From Halichondria panicea (lineage: Eukaryota > Porifera > Demospongiae > Suberitida > Halichondriidae), in the NCBI RefSeq assembly GCF_963675165.1, contig NC_087391.1:887001-951000 (forward strand): DNA of 64,000 bases. The letters run 5' to 3'. The notes under the pieces were generated by a model. The model made no database searches and had not been told where the DNA came from. It was given only the letters and a program-made list of their open reading frames with translations. Positions 1-64,000 of this stretch are shown one piece after another. The stretch's first letter is position 1, and each line of letters opens with the position of its first letter. The position numbers were made by a program, and so were the translations under genes.

Positions 1-42
1 TGGAAACTAAGGTACTAATCGGACTACCAGCAACAAACATAC

Positions 43-2652
43 TTGAGAGGCCTCCTTCTCAAAAATCCTTTGTTGCAGACTGGCCTGCAGTTTTTCATTT
101 TTGGTCGACCACAGAGAGACCATTCTGCCCTTGACCAGCTCAATCTGTGAGAGCATCTTCTGTATCGTCTCCACTGTGTGCTGTATGTCCGGGTTGACGC
201 TCATTTTGCGTGCTAAACCCTCCACCATTTGGTTGTTGATACGAGAGCCCTCGCTCGTTAGCTCATCAATATGTAATTCATCCAGGGTCTTCCTCCTCAC
301 CATCTTGTGCTTATGGATGCTTTGTTTCACGTCTTCAATGGTTTCTGGGACTTCACTGTCTGTGAATGGCTCGATAGCACGAGCGAGGTGCTTGGAGATA
401 CTGATACAGTCACAGAGAAATGGCTCCACTTGCTGCAAGGGGTTAGAACACACTCAAAAAACAGTCGCCACGACATCTCTACAGTGAGGACGAGGCTAGG
501 GGCTCAATATAGTCAATAAAAGCTGTACCAATGGTATATATCAAAACACTACATGTAGCAACTGAATTATGCGAAACCAAAAACCACTGCAGCAGCTGCA
601 TGTATGCTTGCATGTGCATAGACAAACATTCACATATTCTAAGTACACACTTAGCTACGGCATATAGCGACGCTCACCATTCTAAACCGCACCCACTCCT
701 GATGGTTGTACGCAAAGTCACCGTCAAACTCTGAGGTCAGTTGGTCTTTGTCGATGAATTCCAGGAGCTCCAACCGATTGGAAATTTGCCGAAACTATAT
801 ACATAGATGTACGTGCATGAGGTGAGTCATGTGATAGTCATGTGACTCACTGGTAAGTTGATCTTCTCCTCACACTCCATGGTCCAGTCGATGGTGGTCA
901 CGTCGCGAGTTGAGGACACAAAGAAGACCTCAGTGAAAGGTTCGTCTTCATCCTAATAATATTTTAAATATCAGTGACAATTAACACAATTTCGGAGAAT
1001 TAATATGATAGCAGGAATTAAGCTAGACTGCTTCCTATATCAATCACACAGTTCGTACTGTGACAGCTCAATTACAGCCCCAACTATAATTATATGTCAC
1101 TTGGAGTAACTAAATAGTATCCGCCCACCTGTATAATGTTGAGAGCTTTGACAAGAGTCTTCATGAAGAAGTCATGGATGATCTCTGCATCCAACATCAC
1201 CACAAAGCCCAGGGCTCGACTCTCCTCACTACACAGGGGGAGAGGGGAGGGATTGTGAAACGCACCGTATCGCTAACTATGCTAGCACACAAACGGAAAC
1301 TTTCAGGATGGTCCATAACATTAACTCTCTATGGGTTGCAACAACAAGGAGGATTTGTTACTTCCCTTTTAAGGTAGTTCCTAGACTATATACAGAGTCA
1401 CTATTAGAGTACAAACTAAAGATAGCATTGTACAGTCAATATAAGACCTAGTATGGGTGCTTTAAATAAATAAATAAATGCCCCAGGCAGCCCCTCATCT
1501 GTAACAGTAGCAGTGTGCATTAGTACACACCTTTCTTCCCTCCTTTCTTCCCTGTGTTAATTTGAGACTCACTTTGGTACTGAGGTGAAGTAGGCCAGCA
1601 TGTCAATGATCTCACTCACTCCAATCTCTATCAGCCAGTCCACTTGGAGGTTCTTGGGCTGTGTCAGCGTGACCAATGGGCACCCACGCTTGTCTCGACC
1701 ACCTGAGCAGAATAGGTATGGGATACAAGAGGAGAGAGCTATAGTCTCGGCATGAGGGTTTTTGCCCATTATTAGTTTAGCATTAAAAGGTGTTAATAAG
1801 TAAAGCATGGAGTGGTGCATCACTCATACACGGGGGGGGGGGGGGGGGGTGAATCAGCTAGAAAGTGCTGGTATCTCTCAACTACTGTAGAGTACATAGT
1901 TGAAATTGCTTTGATGTTGTTAGTTCTAAGCTTTGCAAAACAGTGTGTCAACTAGGAAGAGGAGTGTGTTGAACATGACCACACATGTTCTTATTTACCT
2001 GAGGCAGTTTATTTAGTGCTAACGAGTGTGTGACTAGTGATAATAGGGGACTGTACACACACACACCTGACAGGAAGATGAGTCCACTCAATAGATTGTC
2101 CAGAGGGATTTCCAAAGATTTGAGAGACTTCTTTCGACCTGTATGTAACCAAAACATGACATAACATGGCAAAACATGATGAAATTAACGAGTTAGGCTC
2201 AGTGTTGCAAATACAAGGTAGTGATTAAAAACAAACAGACAGTGAATACTAGATACAAGTGGAAACCATACTGTCATACAAACCTGGGTCGGAAAATGTC
2301 CGGAATATTCTGTGCTCTTCATCATCATCCATAATGTCATCGATAATGTTTAAGTTGAGTTTGTCACACACGCTCAGTTGGGTCGCGTCCTTTGGCCCAG
2401 TGTCCAAAGCAGGAGTGGGAGTAGTCTGGTCAACCCTGGCCTGTGCATGCAACAAGGGGTTCAACATCATTGCACAGCTACAGCTAGCTAGCTACTATAA
2501 AATTGTAAACTGCAAACTGCGAATGTACAGGTACGTAGCTAGCTAGCTAGCACATGGTAATTGAGCTGTGTCATGCATGATGTGTGTGCATGTGTACGTG
2601 TGTGTGATGTCTTCATACGTACCTCAGGGTCTATCTCTTGATCTTGACTCAT
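43..2652 (-). CDS. SEC14/CRAL-TRIO plus spectrin-repeat protein (SESTD1/Trio/MCF2-like), 3' part missing
   Basis: Probable lipid-binding SEC14 domain followed by a spectrin-like helical repeat, the N-terminal architecture of SESTD1 and of the Trio/Kalirin/MCF2 Rho-GEFs. Exons, all on the minus strand and phase-compatible: 2623-2652 (starts MSQDQEIDPE), 2284-2440, 2067-2138, 1573-1702, 1129-1228, 851-952, 678-794 and 43-432. The SEC14 part includes FLSGGRDKRGCPLVTL and ends QLTSEFDGDFAYNHQEW, matching the family signatures SGGRDKRGGP and LTPEFDG..YNHEEW. The 130-codon exon 43-432 is strongly helical and charged, as in a spectrin repeat. A donor at about 42 shows that the gene continues past the window edge, so I cannot say whether a DH-PH GEF module follows. 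The acidic stretch DDIMDDDEEH in exon 2 is not a domain I recognise. Confidence 0.8.
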
Positions 2653-3092
2653 TGCAACGTATTTATTAGCACTGTTAAACTACCTATGCCGAATAAAACT
2701 GATAATCTGTTAGCTTCTTTATGGGTACGGGTACGTACGTGTACGTGTATGGTACACTCAACACTAATATCAAGCTACAGATGACACTGATGGAAGTTAC
2801 TGATTACATTTAATTAACCTAAACTTCCGCTCATAGCTAAACCATTACAGGAAGTCATCTATCACGTGAGAAAAGCAAAAAACTGACATCATTATATCAA
2901 TTTTAACATTATTGCATTAGAAAAACACTACACAAACACATACACATACTAACCAGCTAGTAATTGTACACTAAAATCAAACGGCTAAAGCTATAGCCTT
3001 GAAATAACAAAGAATTGATCGTATAATTATAATTTGCTAAAACTATATAAAGTTCTGTTTTAAAACAATAATTTAAGTCCTGCAACCAACTC
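2653..3092. other. intergenic: promoter side of SEC14 gene and 3' flank of ARP2
   Basis: This 440-bp stretch holds no open frame with family similarity. It is AT-rich near 2870-3080 and has short GTAC-rich runs near 2725-2750. It should contain the start of the SEC14/spectrin transcript and the ARP2 3' UTR, but no distinct signal could be assigned. Confidence 0.4.
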
Positions 3093-6000
3093 TCATTTTA
3101 CAGCCACGCCCAGTTTCTCGAGGACCTTGACCCCTTTCTCTAGGTACTCTTCTCGGGACATCCAGAAAGAGTCACGATCCTTCATGATATCAGCCAGCAC
3201 TGCTCCCCCCAAAAACACCATGTGCTTACGTCGGGGGGGATCTTCAATACGGATCTTGAATTTCTGTCAGGGAGAGAAAAACAACAAGGAATTATCGAGG
3301 GATCAAAATTTGTATACAACAAAAGCACACGTGTCATGCACAAGTACATTACTCCAATATCAACACAAAGCTGTAAAGATATCTATTTTTGCCTGATTTC
3401 AAATAATAATCGATCCACAGCAAAAACTTTTTCACCCACCGATAGTTTAGCAGTGTTTCCCTTGAGGACCCTCTCCAAGTAGAGCTGCTTGATCTCCCTC
3501 TCCAGTCTAGAGGGCAGTCCAGGGTACATGGTGGTGCCCCCTGATAGTACAATGTGCTTGTAGAACTCCGCCCTTGTGTCAATATCTGCTGCTTGTATTG
3601 TGTTGAAGAGAAGCTCCGCCATTCCTGCACCCTCAATGTTGATCAGGTGAGGTTGGAACAGTATTTCTGGAGCCTCAAACCTCTCTCCTCCAACCTTGAC
3701 CACTCGACCGTCGGGAAGCTGTTGCACGGGAGAAGAGAAACAGTGTAGCAGACAGACAACAAGACAATATACATGCATTTCTGAACTTCTGATGTAGTAT
3801 ATAAACCTACAAGAGCACACGAACAGCCATGGCTACAGATATACAGATTCACAATGCTATGAGTAAACTGTGCTATTGTTTACAAGGGAACGCTGCTATT
3901 AATCTACAAAACCATAGGCTGTGATTTAGTTGAGAGGGTGACTTACGGTGTAGCTTTCTACCAGAATAGTTGTTTCCAGAGCCAGTTTCTGTTCTTGCCC
4001 AATGTTGTACCTGTACACACGCACACAACCCCCGTGAGTGAATGTCCTAAGATAACATTCTGTACACACAATAACAGTTCAGATACAAACAGTAACATAA
4101 ATAGATTCTGAGTACTCCTAAACTGAAAACTATAATAGACAAAGCCCACCACACACACACATCCACTATTGTATGCAAAACGTAACTCAAACCCAAACTT
4201 AACTAAAGCTGCAAAGCGGTTGCAATGTACTCACCCTACATAACAGAGCCTTTCCTTCATCATTCGTATGGTCTCAAAGTCTGCTGAGTGGTTGAAGGCA
4301 TAGCCACGCAGTAGGAGGAGCTTGATGAGGTAGCGAGTGATTTCACGCCCGGCCACGTCCAGACGACGGGTCAAGTGGGGGAGGGCGAATCCCTCGTACA
4401 CGGGGCAAATATGAGTCACCCCATCTCCACAGTCGATTACAATACCTGTTAGTAGACCTACAAGGGACAGTCAACAACAACACAGTCATGCAATGTACGT
4501 AGTCATTGATCCATGGTAATTGCATTAATTAAGCAATTAGTTACATAACCAAATAAGGGCAATATGTATCAAAAGGTTTCAAGCTGCTCTTCTTCGTCAG
4601 TCCTGCTGCTAACAGCCTATTAGCTGTACTCAGTATGACCAAATAAGGGCAATGTGTATCAAAAGTAACACAAACACACAAATTCTCCCTAAATGTACTG
4701 ACATCATCAACCATCACAGATGTTTGGTCATGTGAGCCAGCCAACCTCACTAAAAACAGAGGCAACTGATTTTCACAAAACAACCACTTTCTCTCCTCCC
4801 CATATGGCTGTACTCCATATAAAAACAGCTATGGAGTACTGTAAACTGAGGAGTGTGTGTTGCTATCACATGACAGTCATGTGACCCACCTTGTGCATAC
4901 AGTGTCAGTACGGCCTGTATGGCAATATACACTCCAGCACATTGGTACTCTTCAAACATCACCTGGGAGGGATAAAAAACTTTGTAAAACGATGCACCAG
5001 TAACGAGAGCTACGGAAACTAGACTGTCTTGTGAGGAAGAACTTACTTCAATCATCTTTTGTCTGTTCTTGGTTGGATTCATAGGTGGCTCTGTGAGAAG
5101 TACCTGAATGGAATGGAGACAGTAACCATGGTAATAGCTGATGTACAGGTTCCAATACAGCATGTACGATAACAATGTTAGGTCGAGCAAATGAGCTGAA
5201 CACACGAGTGCACAATGTCCAGCATCTGCCTCCCAACCTCTCTCTCTACTCCACCATGGTTACACCCCACGCTACAGAGCACAGCTAGGGGTGCCGTATA
5301 TAGAGGAGAACAAATCAACCACTCATAATCATATCAGGCTTAAATCATACAAAAAAGGAACACTTATCTAACACGCAGCGTATCGCTACACGTATGTATG
5401 TATATAGCCTGCTTACACAGCTATGATTAAAAGATGTACACATTGTACAAAGCCATTATTACCACTTTCTGTTTTTATTAAGTCACCATAACTTTGTATA
5501 GGCTTTTAGTTTAGTTTAGTTTTACCACCACAAAGACAAGAGGTAATCTATCTATTAAACCACGAAACAGATAGTCCAAGATGTTCTCACTTTAGTTTTC
5601 TTTGTGTCGATCTTGAGCTTCTCGTGGAAGGTGTAGTCCCAGACATGCTTCATGTCGTCCCAGTTCCTTACAATGCCATTCTCCATCGGGTAGTTGACCT
5701 CCAACATGGACCGCAGCTTGCTGGCCTCGTCTCCAACCATCAGGTCCTGGGGGCAAGTACAACACACACTCTAAAACCAACAATACATACGTAATGTACG
5801 CCTAATTTAAGTAAGGAAATGTGTATCAAAAACAACACACTGATTATCACTAAATGTACTGACATCATCAATGTTTGGTCATGTGAGCCAGCCAACCTCA
5901 CTAAAACAGAGGCGATTGATTTTCACAAAACAACCACTTTCTCTCCTCCCCATATGGCTGTACTCCATGTAATAACAGCTATGGAGTACTGTAAACTGAG

Positions 6001-6492
6001 GAGTATGTGCTAGCAGGACTTCCATTAGCAAAGACGGTACCTCTCGATCTCAAACAAACAAGATACTTTACAACACACAATTGGACAAAAAGTGTTTTTG
6101 TATGCTGTGTCCCTCACCTTGACCTCTATACCCTCGACCTTTGCGGAGGAACGAATGATGGGTCGTCCAACCAGAGAGGGGAAGATGTGGGAGGGGAAGT
6201 TGGATCCAGCATAGCCACACTTGACAAACTGACAACCAAAAAACATTCACATTAGCTCATAGTGTTTATATATGGGTCAGGGTAGTACATAGGCTAATCT
6301 GTACCACTTTACTGTAATAAAGAAAAGCTATTTCTCTGGCTAAGACTTTGAACACATGACTATGTTGATCACAAGTGTGTCACTGTGTGTGTGTGTGTGT
6401 GTGTCTCATAGACAGCTTTGTAATGTAGCTCTGACACTCACCCCTGTCCCGTTGTCACACACAACTACTTTATTCCCCTTTGCGTCCGTCAT
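3093..6492 (-). CDS. ACTR2: actin-related protein 2 (Arp2/3 complex subunit)
   Basis: ARP2 is one of two actin-like subunits of the Arp2/3 complex that nucleates branched actin filaments in the cytoplasm. Nine exons join without a frame break: 6442-6492, 6118-6228, 5591-5746, 5047-5103, 4890-4962, 4235-4457, 3947-4010, 3440-3718 and 3093-3263. The sum is 1185 nt, 394 residues plus stop, the length usual for ARP2. Diagnostic stretches are the N-terminus [20 protein letters not shown] (phosphate-1 loop), [37 protein letters not shown] (phosphate-2) and [19 protein letters not shown] (adenosine loop). The start is the only ATG in frame ahead of the conserved DNGTG. The gene looks intact. Two copies of a dispersed repeat lie in its introns. 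It shares a short divergent promoter with EXOSC5. Confidence 0.97.
4630..4862 (+). repeat. dispersed repeat family A, copy 1 (ARP2 intron)
   Basis: About 165 bp from 4696 onward match copies at 5808-6017 (same strand) and 7523-7667 (inverted). The inner part has a short hairpin, TACTCCATA ... TATGGAGTA, near 4810-4840. The 5' part (ACCAAATAAGGGCAAT) is itself duplicated at about 4548-4580. No coding capacity, so it is a non-autonomous element of unknown class. Confidence 0.7.
5808..6017 (+). repeat. dispersed repeat family A, copy 2 (ARP2 intron)
   Basis: Nearly identical to copy 1 over GTACTGACATCATCAA through CTGAGGAGTATGTGCTAGCA, with small indels. It lies in the ARP2 intron between the 6118-6228 and 5591-5746 exons, in the same orientation as copy 1. 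Confidence 0.7.
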
Positions 6493-6634
6493 TTTCTTGC
6501 TTTAGGGTTCTCTAAGACGACTAACTCGCCACTACCACATAAGGTAAAAATGGCCGTCTCTCTTCTTGCAAGTTACTGCGCATGTGCAATAAGCTTATGA
6601 ATATTCATGAGCCACGTGGTCCTGAAATAAATAA
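6493..6634. promoter_or_regulatory. divergent promoter between ARP2 and EXOSC5
   Basis: The two start codons are 142 bp apart on opposite strands, so one short segment must hold both promoters. It contains GCGCATGTGCAA near 6570-6590 and is richer in CpG than its surroundings. No TATA box is evident at a suitable distance from either start. The shared-promoter reading is inferred from geometry. Confidence 0.6.
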
Positions 6635-8046
6635 ATGGAAGATTCTGCAGGCAAGTTGAGGAGCTTGGAGTGTGAATTAGGACTGCTAAAGAGAGCCGAT
6701 GGCTCTGCCAGACTGTCTCAAGGCAATACAAGAGTCCTGTGTGCAGTGTATGGCCCAGCAGAAGTTAAAATCAACAAGGAGCAGTGTGATCAGTAAGCCA
6801 TGTCAATAAACTATAGCCAGTTTTATTCTTCAAACTTTTTTCTTGCAGAGCTACACTAGAGGTGACTGTCAAGCCAGAGAGTGGTATGTCCTCTCCAAAA
6901 GAGCGGTTGCTAGAAGAGCTGGTGACCAGTTGCTGTAAGAGCACGGCCCTGTCTCAGCTCCACCCACACACAGCACTCTCAATCACACTACAAGTTGAAA
7001 ACAATGATGGAATGGTTTGTGAAAACAAATTATGCGTTATGATTCATTATGAAACTTTCACACTTTCAGTTACTCTCCACATTGGTCAATTGTTGCTGTC
7101 TTGCTCTACTAGATGCATGCGTTCCCCTCTCCACTGTATTCTCAGCTATTACGTGTGGATACACTGAAAATGGCCAACTTGTAACTGATCTTAGTGCACA
7201 GCAAGAGGAGGTAAACATTGATCATTATTCTGCATTGTTTGTGAGCTCATTTCTTCTTCCTTTGCCATTTCTTGTATATCTTAATTTTTTATATTTCTGT
7301 GTAGGTTTGTGAGTCGGTCCTAACCTTTGTGTTGGAAGACGCTACAAGTAACATACTCACCACCTATGCTAAAGGAGCATTCTCAATTGACCAGGTAATC
7401 ACCAAGCTTTAGGTTTGGGTGCCCCCATAATGTTTTTTGATGGGGAAAGGTTTATTCTGTAACATTTTTTCATTCGTCTTTTCTGTTATTCTTGCCTATC
7501 TGTATTTGAGATGTACCCGTCTCTGCTAGCACATACTCCTCAGTTTACAGTACTCCATAGCTGTTATTATATGGAGTACAGCCATATGGGGAGGAGAGAA
7601 AGTGGTTGTTGTGAAAATCAATCACCTCTGTTTTAGTGAGGTTGGCTGGCTCACATGACCAAACATTCATATCTATCAACCTTCGAGCTGTTATGTTTCA
7701 AATCTAATTTCTGCTTGCAATTTGATAATCTTTCTGAAAGCTGGTTCCTGCAAAATGTTCTTATTGCATGTGGCCTATTTTGTAACATGTATGCTAAGAG
7801 TTAATTTAAGTTTCTTTTTGTGGTGTGTGTAATTAAATTTACTTCATTGTGCACGCAGCTCCAGCAGTCTCTGGCTGTAGCTGAAGAAGCCAGTAAAAAG
7901 GTTACAGCTTTTTATAGAGAGTCAGTTGAACGAAAGCTTTCTAAGGTACGAGGAGTTGTATGTGTGATGATCATTTCCTAATCACTGTATGTGTGATGAT
8001 CATTTCCTAATCACTACTTTCCCTCTATTAGGATGCTGAACATTGA
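6635..8046 (+). CDS. EXOSC5: exosome component RRP46/EXOSC5 (RNase PH-like)
   Basis: Subunit of the hexameric RNase PH-like ring of the RNA exosome, which processes and degrades RNA in nucleus and cytoplasm. Exons 6635-6792, 6849-7014, 7070-7210, 7305-7394, 7859-7945 and 8032-8046 give 657 nt, 218 residues. The N-terminus ([20 protein letters not shown], then [16 protein letters not shown]) is the typical RRP46 opening. The middle, [20 protein letters not shown], is the conserved RNase PH core. The short last exon encodes only DAEH and the stop. The length is slightly below the vertebrate protein. The eukaryotic ring is generally catalytically inert, so the role is structural. A family A repeat copy lies in the 7395-7858 intron. 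Confidence 0.93.
7523..7667 (-). repeat. dispersed repeat family A, copy 3 (EXOSC5 intron)
   Basis: Reverse complement of the copies in the ARP2 introns, beginning TGCTAGCACATACTCCTCAG and ending near GGTCATGTGAGCC read on the minus strand. It interrupts the long intron of EXOSC5 and is non-coding. Confidence 0.7.
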
Positions 8047-8282
8047 AAATATTGCTGTTCACACCACCCAAAGAGCCATAAACATTGCTAAACATTGTCC
8101 AATTTCTTTTTAATTTTATGTGCAAATCACAATAATTAATGTTCATGCATAAATATTTATTATACTCTTTAGCGATAATTTGCCAATATGCAAACAAACA
8201 CACGTACGTACATTGCACCCACTCCATTAGATTGCTGGGGAGGTATTATTAATTTTTATTACACTGTACATATATACATGTA

Positions 8283-8484
8283 CAGGGTGTCATACAGGGG
8301 GAAAGGGGGGATATCCCTCCCCTATCTCCAATTTCCCCCCCCTTTTTTGCTGACTGAGGGTCCATAGCTGGCAATTTTACATACTATAAGGGTATTGAAA
8401 TAACAGTTGACCTTTTTTTAGCAACATTTTCTGGTTACTTTTCTTATTTCCCCCCTCTACTTCAAAATCCTGTATGACACCCTG
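8283..8484. mobile_element. MITE with 16-bp perfect terminal inverted repeats
   Basis: The left end CAGGGTGTCATACAGG (8283-8298) is the exact reverse complement of the right end (8469-8484). The pentamer ATGTA flanks both sides (8278-8282 and 8485-8489), a likely target-site duplication. The 202-bp body has poly-G and poly-C tracts and no reading frame. It sits in the convergent 3' flank between EXOSC5 and GTPBP2. Confidence 0.75.
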
Positions 8485-8624
8485 ATGTAGTGTGTTTCAG
8501 ATCAGAGTTACCATATAGATAAATATAATTATGGAGGTGGCTGGCACCTTTTCCTAAAATAATATAATTATAGGTATAAATTATATTAGTGGGACCAACT
8601 AGGCTTGAGTCCACACACACGTTA

Positions 8625-11610
8625 CTATCTAGAAGGTTTTCTTTGTTTAGTTCGTTCCTCTTCACCCACTATCAGCTGGATAATCTCTCCAATGCCTCGG
8701 GTCATCCCCTCTTGTAGCAGTACTCTTGTTCCCACCCGTAGGAACTCAGGATGCTTCAGGAAGTTGAAGCGGACAAACCCACTCTCACCAGCAGAGAGAC
8801 TCTCCTATAGTATACAAACACAAAATATGTCAACAAGAGTCACAGATCTTGTATCCTAAGCACACTAACACAACACAAGAAAAATGCTTAAGTTATGGAC
8901 ACAATAGCTACTGAAATGCCTGATGAATTTTATACAACAGCAAGGGGGTGACTAAGGCCTCTCCACTTGAGTAATGAATTACCTTGCCTACGATCTCCAC
9001 CACGTCTGCATTCTGCTTGCAGCTGGCCACAAAGACAGTGCCCTGGAAGCCTCTTTTAATGCCAGAGCCAGAGCTCGTGAGAATGTGGAGCTTGACTATA
9101 AACTCAAAACAACTGTTGCAAGTTTCGTTGAGTGTCAGTCGAGGGGAGAAGATGACAGTGCCCTGTATAAATGAGGATACGGTACCTAAGCATACGCAAC
9201 AGCACTTTTTCATACATGCAGCCAAGAATTAGCAATTGTTATGAGTTAAAATATCAGCAGAGCATATTCAATGCATAGCTACAGCTACATGCACATACCT
9301 TTCTGAAGTCGGCATGCTTGGTGTGGTCCAGAGTCACAGTGGCCGTTTGTCCAGCCCTTACTAGAGTACAGGGGGTCCTATTTCGTCGTATTGTAGCAAC
9401 CTTGGTCTCACAAAACTCCCCAGTTTCCGATGGTCCAACAAGCACTCGATCCCCCACTTGTGCCACGCCCCTTGTCAAGATCCCACCGACGACGGTGCCA
9501 ACCTCGGGTACGTTGAAGAGTTCGTCGACGTGGAACTCAGCCAGCTGCTGTTCGAGGCTCTCTTGAGAATGGCTTGAGTGGAGAGGGGGAACAGTGTTGA
9601 GGAACTTGTAGAGGAGATCCAGGTTCTCACCAGTCACACATGACACTTGGAAGATCGGGGCTATCCCACACCTAAGGTGTAACAACTATCTCTCATACAG
9701 TTACATTGTTTAACATGCCAGGTGAAATGTACACTCAAAACGGTAGCTATTAAATGACAATAACAACCTAAAATAGAAGTATGTTATGTATTTTGGCACA
9801 CTCACTGTTTTTCTGTGAATCTTTGAGCAGCTGTACAGGCATCAGACTCATTCTTCACTTTAAAGGCCACCTTTCTGCATCCTGCACTGGACAGTATCAG
9901 CTCCAGTTGTTCCACAGTGCGATTCATCTGCTGCCGTGAGCACAGGTCAGCTTTAGTCACCACCACAAAAGTAGGCACTTGAAGAGCAATGCAGAATCCA
10001 AGATGTTCTCTAGTAGTACCAACTGAAAAAAAAATAATTATAATAATTATGCAAAAAAAGTGGAGATGCCGGGGATTGAACCCGGGGCCTCTCACATGCG
10101 AAGCGAGCGCTCTACCACTGAGCTACATCCCCCACATTGCTGATACCAATCAATAATGTTGTAGTGACTGAGGAGGTAAGTTGTAACTATTGCACAACTA
10201 ACAGCAATGTTAGAGGGGTATTCACATATTCATAGTAAACACAACCTAGCTGATGCAACATTGAACAATGATATGGCAATTACCAATTCCTGAGTTAGCT
10301 CCGATCACCAGCATGGCAAAATCAGGCCTGTGGGCAGTCAGCCCAAAAATGGTAGTCTTCATGTACTTCTGATGGCCAGCAAGGTCAATAAATGACACAA
10401 GCTTGGACGACCTCTCACAGATCTCCTCGGCACTCACACACTTCGAATAATTCACCACCTCCCCTTTAGAATCGAACCCCAGAATCTCATGACTGATCGA
10501 GGATGTCCTTCCAGACTGTATCTCGTGAAGATGCCTGAACAAGTTGAGCCTTGCCTTCCCACGTCCGTTATCGAGCTCTCCCTGTGTGAGCACCCCCAGC
10601 AGGGTACTCTTCCCCGCCTCCATTGGACCAAGGACGGCCAGTCGCAGATCAAGAAACTGCTGATTGTCAGGCACCTTCCTAACCAAGACCTCCCTCACGG
10701 ATCGCCTCGCAGTCTCTCCATCCTCTTGAATGACAGTGGTGTCTAGATAAGTGAGGGCGGCTCCGAGTCTGTGTAGGAGGGAATGTTTGGGTTATATGTA
10801 AACTATATCCAATTGTCTGTGTTAGTCATTAGACATATCAATAATTGGGCATAAACACTAAAACAAAGTATAGAGAGATCACATTTCATAGCAAATGACT
10901 ACATTTCTATACATAAACTTCTGATATTACACTTTATATAATTACATCACTACGGACACTGTATCCAAACACGAGATATGATAGTTAGTAGAATACCTTT
11001 CAGCCATTTTCTTGAGTGTTGCTATGGAGTCCTCCATCTCTTGCTCACTGAGTCCCCTGAGGAAGCCACAATCAGTCACCCCAATCTTATAAATAGCCTC
11101 TCCTTGCCCCTCTTGTAGACGCCACTTCATCTGTGTGACCAGATGCTCGAATCTTGATGGATTAGGGTTGAGCAGCTTGAGCTTATACTCTACATTGCCC
11201 TCCTCAACCTGTAGCACAAACACACTCAAACACGTACACCATGTCATCACATTTATCACTAAAATTAATGTGTATACGTTGATCCTCAACCGCGCGCTAC
11301 TATACAACAGACCTAGCATACTTGTCAGATACTAAAAAATCCAATGGCACACCCGTTCATCTTCGTACTGTAAGAGATACTATTATTGCCGTACAATTTA
11401 TACAGTGCAGCAGCTAAGAGATCGAGACCCTCCTCTGCCTCAGTCAGCTTGTACAATAGTATGGTCAACATTAAGCTTACATGCTCAACTAGTTATATAT
11501 ATATACAGCCAACTCACCTCAGGAGGGAGGTTCTTCGGAGTGCTGGTGGTGACAGAGGAGAGTCTCTGACCACTGTCAGCTGGGTCAAACAGTTCCAACA
11601 AAGCTTCCAT
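8625..11610 (-). CDS. GTPBP2: GTP-binding protein 2, translational-GTPase family (ribosome rescue)
   Basis: GTPBP1/GTPBP2 are EF1A-like GTPases that act on stalled ribosomes. Exons 11518-11610, 10997-11208, 10284-10768, 9806-10022, 9299-9671, 8983-9162 and 8625-8804 give 1740 nt, 579 residues. Visible motifs: P-loop GPMEAGKST, DLAGHQKY (G3, DxxG) and VVTKADL (G4 variant of NKxD, TKAD). The N-terminus reads LPPEVEEGNVEYKLKLLNP and RFEHLVTQMKWRLQEG, the block I associate with GTPBP2, as is GVLTQGELDNGRGKARLNLF. EVGTVVGGILTRGVAQVGD marks EF-Tu domain 2. I prefer GTPBP2 over GTPBP1 because of this N-terminal block and a length near 600. The gene appears intact. A tRNA-Ala lies in the intron between 10284 and 10022, on the same strand. 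Confidence 0.93.
10061..10132 (-). tRNA. tRNA-Ala (anticodon CGC)
   Basis: The minus strand begins GGGGATGTAGCTCAGTGG and folds as a 72-nt cloverleaf. The acceptor stem GGGGATG pairs with CATCTCC (one G-T), followed by discriminator A. The anticodon loop TTCGCAT gives CGC, decoding GCG alanine, on the stem CTCGC/GTGAG. A box (TAGCTCAGTGG) and B box (GGTTCAATCCC) are present. CTTTTTTT follows the 3' end, a Pol III terminator. No intron. It lies within a GTPBP2 intron in the same orientation. Confidence 0.96.
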
Positions 11611-12142
11611 TTTCTCTTTTTTCGAATTTTTTTCTGCTTTTTGCTACAAAGCCATTTGTTGGGAGATGAGCCCCTACGAGTCTTGGATAATTGTAGCTAC
11701 TCCATTGCTCCAAATTCACTGCGAATGATGGTTGATTGTGTACTGTACTGTTGCCTAGCTTCCTTGTTTATATGCCCTGTATAGTAGACGTCATGGAAAT
11801 TGCCAAAATGACTCTATTTTTAGCAGGAATGTGTTCTTGACTTATCAAAATTCATGGACATTATAAATTTCACAACCATTAATTTTTTGACACAATAAAT
11901 TATGATAATTATACAGAAGTTTGGATAAATATATATTATTATATTGTTATTATGATACAGAGTGCAATATAGGAGTTGTGGCTAAAAATAAAAGGAATAA
12001 AACATGCAAGCGATTCCATCCTGGCCTGGAAGTGAATAAAAGGAGACAAAAAAGTTTGAGAGAAAAGCACAAAAAAGATTCACATGATTGTAGCAGACTG
12101 ATAAGTGCAATGATAGCTACATGAAATTGAGCAGATAAAAAA
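11611..12142. other. intergenic: GTPBP2 promoter side and 3' flank of SERTA gene
   Basis: About 530 bp. The part next to the GTPBP2 start has T-rich runs (11610-11640). The stretch 11830-11950 is very AT-rich. No conserved frame or RNA gene was recognised. Confidence 0.35.
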
Positions 12143-13998
12143 CTAGGTTATCAAAAGACTGACTAGGTCCTCAAAAAAATCATTTTCCGGAGTTCCTTCG
12201 CGACTACACCCCAGTTTAGTAGTGCTCGTCAGAGGGCTACATGTAGTTTCGTTTAAATGTCCATTTTGAGTGCTCACAATTCCTTCCATTGAGCCGGAGA
12301 ATTTCCCATTCTTGCATGGGGAGTCTTTGCAGGAGGTATCTATGCAGGGGGAATCTGTCTGTGCTGCCTTTGAAGTCAGGGGTTCTATGGAGATGATGGG
12401 TTTAGATACGAGCGGTGTACTAGAAGATGGTTGTGCTTTGGTCATTATGGGTACTGTAATTACTGTAGGTCCGTGCGAGACAGAAGTGAGCGAATGAGTA
12501 GTTGGGGCTGGTGTGAAGAGGGGTAAGTTCGAGGAGGGTGAGAGTATTGGACTATTTGAGGGGTCTGCCGAGAGGTCAAAGCCATACAAAGTAGGATCAA
12601 CTTTGGTGAAATCAATTGGACTAAGTGTAGAGGATTCGTCTTCGCTGTCCGTATCAGAGAAGGGGCTGGTGGTCAGCCCTGAGGGGGGGAGGAGATCCAG
12701 AGGAGCATGGATTCCATTCACTAGCGGTAATAACGTTCCATTGATGGATGGGGTCACACCATTGATGGGTTTACAAGTGTCGATTTTCTCAATATCTTCT
12801 AAATTGTCGCTACAAAGTCTCTTAGTTTTCGGACTTGAGAACTCCTCTTCTGAAAGTGAATGCTTTCCCAGACAACCTCTTAAAACAGTTTTTTCTTCAC
12901 CACCTTCGACAGCATCACCAGCCTCACAAGCCCCGCCTTCTTCCCTCACAACACCCACACTCTCAACCAGTCTACCAAAGTCAGCTGTATCGACGGAATC
13001 ATCCAGTACTCCGGTGGACGCAACCAGAGGGCTAAGATCCGATAGCAACGATCCGAGCGTCTTCACCTTGATGGGCGTGGGAGGGCTTTGTGGGGAGAGA
13101 GAGAGACCGCCATCTTTGAAAGTATTACAGATAAAAGACTCGACGATTTCGTCTTGTTCTTCCATGAGTGGTAACGGAGGCTCATCACTCTTCATCATGT
13201 GATATTGTAGTGTCCGCAGAGCATTATTAATGAGGACAAAACGTAGTAGGCGTGGTTCCATGCCTGGTCGAAGCTGCTCCTTCTGAAGTTTCCCAACGGT
13301 GAGCTCGAACAGATTTCTTTGTTCATACTCGACATCAATGTGCTCCAACGGCGATGTGAAAGTTTTCTTGACAACACAGTGCATCATAGTGCTGTACGTG
13401 GTGTGTGCATGGGGTATGGGATAAGGGTAATATAGAGGGTATGGGATAAGGGTAATATAGAGGGTATGGGATAAGGGTAAGTATAGAGTATGAGGATAAG
13501 GGTAAGTATAGAGTATGGGGATAAGGGTAAGTATAGAGGTACGGGATAAGGGTAAGTATAGAGGTACGGGATAAGGGTAAGTATAGAGGGTGTGGGATAA
13601 GGGTAAGTATAGAGGGTGTGGGATAAGGGTAAGTATAGAGGTATGGGATAAGGGTAAGTATAGAGGTATGGGATAAGGGTAAGTATAGAGTATGGGGATA
13701 AGGGTAAGTATAGAGGGTGTGGGATAAGGGTAAGTATAGAGGGTATGAGATAAGGGTAAGTATAGAGGTATGGGATAAGGGTAAGTATAGAGGTATGGGG
13801 ATAATGGTGTGTATGTGGTAGTTTGTTTTTGTATCAGACAGACGTGTACACACGTTAAGTGGCATTGTGTATATTGAGTAATTACACGCAGTAGACAGTA
13901 CAATATGATTACTAGGAGGCTCAGTTGCCAGGACACAAGAATGCAGATAATTACCTGTCTTGTGGTACCACAGCTATGTCTCGGTGTACCTCAACCAT
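12143..13998 (-). CDS. SERTA-domain protein (SERTAD/TRIP-Br-like transcription co-regulator)
   Basis: SERTA proteins act in the nucleus as co-regulators of E2F/DP-type transcription. The SERTA motif is visible as YEQRNLFELTVGKLQ and PRLLRFVLINNALRTL, about residues 37-80. I infer two coding exons: 13955-13998 (MVEVHRDIAVVPQD) and 12143-13391, joined in phase, giving 430 residues. An open frame continues upstream of 13391 through a minisatellite (to 13936). I reject it because an acceptor lies at 13392 and the extension is only repeat-encoded Tyr/Pro/Leu. The long middle is Ser/Pro/Asp-rich and disordered. The C-terminus ENDFFEDLVSLLIT is short, acidic and hydrophobic, as in SERTAD transactivation tails. 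The start exon is less certain; translation could also begin at the MMHCVVKK methionines. Confidence 0.8.
13411..13808. repeat. minisatellite, about 23-26-bp unit, roughly 16 copies
   Basis: Imperfect tandem array of GGGATAAGGGTAAGTATAGA plus a variable 3-7-bp end (GGTAT, GGGTGTG, GTATGG). It lies in the first coding intron of the SERTA gene. Units differ mainly in the tail, so the array expands in more than one register. It stays open in two minus-strand frames because its units lack stops, making long spurious frames rich in Tyr, Pro and Leu. Confidence 0.9.
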
Positions 13999-14508
13999 TC
14001 CTCTATAAAAACACATTGCTAGAATAACTTTTGCATAAGCTCATTGAAATAACTGCTTCACTTAGAACAGAGTACCAAATCTTACTAAGCACACACGCCA
14101 ATTTAATATTCAAACAAGGAATTTGTAGACTATTGAGGGGGACAAGGAAGTAACAAGGAGAGAAAAGACAGGGTGAATGAAAAGGTTGTACAGCTACAAG
14201 CTGTCTCATTTCCTAGAGAGAAAAAATATGAACAAGATGGACATTTGATAGTCAGCCTAGGTTACCTCAAGTACAATTGTTGTATGTCTATACACACAAT
14301 AACTTACACTTGATAAGTAAAGTTGTCAAACAAAGGAACTTTAGTGAGATGGGGACAGGACCAACATTCAAAACAACCATATAAAGAGGACTTGGTTCTC
14401 CTTATACAGGGGACACAAACATGGCTTCAATTTACCGACTCTAAGCTTAGTAATCTGCCACAACAACAGAAGCCAGCTCACACCATCCCAGCACACACAG
14501 GTGGATGT

Positions 14509-14563
<55 letters not shown>

Positions 14564-16770
14564 CTCTCTCTCTGTCTGTCTCTCTCTTTACAAGGGACTA
14601 AAATGAGCTTAATGTCAGAACACTAAATCTAACAGTCTAAGACAATATCTGGGGTATGTTAAATAAAGCACAATTATTATTCTGAACAAAAATTTCGCAC
14701 ATACATGTAAAAGTATAAAGTTAGCTTTAAAGCATTATGAAAGGCACATTTTTAATCTACTCACACCATAGATAATTTTATGGCTAGAATCCTTACAAGG
14801 GTGGGGTGTTAATGAGATTATGCTGAGAATCTGAGAGGCTAGGTAATTCACTGTGGGAGGTTCAGTGTTGTGTAGAAATAGCTCTCTCCCACATGCAAGA
14901 AGCTAGCTCAACACAAGTGGAAAGATGACAAATAACAAACTAACTATTTGCAGGAAACACAACAAAAAACAGAAAGTCTTCCACAAACTATAATTATGTC
15001 TCAGAACTAATTACATAATGCTGTACTCCAGCATGCAAAATGTGGTCTTAACCACAATAGGGCACTTGACTTTATGAATACAGTTGCTGTACGCTCAAGT
15101 ACTTGCTAAGTAAACATAGTTTGGCCAGACACTGTGAATTCACTTCATGTAGCTATAACAAGGGGACAAGTGCGTACACACCGATCATCAGCATTCATTT
15201 TCACATACTCATACTCAAAAGGGAAGCAAGGATTGGCTCTTGCCAAAAATCTAGGCTTTAGACCTTCGAGCCAAATGATTTTACGAATACCTTACTGAAA
15301 GCTCTACGCCATGTAGGGACCTCACATACACACACCTTTCCCGAGCTTCCAATTTAGCACTAGCTCACAAAAAATTTTTAGCCGGAAAACCGACAAAGAT
15401 GTTGTGTCGCAGTAATTCTCAGTGTCTCTATGAATTATTTCTCGACTTAATCAACAGACAAAACAAGTACAGAACTCACAGGAAAGCAGTAATAGAAGCT
15501 GGGGTAACGCCCTCGGGGTATATATACACTGAAAGTATATCTAAGTGCCAACACACGCCATTTGACCACAAAATCATTGTCAAAAACCAACCAAAATGCT
15601 TGATTTAATTGATAAGTGGCTGTCATAATACAATGACTGGTAACGAGTGTGTGTGTGTGTGTGTGTGTGTATTGTACACACAAAGGACCTAGTTGACACT
15701 TAAGACTACCCACACAACATAGTTAGGTCTGTAGCAATGGCCCAATGGCCGCTCTCTAAACACAACAACTGTGGCTATACAAACAACCGCAGGGTGATAA
15801 AAACGGCACATGTCGACGTAAACAATTAGTTGGCGCTTAATTGGAATCTATAGTAATTTCGAACACACTTCTCGTTGTCATTAAAGCTTAATGGCCTCTT
15901 TCAGAATAGGTGTAGAAACAGTTTACAGTCGGTCAATTAAGATTCCATAGACACGAGTGCAATATGCAGTTGGCTAGATATGTGTACCAAAGTACCGAAC
16001 GGTGATAGAGATCCACTTATGCCTTAGGTAAACATAAGCCTGAATTCAAAGCACGAAACAAGTACTAAATAATTTGGTGTGAATCACATTATATAACGGT
16101 TTAGCACACTCTCTTGAACTAACAAATGACATCATAGAATAGTACTTGTAAACCGAGGATGTACGGTTGCTACAAACCTAAAAAATAAACTTTTAGAAGC
16201 CTTCTACAATTGTGTTCATAGGCACGAACAAGTGTAACCTTACAAGATGTTTATGTGTTTGTGGATTGAAAGTCAAATGAGATTTGTTACCTTACATTCT
16301 AGTGTAAGCTTACAGAGCTTTAAACAACAAAAGAAAGGTCTCACTTCATTTACTACAAACGAAGACTTAGATAGGACGCTTACATACCTTATCATGTAAG
16401 AAGTCACCCCAGTATAAGCTTTTCGGTGGCTTTAGACGTCCGACGTAGCTTAGTTCTCTCAATAGGCAACAATCTTGATGGATCTTGCCTAGGGTAGATG
16501 TAGTCAAGGCTGGCCTTTCAACTTCTAACTCGAGCGACAGAAATGATCGGCTAGCGCTATCAGCATTATCCAGGGGAAGAACCTCTAGACAGATCACAGA
16601 GGCAGAATGTGTAATCAGCAAAGTAGGGCTTCTAGGAATTTCCTCTAGAGCTAGAGAGCTATGCCTATGAATGTAGTTTAGCTGTCGATTTGGGGGGCGG
16701 GGCTGCTCGATGCCGTCACCTCGGTCATCACAGGTTACAAGTTAATCAGTACTTGTATGGTGGATGCATC
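13999..16770. other. non-coding 2.8 kb: probable leader introns of SERTA gene and divergent promoter with PGP
   Basis: No coding exon was recognised. A (CA)n microsatellite occupies about 14512-14560, with TCTCTG runs to 14586, and a (GT)n lies at 15648-15670. A minus-strand donor (AAG|GTATGTAAG) at about 16388 follows an open stretch, 16389-16680. That could be a 5' leader exon of the SERTA transcript facing the PGP gene start at 16771; this is inference from one splice site and the geometry. Confidence 0.4.
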
Positions 16771-18748
16771 ATGGAGCTAAAGAGTGCAGATCAGTGGAAG
16801 GAGCTTCTTGCAAGTGTGGACAACTTTATTTTTGACTGTGATGGTAAATTAATATAGCCTATAAACCATGATTGTAGCTGTCATACCTCCTTTGCTGGTT
16901 ATGTACGCCGGGATTTAGTGGGTTTGCAAACGCCCGACCCTTGAGGTAGCCTCGAGACCAGACGTTGTTATCTGAAAGAACGCCTGATGTCAAGTTCTAA
17001 TGTCGAACTCGTTAAGCTGAGTCAGCGAGTGGTTAGGCTTGAGTAGTTGTGAACATGATTGCGCACGGTAACCGCAAACACAACAATACTATAGCTAGCT
17101 GTACGTTACTGTAAGCATCATAATGATATTCATGGGAAGTATGGTTGTTGCGGGCAATTATCGGTCTAAGAAATTCCTGGACCAATTAGATAAGTTCTAC
17201 ATTGGAACTTGACCAGTTCAGATAACGAACAGCTGGTCTCGAGGCTACCCTTGGGGGGCCTCATTGAAATTAAATCCCCGCATCCCCTCCCATACCCCGC
17301 TTAATAACCCCGGGATACTTTTTGTATTCTGAGGAAGTCAAATTCCCTACCCATTCATATCCCGCACTACTTCGGGGTTACTTGCTGAATCAAAATCCGA
17401 CTATGTCCCCACTATGCCCCGCAGGAGAGGGGGGGGGCGGAGGAAGGGGGGCTGACATTGATAGGTGCATAACATGTTATTACATGCATTAGGAGTGTTG
17501 TGGTTAGGAGAAGGAGAAGCTGTTCCTGGAGCACAAGAGGTCATCAAACTTCTCAGAGAGAAGGTACGGACAGCCTCAGTAGTAATGTGTGTGTGATGTG
17601 ATGTCTCGTCTCTGCAGGGTAAGTCTATCTACTTTGTCACAAACAGCAGTGGCAAATCAAGAAAAGAGTATTTGGTGAATTTTGACCGTCTAGGATTTGA
17701 GGCGTACAAGGTATAAGCCTATTATCCATCACACTTCTGTATAATCCGTACAATCACAGAATGAGATCTATAGTGTTGGTTACGTAACTGCCCATTACCT
17801 GAAGCATGTGCTCAACTTTAAGAAGAAGGTCTACCTGATGGGACTGTCTGGTCTTGCCCAAGAACTGGACCTGCAGGGCATACCTCACGTCGGTGTTGGT
17901 CCTGATCCGTTGGTGGGTGGACCGGCTGAATGGCCCAAGATAACTCTGGACCCTGAGGTAAGTGTCCCCCACTCTTTCCACCCACTCTCTTCCCCTTTGT
18001 TTCCAAAGTCACCCTGTTCCCATATCTCAGTCTGTAACCTAGTGATTATTTGATAGGCCCAATCCCCGTGTATACTAGCTGATACTCTACGTTTGTATGC
18101 TTATGTTCTGTGTAGGTGGGAGCTGTGGTGGTCGGTGCTGATAGAGAATTCAACTGGATGAAGTTGATAAAGGCATGCAGTTATCTACACAAGCCAGACT
18201 GTTTGTTCATAGCAACCAACGAGGACACTAACCTTCCCATGAAATCTGACACCATTATCATTCCAGGTGAATGCTCGATCTGAATTCTTTCTGTAACTTT
18301 ACATGAAAGGTGTACCTCTCTTCCCTGTCGACTAAAACACATTGTATACACGTACAGGTAATGGATGTATAGTGAGCAGCATTAAAGTCGGCTCTGGCAG
18401 GGAGCCGATAGTTGTGGGAAAACCACACTCACCCATATTTCAAGTAATGCAAGACAGGTGTGTGCAGTCATGCGTTTAATATATAATATTTGTTTTCTTT
18501 TCCTCAGTGCCAAATTGGATCCGGCTAGAACACTGATGATTGGAGACACGTAAATAAACGTGTGCGTTCTGTTCACTGTACCATGTACCACATTCCACAG
18601 GTTGTCCACTGACATAGAGTTTGGAATCAGGAACGGAATGAAAACATTACTCGTTTTGACCGGGCTTTGCCAGAGGAAGGATCTAGAGGATCAGAATGGA
18701 ACCAAACCAGACTTTTTGTGTGAATCTGTAGCTGCGTTTTTGACATAG
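16771..18748 (+). CDS. PGP/PDXP-type HAD phosphatase, copy 1
   Basis: HAD-superfamily (class IIA, NagD-like) phosphatase of the phosphoglycolate/pyridoxal-phosphate phosphatase group, cytosolic. Exons 16771-16843, 17493-17563, 17618-17710, 17760-17957, 18116-18266, 18358-18457, 18508-18549 and 18601-18748 give 876 nt, 291 residues. Catalytic features: FDCDGVLWLG (nucleophile and acid/base Asp, split by intron 1), VTNSSGKSR (motif II), [10 protein letters not shown] with its Lys (motif III) and MIGDTLSTDI (motif IV Asp). Substrate cannot be told from sequence alone, since phosphoglycolate and PLP phosphatases share these motifs. It is followed by a close tandem paralogue with the same exon pattern. 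A 305-bp MITE occupies part of intron 1. Confidence 0.92.
16945..17249. mobile_element. foldback MITE in PGP copy 1 intron 1
   Basis: The left end GGTAGCCTCGAGACCAG is the inverse of the right end (CTGGTCTCGAGGCTACC at 17233-17249). The match continues inward with small changes (TTATCTGAA / TTCAGATAA). There is no reading frame. The copy-2 gene lacks this insertion in the matching intron, so it arrived after the PGP duplication or was lost from copy 2. Confidence 0.75.
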
Positions 18749-18756
18749 TTGGCATA

Positions 18757-18895
18757 CAGGGTTTTGCAGAATCTTTGCAACCTCAACAATAGAGTTGAGG
18801 GTTGATATGGAACGCTTTATACCACTGGTCTTCCATATAAGGACCGCTCAACCCTCAACGCTTTTTGTTGTTGCAAAGACTCTGGCAAAACCCTG
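18757..18895. mobile_element. MITE family B, copy 1 (between PGP copies)
   Basis: The ends CAGGGTTTTGCAGAATCTTT and AGACTCTGGCAAAACCCTG are imperfect inverted repeats of about 27 bp, flanked by TA on both sides as in Tc1/mariner-type MITEs. An inner repeat, CTCAAC ... GTTGAG, adds to the hairpin. A second member with the same ends is at 33572-33699. Confidence 0.8.
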
Positions 18896-19096
18896 TAACC
18901 ATTATTTTTTTGACAGCAAATAATTTTAGCTGAGACATTTCCGGTCAGTTGGTAGTGGTTGGGGGCGGGGCTGCTGAGCTCACAGCACATTATGCTCACA
19001 TCCACTGTTCAGATCGTGGATAGCTAACTAGCTGGTGGTACTAGCATAGATGGTACTAGTACTGTGGGATCGTCTGAGAGTTATTATTCAAGCATC

Positions 19097-20775
19097 ATGG
19101 AGCTAAAGAGTGCAGATCAGTGGAAGGAGCTTCTTGCAAGTGTGGACAACTTTGTTTTCGACTGTGATGGTAAATAAGTACAATCATCTGTATAGCTAGC
19201 TGCTGCAACGTGCAACAGTGAGTGCAGTGAACAGTGACAGTGACAGTGTGCTGTGAGATAATGATATACTACAGGAGTGTTATGGTTGGGATCAGGAGAA
19301 GCTATTCCTGGAGCACAAGAGGCCATCAAACTTCTCAGAGAGAAGGTATGGACAGCTTTAGTAGTATAGTAGTGATGTGATGTCTCGTCTCTGCAGGGTA
19401 AGTCTATCTACTTTGTTAGTAACAACAGTGGCAAATCAAGAAAAGAGTATTTGGTGAATTTTGATCGTCTTGGATTTGAGGCTTACGAGGTATATAAACC
19501 GTTACACTTCTGTATAATCCATATACAACCACCAAAATAATCACAGAATGAGCTCTACTGTGTTGGTTACGTAACTGCTCATTACTTGAAGCATGTGCTC
19601 AACTTTAAGAAGAAGGTCTACCTGATGGGACTGTCTGGTCTTGCCCAAGAACTGGACCTGCAGGGCATACCTCACATCGGTGCTGGTCCTGATCCAATGG
19701 TGGGTGGACCGGCTGATCTGGCCAAGATAACTCTGGACCCTGAGGTAAGTATTCCCCACTCTTTCCACCCACTCTCTCCCCTTTGTTTCCAAAGTCATCC
19801 CGTTCTCATATCTCAGTCTGTAACCTAGTGATTATACGAGACTGTACTTGTATACTAGACTGTGTGCTTGTGAAGTAAGCCATGCATTCTGTGGTTCTGA
19901 CTATGTACACCTAATCACATGCAAGGTGTGTGATCACCCTTCTTATTTAGCCTTATATAGTCTTTGGAAGTGAATATATATGGCTTGTGGTATATGTGCA
20001 GGTGGGAGCTGTGGTGGTCGGATTTGATAGAGAATTCAACTGGATGAAGTTGATAAAGGCGTGCAGTTATCTACACAAGCCGGACTGTTTGTTCATAGCA
20101 ACCAACGAGGACGCCAACCTTCCCATCAAATCTGACACCATTGTTGCTCCAGGTAAGTAATTTTAATTGCCTTAGAATTTTATCACATGAAACCTGTCGT
20201 TAACAGCCATTAATGGGGCCCCAAAAATCTCCATAGCATGTGTTTTAACCAGTGTTAGTAAACCTCTTTATTACAGCTATACTGCTGGTCTGCCCAAGGG
20301 TGACCGTTATAGACAGGTTTTACTGCATGTATCACCAAATCTGATGCAGGGACTGGCTGTATAGTGACCAGCGTTAAGGTCGGCTCTGGCAGGGCACCGA
20401 TAGTGGTGGGCAAACCACACTCACCTATATTTCAAGTCTTGAAACAGAGGTATACTTATTATGTGCCTCCATTAAACCCCCAATAATTATTTTCTCAGCG
20501 TCAATTTGGATCCGACAAGAACAGTAATGATTGGAGACAGGTAGGCCTATGTATATATGTAAAATTATCCTAAATATTCAATATTCATTTCACTGTATAT
20601 TTCTCATTCCACATACAGGCTGAACACTGACATGGAGTTTGGAATCAGGAACGGAATGAAGACAATACTCGTTCTGTCTGGAATCAGTCAGAGGAAAGAT
20701 CTAGAGGATCAGAGTGAAACTAAACCAGACTTCTTTAGTGAATCCGTAGCTGGTTTATTAGCATGCAAAGACTGA
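19097..20775 (+). CDS. PGP/PDXP-type HAD phosphatase, copy 2
   Basis: Tandem paralogue of the upstream gene with exactly matching exon boundaries: 19097-19169, 19275-19345, 19397-19489, 19547-19744, 20002-20152, 20350-20449, 20499-20540 and 20619-20775 (885 nt, 294 residues). Motifs: [30 protein letters not shown] and MIGDRLNTDM. The last is closer to the usual GDRLDTD form than copy 1's GDTLSTD. Long stretches of exon 4 and exon 5 are nearly identical at DNA level to copy 1, and even flanking intron bases match, so the duplication is recent or maintained by gene conversion. The C-terminus differs (LLACKD). Probably the same enzyme class; any split in substrate is unknown. Confidence 0.92.
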
Positions 20776-20971
20776 ATTATAGAGAATCAGACATTCAAAA
20801 TTGAACTACCCAGACTCTTTAGCAAATCCGTAGCTGATAATTATAATGTCAGCATGCCAACTTGAATATATTATTATAATTATAAACTTGATTATTATAA
20901 TTATAAAATTATAGAAACACTTGATACAAAAATAATATAAACATAATTATTGAAACGACACTACATAATCT

Positions 20972-23959
20972 TTAACTCAACTCCACACAAGTGGGTGTGT
21001 TATTGACTAATATGAATGCAATATCACTAGTGTCCAGTACAGTACCATGATGAGGGGCTGTGATCACGTAGTGCTTCTCTTGACCCAGTCCAACATATCT
21101 CTCATTCCTAGCAGGCAGCTTGCGATACAATCCAAGGACAAGGTTTTTCTTGTCCAGCTGGATGTTGAACAAGTCTTGGAACGTCTTGCCGACATACTCT
21201 TCTGAATTGAGGGGAACCCCCACAATCTGACAGGTTGCCTTCGTGCCTGTACGCTGGATCAGGTCTTCCACAAGGTACAAGGTGCCTGGACTGTGGAATG
21301 CAGAACTTGTCACAGAGTCCATCATAGAAACTGAAAATGCTTCTCCACAAGCAAACGGTTGAGTTTTGTAGATTCTCTCGTCTGGTTCGTCTTCATCTCC
21401 AAAGTCGAGGAACTGCACATTAGATTCCTGTCGAAGGTCAGCAATAATCTGGACTTGCTGTGTGGCATTTTTCTTGAGGTACTTCTGGATGCTCAGACTG
21501 CAGAGGACCACTTCTTTGTCATTGATGGCTGGTTCGTCACTGTCGGTTGAGAGCATGGTCGTGATGATGCACACACTGCAAGAGTTGATGGAAGCAGCTT
21601 CAAGGTTTTTAAAATACAGTGGACACCCTTCAACCACATACACTTCAGGAAAGTTTTGTAAGAACGGCCATTCACGTTTCAGAAAAGTTTTCTTGCTCAC
21701 AATGACAACAGGCTGTATAGACTCTCTTGAAATACTTTTAGCTCTGAGAGGAATGAGGAAATTTTGCAGCCCAAGTAGTGGAGACTTTTTATCAGCAAAC
21801 ACGCACACAACAATGTGATTTTCCAGGCTTGGTATTCCTTCTGGGCTCTTCATAAATGCATTCGAATTAAGAGTGACTTCTTCCAGTTCAATTGGCTCAC
21901 GACTGTAGGATTCACTCGCCTCTTCATCATCATCGTGGTCGATTGTGAATGAAACTGGACAGTGTGATGGCCGCTTAGAAAATGTACCTTGCCGCTTAGA
22001 AAATATGCCTGTAGGTACAGAAGCTTCATCAAATTCCACCAACTCAGTTCCCTCCAATCTACCGGTAGTGACCACTTTAGTTAAAACTGGACAATTGCAA
22101 TTACGACGAGAGACCCTTCGGATAAGATATTTCAGTTCTATATGGTCAACTAATTTCAAATTTTTATCGCAAGTCTCACAGTAGCTACTCACAACGGACA
22201 CATGTTTGACATCCTGCCCAGCAAAGTACCCTCGAGTTCCAAGGAGACCACTTTGAATAGTGATCTCAGAATTAGGAGGGTTAATGTCAAATTTGCGGAG
22301 CTTGCCTTCAGGAGATTCAAATGCTAGCAGAATTAGTCCAAATTGATTATAGCAAATGTGAGCGGCTTCTTGAAAGTTTTTTCCTTCAAAACTGGATGAG
22401 AAATGAGTTGCATATATTTCATTGGAAGCGCCCATTGTGTAATCTTCTTTCCAAGCATTCGGGCCTTCAAAGGATTTGAGAGCTGAAAAATCAGACGTGT
22501 AGAAGAGGTTGGCAATTAGAGTGGAGAATCCGGGACACAGACAACTCTGAGCCAGTAATCCAAGCTTCAGCTCGTTCAAACAGACAGCAATGTCTCTACC
22601 AGGATTCCACCCTTCAATGTTCCTGACCTGTTGTTTACTCAAATTAAGAAGAAGCTGTGTTATCACTGGTATCTTAGTAGTTACGTTCTTGATAGACACC
22701 AATCGCAGAAGGTTACCATTGTCTTCCTCCTGTGGATTGTTTGTGTACTTGTCTGCAAGAATGAAAACAGCAGAAGAACTCAATAGCTTGCTGTTTAGAA
22801 GATCACTTCTGTCCAATACAGACCCGGCAATATACTGAACTCGAGTGTAGAAGAAACGGAACACATTCCGCAGTTTCCTACTAGGCCGAGTTGGGTGGAG
22901 GAAAAGGACATGTGTGTTTGAGTCTCCTCGATCAGGGTGCAGGAAGTCCTTGAGAAATGCTTGAGCGGAAAATGCGGTGATGTGGCCACAAACAATCACA
23001 TGACGTGGGACCCGTGATCTATCAAAACTGGAATATTGTCTATTGAAATGAAAGTATTGAAGTACATCACTTATGAGAGGCAGTAGTGCAGCAAAGAAAA
23101 CCAATCCAATAATAATGTACCCAAACATAAAGCCTCGGCCAAAAGCTGTTTTGGGGGTTATATCGCCATACCCAACAGTAGTCACGGTAACGAGAATGTA
23201 GTATCCATACGAGAAGATATTATGTTCGGGAGCATTGTGGTTATTGATCCAAGGATCTCCAGTGTACTCTAAAAGATGAACTATTCCAGCACCGAAAAAA
23301 ACGAGGGTCAAAAAATAAATGGCAAGAGCAATAAAATCGAGGAAGTTCTGTGACTTAATCCAAGGAATGAATCTGAAAACTGTAATCAGCTGAGTTAGCC
23401 AGAAGAAGCGAGCAGATCTTAGCCCCAACCAATCCACACCCAGCGCCACAGACACAAAGATATGAGGGAGAGTCAGTACATCAATTATTGTGTAAAAGTC
23501 AAACCAGTGCCAGACAATATTGTTAGAAGCGAGTAACCGAGCAATGGAAAAGCATAGGAGTTCCAGAACAATGCATAGTTCAACTATTCTTGTTGGTTCT
23601 TGAGTGATGCTGTAGCAATACTCAACCAAAGGAGGTTCAATACTTCTGTATAAGGCTAGGATTATAAACGTAGTGTTGCATGCAAATGTCACTAGAATCA
23701 AGGTCTTGCTTAAGATGGAGTCCCCAGACAGAAGCAAACGAACGGTCTCGTTGAACTTTCTGTTAGCCTGTTGCCGTTTTGTGTCTATTGACTTTTGTCG
23801 ACACTTCTTTGTGATTCTGGTGAGTCCATAAGTAAACAAACTGAGGCCTAGATACGTAATGTAGAGGATGACGAATACAACGATGTAGATCCACCACACC
23901 TCTTGACCAGGAAACGGATCGCCACGTTCACTGCAACGAGTGCTTGTATTGTTGGTCAT
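20972..23959 (-). CDS. Slo/BK-like K+ channel, intronless, copy 1
   Basis: Seven-transmembrane Slo-family K+ channel alpha subunit in one uninterrupted 995-codon frame. The order matches Slo1: extracellular N-terminus and S0 (about 21-44), S1 (85-104), S2-S3 (124-173), S4 (178-198), S5 (206-229), selectivity filter TTVGYGD (260-266), S6 (276-298), RCK1 from HVIVCGHI (320) and RCK2. A calcium-bowl-like FLDFGDEDEPDE is at about 850-861, followed by TQPFACGEAFSVSMMDS. Differences from Slo1: S4 reads GLRSARFFWLTQL, so the third Slo1 arginine is Trp, and the linker has CETCDK where Slo1 has the heme-binding CKACH. Single-exon structure is unusual among the intron-rich neighbours. Likely a plasma-membrane K+ channel; voltage and calcium response are uncertain. 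Confidence 0.93.
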   Translation of the reverse strand: MTNNTSTRCSERGDPFPGQEVWWIYIVVFVILYITYLGLSLFTYGLTRITKKCRQKSIDTKRQQANRKFNETVRLLLSGDSILSKTLILVTFACNTTFIILALYRSIEPPLVEYCYSITQEPTRIVELCIVLELLCFSIARLLASNNIVWHWFDFYTIIDVLTLPHIFVSVALGVDWLGLRSARFFWLTQLITVFRFIPWIKSQNFLDFIALAIYFLTLVFFGAGIVHLLEYTGDPWINNHNAPEHNIFSYGYYILVTVTTVGYGDITPKTAFGRGFMFGYIIIGLVFFAALLPLISDVLQYFHFNRQYSSFDRSRVPRHVIVCGHITAFSAQAFLKDFLHPDRGDSNTHVLFLHPTRPSRKLRNVFRFFYTRVQYIAGSVLDRSDLLNSKLLSSSAVFILADKYTNNPQEEDNGNLLRLVSIKNVTTKIPVITQLLLNLSKQQVRNIEGWNPGRDIAVCLNELKLGLLAQSCLCPGFSTLIANLFYTSDFSALKSFEGPNAWKEDYTMGASNEIYATHFSSSFEGKNFQEAAHICYNQFGLILLAFESPEGKLRKFDINPPNSEITIQSGLLGTRGYFAGQDVKHVSVVSSYCETCDKNLKLVDHIELKYLIRRVSRRNCNCPVLTKVVTTGRLEGTELVEFDEASVPTGIFSKRQGTFSKRPSHCPVSFTIDHDDDEEASESYSREPIELEEVTLNSNAFMKSPEGIPSLENHIVVCVFADKKSPLLGLQNFLIPLRAKSISRESIQPVVIVSKKTFLKREWPFLQNFPEVYVVEGCPLYFKNLEAASINSCSVCIITTMLSTDSDEPAINDKEVVLCSLSIQKYLKKNATQQVQIIADLRQESNVQFLDFGDEDEPDERIYKTQPFACGEAFSVSMMDSVTSSAFHSPGTLYLVEDLIQRTGTKATCQIVGVPLNSEEYVGKTFQDLFNIQLDKKNLVLGLYRKLPARNERYVGLGQEKHYVITAPHHGTVLDTSDIAFILVNNTPTCVELS

Positions 23960-25590
23960 CTTGAAGCATGTACCTGCATGTATACTGTTACATAAATATG
24001 GTATTTAGATTATGTAACAAGTATAATTATGCATCAATTCAAAATTGATCGAGTGGGCATAATTATCGGTGCAAAAACATAATTATGTCATGCTAGTAAA
24101 ATTTATGGTTTGAAGCACACAAAAAACCCTAATTGCACCTCAGATAACCATTCCTCAACAAATTTTCCGGAGGGGGACCCCAAGACCCCCCTCAATTAAA
24201 CGTTTCCCCCTCCCAGCTAAGAATCCTGTCTGATATATACTACTGTATAGCTGGTAACTTTTGTACGGCAAAATATTCGTGGTTTTCGTGGTTGAAGCTT
24301 TGACCACGAATATATGACCCACAAATGAAGCAACCTTGCCTACCTTTACCTGCAGTGCAAGCAGCAACCACGAAAGTATTATCCACGAAGTGAATAAATA
24401 CTGCTCAACCATGAATGTTTGGCCCCCCCCCCTGAAAATTCCCCGCTATACGGTAATCTAGATCTGTTGAGAGTAGCTCGCCAGAGCTATTAAAAGCTAG
24501 TGAGGTATTAAGTCATATCACACTACTAATAATAGTTCAGGAGGCAAGAGCCTCCTCTGCCTAGTTGCTAGCTAGTTACGCCCCTGTGAATGATTCCTTG
24601 TTTGGCAAGAGGTAAGTAGTACTCTTGGCGACCTGTTTACCACACCCTATAATTGTCTAGACTCGCAAGCCGTCACTGTTGCAGGCGAACAGTAGACTGG
24701 TCAAACTCCGTGTTGAGACTTGTGTAACGTTTGCCACGATATTTGTGGCAACTAACCGCATGCGGTTACCACAAGATCAATGATAGTGACGTTTCACTAG
24801 AAAACTCTACATATCACATGCAGTATACTGACGTCACGAAAACCGCAGCCACTTAAAATACTTTCTGATATGCTGACTGTGCAACACAAGTCTCAACACG
24901 GAGTTTGACCAGTCTACTGTTCGCCTGCAACAGTGACGGCTTGCGAGTCTAATAATTGTCTTGTGGGATACATTTTAACTTACACGTTTAACTTAGGTTA
25001 TTATTAAACTAATCTACCGTCTATATTTGGACACTACATACGAATATCTAGTTTCTTCGCATACGGTGCAACAAATACATATCCAACTGAACACTGACTG
25101 CATAGCTAAAAGACAATAACAGATACCAAGCTTTACTAAAGATATTTATAGCCTAGGTGTGGTGAATCAATATTAATTAAGTCAAATGCGCAGCTACATT
25201 TAGTTATAGCTGAAATTCCACAGGTTTTAATACAGGGCGATTTCAATTCCAGCACACGTACCCCAGTACACGACTGTAGTACTACTATAGATCTAAATAA
25301 CACTTACCAGGCTGTCAGAAAGGCGGACAAGTGTTTTGTCTTGACCAAGTGACCTTTTGTAACTAATTAGATGATCTCTATAACAATATTCATTGGTTCC
25401 CACATCTGAGCCAAGCTGGAGAAACCCCAAAATATTACGAAGTAACAAACACAGCACATTAAATCATAGATCTATGAACAAAAAAACAAGCAATTAAAAT
25501 AATGATTGTACATTAAACGTACAATAGTCTTTTGCGTGCACACACAATGTAGCTAACTGTCTGCATAATTATACGAGGGGGCAAGTCATC
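23960..25590. other. 1.6-kb spacer between the two channel genes
   Basis: No coding frame recognised. It holds a 292-bp perfect foldback element (24659-24950). At about 24250-24440 is a hairpin-forming stretch in which ATTCGTGG/CCACGAAT motifs recur in both orientations. The segment next to 25590 should carry the 3' end of channel copy 2, and the side near 23960 the promoter of copy 1. Confidence 0.5.
24659..24950. mobile_element. foldback element with perfect 67-bp terminal inverted repeats
   Basis: Bases 24659-24725 and 24884-24950 are exact reverse complements over all 67 positions, starting AGACTCGCAAGCCGTCACTG. The 158-bp centre has no frame. ATAATTGTCT lies immediately left (24649-24658) and again at 24952-24961, a likely 9-10-bp target duplication. 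Long repeats plus a 9-10-bp duplication fit a Mutator-like non-autonomous element. The class is inferred from these two properties only. Confidence 0.85.
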
Positions 25591-28539
25591 TTAACTTAGT
25601 TCTACATGTATTGTTTTGTTTACCAACACAAATGCAATGTCGCTTGAATTCAGCAAACTTTCACGATTGGGCGATGTGATCACATAGTGTTTCCCTTGGC
25701 TTTCTTCACTGCTGGAAATTGAAGCACCACTGTTGACGTACACCTCTTGAGTGCCTGGTAGCTTGCGATACAGTCCGAGAACGAGGTTGTTCTTGTCCAG
25801 CTGGAGGTTGTACAAATCTTGGAACGTCTTGCCGTCATACTCTTCTGAATTGAGGGGAACGCCCACAATCTGACAGGTTGCCTTGGTGCCCGTACACTGG
25901 ATCAGGTCTTCCACAAGGTACAAGGTGCCTGGACTGTGGAATGCAGAACTTGTCACAGAGTCCATCATAGAAACTGAAAATGCTTCTCCACACGCAAATG
26001 GTTGAGCTTTGTAGATTCTCTCGTCTGGTTCGTCTTCATCTCCAAAGTCGAGGAACTGCACATTAGATTCCTGTCGAAGGTCAGCAATTATCTGGACTTG
26101 ACGTGTGGCATTTCTCTTGAGGTACTTTTGAATGCTGAGACTGCAGAGGACCACTTCTTTGTCATTGATGGCTGGTTCGTCACTGTCAGCTGAGAGCGTG
26201 GTGGTGATGATGCACACACTGCAAGAGTCGATGGAGGCAGCTTGAAGATTTTGAATTCGCAATGGGCATCCTTCAACCACATACACTTCAGGAAAGCTTC
26301 GTATGAGCGGCCATTCACGTTTTAAGAATGGTCTTTGACTGACAATGACAACAGATTTCATAGATTGCCTTGGAATATTCTTGTTTCTGAGTGGAAAGAG
26401 AAAGTTGTGCAGGCCTAAAAGTGGCGACTTGTCATCAGCAAATACACAGAGCACAATGTGATTTTCTAAATTGGGCATAGATTCTGGATCTTTTTCGATT
26501 ATATCGAAATCAGATTGGAGGAGTGAATCTTGCAGCTTTTTAGGCTCGTGGATGTAGGTACTGAATTGATCGTCAAGTTCTTCGAAATTATCGTCCGTTG
26601 AAGGTGTAAAACTGACTACCATGTAGCTCTTGTGTCTGTTCAGGGGGTACTTTCTCGGTAGAGAAGCAACTTCTTTAAGGGGTTCATAACCACTACATAG
26701 CTTCGGATTCGCTGCGATCACATTATGCATGCAATTTGTCATATCTCCATTACATACTTCACAGTAGGAATTGACAACAGCCACTTGACGAATATCCTGT
26801 CCAATGAAATAGCCACGAGTGCCATGCAATCCACTTTTCACAACGATGCTGACATCTGAAGGATTTACATGAAATTTACGGAGTTTACCATTTGGTGACT
26901 CAAATGCTAACAAGATAAGTTTGAGCTTATTGTAACAAATGTGAGCAGTTTCTTGAAAGTTTTTTCCTTCAAAACTGGGAGAAAAATGTGTGGTGTAAAT
27001 CTCGTTTGAAGCACCCTCGATGTAATCTTCTTTCCAAGCATTCAGACCTTCAAATGATGTGAGAGCTGGGAAATCAGATGTGTAGAAGAGGTTGGCAATT
27101 AGTGTAGAGAATCCAGGACACAGACAGCTCTGAGCCAGTAATCCAAGCTTCAGCTCGTTCAAACAGACAGCAATGTCACTACCAGGATTCCATCCTTCAA
27201 TGTTCTTGACCTGTTTCTTGCTCGAGCCAAGAAGAAGCTGTATTATCACTGGGATTTCTGTAGTAGTGTTCTTGATAGACACCAATCGCAGAAGGTTGCC
27301 GTTATCTTCCTCCAATGGATTGTTTGTGTACTTGTCTGCAAGAATGAAAACAGCAGAGGAACTAAATAGCTTGCTCTTTTGGAGGTGTTTACTGTTAAGA
27401 ACAGACCCAGCAATATACTGAACTCGAGTGTAGTACGATCTGAGAACATTTTTCAAGTCTGTTTTTGGCCAAGTTGGATGGAGGAAAAGGACATGTGTGT
27501 TTGAGTCTCCTCGATCAGGGTGCAGGAAGTCCTTGAGAAACGCCTGAGCAGTAAATGCAGTGATGTGGCCACAAACAATCACATGACGTGAAGCTTTCTT
27601 TTTGTCAAACTTTGCATACAGATTTTTAGCTTTAATGCTAGATGCCACATCACTCATTATTGGGAGGAGTGCAGCAAAGAAAGCCAAGCCGATAACAATG
27701 TATACCACCATGAATACCTGTCCGAATGCTGTTTTGGGCGTTATATCACCATATCCCACAGTAGTGATGGTAACAATGATGAAATATGCGTAGCTTAGGA
27801 ACGCAGTGGCATTTTTAGCATCGTGAGGTTCCCAAGGATCATTCGAGTACTCCAATAGATGAAAAATTCCAGTTCCAAACAAGAGTAACACAAAGAAGTA
27901 CACACCAATAGAAAGGATATCAATGTTATCCTGAGATCGAATTCGAGGAATGAATCTGAACACTGTAATCAACTGAGTTAGCCAGAAGAAGCGAGCAGAT
28001 CTTAGCCCCAACCAATCCACACCCAGCGTCACGGACACAAAGATATGAGGGAGAGTCAATATATCAGTGATGGTGTAAATATCCAGCCAATATCCAGCTA
28101 TGTTATTTGTAGCAAACAGTCGAATTACAGCGAAGCCAATGAGTTCAAGAACAACCAAAAGTTCGATGATTTTCTCAGGTGACTCAGAAAGCTCAAAACA
28201 GTACTCTACTAGATGAGGAACATATGCACGATACACAGTCAGTATCAAGAAGATGATATTGCAGGCTAACGTTGAAGTAATCAAGATTTTACTAGGGATG
28301 GTGTCACCAGAAATGAGCAGTTTGAAATAGCTATTGAATTCCTTTAATCTCTTTGATTTTTGTTGTCCATGAGATGGTCGTTTGTATTTGGTGAAATAGT
28401 AGAGGCCGTATACAGAAGAACTGAGACCGAAGCCCACTGCGTAGAGTAACACAGATGCTACAATATACACCCACCAAAGCTCGTATCCTGACAACACTCT
28501 ACCAATTTCATCGCAGACAATAGTCCGATTGACTAGCAT
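25591..28539 (-). CDS. Slo/BK-like K+ channel, intronless, copy 2
   Basis: Tandem paralogue of the neighbouring channel, 982 codons in a single exon. Same plan: S0 (about 21-45), voltage-sensor segments, S4 GLRSARFFWLTQL, filter TTVGYGD (259-265), RCK1 from HVIVCGHI, and the same FLDFGDEDEPDE at about 829-840. The RCK1-RCK2 linker is the most diverged part; it has CEVCNGD and lacks the Cys-rich block near RRVSRRNCNCP of copy 1. Divergence is patchy: the gating ring near FLDFGDEDEPDE is almost base-for-base identical between copies, while S0-S2 and the linker differ strongly. That suggests gene conversion or selection on the ring. Both may form homo- or heterotetramers; that is inference. Confidence 0.93.
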   Translation of the reverse strand: MLVNRTIVCDEIGRVLSGYELWWVYIVASVLLYAVGFGLSSSVYGLYYFTKYKRPSHGQQKSKRLKEFNSYFKLLISGDTIPSKILITSTLACNIIFLILTVYRAYVPHLVEYCFELSESPEKIIELLVVLELIGFAVIRLFATNNIAGYWLDIYTITDILTLPHIFVSVTLGVDWLGLRSARFFWLTQLITVFRFIPRIRSQDNIDILSIGVYFFVLLLFGTGIFHLLEYSNDPWEPHDAKNATAFLSYAYFIIVTITTVGYGDITPKTAFGQVFMVVYIVIGLAFFAALLPIMSDVASSIKAKNLYAKFDKKKASRHVIVCGHITAFTAQAFLKDFLHPDRGDSNTHVLFLHPTWPKTDLKNVLRSYYTRVQYIAGSVLNSKHLQKSKLFSSSAVFILADKYTNNPLEEDNGNLLRLVSIKNTTTEIPVIIQLLLGSSKKQVKNIEGWNPGSDIAVCLNELKLGLLAQSCLCPGFSTLIANLFYTSDFPALTSFEGLNAWKEDYIEGASNEIYTTHFSPSFEGKNFQETAHICYNKLKLILLAFESPNGKLRKFHVNPSDVSIVVKSGLHGTRGYFIGQDIRQVAVVNSYCEVCNGDMTNCMHNVIAANPKLCSGYEPLKEVASLPRKYPLNRHKSYMVVSFTPSTDDNFEELDDQFSTYIHEPKKLQDSLLQSDFDIIEKDPESMPNLENHIVLCVFADDKSPLLGLHNFLFPLRNKNIPRQSMKSVVIVSQRPFLKREWPLIRSFPEVYVVEGCPLRIQNLQAASIDSCSVCIITTTLSADSDEPAINDKEVVLCSLSIQKYLKRNATRQVQIIADLRQESNVQFLDFGDEDEPDERIYKAQPFACGEAFSVSMMDSVTSSAFHSPGTLYLVEDLIQCTGTKATCQIVGVPLNSEEYDGKTFQDLYNLQLDKNNLVLGLYRKLPGTQEVYVNSGASISSSEESQGKHYVITSPNRESLLNSSDIAFVLVNKTIHVELS

Positions 28540-29735
28540 TCTTGTGACTCAATTGCGCGTATTAGTTATTAGTTCTGTGTGTGAGAAAGAATGTCTGACA
28601 TTTACATTTACAACTATAGTTACTAATTGAATCTTTTACATGGGGGGCCCAAAATTTTATGACACCGGCTGTCATCTTTTGTTAGTGCATAATTATGGTA
28701 TTTAGAGGGTCACATTTATTAATTATTGGTCTACTTGGTCATACCACTGGGAAAAACCACAGCTGAGAGACGTACTATACAGGACAGAAATGATTTGATA
28801 ACAAGGGCAGTAGTGTCTGTTATACATCATTCAATGCTAGTTTGAATATTAGCTGCTTTTTGCTGACGAAAAACCTTAGCGAATGAGCCAAACCAGTAGA
28901 AAATTGACCCTTTGCAATCTAACTATTGCGTTCTATCAAGGATCGTGTATAATTACCAACCAGTCATGCAGTATTAGGTACCGTTTTGCACATTTATTTT
29001 TGCAAAGTGATCAACATTGGCAAAGTTCGCATAATTATGTATAAATTCGCCTAACCGTTATAAAAGCGAAAACTCAGCCTGGGATCAAGGCTAATAATTA
29101 TAGTGCTCGAAAAACATTATAGTAATATAATACAGTATATGCATGCATGGTAAATAATTAATGGCAGACACCATTGGAAGCTATCATGCAAGGCAGTACA
29201 CAAGCAAGTGAATACATACTAGCTATAATAATATTCTCATTCACTCACCCACTATAGCTATAGAGCCAAATGATTCACTTGTTAATTGACAGCAGGCGTC
29301 GTACTAGACTCTAGCAGTATTTGAGCCAAATAATTTCTATGTAGGATTGAAACAAACAGTTAAGCTATAATACTGTACTGTTTGTGATATGTGATACTTA
29401 TGTAGGTACTCAGATAGGTAGCTTGTCAGCATGCCAACAGAAATATCCCACACATGCTCTCCATGGTGACTTTAGATCTAGTTCTAGAGAAATTTGATAG
29501 TTTTGCTTGATAGTAAAATCCATTAGACCACAGATATAGGATTACCATCTTACTATGCATGTAACTTGCACATGCTAATGCATCGCGCAAACATGCATGC
29601 CGTGTTCCTCGATTAAACGCCGCAAAAAACAAAACTGACCCTACAAGTTAAAAATAATAACGACGACCTTTCCCCTGGCCTTATTTCAATCAGATCAAGA
29701 TCAAGACCATAGACACATTGAGACTTGGGCTAGAG
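28540..29735. other. 1.2-kb divergent spacer between channel copy 2 and ACTR10
   Basis: AT-rich, with no frame showing family similarity. A dispersed repeat relative lies at about 28862-29060. Short motifs such as GCCAAATGATTC and GAGCCAAATAATTTC recur near 29260-29340. It should hold the promoters of both flanking genes. Confidence 0.4.
28862..29060 (+). repeat. dispersed repeat family C, copy 1
   Basis: Shares GCAATCTAACTATTGCGTT, then AGGATCGTGT, TAATT and TACCA blocks, and GCAAAGTTCGCA with a second copy at about 40846-41040 in a kinesin intron. Identity is interrupted, so these are old copies. Short TTGCGAA/TTCGCAA motifs recur in both orientations. Confidence 0.5.
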
Positions 29736-32700
29736 ATGTCCAGGTCTATTAGTGAGCCCACAAGGAGCCGCTTGTCTGCCTCCACAGACAAAGGTGCCAT
29801 TATCCTGGACATAGGGAGAATCTACACAAGGTTTGTTACATCATAAGAGAACTTAGTCACTATAGCTACCACAAATCACCCTTTTTCAGGTGTGGTTTCT
29901 CTGGAGAGGCTGCCCCGAGACACATCATACGAAGCCAGATCACTATGAGACCTCACAGACAGGTGCGGCAAAGAACGTAGCTATGGTCCAATGTTTTACT
30001 GTTTATTTTATTCAGCTTCAAGAAGTGTGGGACCCTAAGTACATCAACAGGGAGGAGCTGTATCTTATTCTGTGCCGATTCATTAGACACGTCTATCTCA
30101 AGTGAGTGCAATGACTAGTGTAACTAGACATTATTGTCGTTTGCATAATGTACGTAGTTCATAGATATAGATTAGGTCACAGATTAATGTTAGCTCTATT
30201 AGCTATTTTCTGGTGTACCTTTGCCTCATGCATAAACTTGTTTAAAAAAAAACTAGTGAGATCCTCGTTCCTATGCATTCGTGGCACACGCTCCCACACC
30301 CACAATGCGCTGAAGAATAGTGACATTTCAATTGAGCTGGCTCTTAGCGAGAGCCACTTCAATTAACAGTTTTGACATAATTATTGCTTATATAACCTAC
30401 ATGCCTGCCATCTAACATGTGTACAATTGGGACCTTATTCCAACAATTCCAATTGGCCATATTGTATAGGTATCTCATGGTGAACCCCAGGGAGTACCGA
30501 GTGGTGGTGGTGGAATCGCTCTACTGCCCCGCCCACTTCAGAAACACCCTCGCCAGAGCACTATTCAGCCACATGAATGTGAGCTTCATTGTTAGAAGCA
30601 TTGTTGAGTTGTCATGCAAGCTCAGAAAAAATATTTTTATGTTACGTTCCGTTCCTGATTAGGTTTCATGTATATCAGGTATGAATGTTCATTGTGCCTC
30701 TCTGTATGTTCAGGTTCCATACGCAGTGTTCATTCCCAGTCACCTGGTCAGCACCTTCACTATAGCGCGATCCACTGCTCTGGTCGTGGACGTGGGGTTC
30801 ATTGAGACCACCATACTACCGGTCAGTTGCAGGTCTACTCTGTTGCTGAGCGTCGTGGTTATCTTTGAGGGCTCATAACATTGATTGGATTGTCCAAATA
30901 GGATCAGTTCTATTGCATACAAAATGATCTTTAGGGTAGACTTTTGAATGGCTTTAGAGCACTGTGTGTCTGTTCTTTACATTGGTACAGAGTTGGACCC
31001 TAAGATCATCTTTCCTTAAGAATATCTAGCATATAATTGAACTCCCCTCCCCCCCTCTCCTGCCATTGTATCCATCATGTCCGGTGCCCTTGGTACATAG
31101 TGGACCCTAAGATCATCTTTCCCTATCCCCACCTATGTGCAGGTGTGTGAGGGTATTCCCCTAGTGGACGCCTGGCAAGCAACCAGCTTCGCCACACAAC
31201 ATCTGCAAGAGTGAGTGGCAAGAAATCAACATATTTATATGGAGCTGTACGATACTAGAGGCTACTATGTAGCGGAGATAACTTTTACAGCTACTCAGTA
31301 AATGTTTGTACATGTATATACAAACGGAAACACAGTGTACGCGGTTACATCTTTATCATGTGTTGATCTGTTGGTGTAGAGCTGTGCTGAGACTGTTGAT
31401 GGAGAGAGCCATGATTACTCTGACTGACACTGGGAGCAAGAAACCACTGGCGGCAGTGCAAGGTGGGTGGAGTCTAGGTGTGGCTGGCTTGAGAAATTTA
31501 TGTCTCTTTTTCTATACAGTTGAAAAACTCTTGAACAAAGAACTCGAAGACATTCTAGGTACGGTCACGTGGAAACTGTGTGGCATGGAATTCTATGCTA
31601 TTCTATTACCCCCCCCCCCCACACACACACACACACACATGCACACACAGTGCGGACATGCTTCGTACGCTCCAAGACCACACCTGAAGACAAGGTTCCC
31701 CCGGACACTGACTACCCTCTCAACTCACAGTACACACTACACATCGACGGCTATATCAGGTACCGTTTGTGCATTGAAGAGGCATTCAAAGAGAGTACAT
31801 GATAGTTATTCTGTGGTATGTTTGTGTTTTGAAACTCTGCTCACTACCGTGTTAGGGTTGTGCCATACTACAGTGTACATTGAAAAGTGTGTTTTTGAAA
31901 GTGATTTTGTGATCTGTGTACAGTGTTCATTGTTGCTTACCTGTTTAATCTCGTGCAGGGATCATGCAGCTGATGTACTGTTTGAGGATGAGGGGGAGGA
32001 TAGTCCCATACCTGCCTGCATCCTCAATGCACTCATGAAGGTATCTCTATAGTGTGTGTGTCCAATACACTTCATAATATTGTTTGTGCAATTGTGATTG
32101 TAAAACCATCAAAGTTGAAATCTACCTCCAGTAGAATACCTTACTTTGGTGGTCTATGGCAATTCTGACCCACCTTGATATGCATTTACATGACGTAGTG
32201 CCTCTGATTCTCTGTAACCCACTAACAGTGCCCTATTGACGCGAGGAGGGAACTGAGTGAGAACATCCTGGTCATGGGGGGATCAGCATCACTGATCGGG
32301 TTCAAGTACGTTGAATGATAATTACTGTTGTGTATAGCATGGCTGGCAGCTTGCTTGTTGTGCATGTAGTCTCAGTAGAGTATCATTGTATACATGTATT
32401 AGATATTAGAGTGTGCTGATCTTTACTATTCATCTAGAAGTAAGAAGACTTGTATATTGTATGGTAGTATGAATTAAGGCAAATTCCATGTCTGTCCAGT
32501 GGTTATTATGGTACGATTATTGTTTAGAGCTACAGTAACTGATTAGAGGTGTACCTTTCCTGTATCTGCTCGAAGGCACTACATTTTCTCCACTCGTACA
32601 GTTACCGTTTAAAGCAGGAACTGGAGGCGTTGGTGGGTGACCAGTGCCAGCGCTACCACTCCTCTCTGGGGGCGCTCTCCTTCAAATTCCACGACCCACC

Positions 32701-33025
32701 CTCACACCCCAACTGTGTGGCCTGGTGCGGAGGTGAGTATCATAACTCGTAAAAGGAGTTCGCTTTTTCTTAGCAATGTTCTAGATTTTTATCCCGCAAC
32801 TCTTCCTTTCCATTTGTAGCCTCCATCTTCGGGTCGTCTGAAATAGCCATGATGGAGAGAGCTATCACTAAGGACAAGTTCAAAGAGCTCAAGCAATTAC
32901 CCGAGTGGATGTCATGTGACCCGGAGCAACAGGAGCAACTCAAGACTGTATCGTTACGTAAAATGTTGCCCTCTGCACCATCAGCTCTTACTAGGAGAAT
33001 GGCCTCTCAACCTGGGAAGGTGTAA
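29736..33025 (+). CDS. ACTR10: actin-related protein 10 (dynactin pointed-end complex, Arp11)
   Basis: ARP10 caps the pointed end of the Arp1 filament in dynactin, the dynein cofactor. Thirteen exons join in phase: 29736-29830, 29890-29962, 30016-30101, 30470-30578, 30714-30821, 31143-31210, 31380-31462, 31520-31558, 31651-31759, 31959-32040, 32229-32305, 32602-32732 and 32820-33025. Total 1266 nt, 421 residues, near the usual length. Diagnostic blocks: GAIILDIGRIYTRCGFSGEA, YLMVNPREYRVVVVESLYCP, ALVVDVGFIETTILPVCEGI, TDYPLNSQYTLHIDGYIR and HPNCVAWCGGASIFGSSE. The start is the first ATG in frame. The acceptor of exon 9 lies right after a (CA)n run, which may vary. The gene looks intact. The window also holds ARP2, but nothing suggests the two are functionally linked. 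Confidence 0.94.
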
Positions 33026-33256
33026 CGAGAATTGAATCACCTGAATCTCCTGAATATTTTCTCTACAGTGTATTGCAATCTTATAGTGTAATCAATAGTA
33101 TACACTCCTGATATTATGTTATCCACATAATAACTATGTACAGTGTAACCTAGCCTCCTTCACAAGAGCGGCCTGGAATTGAGGCTAAGTGTAACCTTGT
33201 TGTAACTGAAGGGGGTGGGGCTGAGCCTGCACGCTAACGATCTTTACCGAAACAAC

Positions 33257-35336
33257 ATGGCCTACGTCTTGGAGTGTCTAGCTCTCTTGGCCCTGTATAC
33301 AGGCCTGGCAACAAGCAACTGTCCTCTCCACGGCTGCACCCTGGCCTGTTCTTACATATCTGACGTTCAATTTCTCTCACAGAGCCGTGAGCCCAGCCTC
33401 TCATGGAGCTGGAAGGGTGAGAATGGTATCGGACCCTCCGGTGCTGGCTGTGTCACCAATGGATTTAGGATAGTGTGTCCTGTGATCAATGATGATGGAA
33501 CGTAAGTTGCTACGATACATGGTGCATACTTTCTTCAAAGATGTGCCCTATAATTTATATATTCGGCAATACAGGTTTTGCAGAATCTTTGCAACCTCAA
33601 CTCTGTTTACGTTTATAATGGAATGCTTTCTTCCATAATTATAAGAAATGCTCAACCCTCGATCGACGCGTGATGTTGCAAAGATTCTGCAAAACCCTGT
33701 GCATCAAATGCATTCGGAATGGCCATAAATAGATATATCTTTAAAAAGTAAAAAAGTGTATGAACTTTATTCCTTGCATGTGCAGTCATGATTGCTGATT
33801 GCTCTGATACCTTCAGATCATTTCTGTTTTCCTGGGGCACAGCTGATGTTGATCGAAGGCCATGGAACGTTTCCTTAAAGGGCAATGCTGTGCTACCTAC
33901 TGTGGATTTTTCTGGAGACTTTATAGGATCTGACGGCCTCGTCCTAGTGGGGTATGGTAGCACTGGTACTCCGTTTGGGGAACCTGTTATCCTCTTCCCT
34001 GTGAACGGACAGCTGTTTGATTTGACGCTCGTGGCCTCTAAGGTTGTTCTGCTCTACAAGTGTGGATTCCTTGTGACGTATTTTACAAGTGAGTTCTGAG
34101 TACAGAAATGTATGCCTGGCATACCGTAGATTCTAAATATAATGTAACGCTACAATTGTGAGACTAATGTACTCAAAACGGTGACATAGGTGAAGTATCT
34201 CATAATTTAGAGGGCCCTTAACATTTTTTACTGATGAGCTATTCCAATATGATAGTGCTATTATAGCGCTAACACATTCTACCCCCCCCCCCCCACACAC
34301 CCCTACCCATCCACACACACTCCCCACACACCCCTACCCACCCACACACACTCCCCACACCCCCACCCACATACACTCCCCACACCCCCATACACATAAA
34401 CATCCCACACACACATACGCGCCCTCCACAGCTGGGATCCCCGATGCTAGCATATGGCTCAACGACACAGTGGATGGGGAGATGGGCACATTCATCCCTC
34501 TCAATAATCCTGCAGCACAGGGGAACAGATTCTACATTCTAACAGCGTTCAGGGCACATTCCAAAACCTCATTACAAACCAGTCTGAAGTTGAGGTTGTT
34601 TGCAATCGATATAAACAATTCCACTGTGTTGAGGATTTCCATTGCCTGGCACTATGACTTCACCATAACTAATACGTCCCTACCTTACTTGGAGAGCAGT
34701 GAAACAATGTGCACACTTCGACCTCCCCCCGAAGGTGTCAGGGCCAATCAAAATGGAAGGAATTCTCTCGCCCAAGTGGCAGTCTCTGGTGATAATCTAG
34801 TGACTGTTTTATTTCGATACAGAGACCCGAAAATCTTCGTTGATCCTAACCTGTATAATCACTCTCGAATGATGATAGTTGAAGATATGGGAAAGATGTT
34901 CACTGTAAGATTTAGTGGAGATACACTAAACTCATTTCAAGCCCTTGCTTTTAAAGATGACTCCTCCTACTGGACTGCTTTTTACTACCTTCGAACAAAG
35001 CAATCAACACTTCAACAACACATGTTCCCCCGAGGGGAAATGACGGCCGATATAAACATTGCACAGTTACTGGGAGTAGGAAGCAAGCAAGTGAATATTA
35101 CTAGTGATTTAACATTTCTGAATAGAGATGCAAGCTCTCCTCTCGTGTTTTGCGTGCTCGTGGAGAATGCAGACTCTAAATTATTGGCCGTGGACGTTTC
35201 TAATGAGAAGCTACTGTGGACTGTTAACTTAGGCTCTGAACTTTGCACCGGACAAATTAGCTCGGTTGATGGATCTAAGGACTCTTTTCTAGTTGTGACC
35301 ACCACTTCACAGTTGTTAGTGTACAGTTTAAATTAG
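33257..35336 (+). CDS. secreted protein with PQQ/WD-like beta-propeller features, unrecognised family
   Basis: Exons 33257-33501, 33817-34088 and 34432-35336 give 1422 nt, 473 residues. The N-terminus (MAYVLECLALLALYTGLATS, then NCPLHGC) is a good signal peptide followed by paired cysteines. The body has beta-rich repeats ending in motifs such as KLLAVDVSNEKLLWTVNLG and SFLVVTTTSQLLVYSLN, which look like PQQ/WD-type propeller blades, and several N-glycosylation sequons (NVS, NNS, NTS, NHS, NIT). I do not recognise an orthologue. Start choice: the upstream in-frame ATG at 33215 would add a non-signal leader, so 33257 is preferred. A family B MITE sits in intron 1, and a C/CA-rich tract precedes exon 3. 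Likely extracellular; function unknown. Confidence 0.75.
33572..33699. mobile_element. MITE family B, copy 2 (intron of secreted-protein gene)
   Basis: The ends CAGGTTTTGCAGAATCTTTG and AAGATTCTGCAAAACCCTG form inverted repeats and match the element at 18757-18895. The middle is diverged. It is non-coding. Confidence 0.8.
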
Positions 35337-35526
35337 TTTTTGTGTATGTGTTCATTCCAAGACGAATTTTCTCTAGATCTACCTGGTTCCGGTATATTAA
35401 AGAAAAATCGGCCTGTTTACTGTGCTGACTCATTAAAAATACTGAAAGTCTCTGCCATCCAAAGAAGTCAGAGAAAGAGAAACTGTTTCTCTGGCTAGCT
35501 AGCTAGACACATGTATACGGGTCAAG

Positions 35527-37595
35527 ATGTCCGAAGAGTGGAAGGCCAAACTTGATTCACCTATACAAAGTGTTCAAAGTAAGTTTGCAGCCTATGGATC
35601 TATAAACTACAAGTAGTAGTCACTAGTGTAGATCTACTAGCTATGTGTGTGTCTATGGCTGTGATATAATATCTCTCCACACCTCTTTACACACAGAACA
35701 GGTAGGGCACCTTGAGATCAACATAGAGGATATAGCGTCCCTACAGACCGAGCGGTGTGGTGTATGCTACCTCGAGAAGCCGAGCTCATCATTCCACGAG
35801 TATACCAGCTGTCAGCATCGATTCTGTGTTGACTGTATACAACGTGCTTACCATGACAACATAACAAGCTCGATGATCAGCATTCAGTGTCTAGAATGCA
35901 AGGGGCAGGTACATCCTGAAGAAGTCAAGAGTCTAGTCAACCACGAACTATACGAACGATATCTAAATCTCTCATTACGTAAGTGTCTATCAACCATCCC
36001 TGAAGTACGATATTGTCTCTCGCCTGATTGCCCTTATGCGTGTATTTTGGCCAAAGTCAAGTCAAAATCTGTTTCCGAGGAAGACAGACATTTTATTTGT
36101 CAGAGAGAAGAATGTAAGAGAGAGTATTGCAATGATTGTAAACTAACATGGCATCCGGACAAGACTTGTGCACAAGCAAGAGCTGAAGCGCCCGAGTCAG
36201 AAGCTATACCGGAGGCCATTCTCAAGCAACTAAACGCTAAACCGTGTCCCAGTTGCAAGTCTATGATTGAGAAGATGGAGGACGGTACGTGTAACGAAGT
36301 CAAGTGTGTCGTGTGCCACACCTCCTTCTGCTGGCTGTGTTTGAAGCCTGTGTCTGAGATGCACTTCATGAGGTATGTATTTAGACAGTGTACATTTTGT
36401 AGACACTTAGCGGATTCAGTTTCAGTTAAACTTTCAGTTAACCAATGTCCTTAGTTCCTGTTTCACATAAATGTTTCCCATAAATGCATCCTTATATAAT
36501 AAATCAATTCATGTGTACATAAATCAACTGATCTTCAATACATCATTTTTCAAGGTTACGTAGTGACTTTCTTAATTTATAATCACGCAAGCAATCTATC
36601 TCCCATAATACCCCCCACCCTTCCAGTCCTACCGGCTGCCCCATGTTCGGCAATCAGAGGTGGAGTCGTAAGAAGCGTTACTGTTGTCGACTGTGGCTAT
36701 GGATACTCGCTCCGTTTGGTACCCTCATAGTTGCTCTACTACTCATTCCCGTGATCATTTTAGCGCTTCCCATCGTGTTTGCATATTTTGTGAGTCAGGG
36801 GGGTAGATGTAGGTTACATATTTGGTAAGTCAGGGGGGGTAGATGTAGGTTGCATATTCAGTAAGTCAGGGGGTAGGTTGCATATTTGGTCAGTCAGGGG
36901 AGTGGATGTAGTACTAGCTTCCCCAGGCCTTGATTCGAGGTTTAGCTTTAGTGAGGGAGAAAGAGGAAAGAGTGAGGTATAGTGGGGAAGAAAAGGAAGA
37001 GTCGAGAATTTATTCACATTTGGGACTTGCTTTTATCAACCTACTATTGGAGCTATTTTACCATCTTCCAGTTGTCTATAACAGTTTTTGGAGCTGTAAA
37101 TACAAGCTTCACTAAAAGACAGTTGTGTACATGCAGTGCAGCTCTATTGTCTTTAATATGGCTATGTCTCTCCATCCCTACAGGTGTATGATTCCAAGTG
37201 CGCCCGCAATCGCTCAAAACCCTGTCGAGTCATCGTGGTGATTATCTTCACAATCATATCCATCCTCCTCTCTCCACTCATAGCCATACTCTGTTCTCTG
37301 CTGGTCATACCTATACTCATATTTTATGCCTATTGCTTTGTACCAGTTCACATCTGTGTGCAGAGCACGTGAGCCTTTTTGAACACATAATGTTTTACAG
37401 TAATTATACCTCAGTAGCTAGAATTCATTATTTATTTCATGAATTTAGTGCGTATAATTATTCTGCGTGCGTGTGACTGTTTTTTGAACACACAAATTGT
37501 TATTTATGTGAACATAATTTTAATTAATACAGTAGCTACCGGTGTATACTTATAGGGAAGCAGAAAAGCTTTCAGTCTCTTCATCGTTCTATTAA
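35527..37595 (+). CDS. RNF19-like RBR E3 ubiquitin ligase with two membrane segments
   Basis: RING-IBR-RING ligase, probably anchored in a membrane. Exons 35527-35578, 35697-36372, 36627-36789, 37184-37368 and, less surely, 37556-37595 give 371 residues. RING1 is C38-C85 (CGVCYLEK ... CLEC), IBR about C124-C175, and RING2 C201-C232 (CPSCKSMIEK ... FCWLCL). DGTCNEVKC places the likely thioester cysteine at C216. Two long hydrophobic blocks follow, about 263-296 and 312-350, as in RNF19A/B. The vertebrate proteins have a long Ser-rich tail; here the last proposed exon adds only EAEKLSVSSSFY and a stop, so this one is much shorter or has tail exons I missed. Exon 3's donor is embedded in a small tandem repeat. 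Confidence 0.87.
36780..36905 (+). repeat. tandem repeat containing the exon 3 splice donor of the RBR gene
   Basis: About three units of roughly 35-47 bp built on GCATATTTKGTRAGTCAGGGG and TAGATGTAGGTTG. The first unit contains the real exon end (GCATATTTT|GTGAGT). The next two copy it with GTAAGT-type donors, so the array duplicates a 5' splice site. Confidence 0.75.
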
Positions 37596-37777
37596 AGAAA
37601 AATTGGAGAGCTAGCCTCGATTTCAGGCCGCAAGGAAGAGAGAAACATGCTCCAAAGATAACAGTATATAATTATCTACCAACTGCTATACTGAATTGAG
37701 AGAGGGATAAAGACTCCTGACTACCTGGTTCTTGAAAGTTAGCGGTATATGACATCTGAACAACGTGTGTGAGTGCA

Positions 37778-40700
37778 ATGAGCTCTGTGCAAGTGGCAGT
37801 CAGAGCCAGGCCTCTCTCCCAAAGGTGAGGGATGAGCTGCCAGCTACTAACTGCATGGAGACACACACTGCACCCACACACAATATATAATGCAGTCTCA
37901 CTGTACAGTACACAGATCTACTGTATACTCTCTACGTACGTACACACATGTAGTCTCATGACGTCAAGATAAGAATGTGCATTGTAAAATGTATCCTTCT
38001 GATCGAGCTGGTACACATGGTTTTGTGCACAGCATTCATGTCTGTATAAACTGAAGTTTTGCATCCATCTAATTATGATGCTATGATGTAGTGAGTGTGT
38101 GGATAGTTCACTGCTAGAAAACTGAACGTGTTGACACCGATCTCACACCTCTACCACCTTGTATAGATTGATTATCAGATACTCTCCTAACTATAAATGT
38201 GATAGCTATGTACACATTGTACCTATTCCCAGCACTTTGAGACTCTGTTAGCACTTTTTGCATTGCAGCACCACACAGATAATTTCGCACGAGGCATGGC
38301 TGCATTGTTTGTGTGTCTAGCTGTTTGGTTATCAAAGATCCAGGCAGGGCAGAGAGTCAGAGACCCAATAGTACAGTGTGCCTATTATTGCATGTACAGT
38401 ATGTAGTTAACATCTCTCAATAGTTGCATTACATCCCGACCTCTCCCTTCACACCTATAGAGAGCTGGACAGTGGCACTCCATTCTCTACTGAGATGAGG
38501 GGACACTCCACCATTCTCTACAAGGTCAGCATATGCAATAATTATTGCTATGTAGCACTCTTGCATTATGTATAGTACAAGCATCCATTATTTATTATGC
38601 TGCATGGTGCAACATGCTATATGCAACAGTGACTGAAACTTGGCCGGCTTTTCTGCACCACTAGGGCATACACTCCTGGGTTTCCGGTCACTAACTGACC
38701 TAATTTCCCTGTACGCTACATGTGGGGTGAGGTGTGATTTCCATGTAGACTTATGTTACTCTTTCCCCCCGGCTCTTCATGTCCCCCCCCACAGAGCTCT
38801 GGTTCCCTGGTGAGGAGTCCTACTGGTGGGCGGAGCTCCGCTAAGGAGTTCCAGTTTGACCACTCCTACTGGTCCGTGAGTGCCAACGACCGACAGTTTG
38901 TACGACAAGAGAACGTGAGTAGTCCAGATGGAGGTACAAGAAGCCATACACTAGCACAACTGTACAGTCATGCAGTTATTGTCACCTGGTAATCTGCCGA
39001 GTACTGCAGTATACCATTATACTAGCAAACGATAGTTTTCCCTGATGTTTGACTGCCTTAGGCTACACTGTAGGTTTCGTTGTGTTGTATTCTGCCATGT
39101 TGGCAGAATAATGAATCATCAGCAGTCAAAATTCAAGCCAACTAACACAGTGCAGAGTCTAAGACAACCAATATAATAATATTCTTTGGACTGCACCAAA
39201 CAACAGTACACTAGCTATTTTGAGAGGTGTGAAGTCTCCCTACAGCTGTGTACTGTATTGTTCCCCCTCAGGTGTTTACTGATCTCGGAGTGCCTGTGCT
39301 GGAGGCGGCCTTCCAAGGTTACAATGCCTGTGTATTTGCGTACGGGCAGACTGGATCAGGGAAGACTTACACCATGATGGGCTCCGAGGTCAGTTGCCAT
39401 AACAACCTGTAGTAGTCACCTTGTGTGGTGTGGTTTTTTATCAGTGTGTATGGGAAGGGAGCATATGGTGTGTTTGTGTACTAGCAAGTCGTAGATACAT
39501 TTAACAAGTCCATTCATTGATCTGTCCTCTTGTTCTTTTAATTACTCTTCAAATTGTGTATTTTTTTCATTGTGTATGTGTCGATCTCTGTACTTGAAAC
39601 ATCTCCTTCTGCCTGTGCAGGATTCTCTGGGTCTCATCCCCAGGATTTGTGAGGTGAATTACAGCTGCTGACACAATGCAATCACATGACCGTGTTAGGT
39701 CGTGCGTACAATGTGACTATAATATTATAGTAGTGTAAACACGTGTAATTAACAGCGTTGTGCTAACTTGTGTTTTGTACACACGCACACTTAACCATCA
39801 GTTAATCCCCCATTGTTGTTATACATTGTTCATTTGCCCAATATTATTACTGTCTATATAATTAGGATACCATAATCAATCTTTGATCTTCAGGGCCTGT
39901 TTTCTCGGATGGTTCAAGAGAGAGTCAAGAATGGTGAACAAGTCTCCTTCCACACCACGGTCAGGTGGGTTTACCAGTTCATACCATTCAGAGTATAGTC
40001 CCAATTTAACAATTTTATAAGTTTGAGACTGATTCTGGTTTCAATGTTAATGATTTTCTGAAAGCTTAAAAGGAGCCCGTTTAGATGGTATGCTCAAATT
40101 CCAAATTTGGAACGGGCCATAATTTCTAATAGAGGACGTACTTGACAATGTTTTTAATTAGTTGAGCTTCGCTAGTTGGGTCTTCGCTAGTTGACAACCT
40201 ATTAATTACCATAAAGCTCCACCCAGGTTACATGTGTTATAGAGCTTCTTAATGGGCCTGTTTATATTTTGAAAATCGATCGTTCTAGACTGATGTTATG
40301 GCCTTGTTGTAAGATGGTTAGCAAAATTCCATCCGTGCTCGATCATTTTCCATGATATTTTCTTGCAGTTACATGGAGATCTATAATGAAAGGGTTCGTG
40401 ACCTTTTGAACCATGGAGGGTCCTCCGGCAGCAAAGTGCACAGTCTGCGTGTGAGGGAACATCCAACAGAGGGGCCGTATGTGGAGGGTAAGTGGGTGTG
40501 GTGTCTGAAATAGGGGGCGTATGTGCATGGAGGGTGAGTGGGTTGGGTGGGGTGTGAGAGGTCTGAAATAGAGGGGCGTGAGTGTAAAGTGAGTGGGTGG
40601 GGTGTGAGGGTGAGTGGGTGGTGTGTCTGAAATAGGGGGGTGTATGTGGAGAGTAGGGTAGTTGTCTGTGGCCACAATTTCAGGGCCTCCAAAAATCTTT

Positions 40701-42608
40701 CATTAGCCAATTCCAGAACTGCATCTTTTTTGGCGTCCTCTGCCACCACAGGTGTTGAATTAACTATCACCAGATGTGCTTCTTGTATGCAGGGCCGTAA
40801 CTAAGGGTATTAAGATTGTAGTTATGGATTAGATGATACTGATTCACCAGGTACCGTATTACTATAATATTTTGCGGGGGAACATTTTTGCGAATAATTA
40901 ATCCAAATCAGCCAAAAAAGCAATCTAACTATTGCGTTTTGGCGAGGATCGTGTGTAATTTTACCAGTACTAATTTTTTGTTGACGCTCGCAAAGTTCGC
41001 AAATGGTTTGATGCTCACAAAACATTCTAGTCATATATACGCTTGACATTGTACTCTTTCCCTAGAGCTGAGCAAACACGAGGTGACTGACTATCAGGGC
41101 ATCTCTCGACTCATTCACACAGGAAACTCTCACAGGTGCACAGCAGCTGCCTCTACAATCTCATTGTGTGCGAGTGGTTACATGTCTCTGTAGCCAGAGA
41201 TACAGAATTTTATATTTTTCTCACTCTTAAAATATTCAACTAGCTAATCTTCTGTTTACGTGAAGCCAATTAATAATATGATAGAATGGTTGTTGCATAC
41301 AATTACCAATATTTTCTCTCAAGTGTCATTCATTTTTCTTCGTACTCAGGGTTACAGCTGCTACTAAGATGAACGATTCGAGTAGTCGTTCCCACGCCAT
41401 CTTTACCATCAAGTTCACTCAAGCTACCTTCAAAGATGGCCTCCCCAGTGAGATTGTGAGCAAGATACACCTCGTGGACCTTGCAGGAAGGTGTGACCGG
41501 GGGTGTGGTTAGTCTCGTCCCACACACACACACTTCCTCGATCTCCTTAAATGCCTTAAATGCCTGTGTAGGAGGCTATAGAGTGTTAGTGTGTGGGTGT
41601 AGTGTGCGGGTGTAGTGTGCAAGTGTAGTGTGTGGGTGTAGTGTGCGAGTGTTAGTGTGCGGGTGAGGGAGTGGTCATGCGTGTAATGATTCTTCTTAGC
41701 CCAACTTTTAAAACTGAATAACTGGACTGCAAATGCACTAATAAAAGAAATTACTGACTAACAATATATTAATAAATACATAAAGTTCAACATAACACGA
41801 TTAGTTGTACATCTCTTTATGCATAACAGCAGTCACGATGCTACTCTCCTGGTGTGAATGTTTGCCTGGTACTATCAAAGGGGAAGATAAACAAACTGAC
41901 ACGGGAGCACAGACTAGCTACAGCACAGGTGGACACTTAAGGGTACAGACTCCTCCGTTGTCTTATAGCCTAGCCTCGAATAGAAGGGTACTCCTGGTTG
42001 TGAAGCAAGGACACCTATTCGTGGGTATCCCTCACTCAAAGCTGTCCCCATCTTTGATACTCGAGTGCAATATACAAGTTGAAGCTTGCATTTGTATTTC
42101 CCTGGTAGAGGAGTGTTATAAAATACAATTCTACTTTTAATAGAGACTGGTAAAGGATCACTTCAGCTGCAAATAATTATGTTGCTCTATCTCGAATAAA
42201 GGTCGCGTGTAGAGCTAGCCAACGTGCAAATTCAGGCTTCTTAGTTTTTGCTCGCTTTGATACGATGACAAAGCTTTAACTAATAACTTGGTGTGTGGAT
42301 GTTGTGTGGAGGCTATCTATGCTGTAAACGCAGTGCTATGGCAGCCAGGTTAGTAGACTCAGATGTCACAAACAAACCAACCGACTACTATGCCTGTGGC
42401 CGCCCATGCGCGCCTCGGGTATTGCTGCTGGTGTAATAATTTCAAGGATCATTACCTTATCCCTTTCAGTACGTTTGCAACCATGGGGAAAAGGGTCATC
42501 ACTTTAGTTTGAATTTGTGGTCAGCCCAACCTACCAACTTGGCTTGATTTGATCGCCGCCCCCCAATGAAGACTTGGCATAGAAGATGAGCGTGGGTCAA
42601 TGGTTATG

Positions 42609-42640
<32 letters not shown>

Positions 42641-45600
42641 CCAGTCGATTATGCCTTGCTGATGCCTCGGTGGAAGTATGTGTGGCCTTTAAAGCTGTAG
42701 CTGGTCTAAACCTTCAATTTGACCGGTAAAGGGATGCAGTAGGACACACAAAAAATGAGTTGTGTCTGGAGAAAGTATAACTTAGCATCTTTAAAGGTGG
42801 TGTAGATCTAGATGGGAGCAGTAGCCACAGACAATGGCTGAACAGGAGAATAAGCAGTTAAGATCACCAGGAGAAGAAAAAAAAAAGAGTACAAAGTTAT
42901 AGTGCTTCCAGAGCCAATCCTCAGCAAAACTTCAAGATAATCGCATTCATGACACTCCAATCTACCACACAATCCAATATCAATATTGACAAGTTGATAG
43001 CATGCTCCTTTGTTGTTGTATTATTTACAACAATTTGACCGGTAAAGGGTTATGGACCAATCAGATTGCAGAAGTTGGGTGCATTGGGATTCGCCATGCA
43101 CTCCAGTTTCTTATCAAAACAATGCAAACTAATGATCATTAATAGGGTGATGGGTGATGCTTTAATTATGTTGAATGGTTTGCATTCTGGGTGATATCAA
43201 TATCATTCAGGTACATTTGTTGTATATTGACCACATCCTGGGTGATATTGATATCACACGCAAGGCATGTGTTTACAACAGTGGTACAATCCTTTGATGT
43301 CTGACCACAATGTCTGACCACAACAAACAATTATTATGCCTCGGTGCGCATGCGCAAGCAAGGTATACGGTAGTGTGTTTGTGTGTCTGTCTGTCTATGT
43401 GTGTGTGTAGACTGCTACAGCTGCTCAAGGATGAATCAAGTGCAAATAAGAGTTTCTATAGGCTTCTAGTCATGTTTACTTGGATTTTAATTTGTGGATT
43501 TGCAAAATAATGCTTCGTTCTCGAGCTATGCCTAGTTTTGCTTACTTGGAATGCCATTGCAGCCTTTTCAGAAGAGCACGTAGCCACACTTGTTTACTGA
43601 GTGTTGCTACTCTACTTAGTAGCTAGCTCTGCACTAGAACGCTAGCTATGGGTAGCTGCAAGAGTGAGAAGAGAGCTGCAAGGCTCTGCTAATGCAGCCA
43701 TTAATTTTAGACTTGAACGTTTGGCATCGATCGTTTTTAACAACAATCATGGTCGATCATTACCCACTCTCTGAGTTTTTGCATGCAAATTGTTTATCAT
43801 AATGTGTATAAAAGCTGTTTAGTAACTTTATGTTATGTAGCTTAGGCATCTCCACCGAGACATCAGCACCTGCGGTGCTTTCATTTCATTCATTTTTCAG
43901 ATCATATTTTGTAGCTTGGTGTAAGGGAATTATCTAATTTGTTCTCTGAGAGTAAGCTTTGATGCTATTCCTTGAATTCTCTTATGTGGCTCTAGTGTTT
44001 AGGTTAATAGCTGTTCTTGAAATTAGTTGCCTAGCAATTTGATGTGCTCATATTTCCAAGTAGTAATTGATGTGTTATGTTGAGCACCATTAACCTAGAA
44101 CTGCTTCTATGACTTCTGAATAACTGCTTCTTACTTAGAAAATGAAATTGTTAACACCTAGAAAATGTATGCTCTTGTTAATGTTTAGTGACTATGGCCC
44201 ACATAGCCTCTACACATACACATGCAGTGTAACTGGTGTAACTGCTACACTCACACACACACACACACACACCTTCCTCTGCAGTGAGCGTGCCACTGCG
44301 ACTGGTGCCGAGGGTGAGCGACTGAAGGAGGGAGGGAGCATCAACAAGTCCCTCGTCTGTCTGGGTACTGTCATCTCTTCTCTGGGTGAGCTTGCACTCT
44401 GACTTACAGGCTCTAATAATGAGGGTGACAACCTGCATTTGAGCTTAGGACACTATTTGCAGCACTATCAAAACTGCAGTGTACACAGAATAATTATACA
44501 TGTGAATTATGTACTAGTTAAGCCTTTGAATGCTGCAGAATCTATTGTTAGTCTCCATAGTGTTTTTAAAATACAAGTGTTCAACTCTATATCTCTTTCG
44601 CCCACTCAGCTGAGATGTCCAGTCACAGTCACAAGAAGCCATACATTCCATACCGAGACTCAGTCCTCACCTGGCTGCTCAAGGATAGCCTGGGGGGGAA
44701 CTCAAAGACCATCATGATTGCAAGTGAGATATAATGTTTATGTGTGCATGTATGCCTACTCTAATAGCGCCTGTACTGTAAACGTAGATTCAATAGCCTT
44801 TGTTTTGGCCAAAATTGATCGATTTTGAGTAGTCACCAGATAATATTATGTCCTGTGATAGACCTCTGTTTAAGCTACAGAATACATGTTTCATTGTAAA
44901 TGCCGTACTATGCAATGTAGTGGGATGGGGGGATTGGATAGTTTGTAACTGTTATCGGTAATCCCCCACTTTTCCTCCCTAACTCCCACAGCTATCTCCC
45001 TTACCCCCCACACCTTTCCTCCCTTATCCCCACCTCTCTCCCTTACCCCCCACCCCCCTCTCTTACTCCCCACAGCTATCTCCCCTGCTGAGTCCAGTTA
45101 TGGTGAGACTCTGAGCACTCTTCGCTACGCCAGCAGAGCAAAGAACATTGTCAACAGACCAACAGTTAACGAGGTACAGACTTAGTGTTCCAAATTTAAC
45201 CATTTTAATGATATTATGGGTATTTTTGTGCGTGCGTATTTTAATAGCACTTTAAATCTGTAACTAGAGTTCTGCCAGTGTGTGTGTGTGTGTGTGTAGG
45301 GAGGTGGGGTCAGTAGTCCCTTATAAGTGAGCTTTAGGTTTATTGCTTTGGAAATTTCCTCTGTCCTTTTGATCGTGATTGCTTGTTCTTTGCAGGATCC
45401 TAATGTGAAGCTGATCCGAGACTTGAGGGCAGAGATACAGCGACTGAAGACAGTCGTTGTTAGTGGAGATCTGGTACTTATTCTAACAGCTGCTTTCACA
45501 CAACTTTGTGTTGGAAGTGTCAGCAAAGTGGCTCATTGGCCGGCCCCTTCATTCCAACTTTAGTTCTGTGAAGCTTAATCACACACTTAATTAGCGTGTA

Positions 45601-48573
45601 ACGGTTTTGATTACAGCCCAAGGCCATGCTGTAAAGTCAAGGTTTTATGTGCTCAATAGTTAGTGTATATATAGGCCTTTCTCAGGTAGTGTCTGGTTTT
45701 GTTGCTTTTTGAGTCACTTATGACCTCACTGCTACCCAATGAGCTTTGTATCCTGTATATTACCCGCCCCCCTCTTATGTAGAGTCCCGGCTCTCATGAG
45801 GTGAGTCGTCTGAAGCGCTCTACGAGCATCTCTCTGGCAGAGGACCTCTACAAGAAGGAGGAGCAGGTACGTGGGTGTTACTATAAATAACTACCTGTTG
45901 TTATGGTTACTCGTACTGCAGTGTGCTGAGCTGACCAAAAAGTGGGCGGGGAGGTGGAAGGACATACGAAGGATTGTTGAGGTCCGTCATGTCGGCTAAA
46001 CTATAATTAATTGTTTGTTTATACTTCGACGTTTTGAAAGGACGTAAGAAATAATATTATTATGATGGTTACACATACATATTGTCATGCATCCTATTCT
46101 TAAGCATAAGGTCTGTTACTTCGCAAGCAATTGAAGTTTGAGGAAATAGTCCACTCGCTTCATGTATATTGCTACTCTGGTCAAGTTTTAGTTTTCGACA
46201 GTATACATTCAACGAGCAGCTATATATTGATGTACATGTTAATTTATCTTTTGATATTCGCTGATTGTCTCCGTGCAGGAGAACCACTTGGCCCTGCGCA
46301 GTGAAGGTGTGAAGATGGTGGTGGACTCCATGAGACCTCACTTTGTGGGCATTGATCCCGACGTCTTTAGCACTGGACTCGTCTTTTATTACCTCAAGGT
46401 ACGGAAGGATGTGTCAATCATGTCAACAGGATTTCTCCTCGTAATGGCTACATACAGCTATTATATGTGTGTGACTGTTTTGTTGTTATGTAGTAATTGT
46501 TTGCAGGATGGCCCCACCACTATTGGAGTGAGATCAGAGCACATCATTCCTGACATTTGTGAGTGTCTGCAGTACTTTAGTATCATTGATTAGTCTAAGT
46601 TCAAAAAGACCTTTCAATGATGTGTTTAAATCCCAAATCTTGTCTGGGGCCATAATTTGTCATTTTTCTGCCTTGAACCATCTATGGTATTTGGCCGAAA
46701 TTTGCAAATTCTTTCATCTCTCAAATATGAACATTGAAATATTCACTTTGATGACACCATTTGAAAGGCTTTCAGAAAATCATGAAATTGAATTCAAGTA
46801 ACTTAGTTACTGTTGCTAAACACACAGTGTATAAGTATGTAATAGTTGTTACACAGCCACGAGTGCCACATGGATATGCACATACTAGCAACAGTAGATT
46901 GATAAAGTGTATGATTGTGTAAATGTACAGTACTGTATTATTTCCACTCTTAGAACAACTCGACAATACCTCCACCACACACACGCTTTTGTCTGCTTTA
47001 ATGCCCCTCCCCCCACACACTCACTTACACTAGGCATAAGCAACAGTGACCTGTGTGCTGATCATTGTCAGGTGGAGTGCACTGGACAGCGTGTAGTGCT
47101 CCGCCCACTTTCCGGACAGTGTTTCATCAACCACAAAGTCATTAGGAAAGTAACTCGGCTTTCTCAAGGTCATTACATCATCAGTATCTCATCCGATTGG
47201 TTGGGAAGATTGACCCCTGTGTTACTTTATAATGCAATCTCTTCTATTATTCTGCATTTAGAGTTTTTCCATCAAATTAAGAACAATTTCATCTCAAAAG
47301 GCCCTGTATGTAGTAGCTACAGAGATCCTACACGTACATGTATTGTAATTGATTTTGTAGGTGACTTGATTCAACTGGGGACTTCTACAGTGTTTCGTTT
47401 CAACCACCCCCACCAAGCTGCCAAACTCAGGAAGAGGCATAACGTAAGTGCATGGCCATTGCCTCATTCCATCTCAGTTGTTGACCTCACTTGTTTCACA
47501 GCAAGGACTTTTGGTGCCTCGAAAACTAGACCTTCACCAATTATCTCAGACAACCACAAATTCTGTATCGGTAAGCCCACATTTAGTTTTACTAGTCAAC
47601 TTCGTAATTTGAATTTAAATGGATTTTCGTGGAACCTGTTAAATTGAGTATACGCATCACTTGTCTCAATAACGCTAGAGGGCAAGTAATCTCTGTAACG
47701 GCATAGTGCTTTCATGCACTATCTATACTGTACAATGTATATAATTATACCTGACCCTCATGACCACCCCCCTGCAGCTGCCCAGTAGTCCGACCACCAC
47801 CACCATGACTGTGGAGCTGCAGTCCAGAACCAGCCTAACTACTAACAGGAGACGGTCCAGCTCTTCCTCACTGACCATCAACAAGTTAGTATATTCAACC
47901 ATTTCCATAAATTTTTGTACGAAGCTATAATTATACATATATTTTGCCTTTTAATTATAATTACATGTATTTTACCTGAGGATTTAGTTCTGACTTTCTA
48001 TCTGAGCTTTAGTCAAATGGTTAGTTGCTCCAGATATCTGAAGGTTTAAAGAGAGTTGCTATTATGGGTGTGTTTTGACCTGTGTGTATGTGTGCAGACA
48101 CCACCAATCTGAAGGTGACATTGAATGGAGAAAAAGTGAGTCACCATCTGAAGTGTTCTTACTGGACAGAGTTGGACCAGTGGCTCTCAGTCACTCACCA
48201 GAGGGCAGAAGGTGTGCTTCTTGATAGTGTTAATTTCAGCTATCGTGGTGTAAATAGTGCGAATGATGTAATGTGTGCATACAAGCAAGGGCTTATAAAG
48301 AGAAGAGGGCATGCAACTCAGACTATTCTCAGACTCATCATTGGGGCGAGCGAAGCGAGTCCCTTCCTAGTGATGAACGTTGCAATTTTGTCTGTGTGTG
48401 TGTCTGTGTGTGTGTCATGGACCGGCACGATATTTGTTTTTTGTACTTGTGACCCTTTACCAAATTTTACGTGAAAGCTGCGCATGGGCACAAGAGCTAG
48501 CTACACTGTACTCAGGAACAAAGGGTCAGACAAGACACAGAGACTCTTGAGGCTACAAGCACGCCTACAGCAG
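37778..48573 (+). CDS. kinesin-3 family motor with FHA domain (KIF16B/STARD9-like), C-terminus unresolved
   Basis: Plus-end microtubule motor. Twenty-two phase-consistent exons were traced: 37778-37824, 38461-38524, 38795-38914, 39272-39388, 39621-39653, 39894-39964, 40369-40487, 41066-41135, 41350-41490, 44285-44385, 44610-44723, 45076-45173, 45396-45473, 45783-45866, 45922-45981, 46279-46398, 46507-46558, 47034-47168, 47361-47443, 47778-47884, 48098-48211 and 48516-48573 (662 residues). Motor motifs: [15 protein letters not shown]-loop GQTGSGKT (about 102-109), NDSSSRSH and [29 protein letters not shown] and [13 protein letters not shown] close the motor. An FHA domain follows, exons 16-19, with [15 protein letters not shown] at its end, as in KIF16B and STARD9. 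WSVSANDRQ resembles STARD9. The last traced exon is coiled-coil-like ([13 protein letters not shown]). No stop or PX/START domain was found, so the 3' end is open. Confidence 0.88.
40470..40665 (+). repeat. tandem repeat copying the exon 7 splice donor of the kinesin
   Basis: The exon end GTATGTGGAGG|GTAAGTGGG is followed by degenerate copies: GTATGTGCATGGAGGGTGAG, then AGTGGGTGGGGTGTGAG blocks, each with GTCTGAAATAG(A)GGGG. There are about four units of 50-60 bp. Every unit offers a GTGAGT/GTAAGT donor-like site. Confidence 0.7.
40846..41040 (+). repeat. dispersed repeat family C, copy 2 (kinesin intron)
   Basis: Contains the same GCAATCTAACTATTGCGTT, GAGGATCGTGT and CGCAAAGTTCGCA blocks as 28862-29060. 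Non-coding. Confidence 0.5.
41491..44284 (+). other. 2.8-kb kinesin intron interrupting the switch II DLAG|SE sequence, repeat-rich
   Basis: By far the longest intron of this gene. It begins with (GTGTAGTGTGCGG)n-type repeats at 41580-41670 and has a (CA)n at 42608-42636. TTTGACCGGTAAAGGG occurs twice (about 42717 and 43031). Inverted CTGGGTGATAT(C/T)AATATCA motifs are near 43186 and 43245. The 111-codon frame at 41805-42140 has no recognisable homology. The mosaic looks like nested old transposon remnants rather than a gene. Confidence 0.5.
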
Positions 48574-48900
48574 GTCAGAGCAGCTCAGATGGGGACCTTC
48601 TGAGCCTAAGATCACACAGGCACGCCTGCAGGAGGTCACAGCAGCTTACTTGCCATGTTTCACTTCCAAGTCTTGTGTTTTTGTGATAATAAACCTGCTA
48701 GCTCAACAGGACAAAACAGAGATCGAGGCCAGTCACTAGGACAGGTCAGAGCAGGTCAGAGCAGGTCAGAGCAGCTCAGATGGAGACTTCTGAAGTTGCA
48801 CAGGCACCTTTAGACAATACAGCACTACGGCAGGTCAGACCAGCTCAGATGGAAACTTCTGAGGCCACACAGGCACGCTTACAACAGGTCAGAGTAGCTT
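48540..48900 (+). repeat. tandem duplications around the last traced kinesin exon
   Basis: The exon end GCACGCCTACAGCAG|GTCAGA and its following intron start (CAGCTCAGATGG, GACTTCTGAG) recur at about 48611, 48740, 48830 and 48870 with changes. Short variants such as ACACAGGCACGCCTGCAGGAG and ACACAGGCACGCTTACAACAG keep the reading frame and a GT donor. They might be cryptic or alternative 24-nt exons encoding (A/I)TQARLQ(Q/E); that is inference. Confidence 0.65.
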
Positions 48901-49459
48901 TAAGGATTGTTTACACTGACAGTATACTATAGCCTTGTAATTTGGGTCCAGCAAAAAGTGATAATATCTCCTTGCTTAGTTTGTACAGCCAGCTCTTTCG
49001 TGTTGAACTTTCACTCATAGATATAATTATGTTTCACTCTTAGTAAGTCAACTTCATGTTACACCATGCACAGTCAAAGACAACAATCCTACACCACTCT
49101 TACAGAATAATTGTCACGGGTATACAGCTGGCACAGGAAAGTCGTATCTACATGGACTAGATTCTACTCGGTTATTCACAATCACTGTTCATTTCATTCG
49201 ATTCATATAAACAATATACTTAAAATTACCACATTGTACCAAATGTCTGTACAACAAATACAAATTTGCTCGCTCGCCCCAAACATGCTCTGTATGCTCC
49301 TAGTTATAGTATATCCTGCCTCTAATATGAAGTTTGATGATTACGTAGGATAGATGATAGTTGAGTTGCATGCCCTCTTTTCTTTATAAGCCCTTAATTG
49401 GTACATATACTAGGCCTCCTTTTGGCATGTAGATAATTACAATTAAAAGCATTTTACAG
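48901..49459. other. non-coding stretch between kinesin repeats and RNF19-like fragment
   Basis: AT-rich. The 80-codon frame at 49111-49353 shows no recognised similarity. It may contain further 3' kinesin exons or its UTR, which I could not identify. Confidence 0.3.
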
Positions 49460-50170
49460 TGTTCTTGTGGTAACTAGTGCTAAAGGACTCAATGTTTCTG
49501 TGCCCATTCGTAGCTATGCTGTGAGCATGAAGAGACGATCATGTTGTGGCACTCTGTGCCTGTGGATGTTCGCTCCCCTCCTACTGAGTCTGGCGGGAGT
49601 GGTCACTATACCTGCTGTGCTCGTACTGTCTGCACTGCTTGTGTGTTTCAAGGTACCGTAAACATGCATGTACTAGACGAATTAGTGAACTATCACTGCC
49701 CATATTTCCGTGTATTCCAAGGAAATATGGCCATTCCTCATGAGTGTATAGTTTCGTCCAGTGATGCACACAGTGCACAGTTTGTATAACAGTATTTCAG
49801 TGCTGTATATGTTTGTCTGTGATTATTTCCAGGTCATGCCATTTTTTTCTAATAAATAGTTCTCAGTATAACATTGCATACTCTATCAAACTTATAATTA
49901 TACTTTGGCTATATACATGTAATATTATATCTGGCCCGATAGACGATCCCCTTGACAACCTATTGGCCATTTGTACAGGTGTTAGGAATCTCACAGAAGT
50001 TCAGAGTCACCCGGTGGATGAGAGCGCCATTCTCTGTCAGTGATTTCCTCGTGTCTCCTATAAATGGTTTGCAATCGCTGGTGTTTCGAGTTACGTTTAG
50101 TCTGCTGAGACTCATAGGATTGTTTCAGTTAGACACATGCATTGAAGAACCTAATAAAGACATTTTATAG
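49460..50170 (+). pseudogene. fragment resembling membrane-segment exons of the RNF19-like gene
   Basis: Two exons, 49460-49652 and 49979-50170, join in frame and end in a stop (EEPNKDIL). The first encodes SMKRRSCCGTLCLWMFAPLL followed by a hydrophobic block, which parallels SRKKRYCCRLWLWILAPFG in the RBR ligase (exon 3, 36627-36789). Both exons begin in phase 2 and end in phase 0, and both following exons begin with GTG. The second exon is diverged. No RING or IBR cysteines lie upstream, so it is either a truncated duplicate or the 3' exons of another transcript, possibly the kinesin. The latter would work directly from exon 21 (phase 2) but not from exon 22 (phase 0). Confidence 0.45.
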
Positions 50171-50470
50171 GGGCATTGTTTTTATTTATTTAAAATCACA
50201 CTATTTTTTGCTTTGACATGTTTATTTACAGGAATGTATACATTGCTACACTTGACTGTACCCCATAAGCTAGTTGAAAGGTACGTATATATAGTCATAC
50301 ATTTGCATGCAATAAAATAATTCACCATGCACCCTGCATGGGTATAGACTTGTGTGAAGTGCAGCTGACCAAACAGGAGTATTGTATAATATTATTATAG
50401 GAATATGCGTGAGTATTGTGTTTTCACATTGATGATTTAAAAACAATAATTATTGCGGGAAATGTCTTCA

Positions 50471-51022
50471 TTATATTTTTGAGAGGTTTTTAACGAGTAC
50501 ACCAATGTTAACACTATACTCGCTCTGTTGATACGTGTTGCTGTGAATATCGAACCAAGAGTCTTCGATGATAGATGTGTATCCGAGTTTCTGGTAGAAA
50601 GGCACAGCTACCGATGATGACAGCACCCAGAGCTCCCTACAGTTCTCACTCATTGCCTTTAACTCAATCGCCTTCATTAGCTTTTGTCCGATTCCACAGC
50701 TTTGATGCCTTGGGCTAATGTACAGTGAATCTATGTGCAGAGAGCAGTTAAACTGCTCCGGGATTCTTGGGGGATGAGATTCGTTAGTGTTTAAGTAGCC
50801 AAATCCAACAATTTCTTCAGTATTCTCCAGCACAGCAACATAACACCAGCCAGAGGTCTGTGTCTTGGCTACATAGTAGTCCAAGTGCAGCAAGCTTTCC
50901 CACATGCTTAGTGCAGTCTCAGTGTAATGCTCAGCATAGACAGTGTTCAGACAAGAGATGTGGGTGGCCATCATTGCAGAGGCATCTTCTGCAGTGGCTC
51001 TCCTAACCTTAATGCCTGCCAT
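50471..51022 (-). CDS. GNAT-family N-acetyltransferase, single exon
   Basis: 183-codon uninterrupted frame with the GNAT fold. The N-terminus is IKVRRATAEDASAMMATHIS, the middle beta-strands include CYVAVLENTEEIVGFGYLN, and motif A is IDSLYISPRHQSCGIGQKLM, where the (Q/R)xxGxG acetyl-CoA pyrophosphate loop appears as QSCGIG. VPFYQKLGYTSI is the typical last strand. The acyl acceptor cannot be predicted. It is one of three intronless genes in a neighbourhood where other genes average ten or more exons, so retroposition or transfer from bacteria is possible; GNATs of this type are common in bacteria. A 30-bp perfect palindrome lies 37 bp upstream of the start. Confidence 0.88.
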   Translation of the reverse strand: MAGIKVRRATAEDASAMMATHISCLNTVYAEHYTETALSMWESLLHLDYYVAKTQTSGWCYVAVLENTEEIVGFGYLNTNESHPPRIPEQFNCSLHIDSLYISPRHQSCGIGQKLMKAIELKAMSENCRELWVLSSSVAVPFYQKLGYTSIIEDSWFDIHSNTYQQSEYSVNIGVLVKNLSKI

Positions 51023-51058
51023 GGGTACTTGCTGATATCAGGCTTGCTCAGTTTGATT

Positions 51059-51088
51059 ATAGATTGAAGAGTTAACTCTTCAATCTAT
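51059..51088. repeat. 30-bp perfect palindrome upstream of the GNAT gene
   Basis: Each half, ATAGATTGAAGAGTT, is followed immediately by its exact reverse complement, giving a hairpin with no loop. It lies in the GNAT 5' flank. It could be an extruded-hairpin site, a dimeric binding site or a minimal foldback remnant. Confidence 0.8.
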
Positions 51089-51426
51089 GGTTTGATTTGG
51101 TTGTCCCCTAGCCAGACTATCTTATTATGATATATAGATCTAGCTACTGTACTAGTAGTTTAGTACCTAATTACCTAAAGCTCTCGGTGTACGTTCTCCT
51201 CATGCCTCTGACAATAAGCATAATTCTATAATGCATGCACACTGATTCTGGGAAAATCATCAGCCGCCCACACCTCGTTAATTATAGATCTAATCAGATA
51301 ATAATAATCTAATTAGTATATTACTAATCTAGTATAGAATGAGAATACCAGTAAGAACCCACACAATGACAATTTGACAAAATGTAATAATGATCAAAAG
51401 CCTGTTTGTCAACAAAAGCATGAGAA
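51089..51426. other. intergenic between GNAT 5' flank and SLC2 copy 1 3' end
   Basis: About 340 bp, AT-rich around 51280-51350 with repeated TAATCTAAT-type motifs. No gene or RNA recognised. Confidence 0.35.
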
Positions 51427-54400
51427 TTAGGGACTGTGTTCGTTCACACAGTTTTGTTTGCTAACAATTCTAGACTCTGTCACATATCGTTCCCAATCTC
51501 CCCAGTCTTTGTCACTCTCCTCCACAAAATCACTCTTTTGTTTAGTGTCTTGAAGCTCTACAGAGTTGTCCTCTAGCATCACCACACCATTGAGAGCATT
51601 ATTCTCACTCTTAGGGATACCATTTTGAGTGGATACGTCCACACCTCGGGTATGACTAAACCTGCATCAAAGCAACAGCACTGCTTACATATCACCCAGT
51701 TAGCATGAAAAGACGCACGACAAACTAGTCTTAGGGTATCGATGTACGGTTCATACCGTATAATTATACTAGCCTTGTTCCCGGCCCACTTTTCTCTATT
51801 GAAATGCTAGGTCAGCATCAGAAAAATCGGCCTGGGAACGAGGCGAGGCTACTTGTTAGGGTCATATACCTGAAGCAACAAGATATCCTTATCCTCTCAC
51901 GCCACGATTTTTCAAATTGTTGGTCCATCTCCTCAAGACTAAAGCCCTGAACATAATTATTATAAACAGATATTCAGAATAACTTTAACCCACTTTTGTC
52001 TCGGGCAGTAGGAAAAAAAAGAACAGAGCTGCAGCCAAGTCGATAATGCTGATCATGTAGAGGGTGCCAAATGTTTGAATGGAAGCCAGAAAAGAGGGAA
52101 AGGCTTGAGTGAGTACGTATGCCATCAGCCAGTTAAGTGCAGTGGAGATAGATACAGCAACTCCTGTTACAATTTAAAAACGAGAAAAATAGTTAAAAGT
52201 TTACATTGCACTCTTAGTGTCTGTATTTCACCTCGTCCCTCCAAAGGGAATATCTCACTGGTAACAACCCATGGAATCACACTGGATAGGAAACACACTC
52301 ATGCGGTAAGAGAGCAGTATAATGACAAAAGATCTACTTACTACCAGGTGGATGAGTAGACTAACATAAAGAGGCAGACCAGACACACAACAATATAGCC
52401 GACGACATCATTCTTATCTTCCTCCAACTTGAAGGCATAGACTAGTGTAGCAGCTGCTCCAGTGAGGAGAAACATCATTAGACCACCTCCCACCAGCATC
52501 GGCTTTCTACCAATCTAGGAAAAAAGCAAGAGTTGAATTAAATTTTTCGACAAGACCATCGATTTGCTGGTGATAACCGAATGTGTAGTAATGCATGAGC
52601 ATGACTATATTGTACCTTGTCTATGAATATGGTCGTGAAGGTGGTTCCACAGAGAGTCAATCCTCCAATCACAAGAGCAGTCACAAACGGAACTATCCCC
52701 AGAGAACAGAACAACGGCTCAGAGTAGAAACTAGCAGTCAAATTGTTAACATAATTATACGAAGAAATTAATGAGCTCACTCACTATATAGCAGTTCCAC
52801 AAGCAGCTGATAACAAATGAAGAGCAACTCCCAATAAGACCCTACATAGATGCAGTGAAGACATATACACAGGAAACATGTGGTTAGTATACAGTTACTG
52901 TACCGTTTAAGGTTTCTCCATTTCAATAATAATTTGATCTCTTGTACAATATTTTGCTTTGTTGCTGATTTCAAAGTCTGTCTAATATCCTCTAGCTCAG
53001 ATTCAATTCCCTCCTGTCCCAGCTTGGAGGCAGTTTTTCTCAACACCTCTCGTGCCTCTGACTCTCTCCCCTTCAACATGAGCCACCTGAAAAAAACTGA
53101 ATTCCTGAGGCTCCTTTACATGCAATGAAATGTTAATAGTCTGTATTTCAACACTTTTATGTTAAAAGTTTAGCCCTGAAATGGAACCATACACACGCAC
53201 TGTATACCTTGGGGTTCTGGGCATCAAGGCCATGCCGACAATGTAGACAAAACCAAAAACACAAGCCAGTACACGAGACACTCTCCAACCAAACAGCTGA
53301 TTGTACAGCAGGTAGTTGGTGATATAGCCAGTCAGTATTCCCATTGCTATGGTTGGCCCGACAAGAGATGTCAAGGTTCCTCGAATATGCATGGGAGCAA
53401 TCTCAGCAATGTACACAGGGCCAGCCATATAAAATGAGCTGTATAATCAAATATAGTAGCATGCAGATACTAATACATGACTGAATCTTAGCAATGCATG
53501 TAACGCATAGCTTACCCATATCCAATTCCACTAATAAGACGACCAAAGATCACCATCCTACATTAATTAAATGTAAATTCTACTGAACTAGCTATAGTTA
53601 TAGGTGACATAAAAGAACAACGATATATACCATGGTGCTCCCTGTACTGCAGCACTCTGTATTGCTGTTCCAACAACCACCAGCACTCCTGACATCGCAA
53701 GAGTAACTTTACGGCCCAAAAAATCAGTAGTTCCTATATATAGTGCAGCAAATTTAATATGAACTATAATTGGATAATGGTTGTATTGAACTTACTGCCA
53801 GCTAAGAGACTACCAATTGCTCCTCCGAGATTTATGATTGAAATTATGGCTCCCTGTAAAGACAAAATAAGAATGACGACCATCAAGGTACTACATCTTA
53901 CCAGAGCTATTCTGTCATCTTCCTTCAAGTGTGACGTTTCAGTGCAGCTAGAATTTGCAGAGCTGTTCCCCATATCAAAATACTCTAGATAACCAGCGAA
54001 GTTTTGCAGTCCATTGGAAGACCTATAATAATACATTTTTATAACAATAATTATCTGGCATAAACATGCCATGCTGAAGCATCTATTGGACCTAAAGCTT
54101 CATTGTGATAATTGTCATTGTGATAATCTCAAGCTGACATCCATAATACTCATCAAAAATTATAGGCCTAGTATATGTGACAGGCTCTGGGAAAACCAGA
54201 CTATTGGAGCAGAATTTAGTATTGAGCTACAGCTAAATTTATGCCTACAGTATAAAATCTCAAATAAAATGTTATTGATGTATAAGTATCTACAGTCCTT
54301 CTACTACCTCTCTGTAAAATCTGATGCTCTAAATCCAACTCTTTCCATCGAAACGCTTCGTCCAAAGTTTCGCTATTACCTTATTTTTCCTAATTAAGCA

Positions 54401-54707
54401 ATCTTTGAGAGTCGTTTTTCTCGATACTACATTTTACGGCTTTGAGTTTCCAACGCGCATGACTCGGGTATGAAACTAGGTATGTGAACACTAAGCATAT
54501 CATTGTGTAGGCAATGCTCTGCTCTATTATTTGGTACATTAATCACACATATTTTAGTCTGCTCCAATAGTCTGGTTTTCCCAGAGCCTGTCACATATAT
54601 TCTAGCTTGTATTTTTCGACCTACCCAATGCTGTATCCAGACAGGAAAGCACCCATGGCAGCAAAGAATGCCACAAAAGAAACGTAAACCCAGTCTCTGG
54701 CTGCCAT
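51427..54707 (-). CDS. SLC2-like (MFS) sugar transporter, copy 1
   Basis: Twelve-helix major-facilitator sugar transporter, probably plasma membrane. Fourteen exons: 54625-54707, 53902-54022, 53796-53853, 53631-53733, 53516-53557, 53208-53438, 52904-53086, 52785-52841, 52616-52730, 52345-52514, 52232-52281, 51994-52163, 51870-51946 and 51427-51661 (1695 nt, 564 residues). Family signatures: GRTTDFLGRK (loop 2-3), PMHIRGTL (after TM4), MPRTPRWL, FIDKIGRKP (loop 8-9), VIPWVVTSEIFP and LLPETKGFSLEEMDQQF. The TM7 GLUT motif QQxSG is not kept (LLSAACGTAIYFYSE). NSSANSS in the first extracellular loop gives sequons. The tail is hydrophilic and acidic. Substrate unknown. A transposon lies 27 bp upstream of the ATG and a foldback MITE lies in intron 1; both leave the coding sequence intact. 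Confidence 0.9.
54172..54599. mobile_element. 428-bp foldback MITE in intron 1 of SLC2 copy 1
   Basis: Perfect 42-bp terminal inverted repeats, 54172-54213 and 54558-54599, core CAGGCTCTGGGAAAACCAGA. The interior has no useful frame; the 108-codon frame through it is a chance frame. The other two SLC2 copies have a short intron here without it, so the insertion postdates the gene duplications or was lost in the other two. Confidence 0.85.
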
Positions 54708-54833
54708 GTTTGCCTTCTAATGAGAAAAAACACTACAGAGGTTTTCAGGTTGCTTGTCACAAGCCTTTGTGAAGGTGAAGTGCGCATGCACATAGATTAA
54801 TTAAATTATATTTGAACTTACAGTGCTGAAGGA

Positions 54834-55812
54834 TTGCATGTCAACATGCCTAACCCGTACTCAAATGATCTTCGTTGGAGAGTAATTTGGTTGTATTTAG
54901 CTAAGAATCTTTCAATAGCAGAAGTATCTGAGCTCGTTTGTGTCAGTGAAAGAGCTATTAAACGATATATTACACAGTTTAATCAAACTGGTGATGTTCA
55001 TCCAGCAACTCATCAACATGGACCTCCTAAGCTCTTAGGCGAATTTGAGCAACTTGTCCTGCTAAGATTGATCACTGAAAACACAGGAATCTACCTGTAT
55101 GAGATACAGACCAAACTAGTGGCACGGTTTGGTGTGACTGTAAGTGTAGCAACCATTTGCAGAACATTGAAGTTTATGGGGTGCTCTAGACAAGTGCATC
55201 AAACATATCCCTATCAGACGCAGTGAAGAACTCAGAGCAAAGTTTATGGCTGAAATCTCCATGTATGACCCTTCTATGCTAATTTGGCTAGATGAAACTG
55301 GATGTGATAGACGTAATAGCACAAGAAAATGGGGGTATAGCATACGAGGTATACCACCAAAAGATCACCAAATACTTGTGAGAGGAACTCGATACTCCTG
55401 CATACCTATCATATCTATGAAAGGAATACATGATATCCATATTATTACCGGAACAATGGATAGTGCGAGGTTTGAAAACTTTCTTACTACAACTCTTCTA
55501 CCTATATTACAACCATTTAACTATCTTAACCCCTGTTCCGTTGTTATAATGGACAATGCTTCAGTCCATCACGTAGCAGAAGTTGAAGACTTAATTGAGA
55601 ATCAATTCGGTGCTCGATTAGTGTTTTTGCCTCCTTATTCTCCAGACCTAAACCCAGCAGAGGAAGTGTTTAGTGAAGTAAAAAGCATAATGAAACAAAA
55701 CAATGCTTTATTTCAAGTCACTACTAATCCAAGGTTTCTGTTAGCTACGGCATTCAGCATGGTCACCAAGGAGGACTGCTTAAAGTTCATTACACATTCT
55801 GGATATTTATAA
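54834..55812 (+). pseudogene. IS630/Tc1-type DDE transposase, one frameshift
   Basis: The N-terminal frame (54834-55226) has a helix-turn-helix DNA-binding region: DLRWRVIWLYLAKNLSIAEV, VCVSERAIKRYITQF, then a second winged-helix block (TICRTLKFMG). The catalytic frame (55246-55812 and a little upstream) has LDETGCDRR (first Asp), VVIMDNASVH (second Asp) and YSPDLNPAEE (Glu), with 35 residues between the second Asp and the Glu, so DD35E by my count. The two frames differ by one base, and similarity moves from one to the other near 55190-55200, so a single-base insertion or deletion there is likely. A sequencing error or ribosomal frameshift could also explain it. All three catalytic acids remain. 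Confidence 0.88.
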
Positions 55813-55886
55813 TTATCATACAGGACAACAATTATTAATACGTACAACTATTATACATGCACTGAAATTCTGTTAACTGGAAAAAA

Positions 55887-56836
55887 TTAAGAAACAGTTT
55901 TGTTCAGATGATGAAGGAGACTCATGATCGACTCTTTCTCGGAGCAAAATTCACTTTCAGACAAAATTCCTGTGCTCTTCAAATTTTGAAGTTCTGAAAG
56001 CTGTCTATACAGTTTTGATCGACCTTCAATGACCTTTGCAGGACTACTACCAACTGCACTTGTCTCTTTTGGAGAGAGAGCAGAAGTTATGGCTGTTGCA
56101 GCTTCACTCATCAAATGAGATACAGAGTTTTGACTTTTCTTGCGATAAGGAGTTCCTCCTCCAGACCTAGCAAACATTGTTGTATTTGGGGGATCATCCA
56201 ACCCCTCGTGTAAACCACCAGTAATCATTTCTCCCCAAATGCGATACTGCATCAATGTGAATTTCGACCCATACTTTTCTTTTAGATTTTCCACAGTCTC
56301 CTGGACCTTGTCTTCTTTACTGGTGTCACTTTTCTTTTTCTTTTTAACACTGTCTTCATTTATAGATGCTGTTTTTTTCCTCTTATTTCCTCTTGCTGTG
56401 GTAACTGGAATGCATTCTTTAAGACCATCACACCATAGTGTTAAACTACAATTGGGCTTGTTTAAATCAGACAAAACTTCATACACGTCTTCTTCACTAC
56501 GACTCCGTATCACAGTATAGATCCACGTACGTAGCCAACATCAAAGTCTTCCTGTGTAATATCTTGACACAGTTGGCTTCTTATTACTATCTTCAGATCA
56601 TCACATGAACAAACTAGAGCAGTATCGATATTACGAAGGGTAAAAGATCGACACACCTTACTATCATCCTTACACACTGCTCTCAAAACAATTTTGTCCA
56701 GTTTGGTAGACTTTTCATTCGACAAAGGGTGACCTTGGCATCCTGACAGTGGAGTAACCCTAACTCTACCGCTGTTTACTGTCACACTGTGTTGTACTAA
56801 GTTTCTAATAGCACTTTGACTAAGATTCATCATCAC
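55887..56836 (-). pseudogene. transposon-borne accessory gene: PB1-like, Lys-rich and SHOCT-like regions, one frameshift
   Basis: Two minus-strand frames, 56510-56836 and 55887-56513, abut and overlap with a one-base shift near 56510-56520. The first has conserved-looking SFTLRNIDTALVCSCDDLKI and the second continues with RSRSEEDVYEVLSDLN and LTLWCDGLKE. Together these resemble a PB1/ubiquitin-like domain spanning the break. Then come a nuclear-localisation-like KKKKKSD run with nearby RKK, the motif FTLMQYRIWGEMITGGLHEG followed by DDPPNTTMF, and a C-terminus (LYRQLSELQNLKSTGILSES, EFCSEKESIMSLL) like the SHOCT short C-terminal domain. There is no nuclease or helicase motif. Being inside the inverted repeats, it belongs to the element; the role is unknown, perhaps DNA binding or transposase partnering. 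Domain labels are by eye. Confidence 0.7.
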
Positions 56837-57139
56837 TCATTCATTTTCCAAGCTAGCCTAGCCACGTGTCTCAGTGGAGTCCAAAGTTCATACAGTAGAA
56901 TAATTGATACGCATGCGCGGCTCTATGTGACAAGCAACCTGAAAACCTCTGTACACATTCCACAATTCCGAATCCATCATCTGATGCGCATGCGCATCAC
57001 ATCAAAGTCGCTCTCTACTAGTACCAATCGTAGTAATTTGGAACAGGGTCATTAACTATACAAATTTAAATAATGAGGTCATAATGATTAATGATTAAAA
57101 ATGAATAATGAGCTGAGATGGAATGCAACAGAACACCGG

Positions 57140-59676
57140 TCACAAAATTGTTTCTCTGTGTCTAATGGCATCATTCACTTCATTTTCATAGTGTTCCCAA
57201 TAGTCCTCCCAGTCTTTGTCATTCTCCATATCACTTCTTCTCTTAGGACTTGACTTCTCATCTTCCCTGGGTTTAAGCTTACCACCTGTTAACACTACTC
57301 CATTGTCTGTCCTGCTGACATCAGTTGAGAGGCTTTCAGGTCTTCGGCAAAACCTGTATGTGCACACAGGACGAGGAAGCACTGCTTAATTAGATTGCCG
57401 GTCTGGATTCATACAAGTTAAGTATCGTGGTATACAGAACAACTTCACACCTGAAACAACTAGCAAGTCCAATTCTTTCCAACCAGGGCTTAGCAAATAT
57501 CTTATCTGCTTGTTCAAGACTAACACCCTGTAAACAACAGAATTAATGCTGTATTATAATAATTATATACAATTATAGTACACAAATACCTTGGTCTCGG
57601 GTAGAAAAAACAGATAAAACACAGCTGCAGCTATGTTGATTATACTAATCATGTAGAGGGAACCAGAGGCTTTTAAAGAAGCTAAAATGGCGGGGAAAGA
57701 TTGTGTGAAAATATAGATTGATCCCCAGTTCATTGCCGTGGTGATAGCAACCGCAATACCTGTATGAATGATAGACTTGGTAGTGTATGTTCGACTGTGA
57801 GCTCACCTCGTCCCTCCAAAGGGAAAATCTCAGTAGTGACAATCCATGGAATGGTACTGCATATAGGAAACACACTCAGTAAGTATCTGTAGCAGTATAA
57901 TGACAAAAGATCAACTTACTACCAGGTGGATGAGTAGACTAACATAAAGAGGCAGACTAGACACACAACAATATAGCCGACGACATCATTCTTATCTTCC
58001 TCCAAGTTGAAGGCATACACTAGTGTAGCAGCTGCTCCAGTGAGGAGAAACATCATTAGACCACCTCCCACCAGCATCGGCTTTCTACCAAGCTGTAATG
58101 ACATACGTTTTATGTAATAAATCTCGATAATTATTTCTGCACCTTCTCAATGAAGAGTGTTATGAAGATACCTCCACAGAGACTCAGTACTCCGATCACA
58201 ATAGCAGTGACAAACGGAGCAATCCCCAGAGAACAAAATAACGGCTCAGAGTAGAAACTGTACAAAAAATTAAAATGAAACGGTACTATACAGACACTGC
58301 TGGCTATGGTGTACTTTAACCAGTCCGACTCACAAAACTGCTGTTCCACAGGAAGCAGCAAATACATGAAGTACAATCCCAAAAAGTATTCTGTAACAGT
58401 TACAGAGGGAATAATTATCATGAAAACATTGATACGTATATCAAGACTACTAAGCAATCACCTCTTCAAGATTTTCCATTTTAATATGGCTTTAATCTCC
58501 TGAACGATGCTTAAATCCTTTGCTGACTCCAAACTCTGTCTAATGTCCTCTAGCTCAGCTTCAATTCCCTCCTGTCCCAGCATTTTTGTCAGCACCTCTC
58601 GCGCCTCTGACTCTCTCCGCTTTAACATGAGCCACCTGAATTATTGATCATTAACTCAGTGTAATAGATTGAAAAACGAATACCTTGGGCTCCTGGGCAT
58701 CAAAATCATGCCGAAAATGAAGACACAACTAATCACACAGTCTAGAAGACGAGACACCCTCCAACCATAAGACTTATCAAAGAATAAGATGTTGGTGACA
58801 TAACCAGTTACGACACCCATTCCTATGGTAATACCAACGAGAGAGGTCAAGGTCCCTCGGATGTGCTTGGGGGAAATCTCGGCAATGTACACAGGGCCAG
58901 CCATGTAGAACACGCTGTGGAGTATTGTACTAGCTCTGAAGTCATTAACAATACAAACTTACCCATATCCCAGTCCAGCAACAAAGCGACCCAAAATTAA
59001 CATCCTGGGTAAAGAACAATGAGATATAATGTTGGGAATGGAATGTGTTCAGTAAATATACCAAGAAGCTCCCTGAATAGCAGCACTCTGTATCGCTGTT
59101 CCAAGAACCATTAGCACTCCTGACATCACTATAGTTACTTTACGGCCAAAATAGTCAGCAGGCTCTGTATTGTGGATGCGTAAACTTGTCAATGTGCACT
59201 CATTTTAACTTACTGCCAGCAAAGAGATTTCCAATGGCTCCTCCGAGATTTATGATGGATATGATGGTCCCCTGTACGGTTAGATTATAACGAATAAACA
59301 ACGTTTCATTGATTCCAACTAGACTCCACTATAGAAAAAAAGGAGTATCAACACTAGCACTATAAACTACATGTATAATGATGAAAGGAGCCTCACCAAA
59401 ATAAGACGATTCTCCTCAGTGAGATGCGACGTCTCTGTGCAACTTGCGTTCGTGGAACTGTTCCCCAGATCAAAGTACTCCAGAAATCCTGAGAAGTTCT
59501 GCAAACCATTGAGAGTCCTACACAATAATTTATAAATAAACACAAGCTCCCAGTTGAACAAACAATCACTATCAGATCTAGTTTAATAGTTACCCAAAGC
59601 TGTATCCAGTCAGGTAACCACCCAGTGAGACAAAGAATGCCACAAAAGTAACGTAAACCCAGTTCTTGGCTGCCAT
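57140..59676 (-). CDS. SLC2-like (MFS) sugar transporter, copy 2
   Basis: Same fourteen-exon plan as copy 1: 59594-59676, 59397-59517, 59214-59271, 59062-59164, 58963-59004, 58684-58914, 58462-58635, 58334-58390, 58143-58257, 57923-58092, 57807-57856, 57590-57759, 57451-57527 and 57140-57353 (1665 nt, 554 residues). Signatures: GRKVTIVMSG, SPKHIRGTL, MPRSPRWLML, EKLGRKPMLVGGG, TIPWIVTTEIFPLEGR and FLPETKGVSLEQADKIF. Exon 7 is nine bases shorter than in copies 1 and 3, removing three residues of the central cytoplasmic loop. Exon 10 is nearly identical in DNA to copy 1, while other exons diverge more, so conversion is likely. The tail is hydrophilic and Asp/Glu-rich (DKDWEDYWEHYENE). Substrate unknown. 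Confidence 0.9.
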
Positions 59677-59909
59677 TCTGATCTGATTTACGGCACCATA
59701 GATCTACATCATTGTGTGAGTTTGACCAGACTCAAGCTTTTAGGTTGAGGCAGGTATTCGAGACTACTCATGCCACACATCCCACACACAACATCTGCAA
59801 TTTCATTTCCGCACACAACTTTTCTGATTTGGAATTAGGAACGGGTCGTCTACAGGAAATTTAATGACCAAAAATAAAAATAGATTTTGCAACAGCACAA
59901 TGACACAGT

Positions 59910-62593
59910 TCACACAGTTGTTTCGTGTTTCCAATATTCCTCCCAGTCTTCGTCTTTCTCCATATCACTTCTTCTCTGAGGACTTGACTTCTCATCTTCC
60001 CTGGGTTTAAGCTTACCACCTGTTAACACTACTCCATTGTCTGTCCTGCTGACATCGGTTGAGAGGTTTTCAGGTCTTCGGCAAAACCTGTGCGTGAATG
60101 CAAATCAGTGCTTAAAACACATGTAGGTATGCATTCAAAACATACAAGCAAGCTATAGCACTCAAAAAATAACAACAACTTCACACCGAAAGAAACTAGC
60201 AAGTCCAATTCTTTCCAACCAGGGCTTAGCAAATATCTTCTCCATCTGCTCAAGACTAACACCCTGTAAACAGAACATTCAGTTTAGAACAAAATTATCC
60301 ACCTTGTCACAAATACCTTTGTCTCGGGTAGAAGAAACAGATAAAACACAGCTGCAACTATGTTGATTATGCTAATCATGTAGAGGGAACCAGAGGCTTT
60401 TACAGAAGCCAAAATGGAGGGGAAGGATTGTGTGAAGAGGTATGTCGCTCCGTAGTTCATTGTCGTGGCAATAGCAACCACAACACCTATACAAATGATA
60501 GACTTTGGTATAGAAGCGTACACTCGACTGTGAGCTCACCTCGTCCCTCCAAAGGAAATATCTCACTGGTGACAACCCACGGAATCACACTGCAAATCAA
60601 AGAGTAAAGCCTGTAGCAATATTGACTAAGTGATCAACTTACTACCAGGTGGATGAGTAGACTAACATAAAGAGGCAGACCAGAAACACAACAATATAGC
60701 CAACGACATCATTATTCTCTTCCTCCAAGTTGAAGGCAAAGACTAGTGTAGCAGCTGCTCCAGTGAGGAGAAACATAATCACAGCGCCTCCAACCAGCAT
60801 CGGCTTTCTGCCAAGCTGCAATAATAATTATATATCAAGTAAATACGGTACATTGATTTTTTGACAATCTACTTCTGCACCTTCTCAATAAAGAGTGTTG
60901 TGAAGATGGTTCCACAGAGACTCATTACTCCGATCACAATTGCAGTGACAAACGGAGCAATCCCCAGAGAACAAAACAACGGCTCAGAATAGAAACTGTA
61001 CAAAAATTTAAGGGGCAATATTGAAAATAGCAATAAAAGGAGGCTGGCTGTCACTGGCATGGTGTACACTAACCAAGACTCACAAAACTGCTGTTCCACA
61101 GCCAGCAGCAAAAAAATGAAGTGGAATCCCAAGAAATACTCTGTAGCAATTTACAGAGGTAATATCAATGAAGACACTGCAATTATTATTATACTAATAC
61201 ACAATCACCTCTTCAAGATCTTCCATTTTAATATGGCTTTAATCTTCTGAATGATACTTAAATTCTTCGCTGACTCCAAACTCTGTCTAATGTCCTCTAG
61301 CTCAGCTTCAATTCCCTCCTGTCCCAGCTTGGAGGAAGTTTGTCTCAGCACCTCTCGTGCCTCTGACTCTCTCCCGTTCAACATGAGCCACCTGAAAGTA
61401 ATACTTTATGTACGTATGTTAGATGAGACTAACTAGCTCACCTTGGGGTCCTGGGCATCAAGGTCATGCCGAGAATATAGACACACCCAAATATAGAAGC
61501 CAGTAGACGAGACACTCTCCAACCAATAGGCTTGTCAAACAATATGATGTTGGTGACATAACCAGTTAAAACTCCCAATGCTATGGCTGGGCCAATGAGA
61601 GAGGTCAAGGCCCCTCGGATGTGCTTGGGAGCTATCTCAGCAATGTACACAGGGCCAGCCAAATAGAACAAGCTGTGGAAAAATATCACGTTAGCTCTAA
61701 GTTTAAATACTACAATGCAGGACAATAAGATCATAATACACAATAACTATGAAGTAACGAGACTCAGTACACAATGCAAACATACCCATATCCCAATCCA
61801 GCAATGAGGCGACCCAAAATTAACATCCTGGACACAGAATAAAAAGAATGTGTTAACAGTTTCAAAGAAATGAGTATTCAATAATTACCAAGAAGCTCCC
61901 TGAATAGCTGCACTCTGTATGGATCCTCCAAGAACCACAAGCACTCCTGACATCACAAGAGTTATTTTACGGCCAAAGTAGTCGGCAGGCTCTGTATTGT
62001 GGACAAGTACAAGAATTGCATGTGATCTGTACTCCTATGTTACTTACTGCCAGCAATAAGGATTCCGATGGCTCCTCCGAGGTTTATGATGGATATGATG
62101 GTCCCCTGTATGGTTAGATTGTGGCGAGTACGATTGCGGTGAATGTAATATAACATGCATGTTTCATGGCCAGCTATTATCTAGATACCATAAATTAAAA
62201 AGCATAAGGTATAAGCACTAAACATGTACATGAAATAATGATGAAAGGAGCCTCACCAAAATAAGACGACTGCCTTCCGTGAGATGCGACGTCTCTGTAC
62301 AACTTGCGTTTGTGGAACTGTTCCCCAGATCAAAGAACTCCAGAAATCCTGAGAAGTTCTGCAAACCATTGACAGACCTGCACAATACACATAAAATAAA
62401 TTATATACCTAGATAGTAGAGGAGGTACTCTAGTCTACTATCTATGCTAGCTAGTAGCCTAGTACCTGCGTTCAAGCATGCAACACCTATCTACAGTATG
62501 ATTATGTTACCCAATGCCGTATCCAGCCAAGTAAGCCCCCAGGGCAGCAAAGAATGCCACAAAAGAAACGTAGGCCCAGTCTCTGCCTGCCAT
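59910..62593 (-). CDS. SLC2-like (MFS) sugar transporter, copy 3
   Basis: Fourteen exons in the shared arrangement: 62511-62593, 62257-62377, 62048-62105, 61889-61991, 61786-61827, 61442-61672, 61209-61391, 61084-61140, 60881-60995, 60646-60815, 60540-60589, 60317-60486, 60187-60263 and 59910-60087 (1638 nt, 545 residues). Signatures: APKHIRGALTSL, MPRTPRWLMLNG, FIEKVQ/LGRKPMLVGG, VIPWVVTSEIFPLEGR and LPETKGVSLEQ. It is closest to copy 2 in the last exons (RFCRRPENLSTDVSRTDNGV versus RFCRRPESLSTDVSRTDNGV), so copies 2 and 3 are the younger pair. The tail ends shortly after EDWEEYWKHE. No transposon lies in its 5' flank. Membrane sugar uptake is the family function; the substrate is not predicted. 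Confidence 0.9.
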
Positions 62594-62819
62594 TGAGTTG
62601 ATCAGACCTAGCTACCTAGAACACTCTGCCTAGAACAAGAGATTGAACAGACCATGAAATTGACAAAGGGACACATTTTAAGTGATCATGCGAGGTCGAT
62701 CATAGATCTACCACTAATTACTGAAGTACCACGCCCCCTTTGCAAGGGTCAATTTTCATTTGCATAACTTTTGAGCTGTTGTTGAATACACATAATAACG
62801 AATGCATGCTATGTAAATG

Positions 62820-63932
62820 TCAAATGTCCTGAGGCTTCAACAGCAGACAGGAGAATGCGTCCTGCAGCACTCTCTGACAGGCGTAGGCAGGGACAAACCC
62901 ACTGCCAATGTGGTGTTCCTCTAGACACCTCATATTCAACAAGTACCTATTAAACACACAGCATCAAAAATGAATGGGTAATTGTCTCAAAGAGCATGAT
63001 TTACGAAATTAATTGAGGCTTGTACTAACAGTGTAGGCTTCGTCCCACGAGATATTTACAGCACAAGACTACTTATGCTGCTTACCCAAAGCTCTCCATT
63101 TCCTCTAGCTCTGGAACGCCCGGCCCCCATGTTGACAGAAGGAGGGGCTGGTAGCTGTATACTTTCCCTTGACTCATAGGTAGTGGGTCAAACACTGTCA
63201 TGCCCTGTGAGCAGCGGAAATGTTGAGCTACATTTAACACCCATTGTGAGCATTCTATAGCTATAGAGCTATAGTGCATCTTAGTTGGTTGAACGGAGCA
63301 GCCAACCATGACCACTAATTGCATTAGTGAAGTAAAAATGTATACATAGTTAGTGTCCTACGCAGGCCTGAAGGGTCTATTGACTGAGTAATTAATTAAG
63401 GAGCGAAAGTGGGTGTGGGGACGAGGCTAATACACAGTGTGTGGGTGTGGGGACGAGGCTAATAGTGTGTGAATGAGGTGTTCATGGTTAGCTGCACTCT
63501 AACTTGTACGTACAACATTTTAAAGTCCTCAGTAATAACGATGTACTACTTGGACTGATACAATATGAAAATACAACAACAACAAAAAACAAATTGCTAC
63601 CCCCTCAGGCTACAGAGCGTAGTACGAACACACTGCGTTAATCAACACAATTGCATACTTAGTAACGGAACTAATAGATGGGTGGTTTTTGTAGTATGTA
63701 GAGTGGTATTGCAGTGTGGGTGACCGTGTATAAGAGATAATTATTATGAAAATGTGTAGCACTGCTATCCCTGAAAGCAACAACAATAACAACATACCAC
63801 AAGAGCGTGATGAGAGGGGAGTAAGGTGTCCTTCTTAGTGGCAACAGTCTCTGATGACTCCTCCCCTGCTGTGTTACCAGAGACAGCTGCATGACTGGCC
63901 AACACTTCACTGGCAGGTCGGTCAGAGTATAT
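62820..63932 (-). CDS. C-terminal exons of an unrecognised protein, 5' part outside window
   Basis: Three phase-consistent exons: 63798-63932, 63086-63204 and 62820-62946, ending in a stop after LLLKPQDI. The encoded pieces are DRPASEVLASHAAVSGNTAG ... LLPSHHALV (polar), then GMTVFDPLPMSQGKVYSYQP and LLLSTWGPGVPELEEMESFG, then CLEEHHIGSGFVPAYACQRV. Clean GT-AG sites and frame continuity support a real gene. I do not recognise the family. It reads toward SLC2 copy 3 on the same strand. The acceptor of the 63798-63932 exon lies in a short tandem duplication at the window edge. Confidence 0.6.
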
Positions 63933-64000
63933 CTGCAGGGTAGTGTGGGTATGTGTGTGTGGACAGAGTATATCTGCAGGGTAGTGTGGGTATGTGTGTG
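63922..64000. repeat. tandem duplication containing a splice acceptor
   Basis: The 38-40-bp unit with CAGAGTATATCTGCAGGGTA and GTGTGGGTATGTGTGTG occurs twice in a row up to the window end. On the minus strand each unit carries CTGCAG|ATATACTCTG, so the acceptor of the adjoining exon is duplicated. The array may continue outside the window. Confidence 0.7.

Follow-up and report, generated by a model that had tools for sequence, protein, structure and literature searches.

A lineage of IS630-type DNA transposons with two convergent genes in a sponge genome

The genome of the sponge Halichondria panicea harbours DNA transposons that appear to be of the cut-and-paste, IS630 type and to carry two co-inherited genes: a transposase and, converging on it from the opposite strand, an accessory gene. 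The element with which the analysis began lies in a stretch of 64,000 nt (the window; contig NC_087391.1, positions 887,001 to 951,000), where it occupies 54736-56951, or 2.2 kb between two TAs. Its inverted repeats (54734-54761 and 56926-56953) are 28 nt long and 100% complementary with the TA included, or 26 bp without it; the chance of a perfect 28-nt pair within 2.7 kb is ~1e-10. An initial annotation, made from the sequence of the window, had given exactly the span 54736-56951 and had recognised the TA-flanked perfect inverted repeats. It was equally right about a DDE transposase on the plus strand, which has DDE_3 (PF13358, E 5e-27) and HTH_23 (5e-8) domains and ends at 55812, and about a minus-strand gene ending about 75 bp from the transposase stop, the measured gap being 74 bp. 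The transposase (+) and the accessory gene (-) lie tail to tail (Table 1). What the annotation did not mention is that both genes are broken in the window copy, by one frameshift each, and are represented by two ORFs per gene; the N-terminal ORF of the accessory extends over 56510-56836.

Table 1. Layout of the two-gene element in the window (positions are those of the window)
Feature	Position	Strand	Basis
TA target-site duplication, left	54734..54735		TA also flanks other copies
Left terminal inverted repeat, 26 bp	54736..54761	+	End recurs at other loci with 0-1 mismatches
Transposase, N-terminal part with HTH domains, frameshifted here	54846..55226	+	Intact homologue in sister copy
Transposase, C-terminal part; DDE_3, D-D-E, 35 residues from second D to E	55246..55812	+	PF13358, E 5e-27; alignment
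Gap between convergent stop codons, 74 bp	55813..55886		Median 102 bp over 49 related pairs
Accessory gene, C-terminal part: PB1-like end, Lys-rich linker, conserved helical block, SHOCT-like C-terminus	55887..56513	-	ORF, alignment, Pfam, AlphaFold2 model
Accessory gene, N-terminal part: PB1-like start, frameshifted relative to the remainder	56510..56833	-	ORF; PB1-like from family alignment
Right terminal inverted repeat, 26 bp	56926..56951	-	Repeat comparison
TA target-site duplication, right	56952..56953		Repeat comparison

When the 28-bp ends were used to find other copies, as had been suggested, the same ends were met in at least five copies, that of the window included, three of them nearly full-length and two with a common large internal deletion. 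In a search of the host genome with the whole element, the two nearly full-length copies outside the window proved to be 97-98% identical. The ends have 0-1 mismatches at these copies, and more diverged forms occur elsewhere in the genome. The flanking DNA is different at all five sites (5/5), and both ends with a TA on each side are kept in 4/5, part of the right end being lost from the C1 copy. That sister copy has no break in either frame; its transposase is 321 aa long, counted from the first Met, and its accessory 314 aa. The ORF pieces of the window hence derive from two real genes. A copy with both genes and both ends intact was not seen among the focal-subfamily copies examined.

Shorter relatives of the element are also present. 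Two 1.35-kb copies (C12:2903091 and C3:2400243) have lost most of the transposase through one common deletion and retain both ends; their accessory region is retained but frameshifted. Since the deletion is shared at different sites, these copies can be classed as a non-autonomous derivative that went on moving once the deletion had arisen. In addition, TA-flanked elements of ~165 bp with focal-like ends (TACAGAGGATTTCAGGTTGGTTGG...) and a long internal hairpin are found at C9:677951, C10:6126524, C10:6131155 and C10:6135395, and they are likely to be MITEs mobilised by the two-gene lineage.

The pairing of the two genes extends far beyond this subfamily. The search covered one genome (131 Mb, 39 contigs) and combined the results for protein queries that were single divergent transposase and accessory members from several subfamilies; repeat counts are to be read as lower bounds. 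Wnt genes are present in this genome, which marks it as that of an animal, and the smallness of both the Wnt set and the genome would fit a sponge. Counting was restricted to transposases that keep their C-terminal end, the side where the accessory gene should adjoin. An accessory gene on the opposite strand, in convergent orientation, was found beside 49 of 55 such matches, where 0.03 would be expected by chance. All 49 pairs are tail to tail, with a gap of 46-535 bp (median 102 bp). The six unpaired transposases are mostly fragments or decayed, and one of them has an accessory match 1.8 kb off. As the copies are related, the 49 pairs cannot be counted as 49 separate events; what counts independently is the presence of the gene pair in at least 10 subfamilies (F1-F10, F12), across which transposase identity falls to ~37%. 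Several other subfamilies have TA-flanked inverted ends of their own with related sequence (TACAGAGG..., TACAGCAG..., TACAGTGG..., TACTGGAC...). The initial annotation had proposed a two-gene lineage and had pointed out that other copies lacking the second gene would speak against it; the convergent partner at 49/55 loci bears the proposal out. The single-gene state is usual, though not defining, in the IS630-Tc1-mariner group, and it is departed from here. The broken ORFs of the window copy could by themselves suggest a chance ORF or nested independent insertions, a reading to which we give almost no credence in view of the recurrence, the conserved convergent spacing and the intact ORFs at sister loci.

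The transposase can be classed as IS630-type, a member of the IS630-Tc1-mariner group. The features of that group are all present: TA duplication, terminal inverted repeats, DDE_3 with a D-D-E triad and an N-terminal HTH. HTH_23 and HTH_29 score above the Pfam cut-off, DDE_3 is likewise recognised, and D149, D236 and E272 are invariant in an alignment of 13 transposases. Three transposases of the lineage reach 153, 125 and 131 bits with the NCBIfam IS630 equivalog model (cut-off 100). The model is not exclusive, since a Tc1-like control also passes, if just (106.8 bits). In a tree with bacterial IS630 and two in-genome Tc1-like transposases as references (mariner, pogo, Traveler and ciliate members were outside its sampling), the two-gene transposases form one clade at 100/100, whose closer neighbours are bacterial IS630 sequences rather than the Tc1-like pair. 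It joins two bacterial IS630 sequences of cyanobacterial type at 80/80 only. Cyanobacteria are likewise among the best matches in a scan of prokaryotes, in which the nearest relatives are ~26-36% identical. Several near-full-length bacterial IS630 matches are split mid-gene into two frames (longest ORF ~205 aa), as would be seen in genes that carry a frameshift or use a programmed one. Placing the transposase in a tree, one of the checks proposed at the outset, put it apart from the in-genome Tc1-like lineage and, with the limited references and the 80/80 join, tentatively on the bacterial IS630 side. Of the original label, Tc1/mariner-IS630, the second half is supported (153 bits against 100) but the first is loose. 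The separate Tc1-like DDE_3 lineage has open frames of 345-354 aa at C16:4345041 and C1:8509955; no accessory gene was found within 2-kb loci around the in-genome Tc1-like transposases.

The spacing of the triad had been put forward as a mark of the lineage, DD35E, and this had to be given up. The distance from D to E is 35 residues in F1, F2 and F12 only, 36 in F3 and 34 in most other subfamilies, so that DD35E is local to the focal branch and the majority is DD34E.

Multi-gene ITm elements and second ORFs are already known, and the gene pair described here has to be set against them. Bacterial IS630 elements such as ISY100 share the HTH plus DDE_3 transposase and the TA target; they have a single transposase gene (PMC2170065), to which the two-gene lineage adds the accessory. 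No match to the accessory was found in 80 bacterial IS630 loci. Multi-gene ITm elements are known in ciliates (PMC3464196, PMC7325037). Tec, TBE, Sardine, Thon and Anchois resemble the sponge elements in that other ORFs lie within their inverted ends besides an IS630/Tc1-type transposase, and Sardine and Thon have also been described as DD35E (PMC3464196); the extra ORFs of the ciliate elements, compared here by description only, encode a tyrosine recombinase in some cases and hypothetical proteins in others. Some mariner elements of viruses and protists carry Fanzor1, and those with Fanzor1, endonuclease or methyltransferase genes are likewise multi-gene and TA-flanked (PMC3627910). The additional proteins differ from one such element to the next, and some are enzymes, whereas here there is one constant family with no recognisable enzyme domain. 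In scans of viral contigs no relatives of the accessory were found, and the transposase matches there had no accessory match within the flanking sequence retrieved. PIF/Harbinger and its relatives (PHIS) offer an analogy, a DDE transposase with a conserved second ORF (Myb/SANT or YqaJ; PMC4482050), but the transposase superfamily, the target sites and the accessory domain are all different. The Traveler DD35E family shares its 35-residue spacing with the focal branch (F1, F2, F12), unlike most of the two-gene lineage, which is DD34E; the comparison is one of D-E spacing. The abstract on Traveler mentions no second gene (PMC7093834). No published description of the present gene pair was found in the part of the literature covered, open-access papers outside Repbase and Dfam.

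The two genes seem to have descended together. The transposase and accessory trees have 5/8 splits in common, a number reached in 0/5000 label shuffles; the three deeper transposase splits missing from the accessory tree fall at a depth at which the latter is poorly resolved. Between F1 and F2, the accessory genes differ by 129/95/202 changes at codon positions 1/2/3 over 303 codons, and in another comparison between subfamilies by 113/107/183. The excess at third positions, together with pairwise dN of ~0.5 and saturated dS between subfamilies, indicates purifying selection on the accessory between subfamilies, with no bearing on the present copies.

These results weigh on the suggestion, left standing by the initial annotation, that the second gene is cargo, that is, a captured host gene or selfish passenger carried by chance. 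In some subfamilies the accessory genes appear spliced, which is host-like. Yet the identical pair and layout recur across at least 10 subfamilies with congruent trees, and the two strongest accessory matches that lack a transposase prove to be degraded remains of an F2-like element rather than host genes. As the pair is co-inherited and a host homologue of the accessory was not found in the host genome, a single capture as cargo is disfavoured, and we regard the captured-gene reading as very improbable. The other half of that suggestion, a partner, fares better. Given that the gene pair recurs in at least 10 related families of the genome, the accessory probably works for the transposon, as its partner or regulator, and is not a one-time passenger.

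The accessory alignment has four recurring regions: an N-terminal block, a Lys/Arg-rich stretch and two further conserved blocks, in this order. The Lys-rich part of the initial description is thus recovered across the family. The helical block is centred on 'QLRxWAxMIxxGxHxSxDxPPxxPxF', and the C-terminus has the motif 'LRSxxxxQLxxxxxLxxxGVLSxxEYxExK'. The PB1-like and SHOCT-like parts, which had also been named, are each borne out in part. In the N-terminal block the order of elements is as expected for the beta-grasp of PB1, and with hhalign the family alignment matches a host PB1 domain (C4:7714844) in register at 26.3 (P 1.3e-4); among the controls, 200 of them shuffles and 200 fragments of real proteins, the highest score was 17.5. 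Pfam PB1 (PF00564) remains below its gathering score, however (14.4 bits vs. 23.6, one member scanned), and a genome-wide PB1 scan listed no accessory locus. Because the Pfam cut-off is not reached, we infer likeness to PB1 at the level of the fold. As for SHOCT (PF09851), 9 of 16 accessory members give a match with E no higher than 1, but the best scores (24.7 and 24.2 bits) stay under the cut-off of 27. A single-sequence AlphaFold2 model of the C-terminal window piece (55887..56513) has a C-terminal helical hairpin, with block-mean pLDDT of 81-86 over most of its length; that of the N-terminal piece is poor, the gene being frameshifted inside the PB1-like domain. In domain scans, neither a catalytic domain nor a DNA-binding domain of classical type was recognised in the accessory.

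Some other matches should be noted. The last 80 residues of the accessory at L068:1375-2160 match the phage family phrog_2700, of unknown function (4e-8), probably through the SHOCT-like part. Profile matches to PDB entries were set aside as chance-like, both that to 8-oxoguanine glycosylase (0.0026, covering 34 residues in the helical block) and that to p53 chains (value ~1). An apparent short GT-AG intron lies near the accessory 5' end at L061:1140-1360, L072:2530-2920 and L071:2490-2904 and is seemingly missing from the focal subfamily. In F4, for example, a first exon with the ATG is followed by GT...AG and then by the PB1-like exon, and F7 and F8 are alike; some subfamilies' accessory genes thus appear to carry a spliceosomal intron.

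What may the accessory do? The transposase would be expected to bind the 26-bp ends and to cut and paste the element into TA, as is the behaviour of IS630/Tc1 enzymes (PMC2170065). The accessory could enter the nucleus by virtue of its Lys/Arg-rich linker and associate with itself through the PB1-like N-terminal domain, the SHOCT-like C-terminal hairpin or both. It would then work with the transposase on end complexes, or act on the level of the transposase, as a helper or as a self-limiting regulator. That it is so constant suggests that the life cycle of the element makes use of it, and the PB1-like and SHOCT-like parts, in the lack of a recognisable enzyme domain, argue for a role in protein-protein assembly. 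Taken together, a nuclear, self-associating transposition helper or self-limiting regulator is the reading we lean to, with somewhat better than even confidence. A stronger version, that of an obligate two-protein IS630-Tc1-mariner branch in animals in which the end complex would be built or restricted by the PB1-like/SHOCT-like protein, we hold only tentatively and think rather less probable. If true, control of assembly would have shifted from the transposase to a dedicated partner. For the bacterial IS630 element ISY100, the purified transposase is sufficient for transposition in vitro (PMC2170065); in this relative, then, the chemistry does not call for a second protein.

Two rival roles need to be weighed against the helper-or-regulator reading. 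Counter-silencing or manipulation of the host has been proposed for MuDR- or VANC-type proteins, and the accessory could likewise serve persistence in the genome rather than the transposition reaction. It is conserved alongside the transposase and under selection, it has neither a catalytic domain that can be recognised nor a classical DNA-binding one, and its absence from the 80 bacterial IS630 loci means that it may answer a eukaryotic need. No domain of the accessory indicates chromatin or DNA methylation, though, and we consider this role unlikely. To about the same degree we doubt the more specific role of a repressor or copy-number regulator, in which the accessory would poison assemblies of the transposase. 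The PB1-like and SHOCT-like parts do suggest multimerisation, and in the two copies with the internal deletion the accessory region has stayed where most of the transposase is gone, as trans-acting repressor copies might; but the accessory frame is broken in both, and they thus provide no evidence of a working repressor.

Tc1/mariner and IS630 are the textbook one-protein cut-and-paste systems. That a second protein has been kept down to ~37% transposase identity raises the question of what else, apart from the transposase, an IS630-type element requires in a eukaryote; assembly, self-limitation, access to the nucleus and escape from silencing are candidates. The lineage offers a natural transposase-partner pair that is testable with a simple TA readout. 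It also provides a combination of domains to be sought in other animal genomes, a PB1-like part, the conserved helical block and a SHOCT-like part, where proteins of the accessory type may currently be annotated as host genes.
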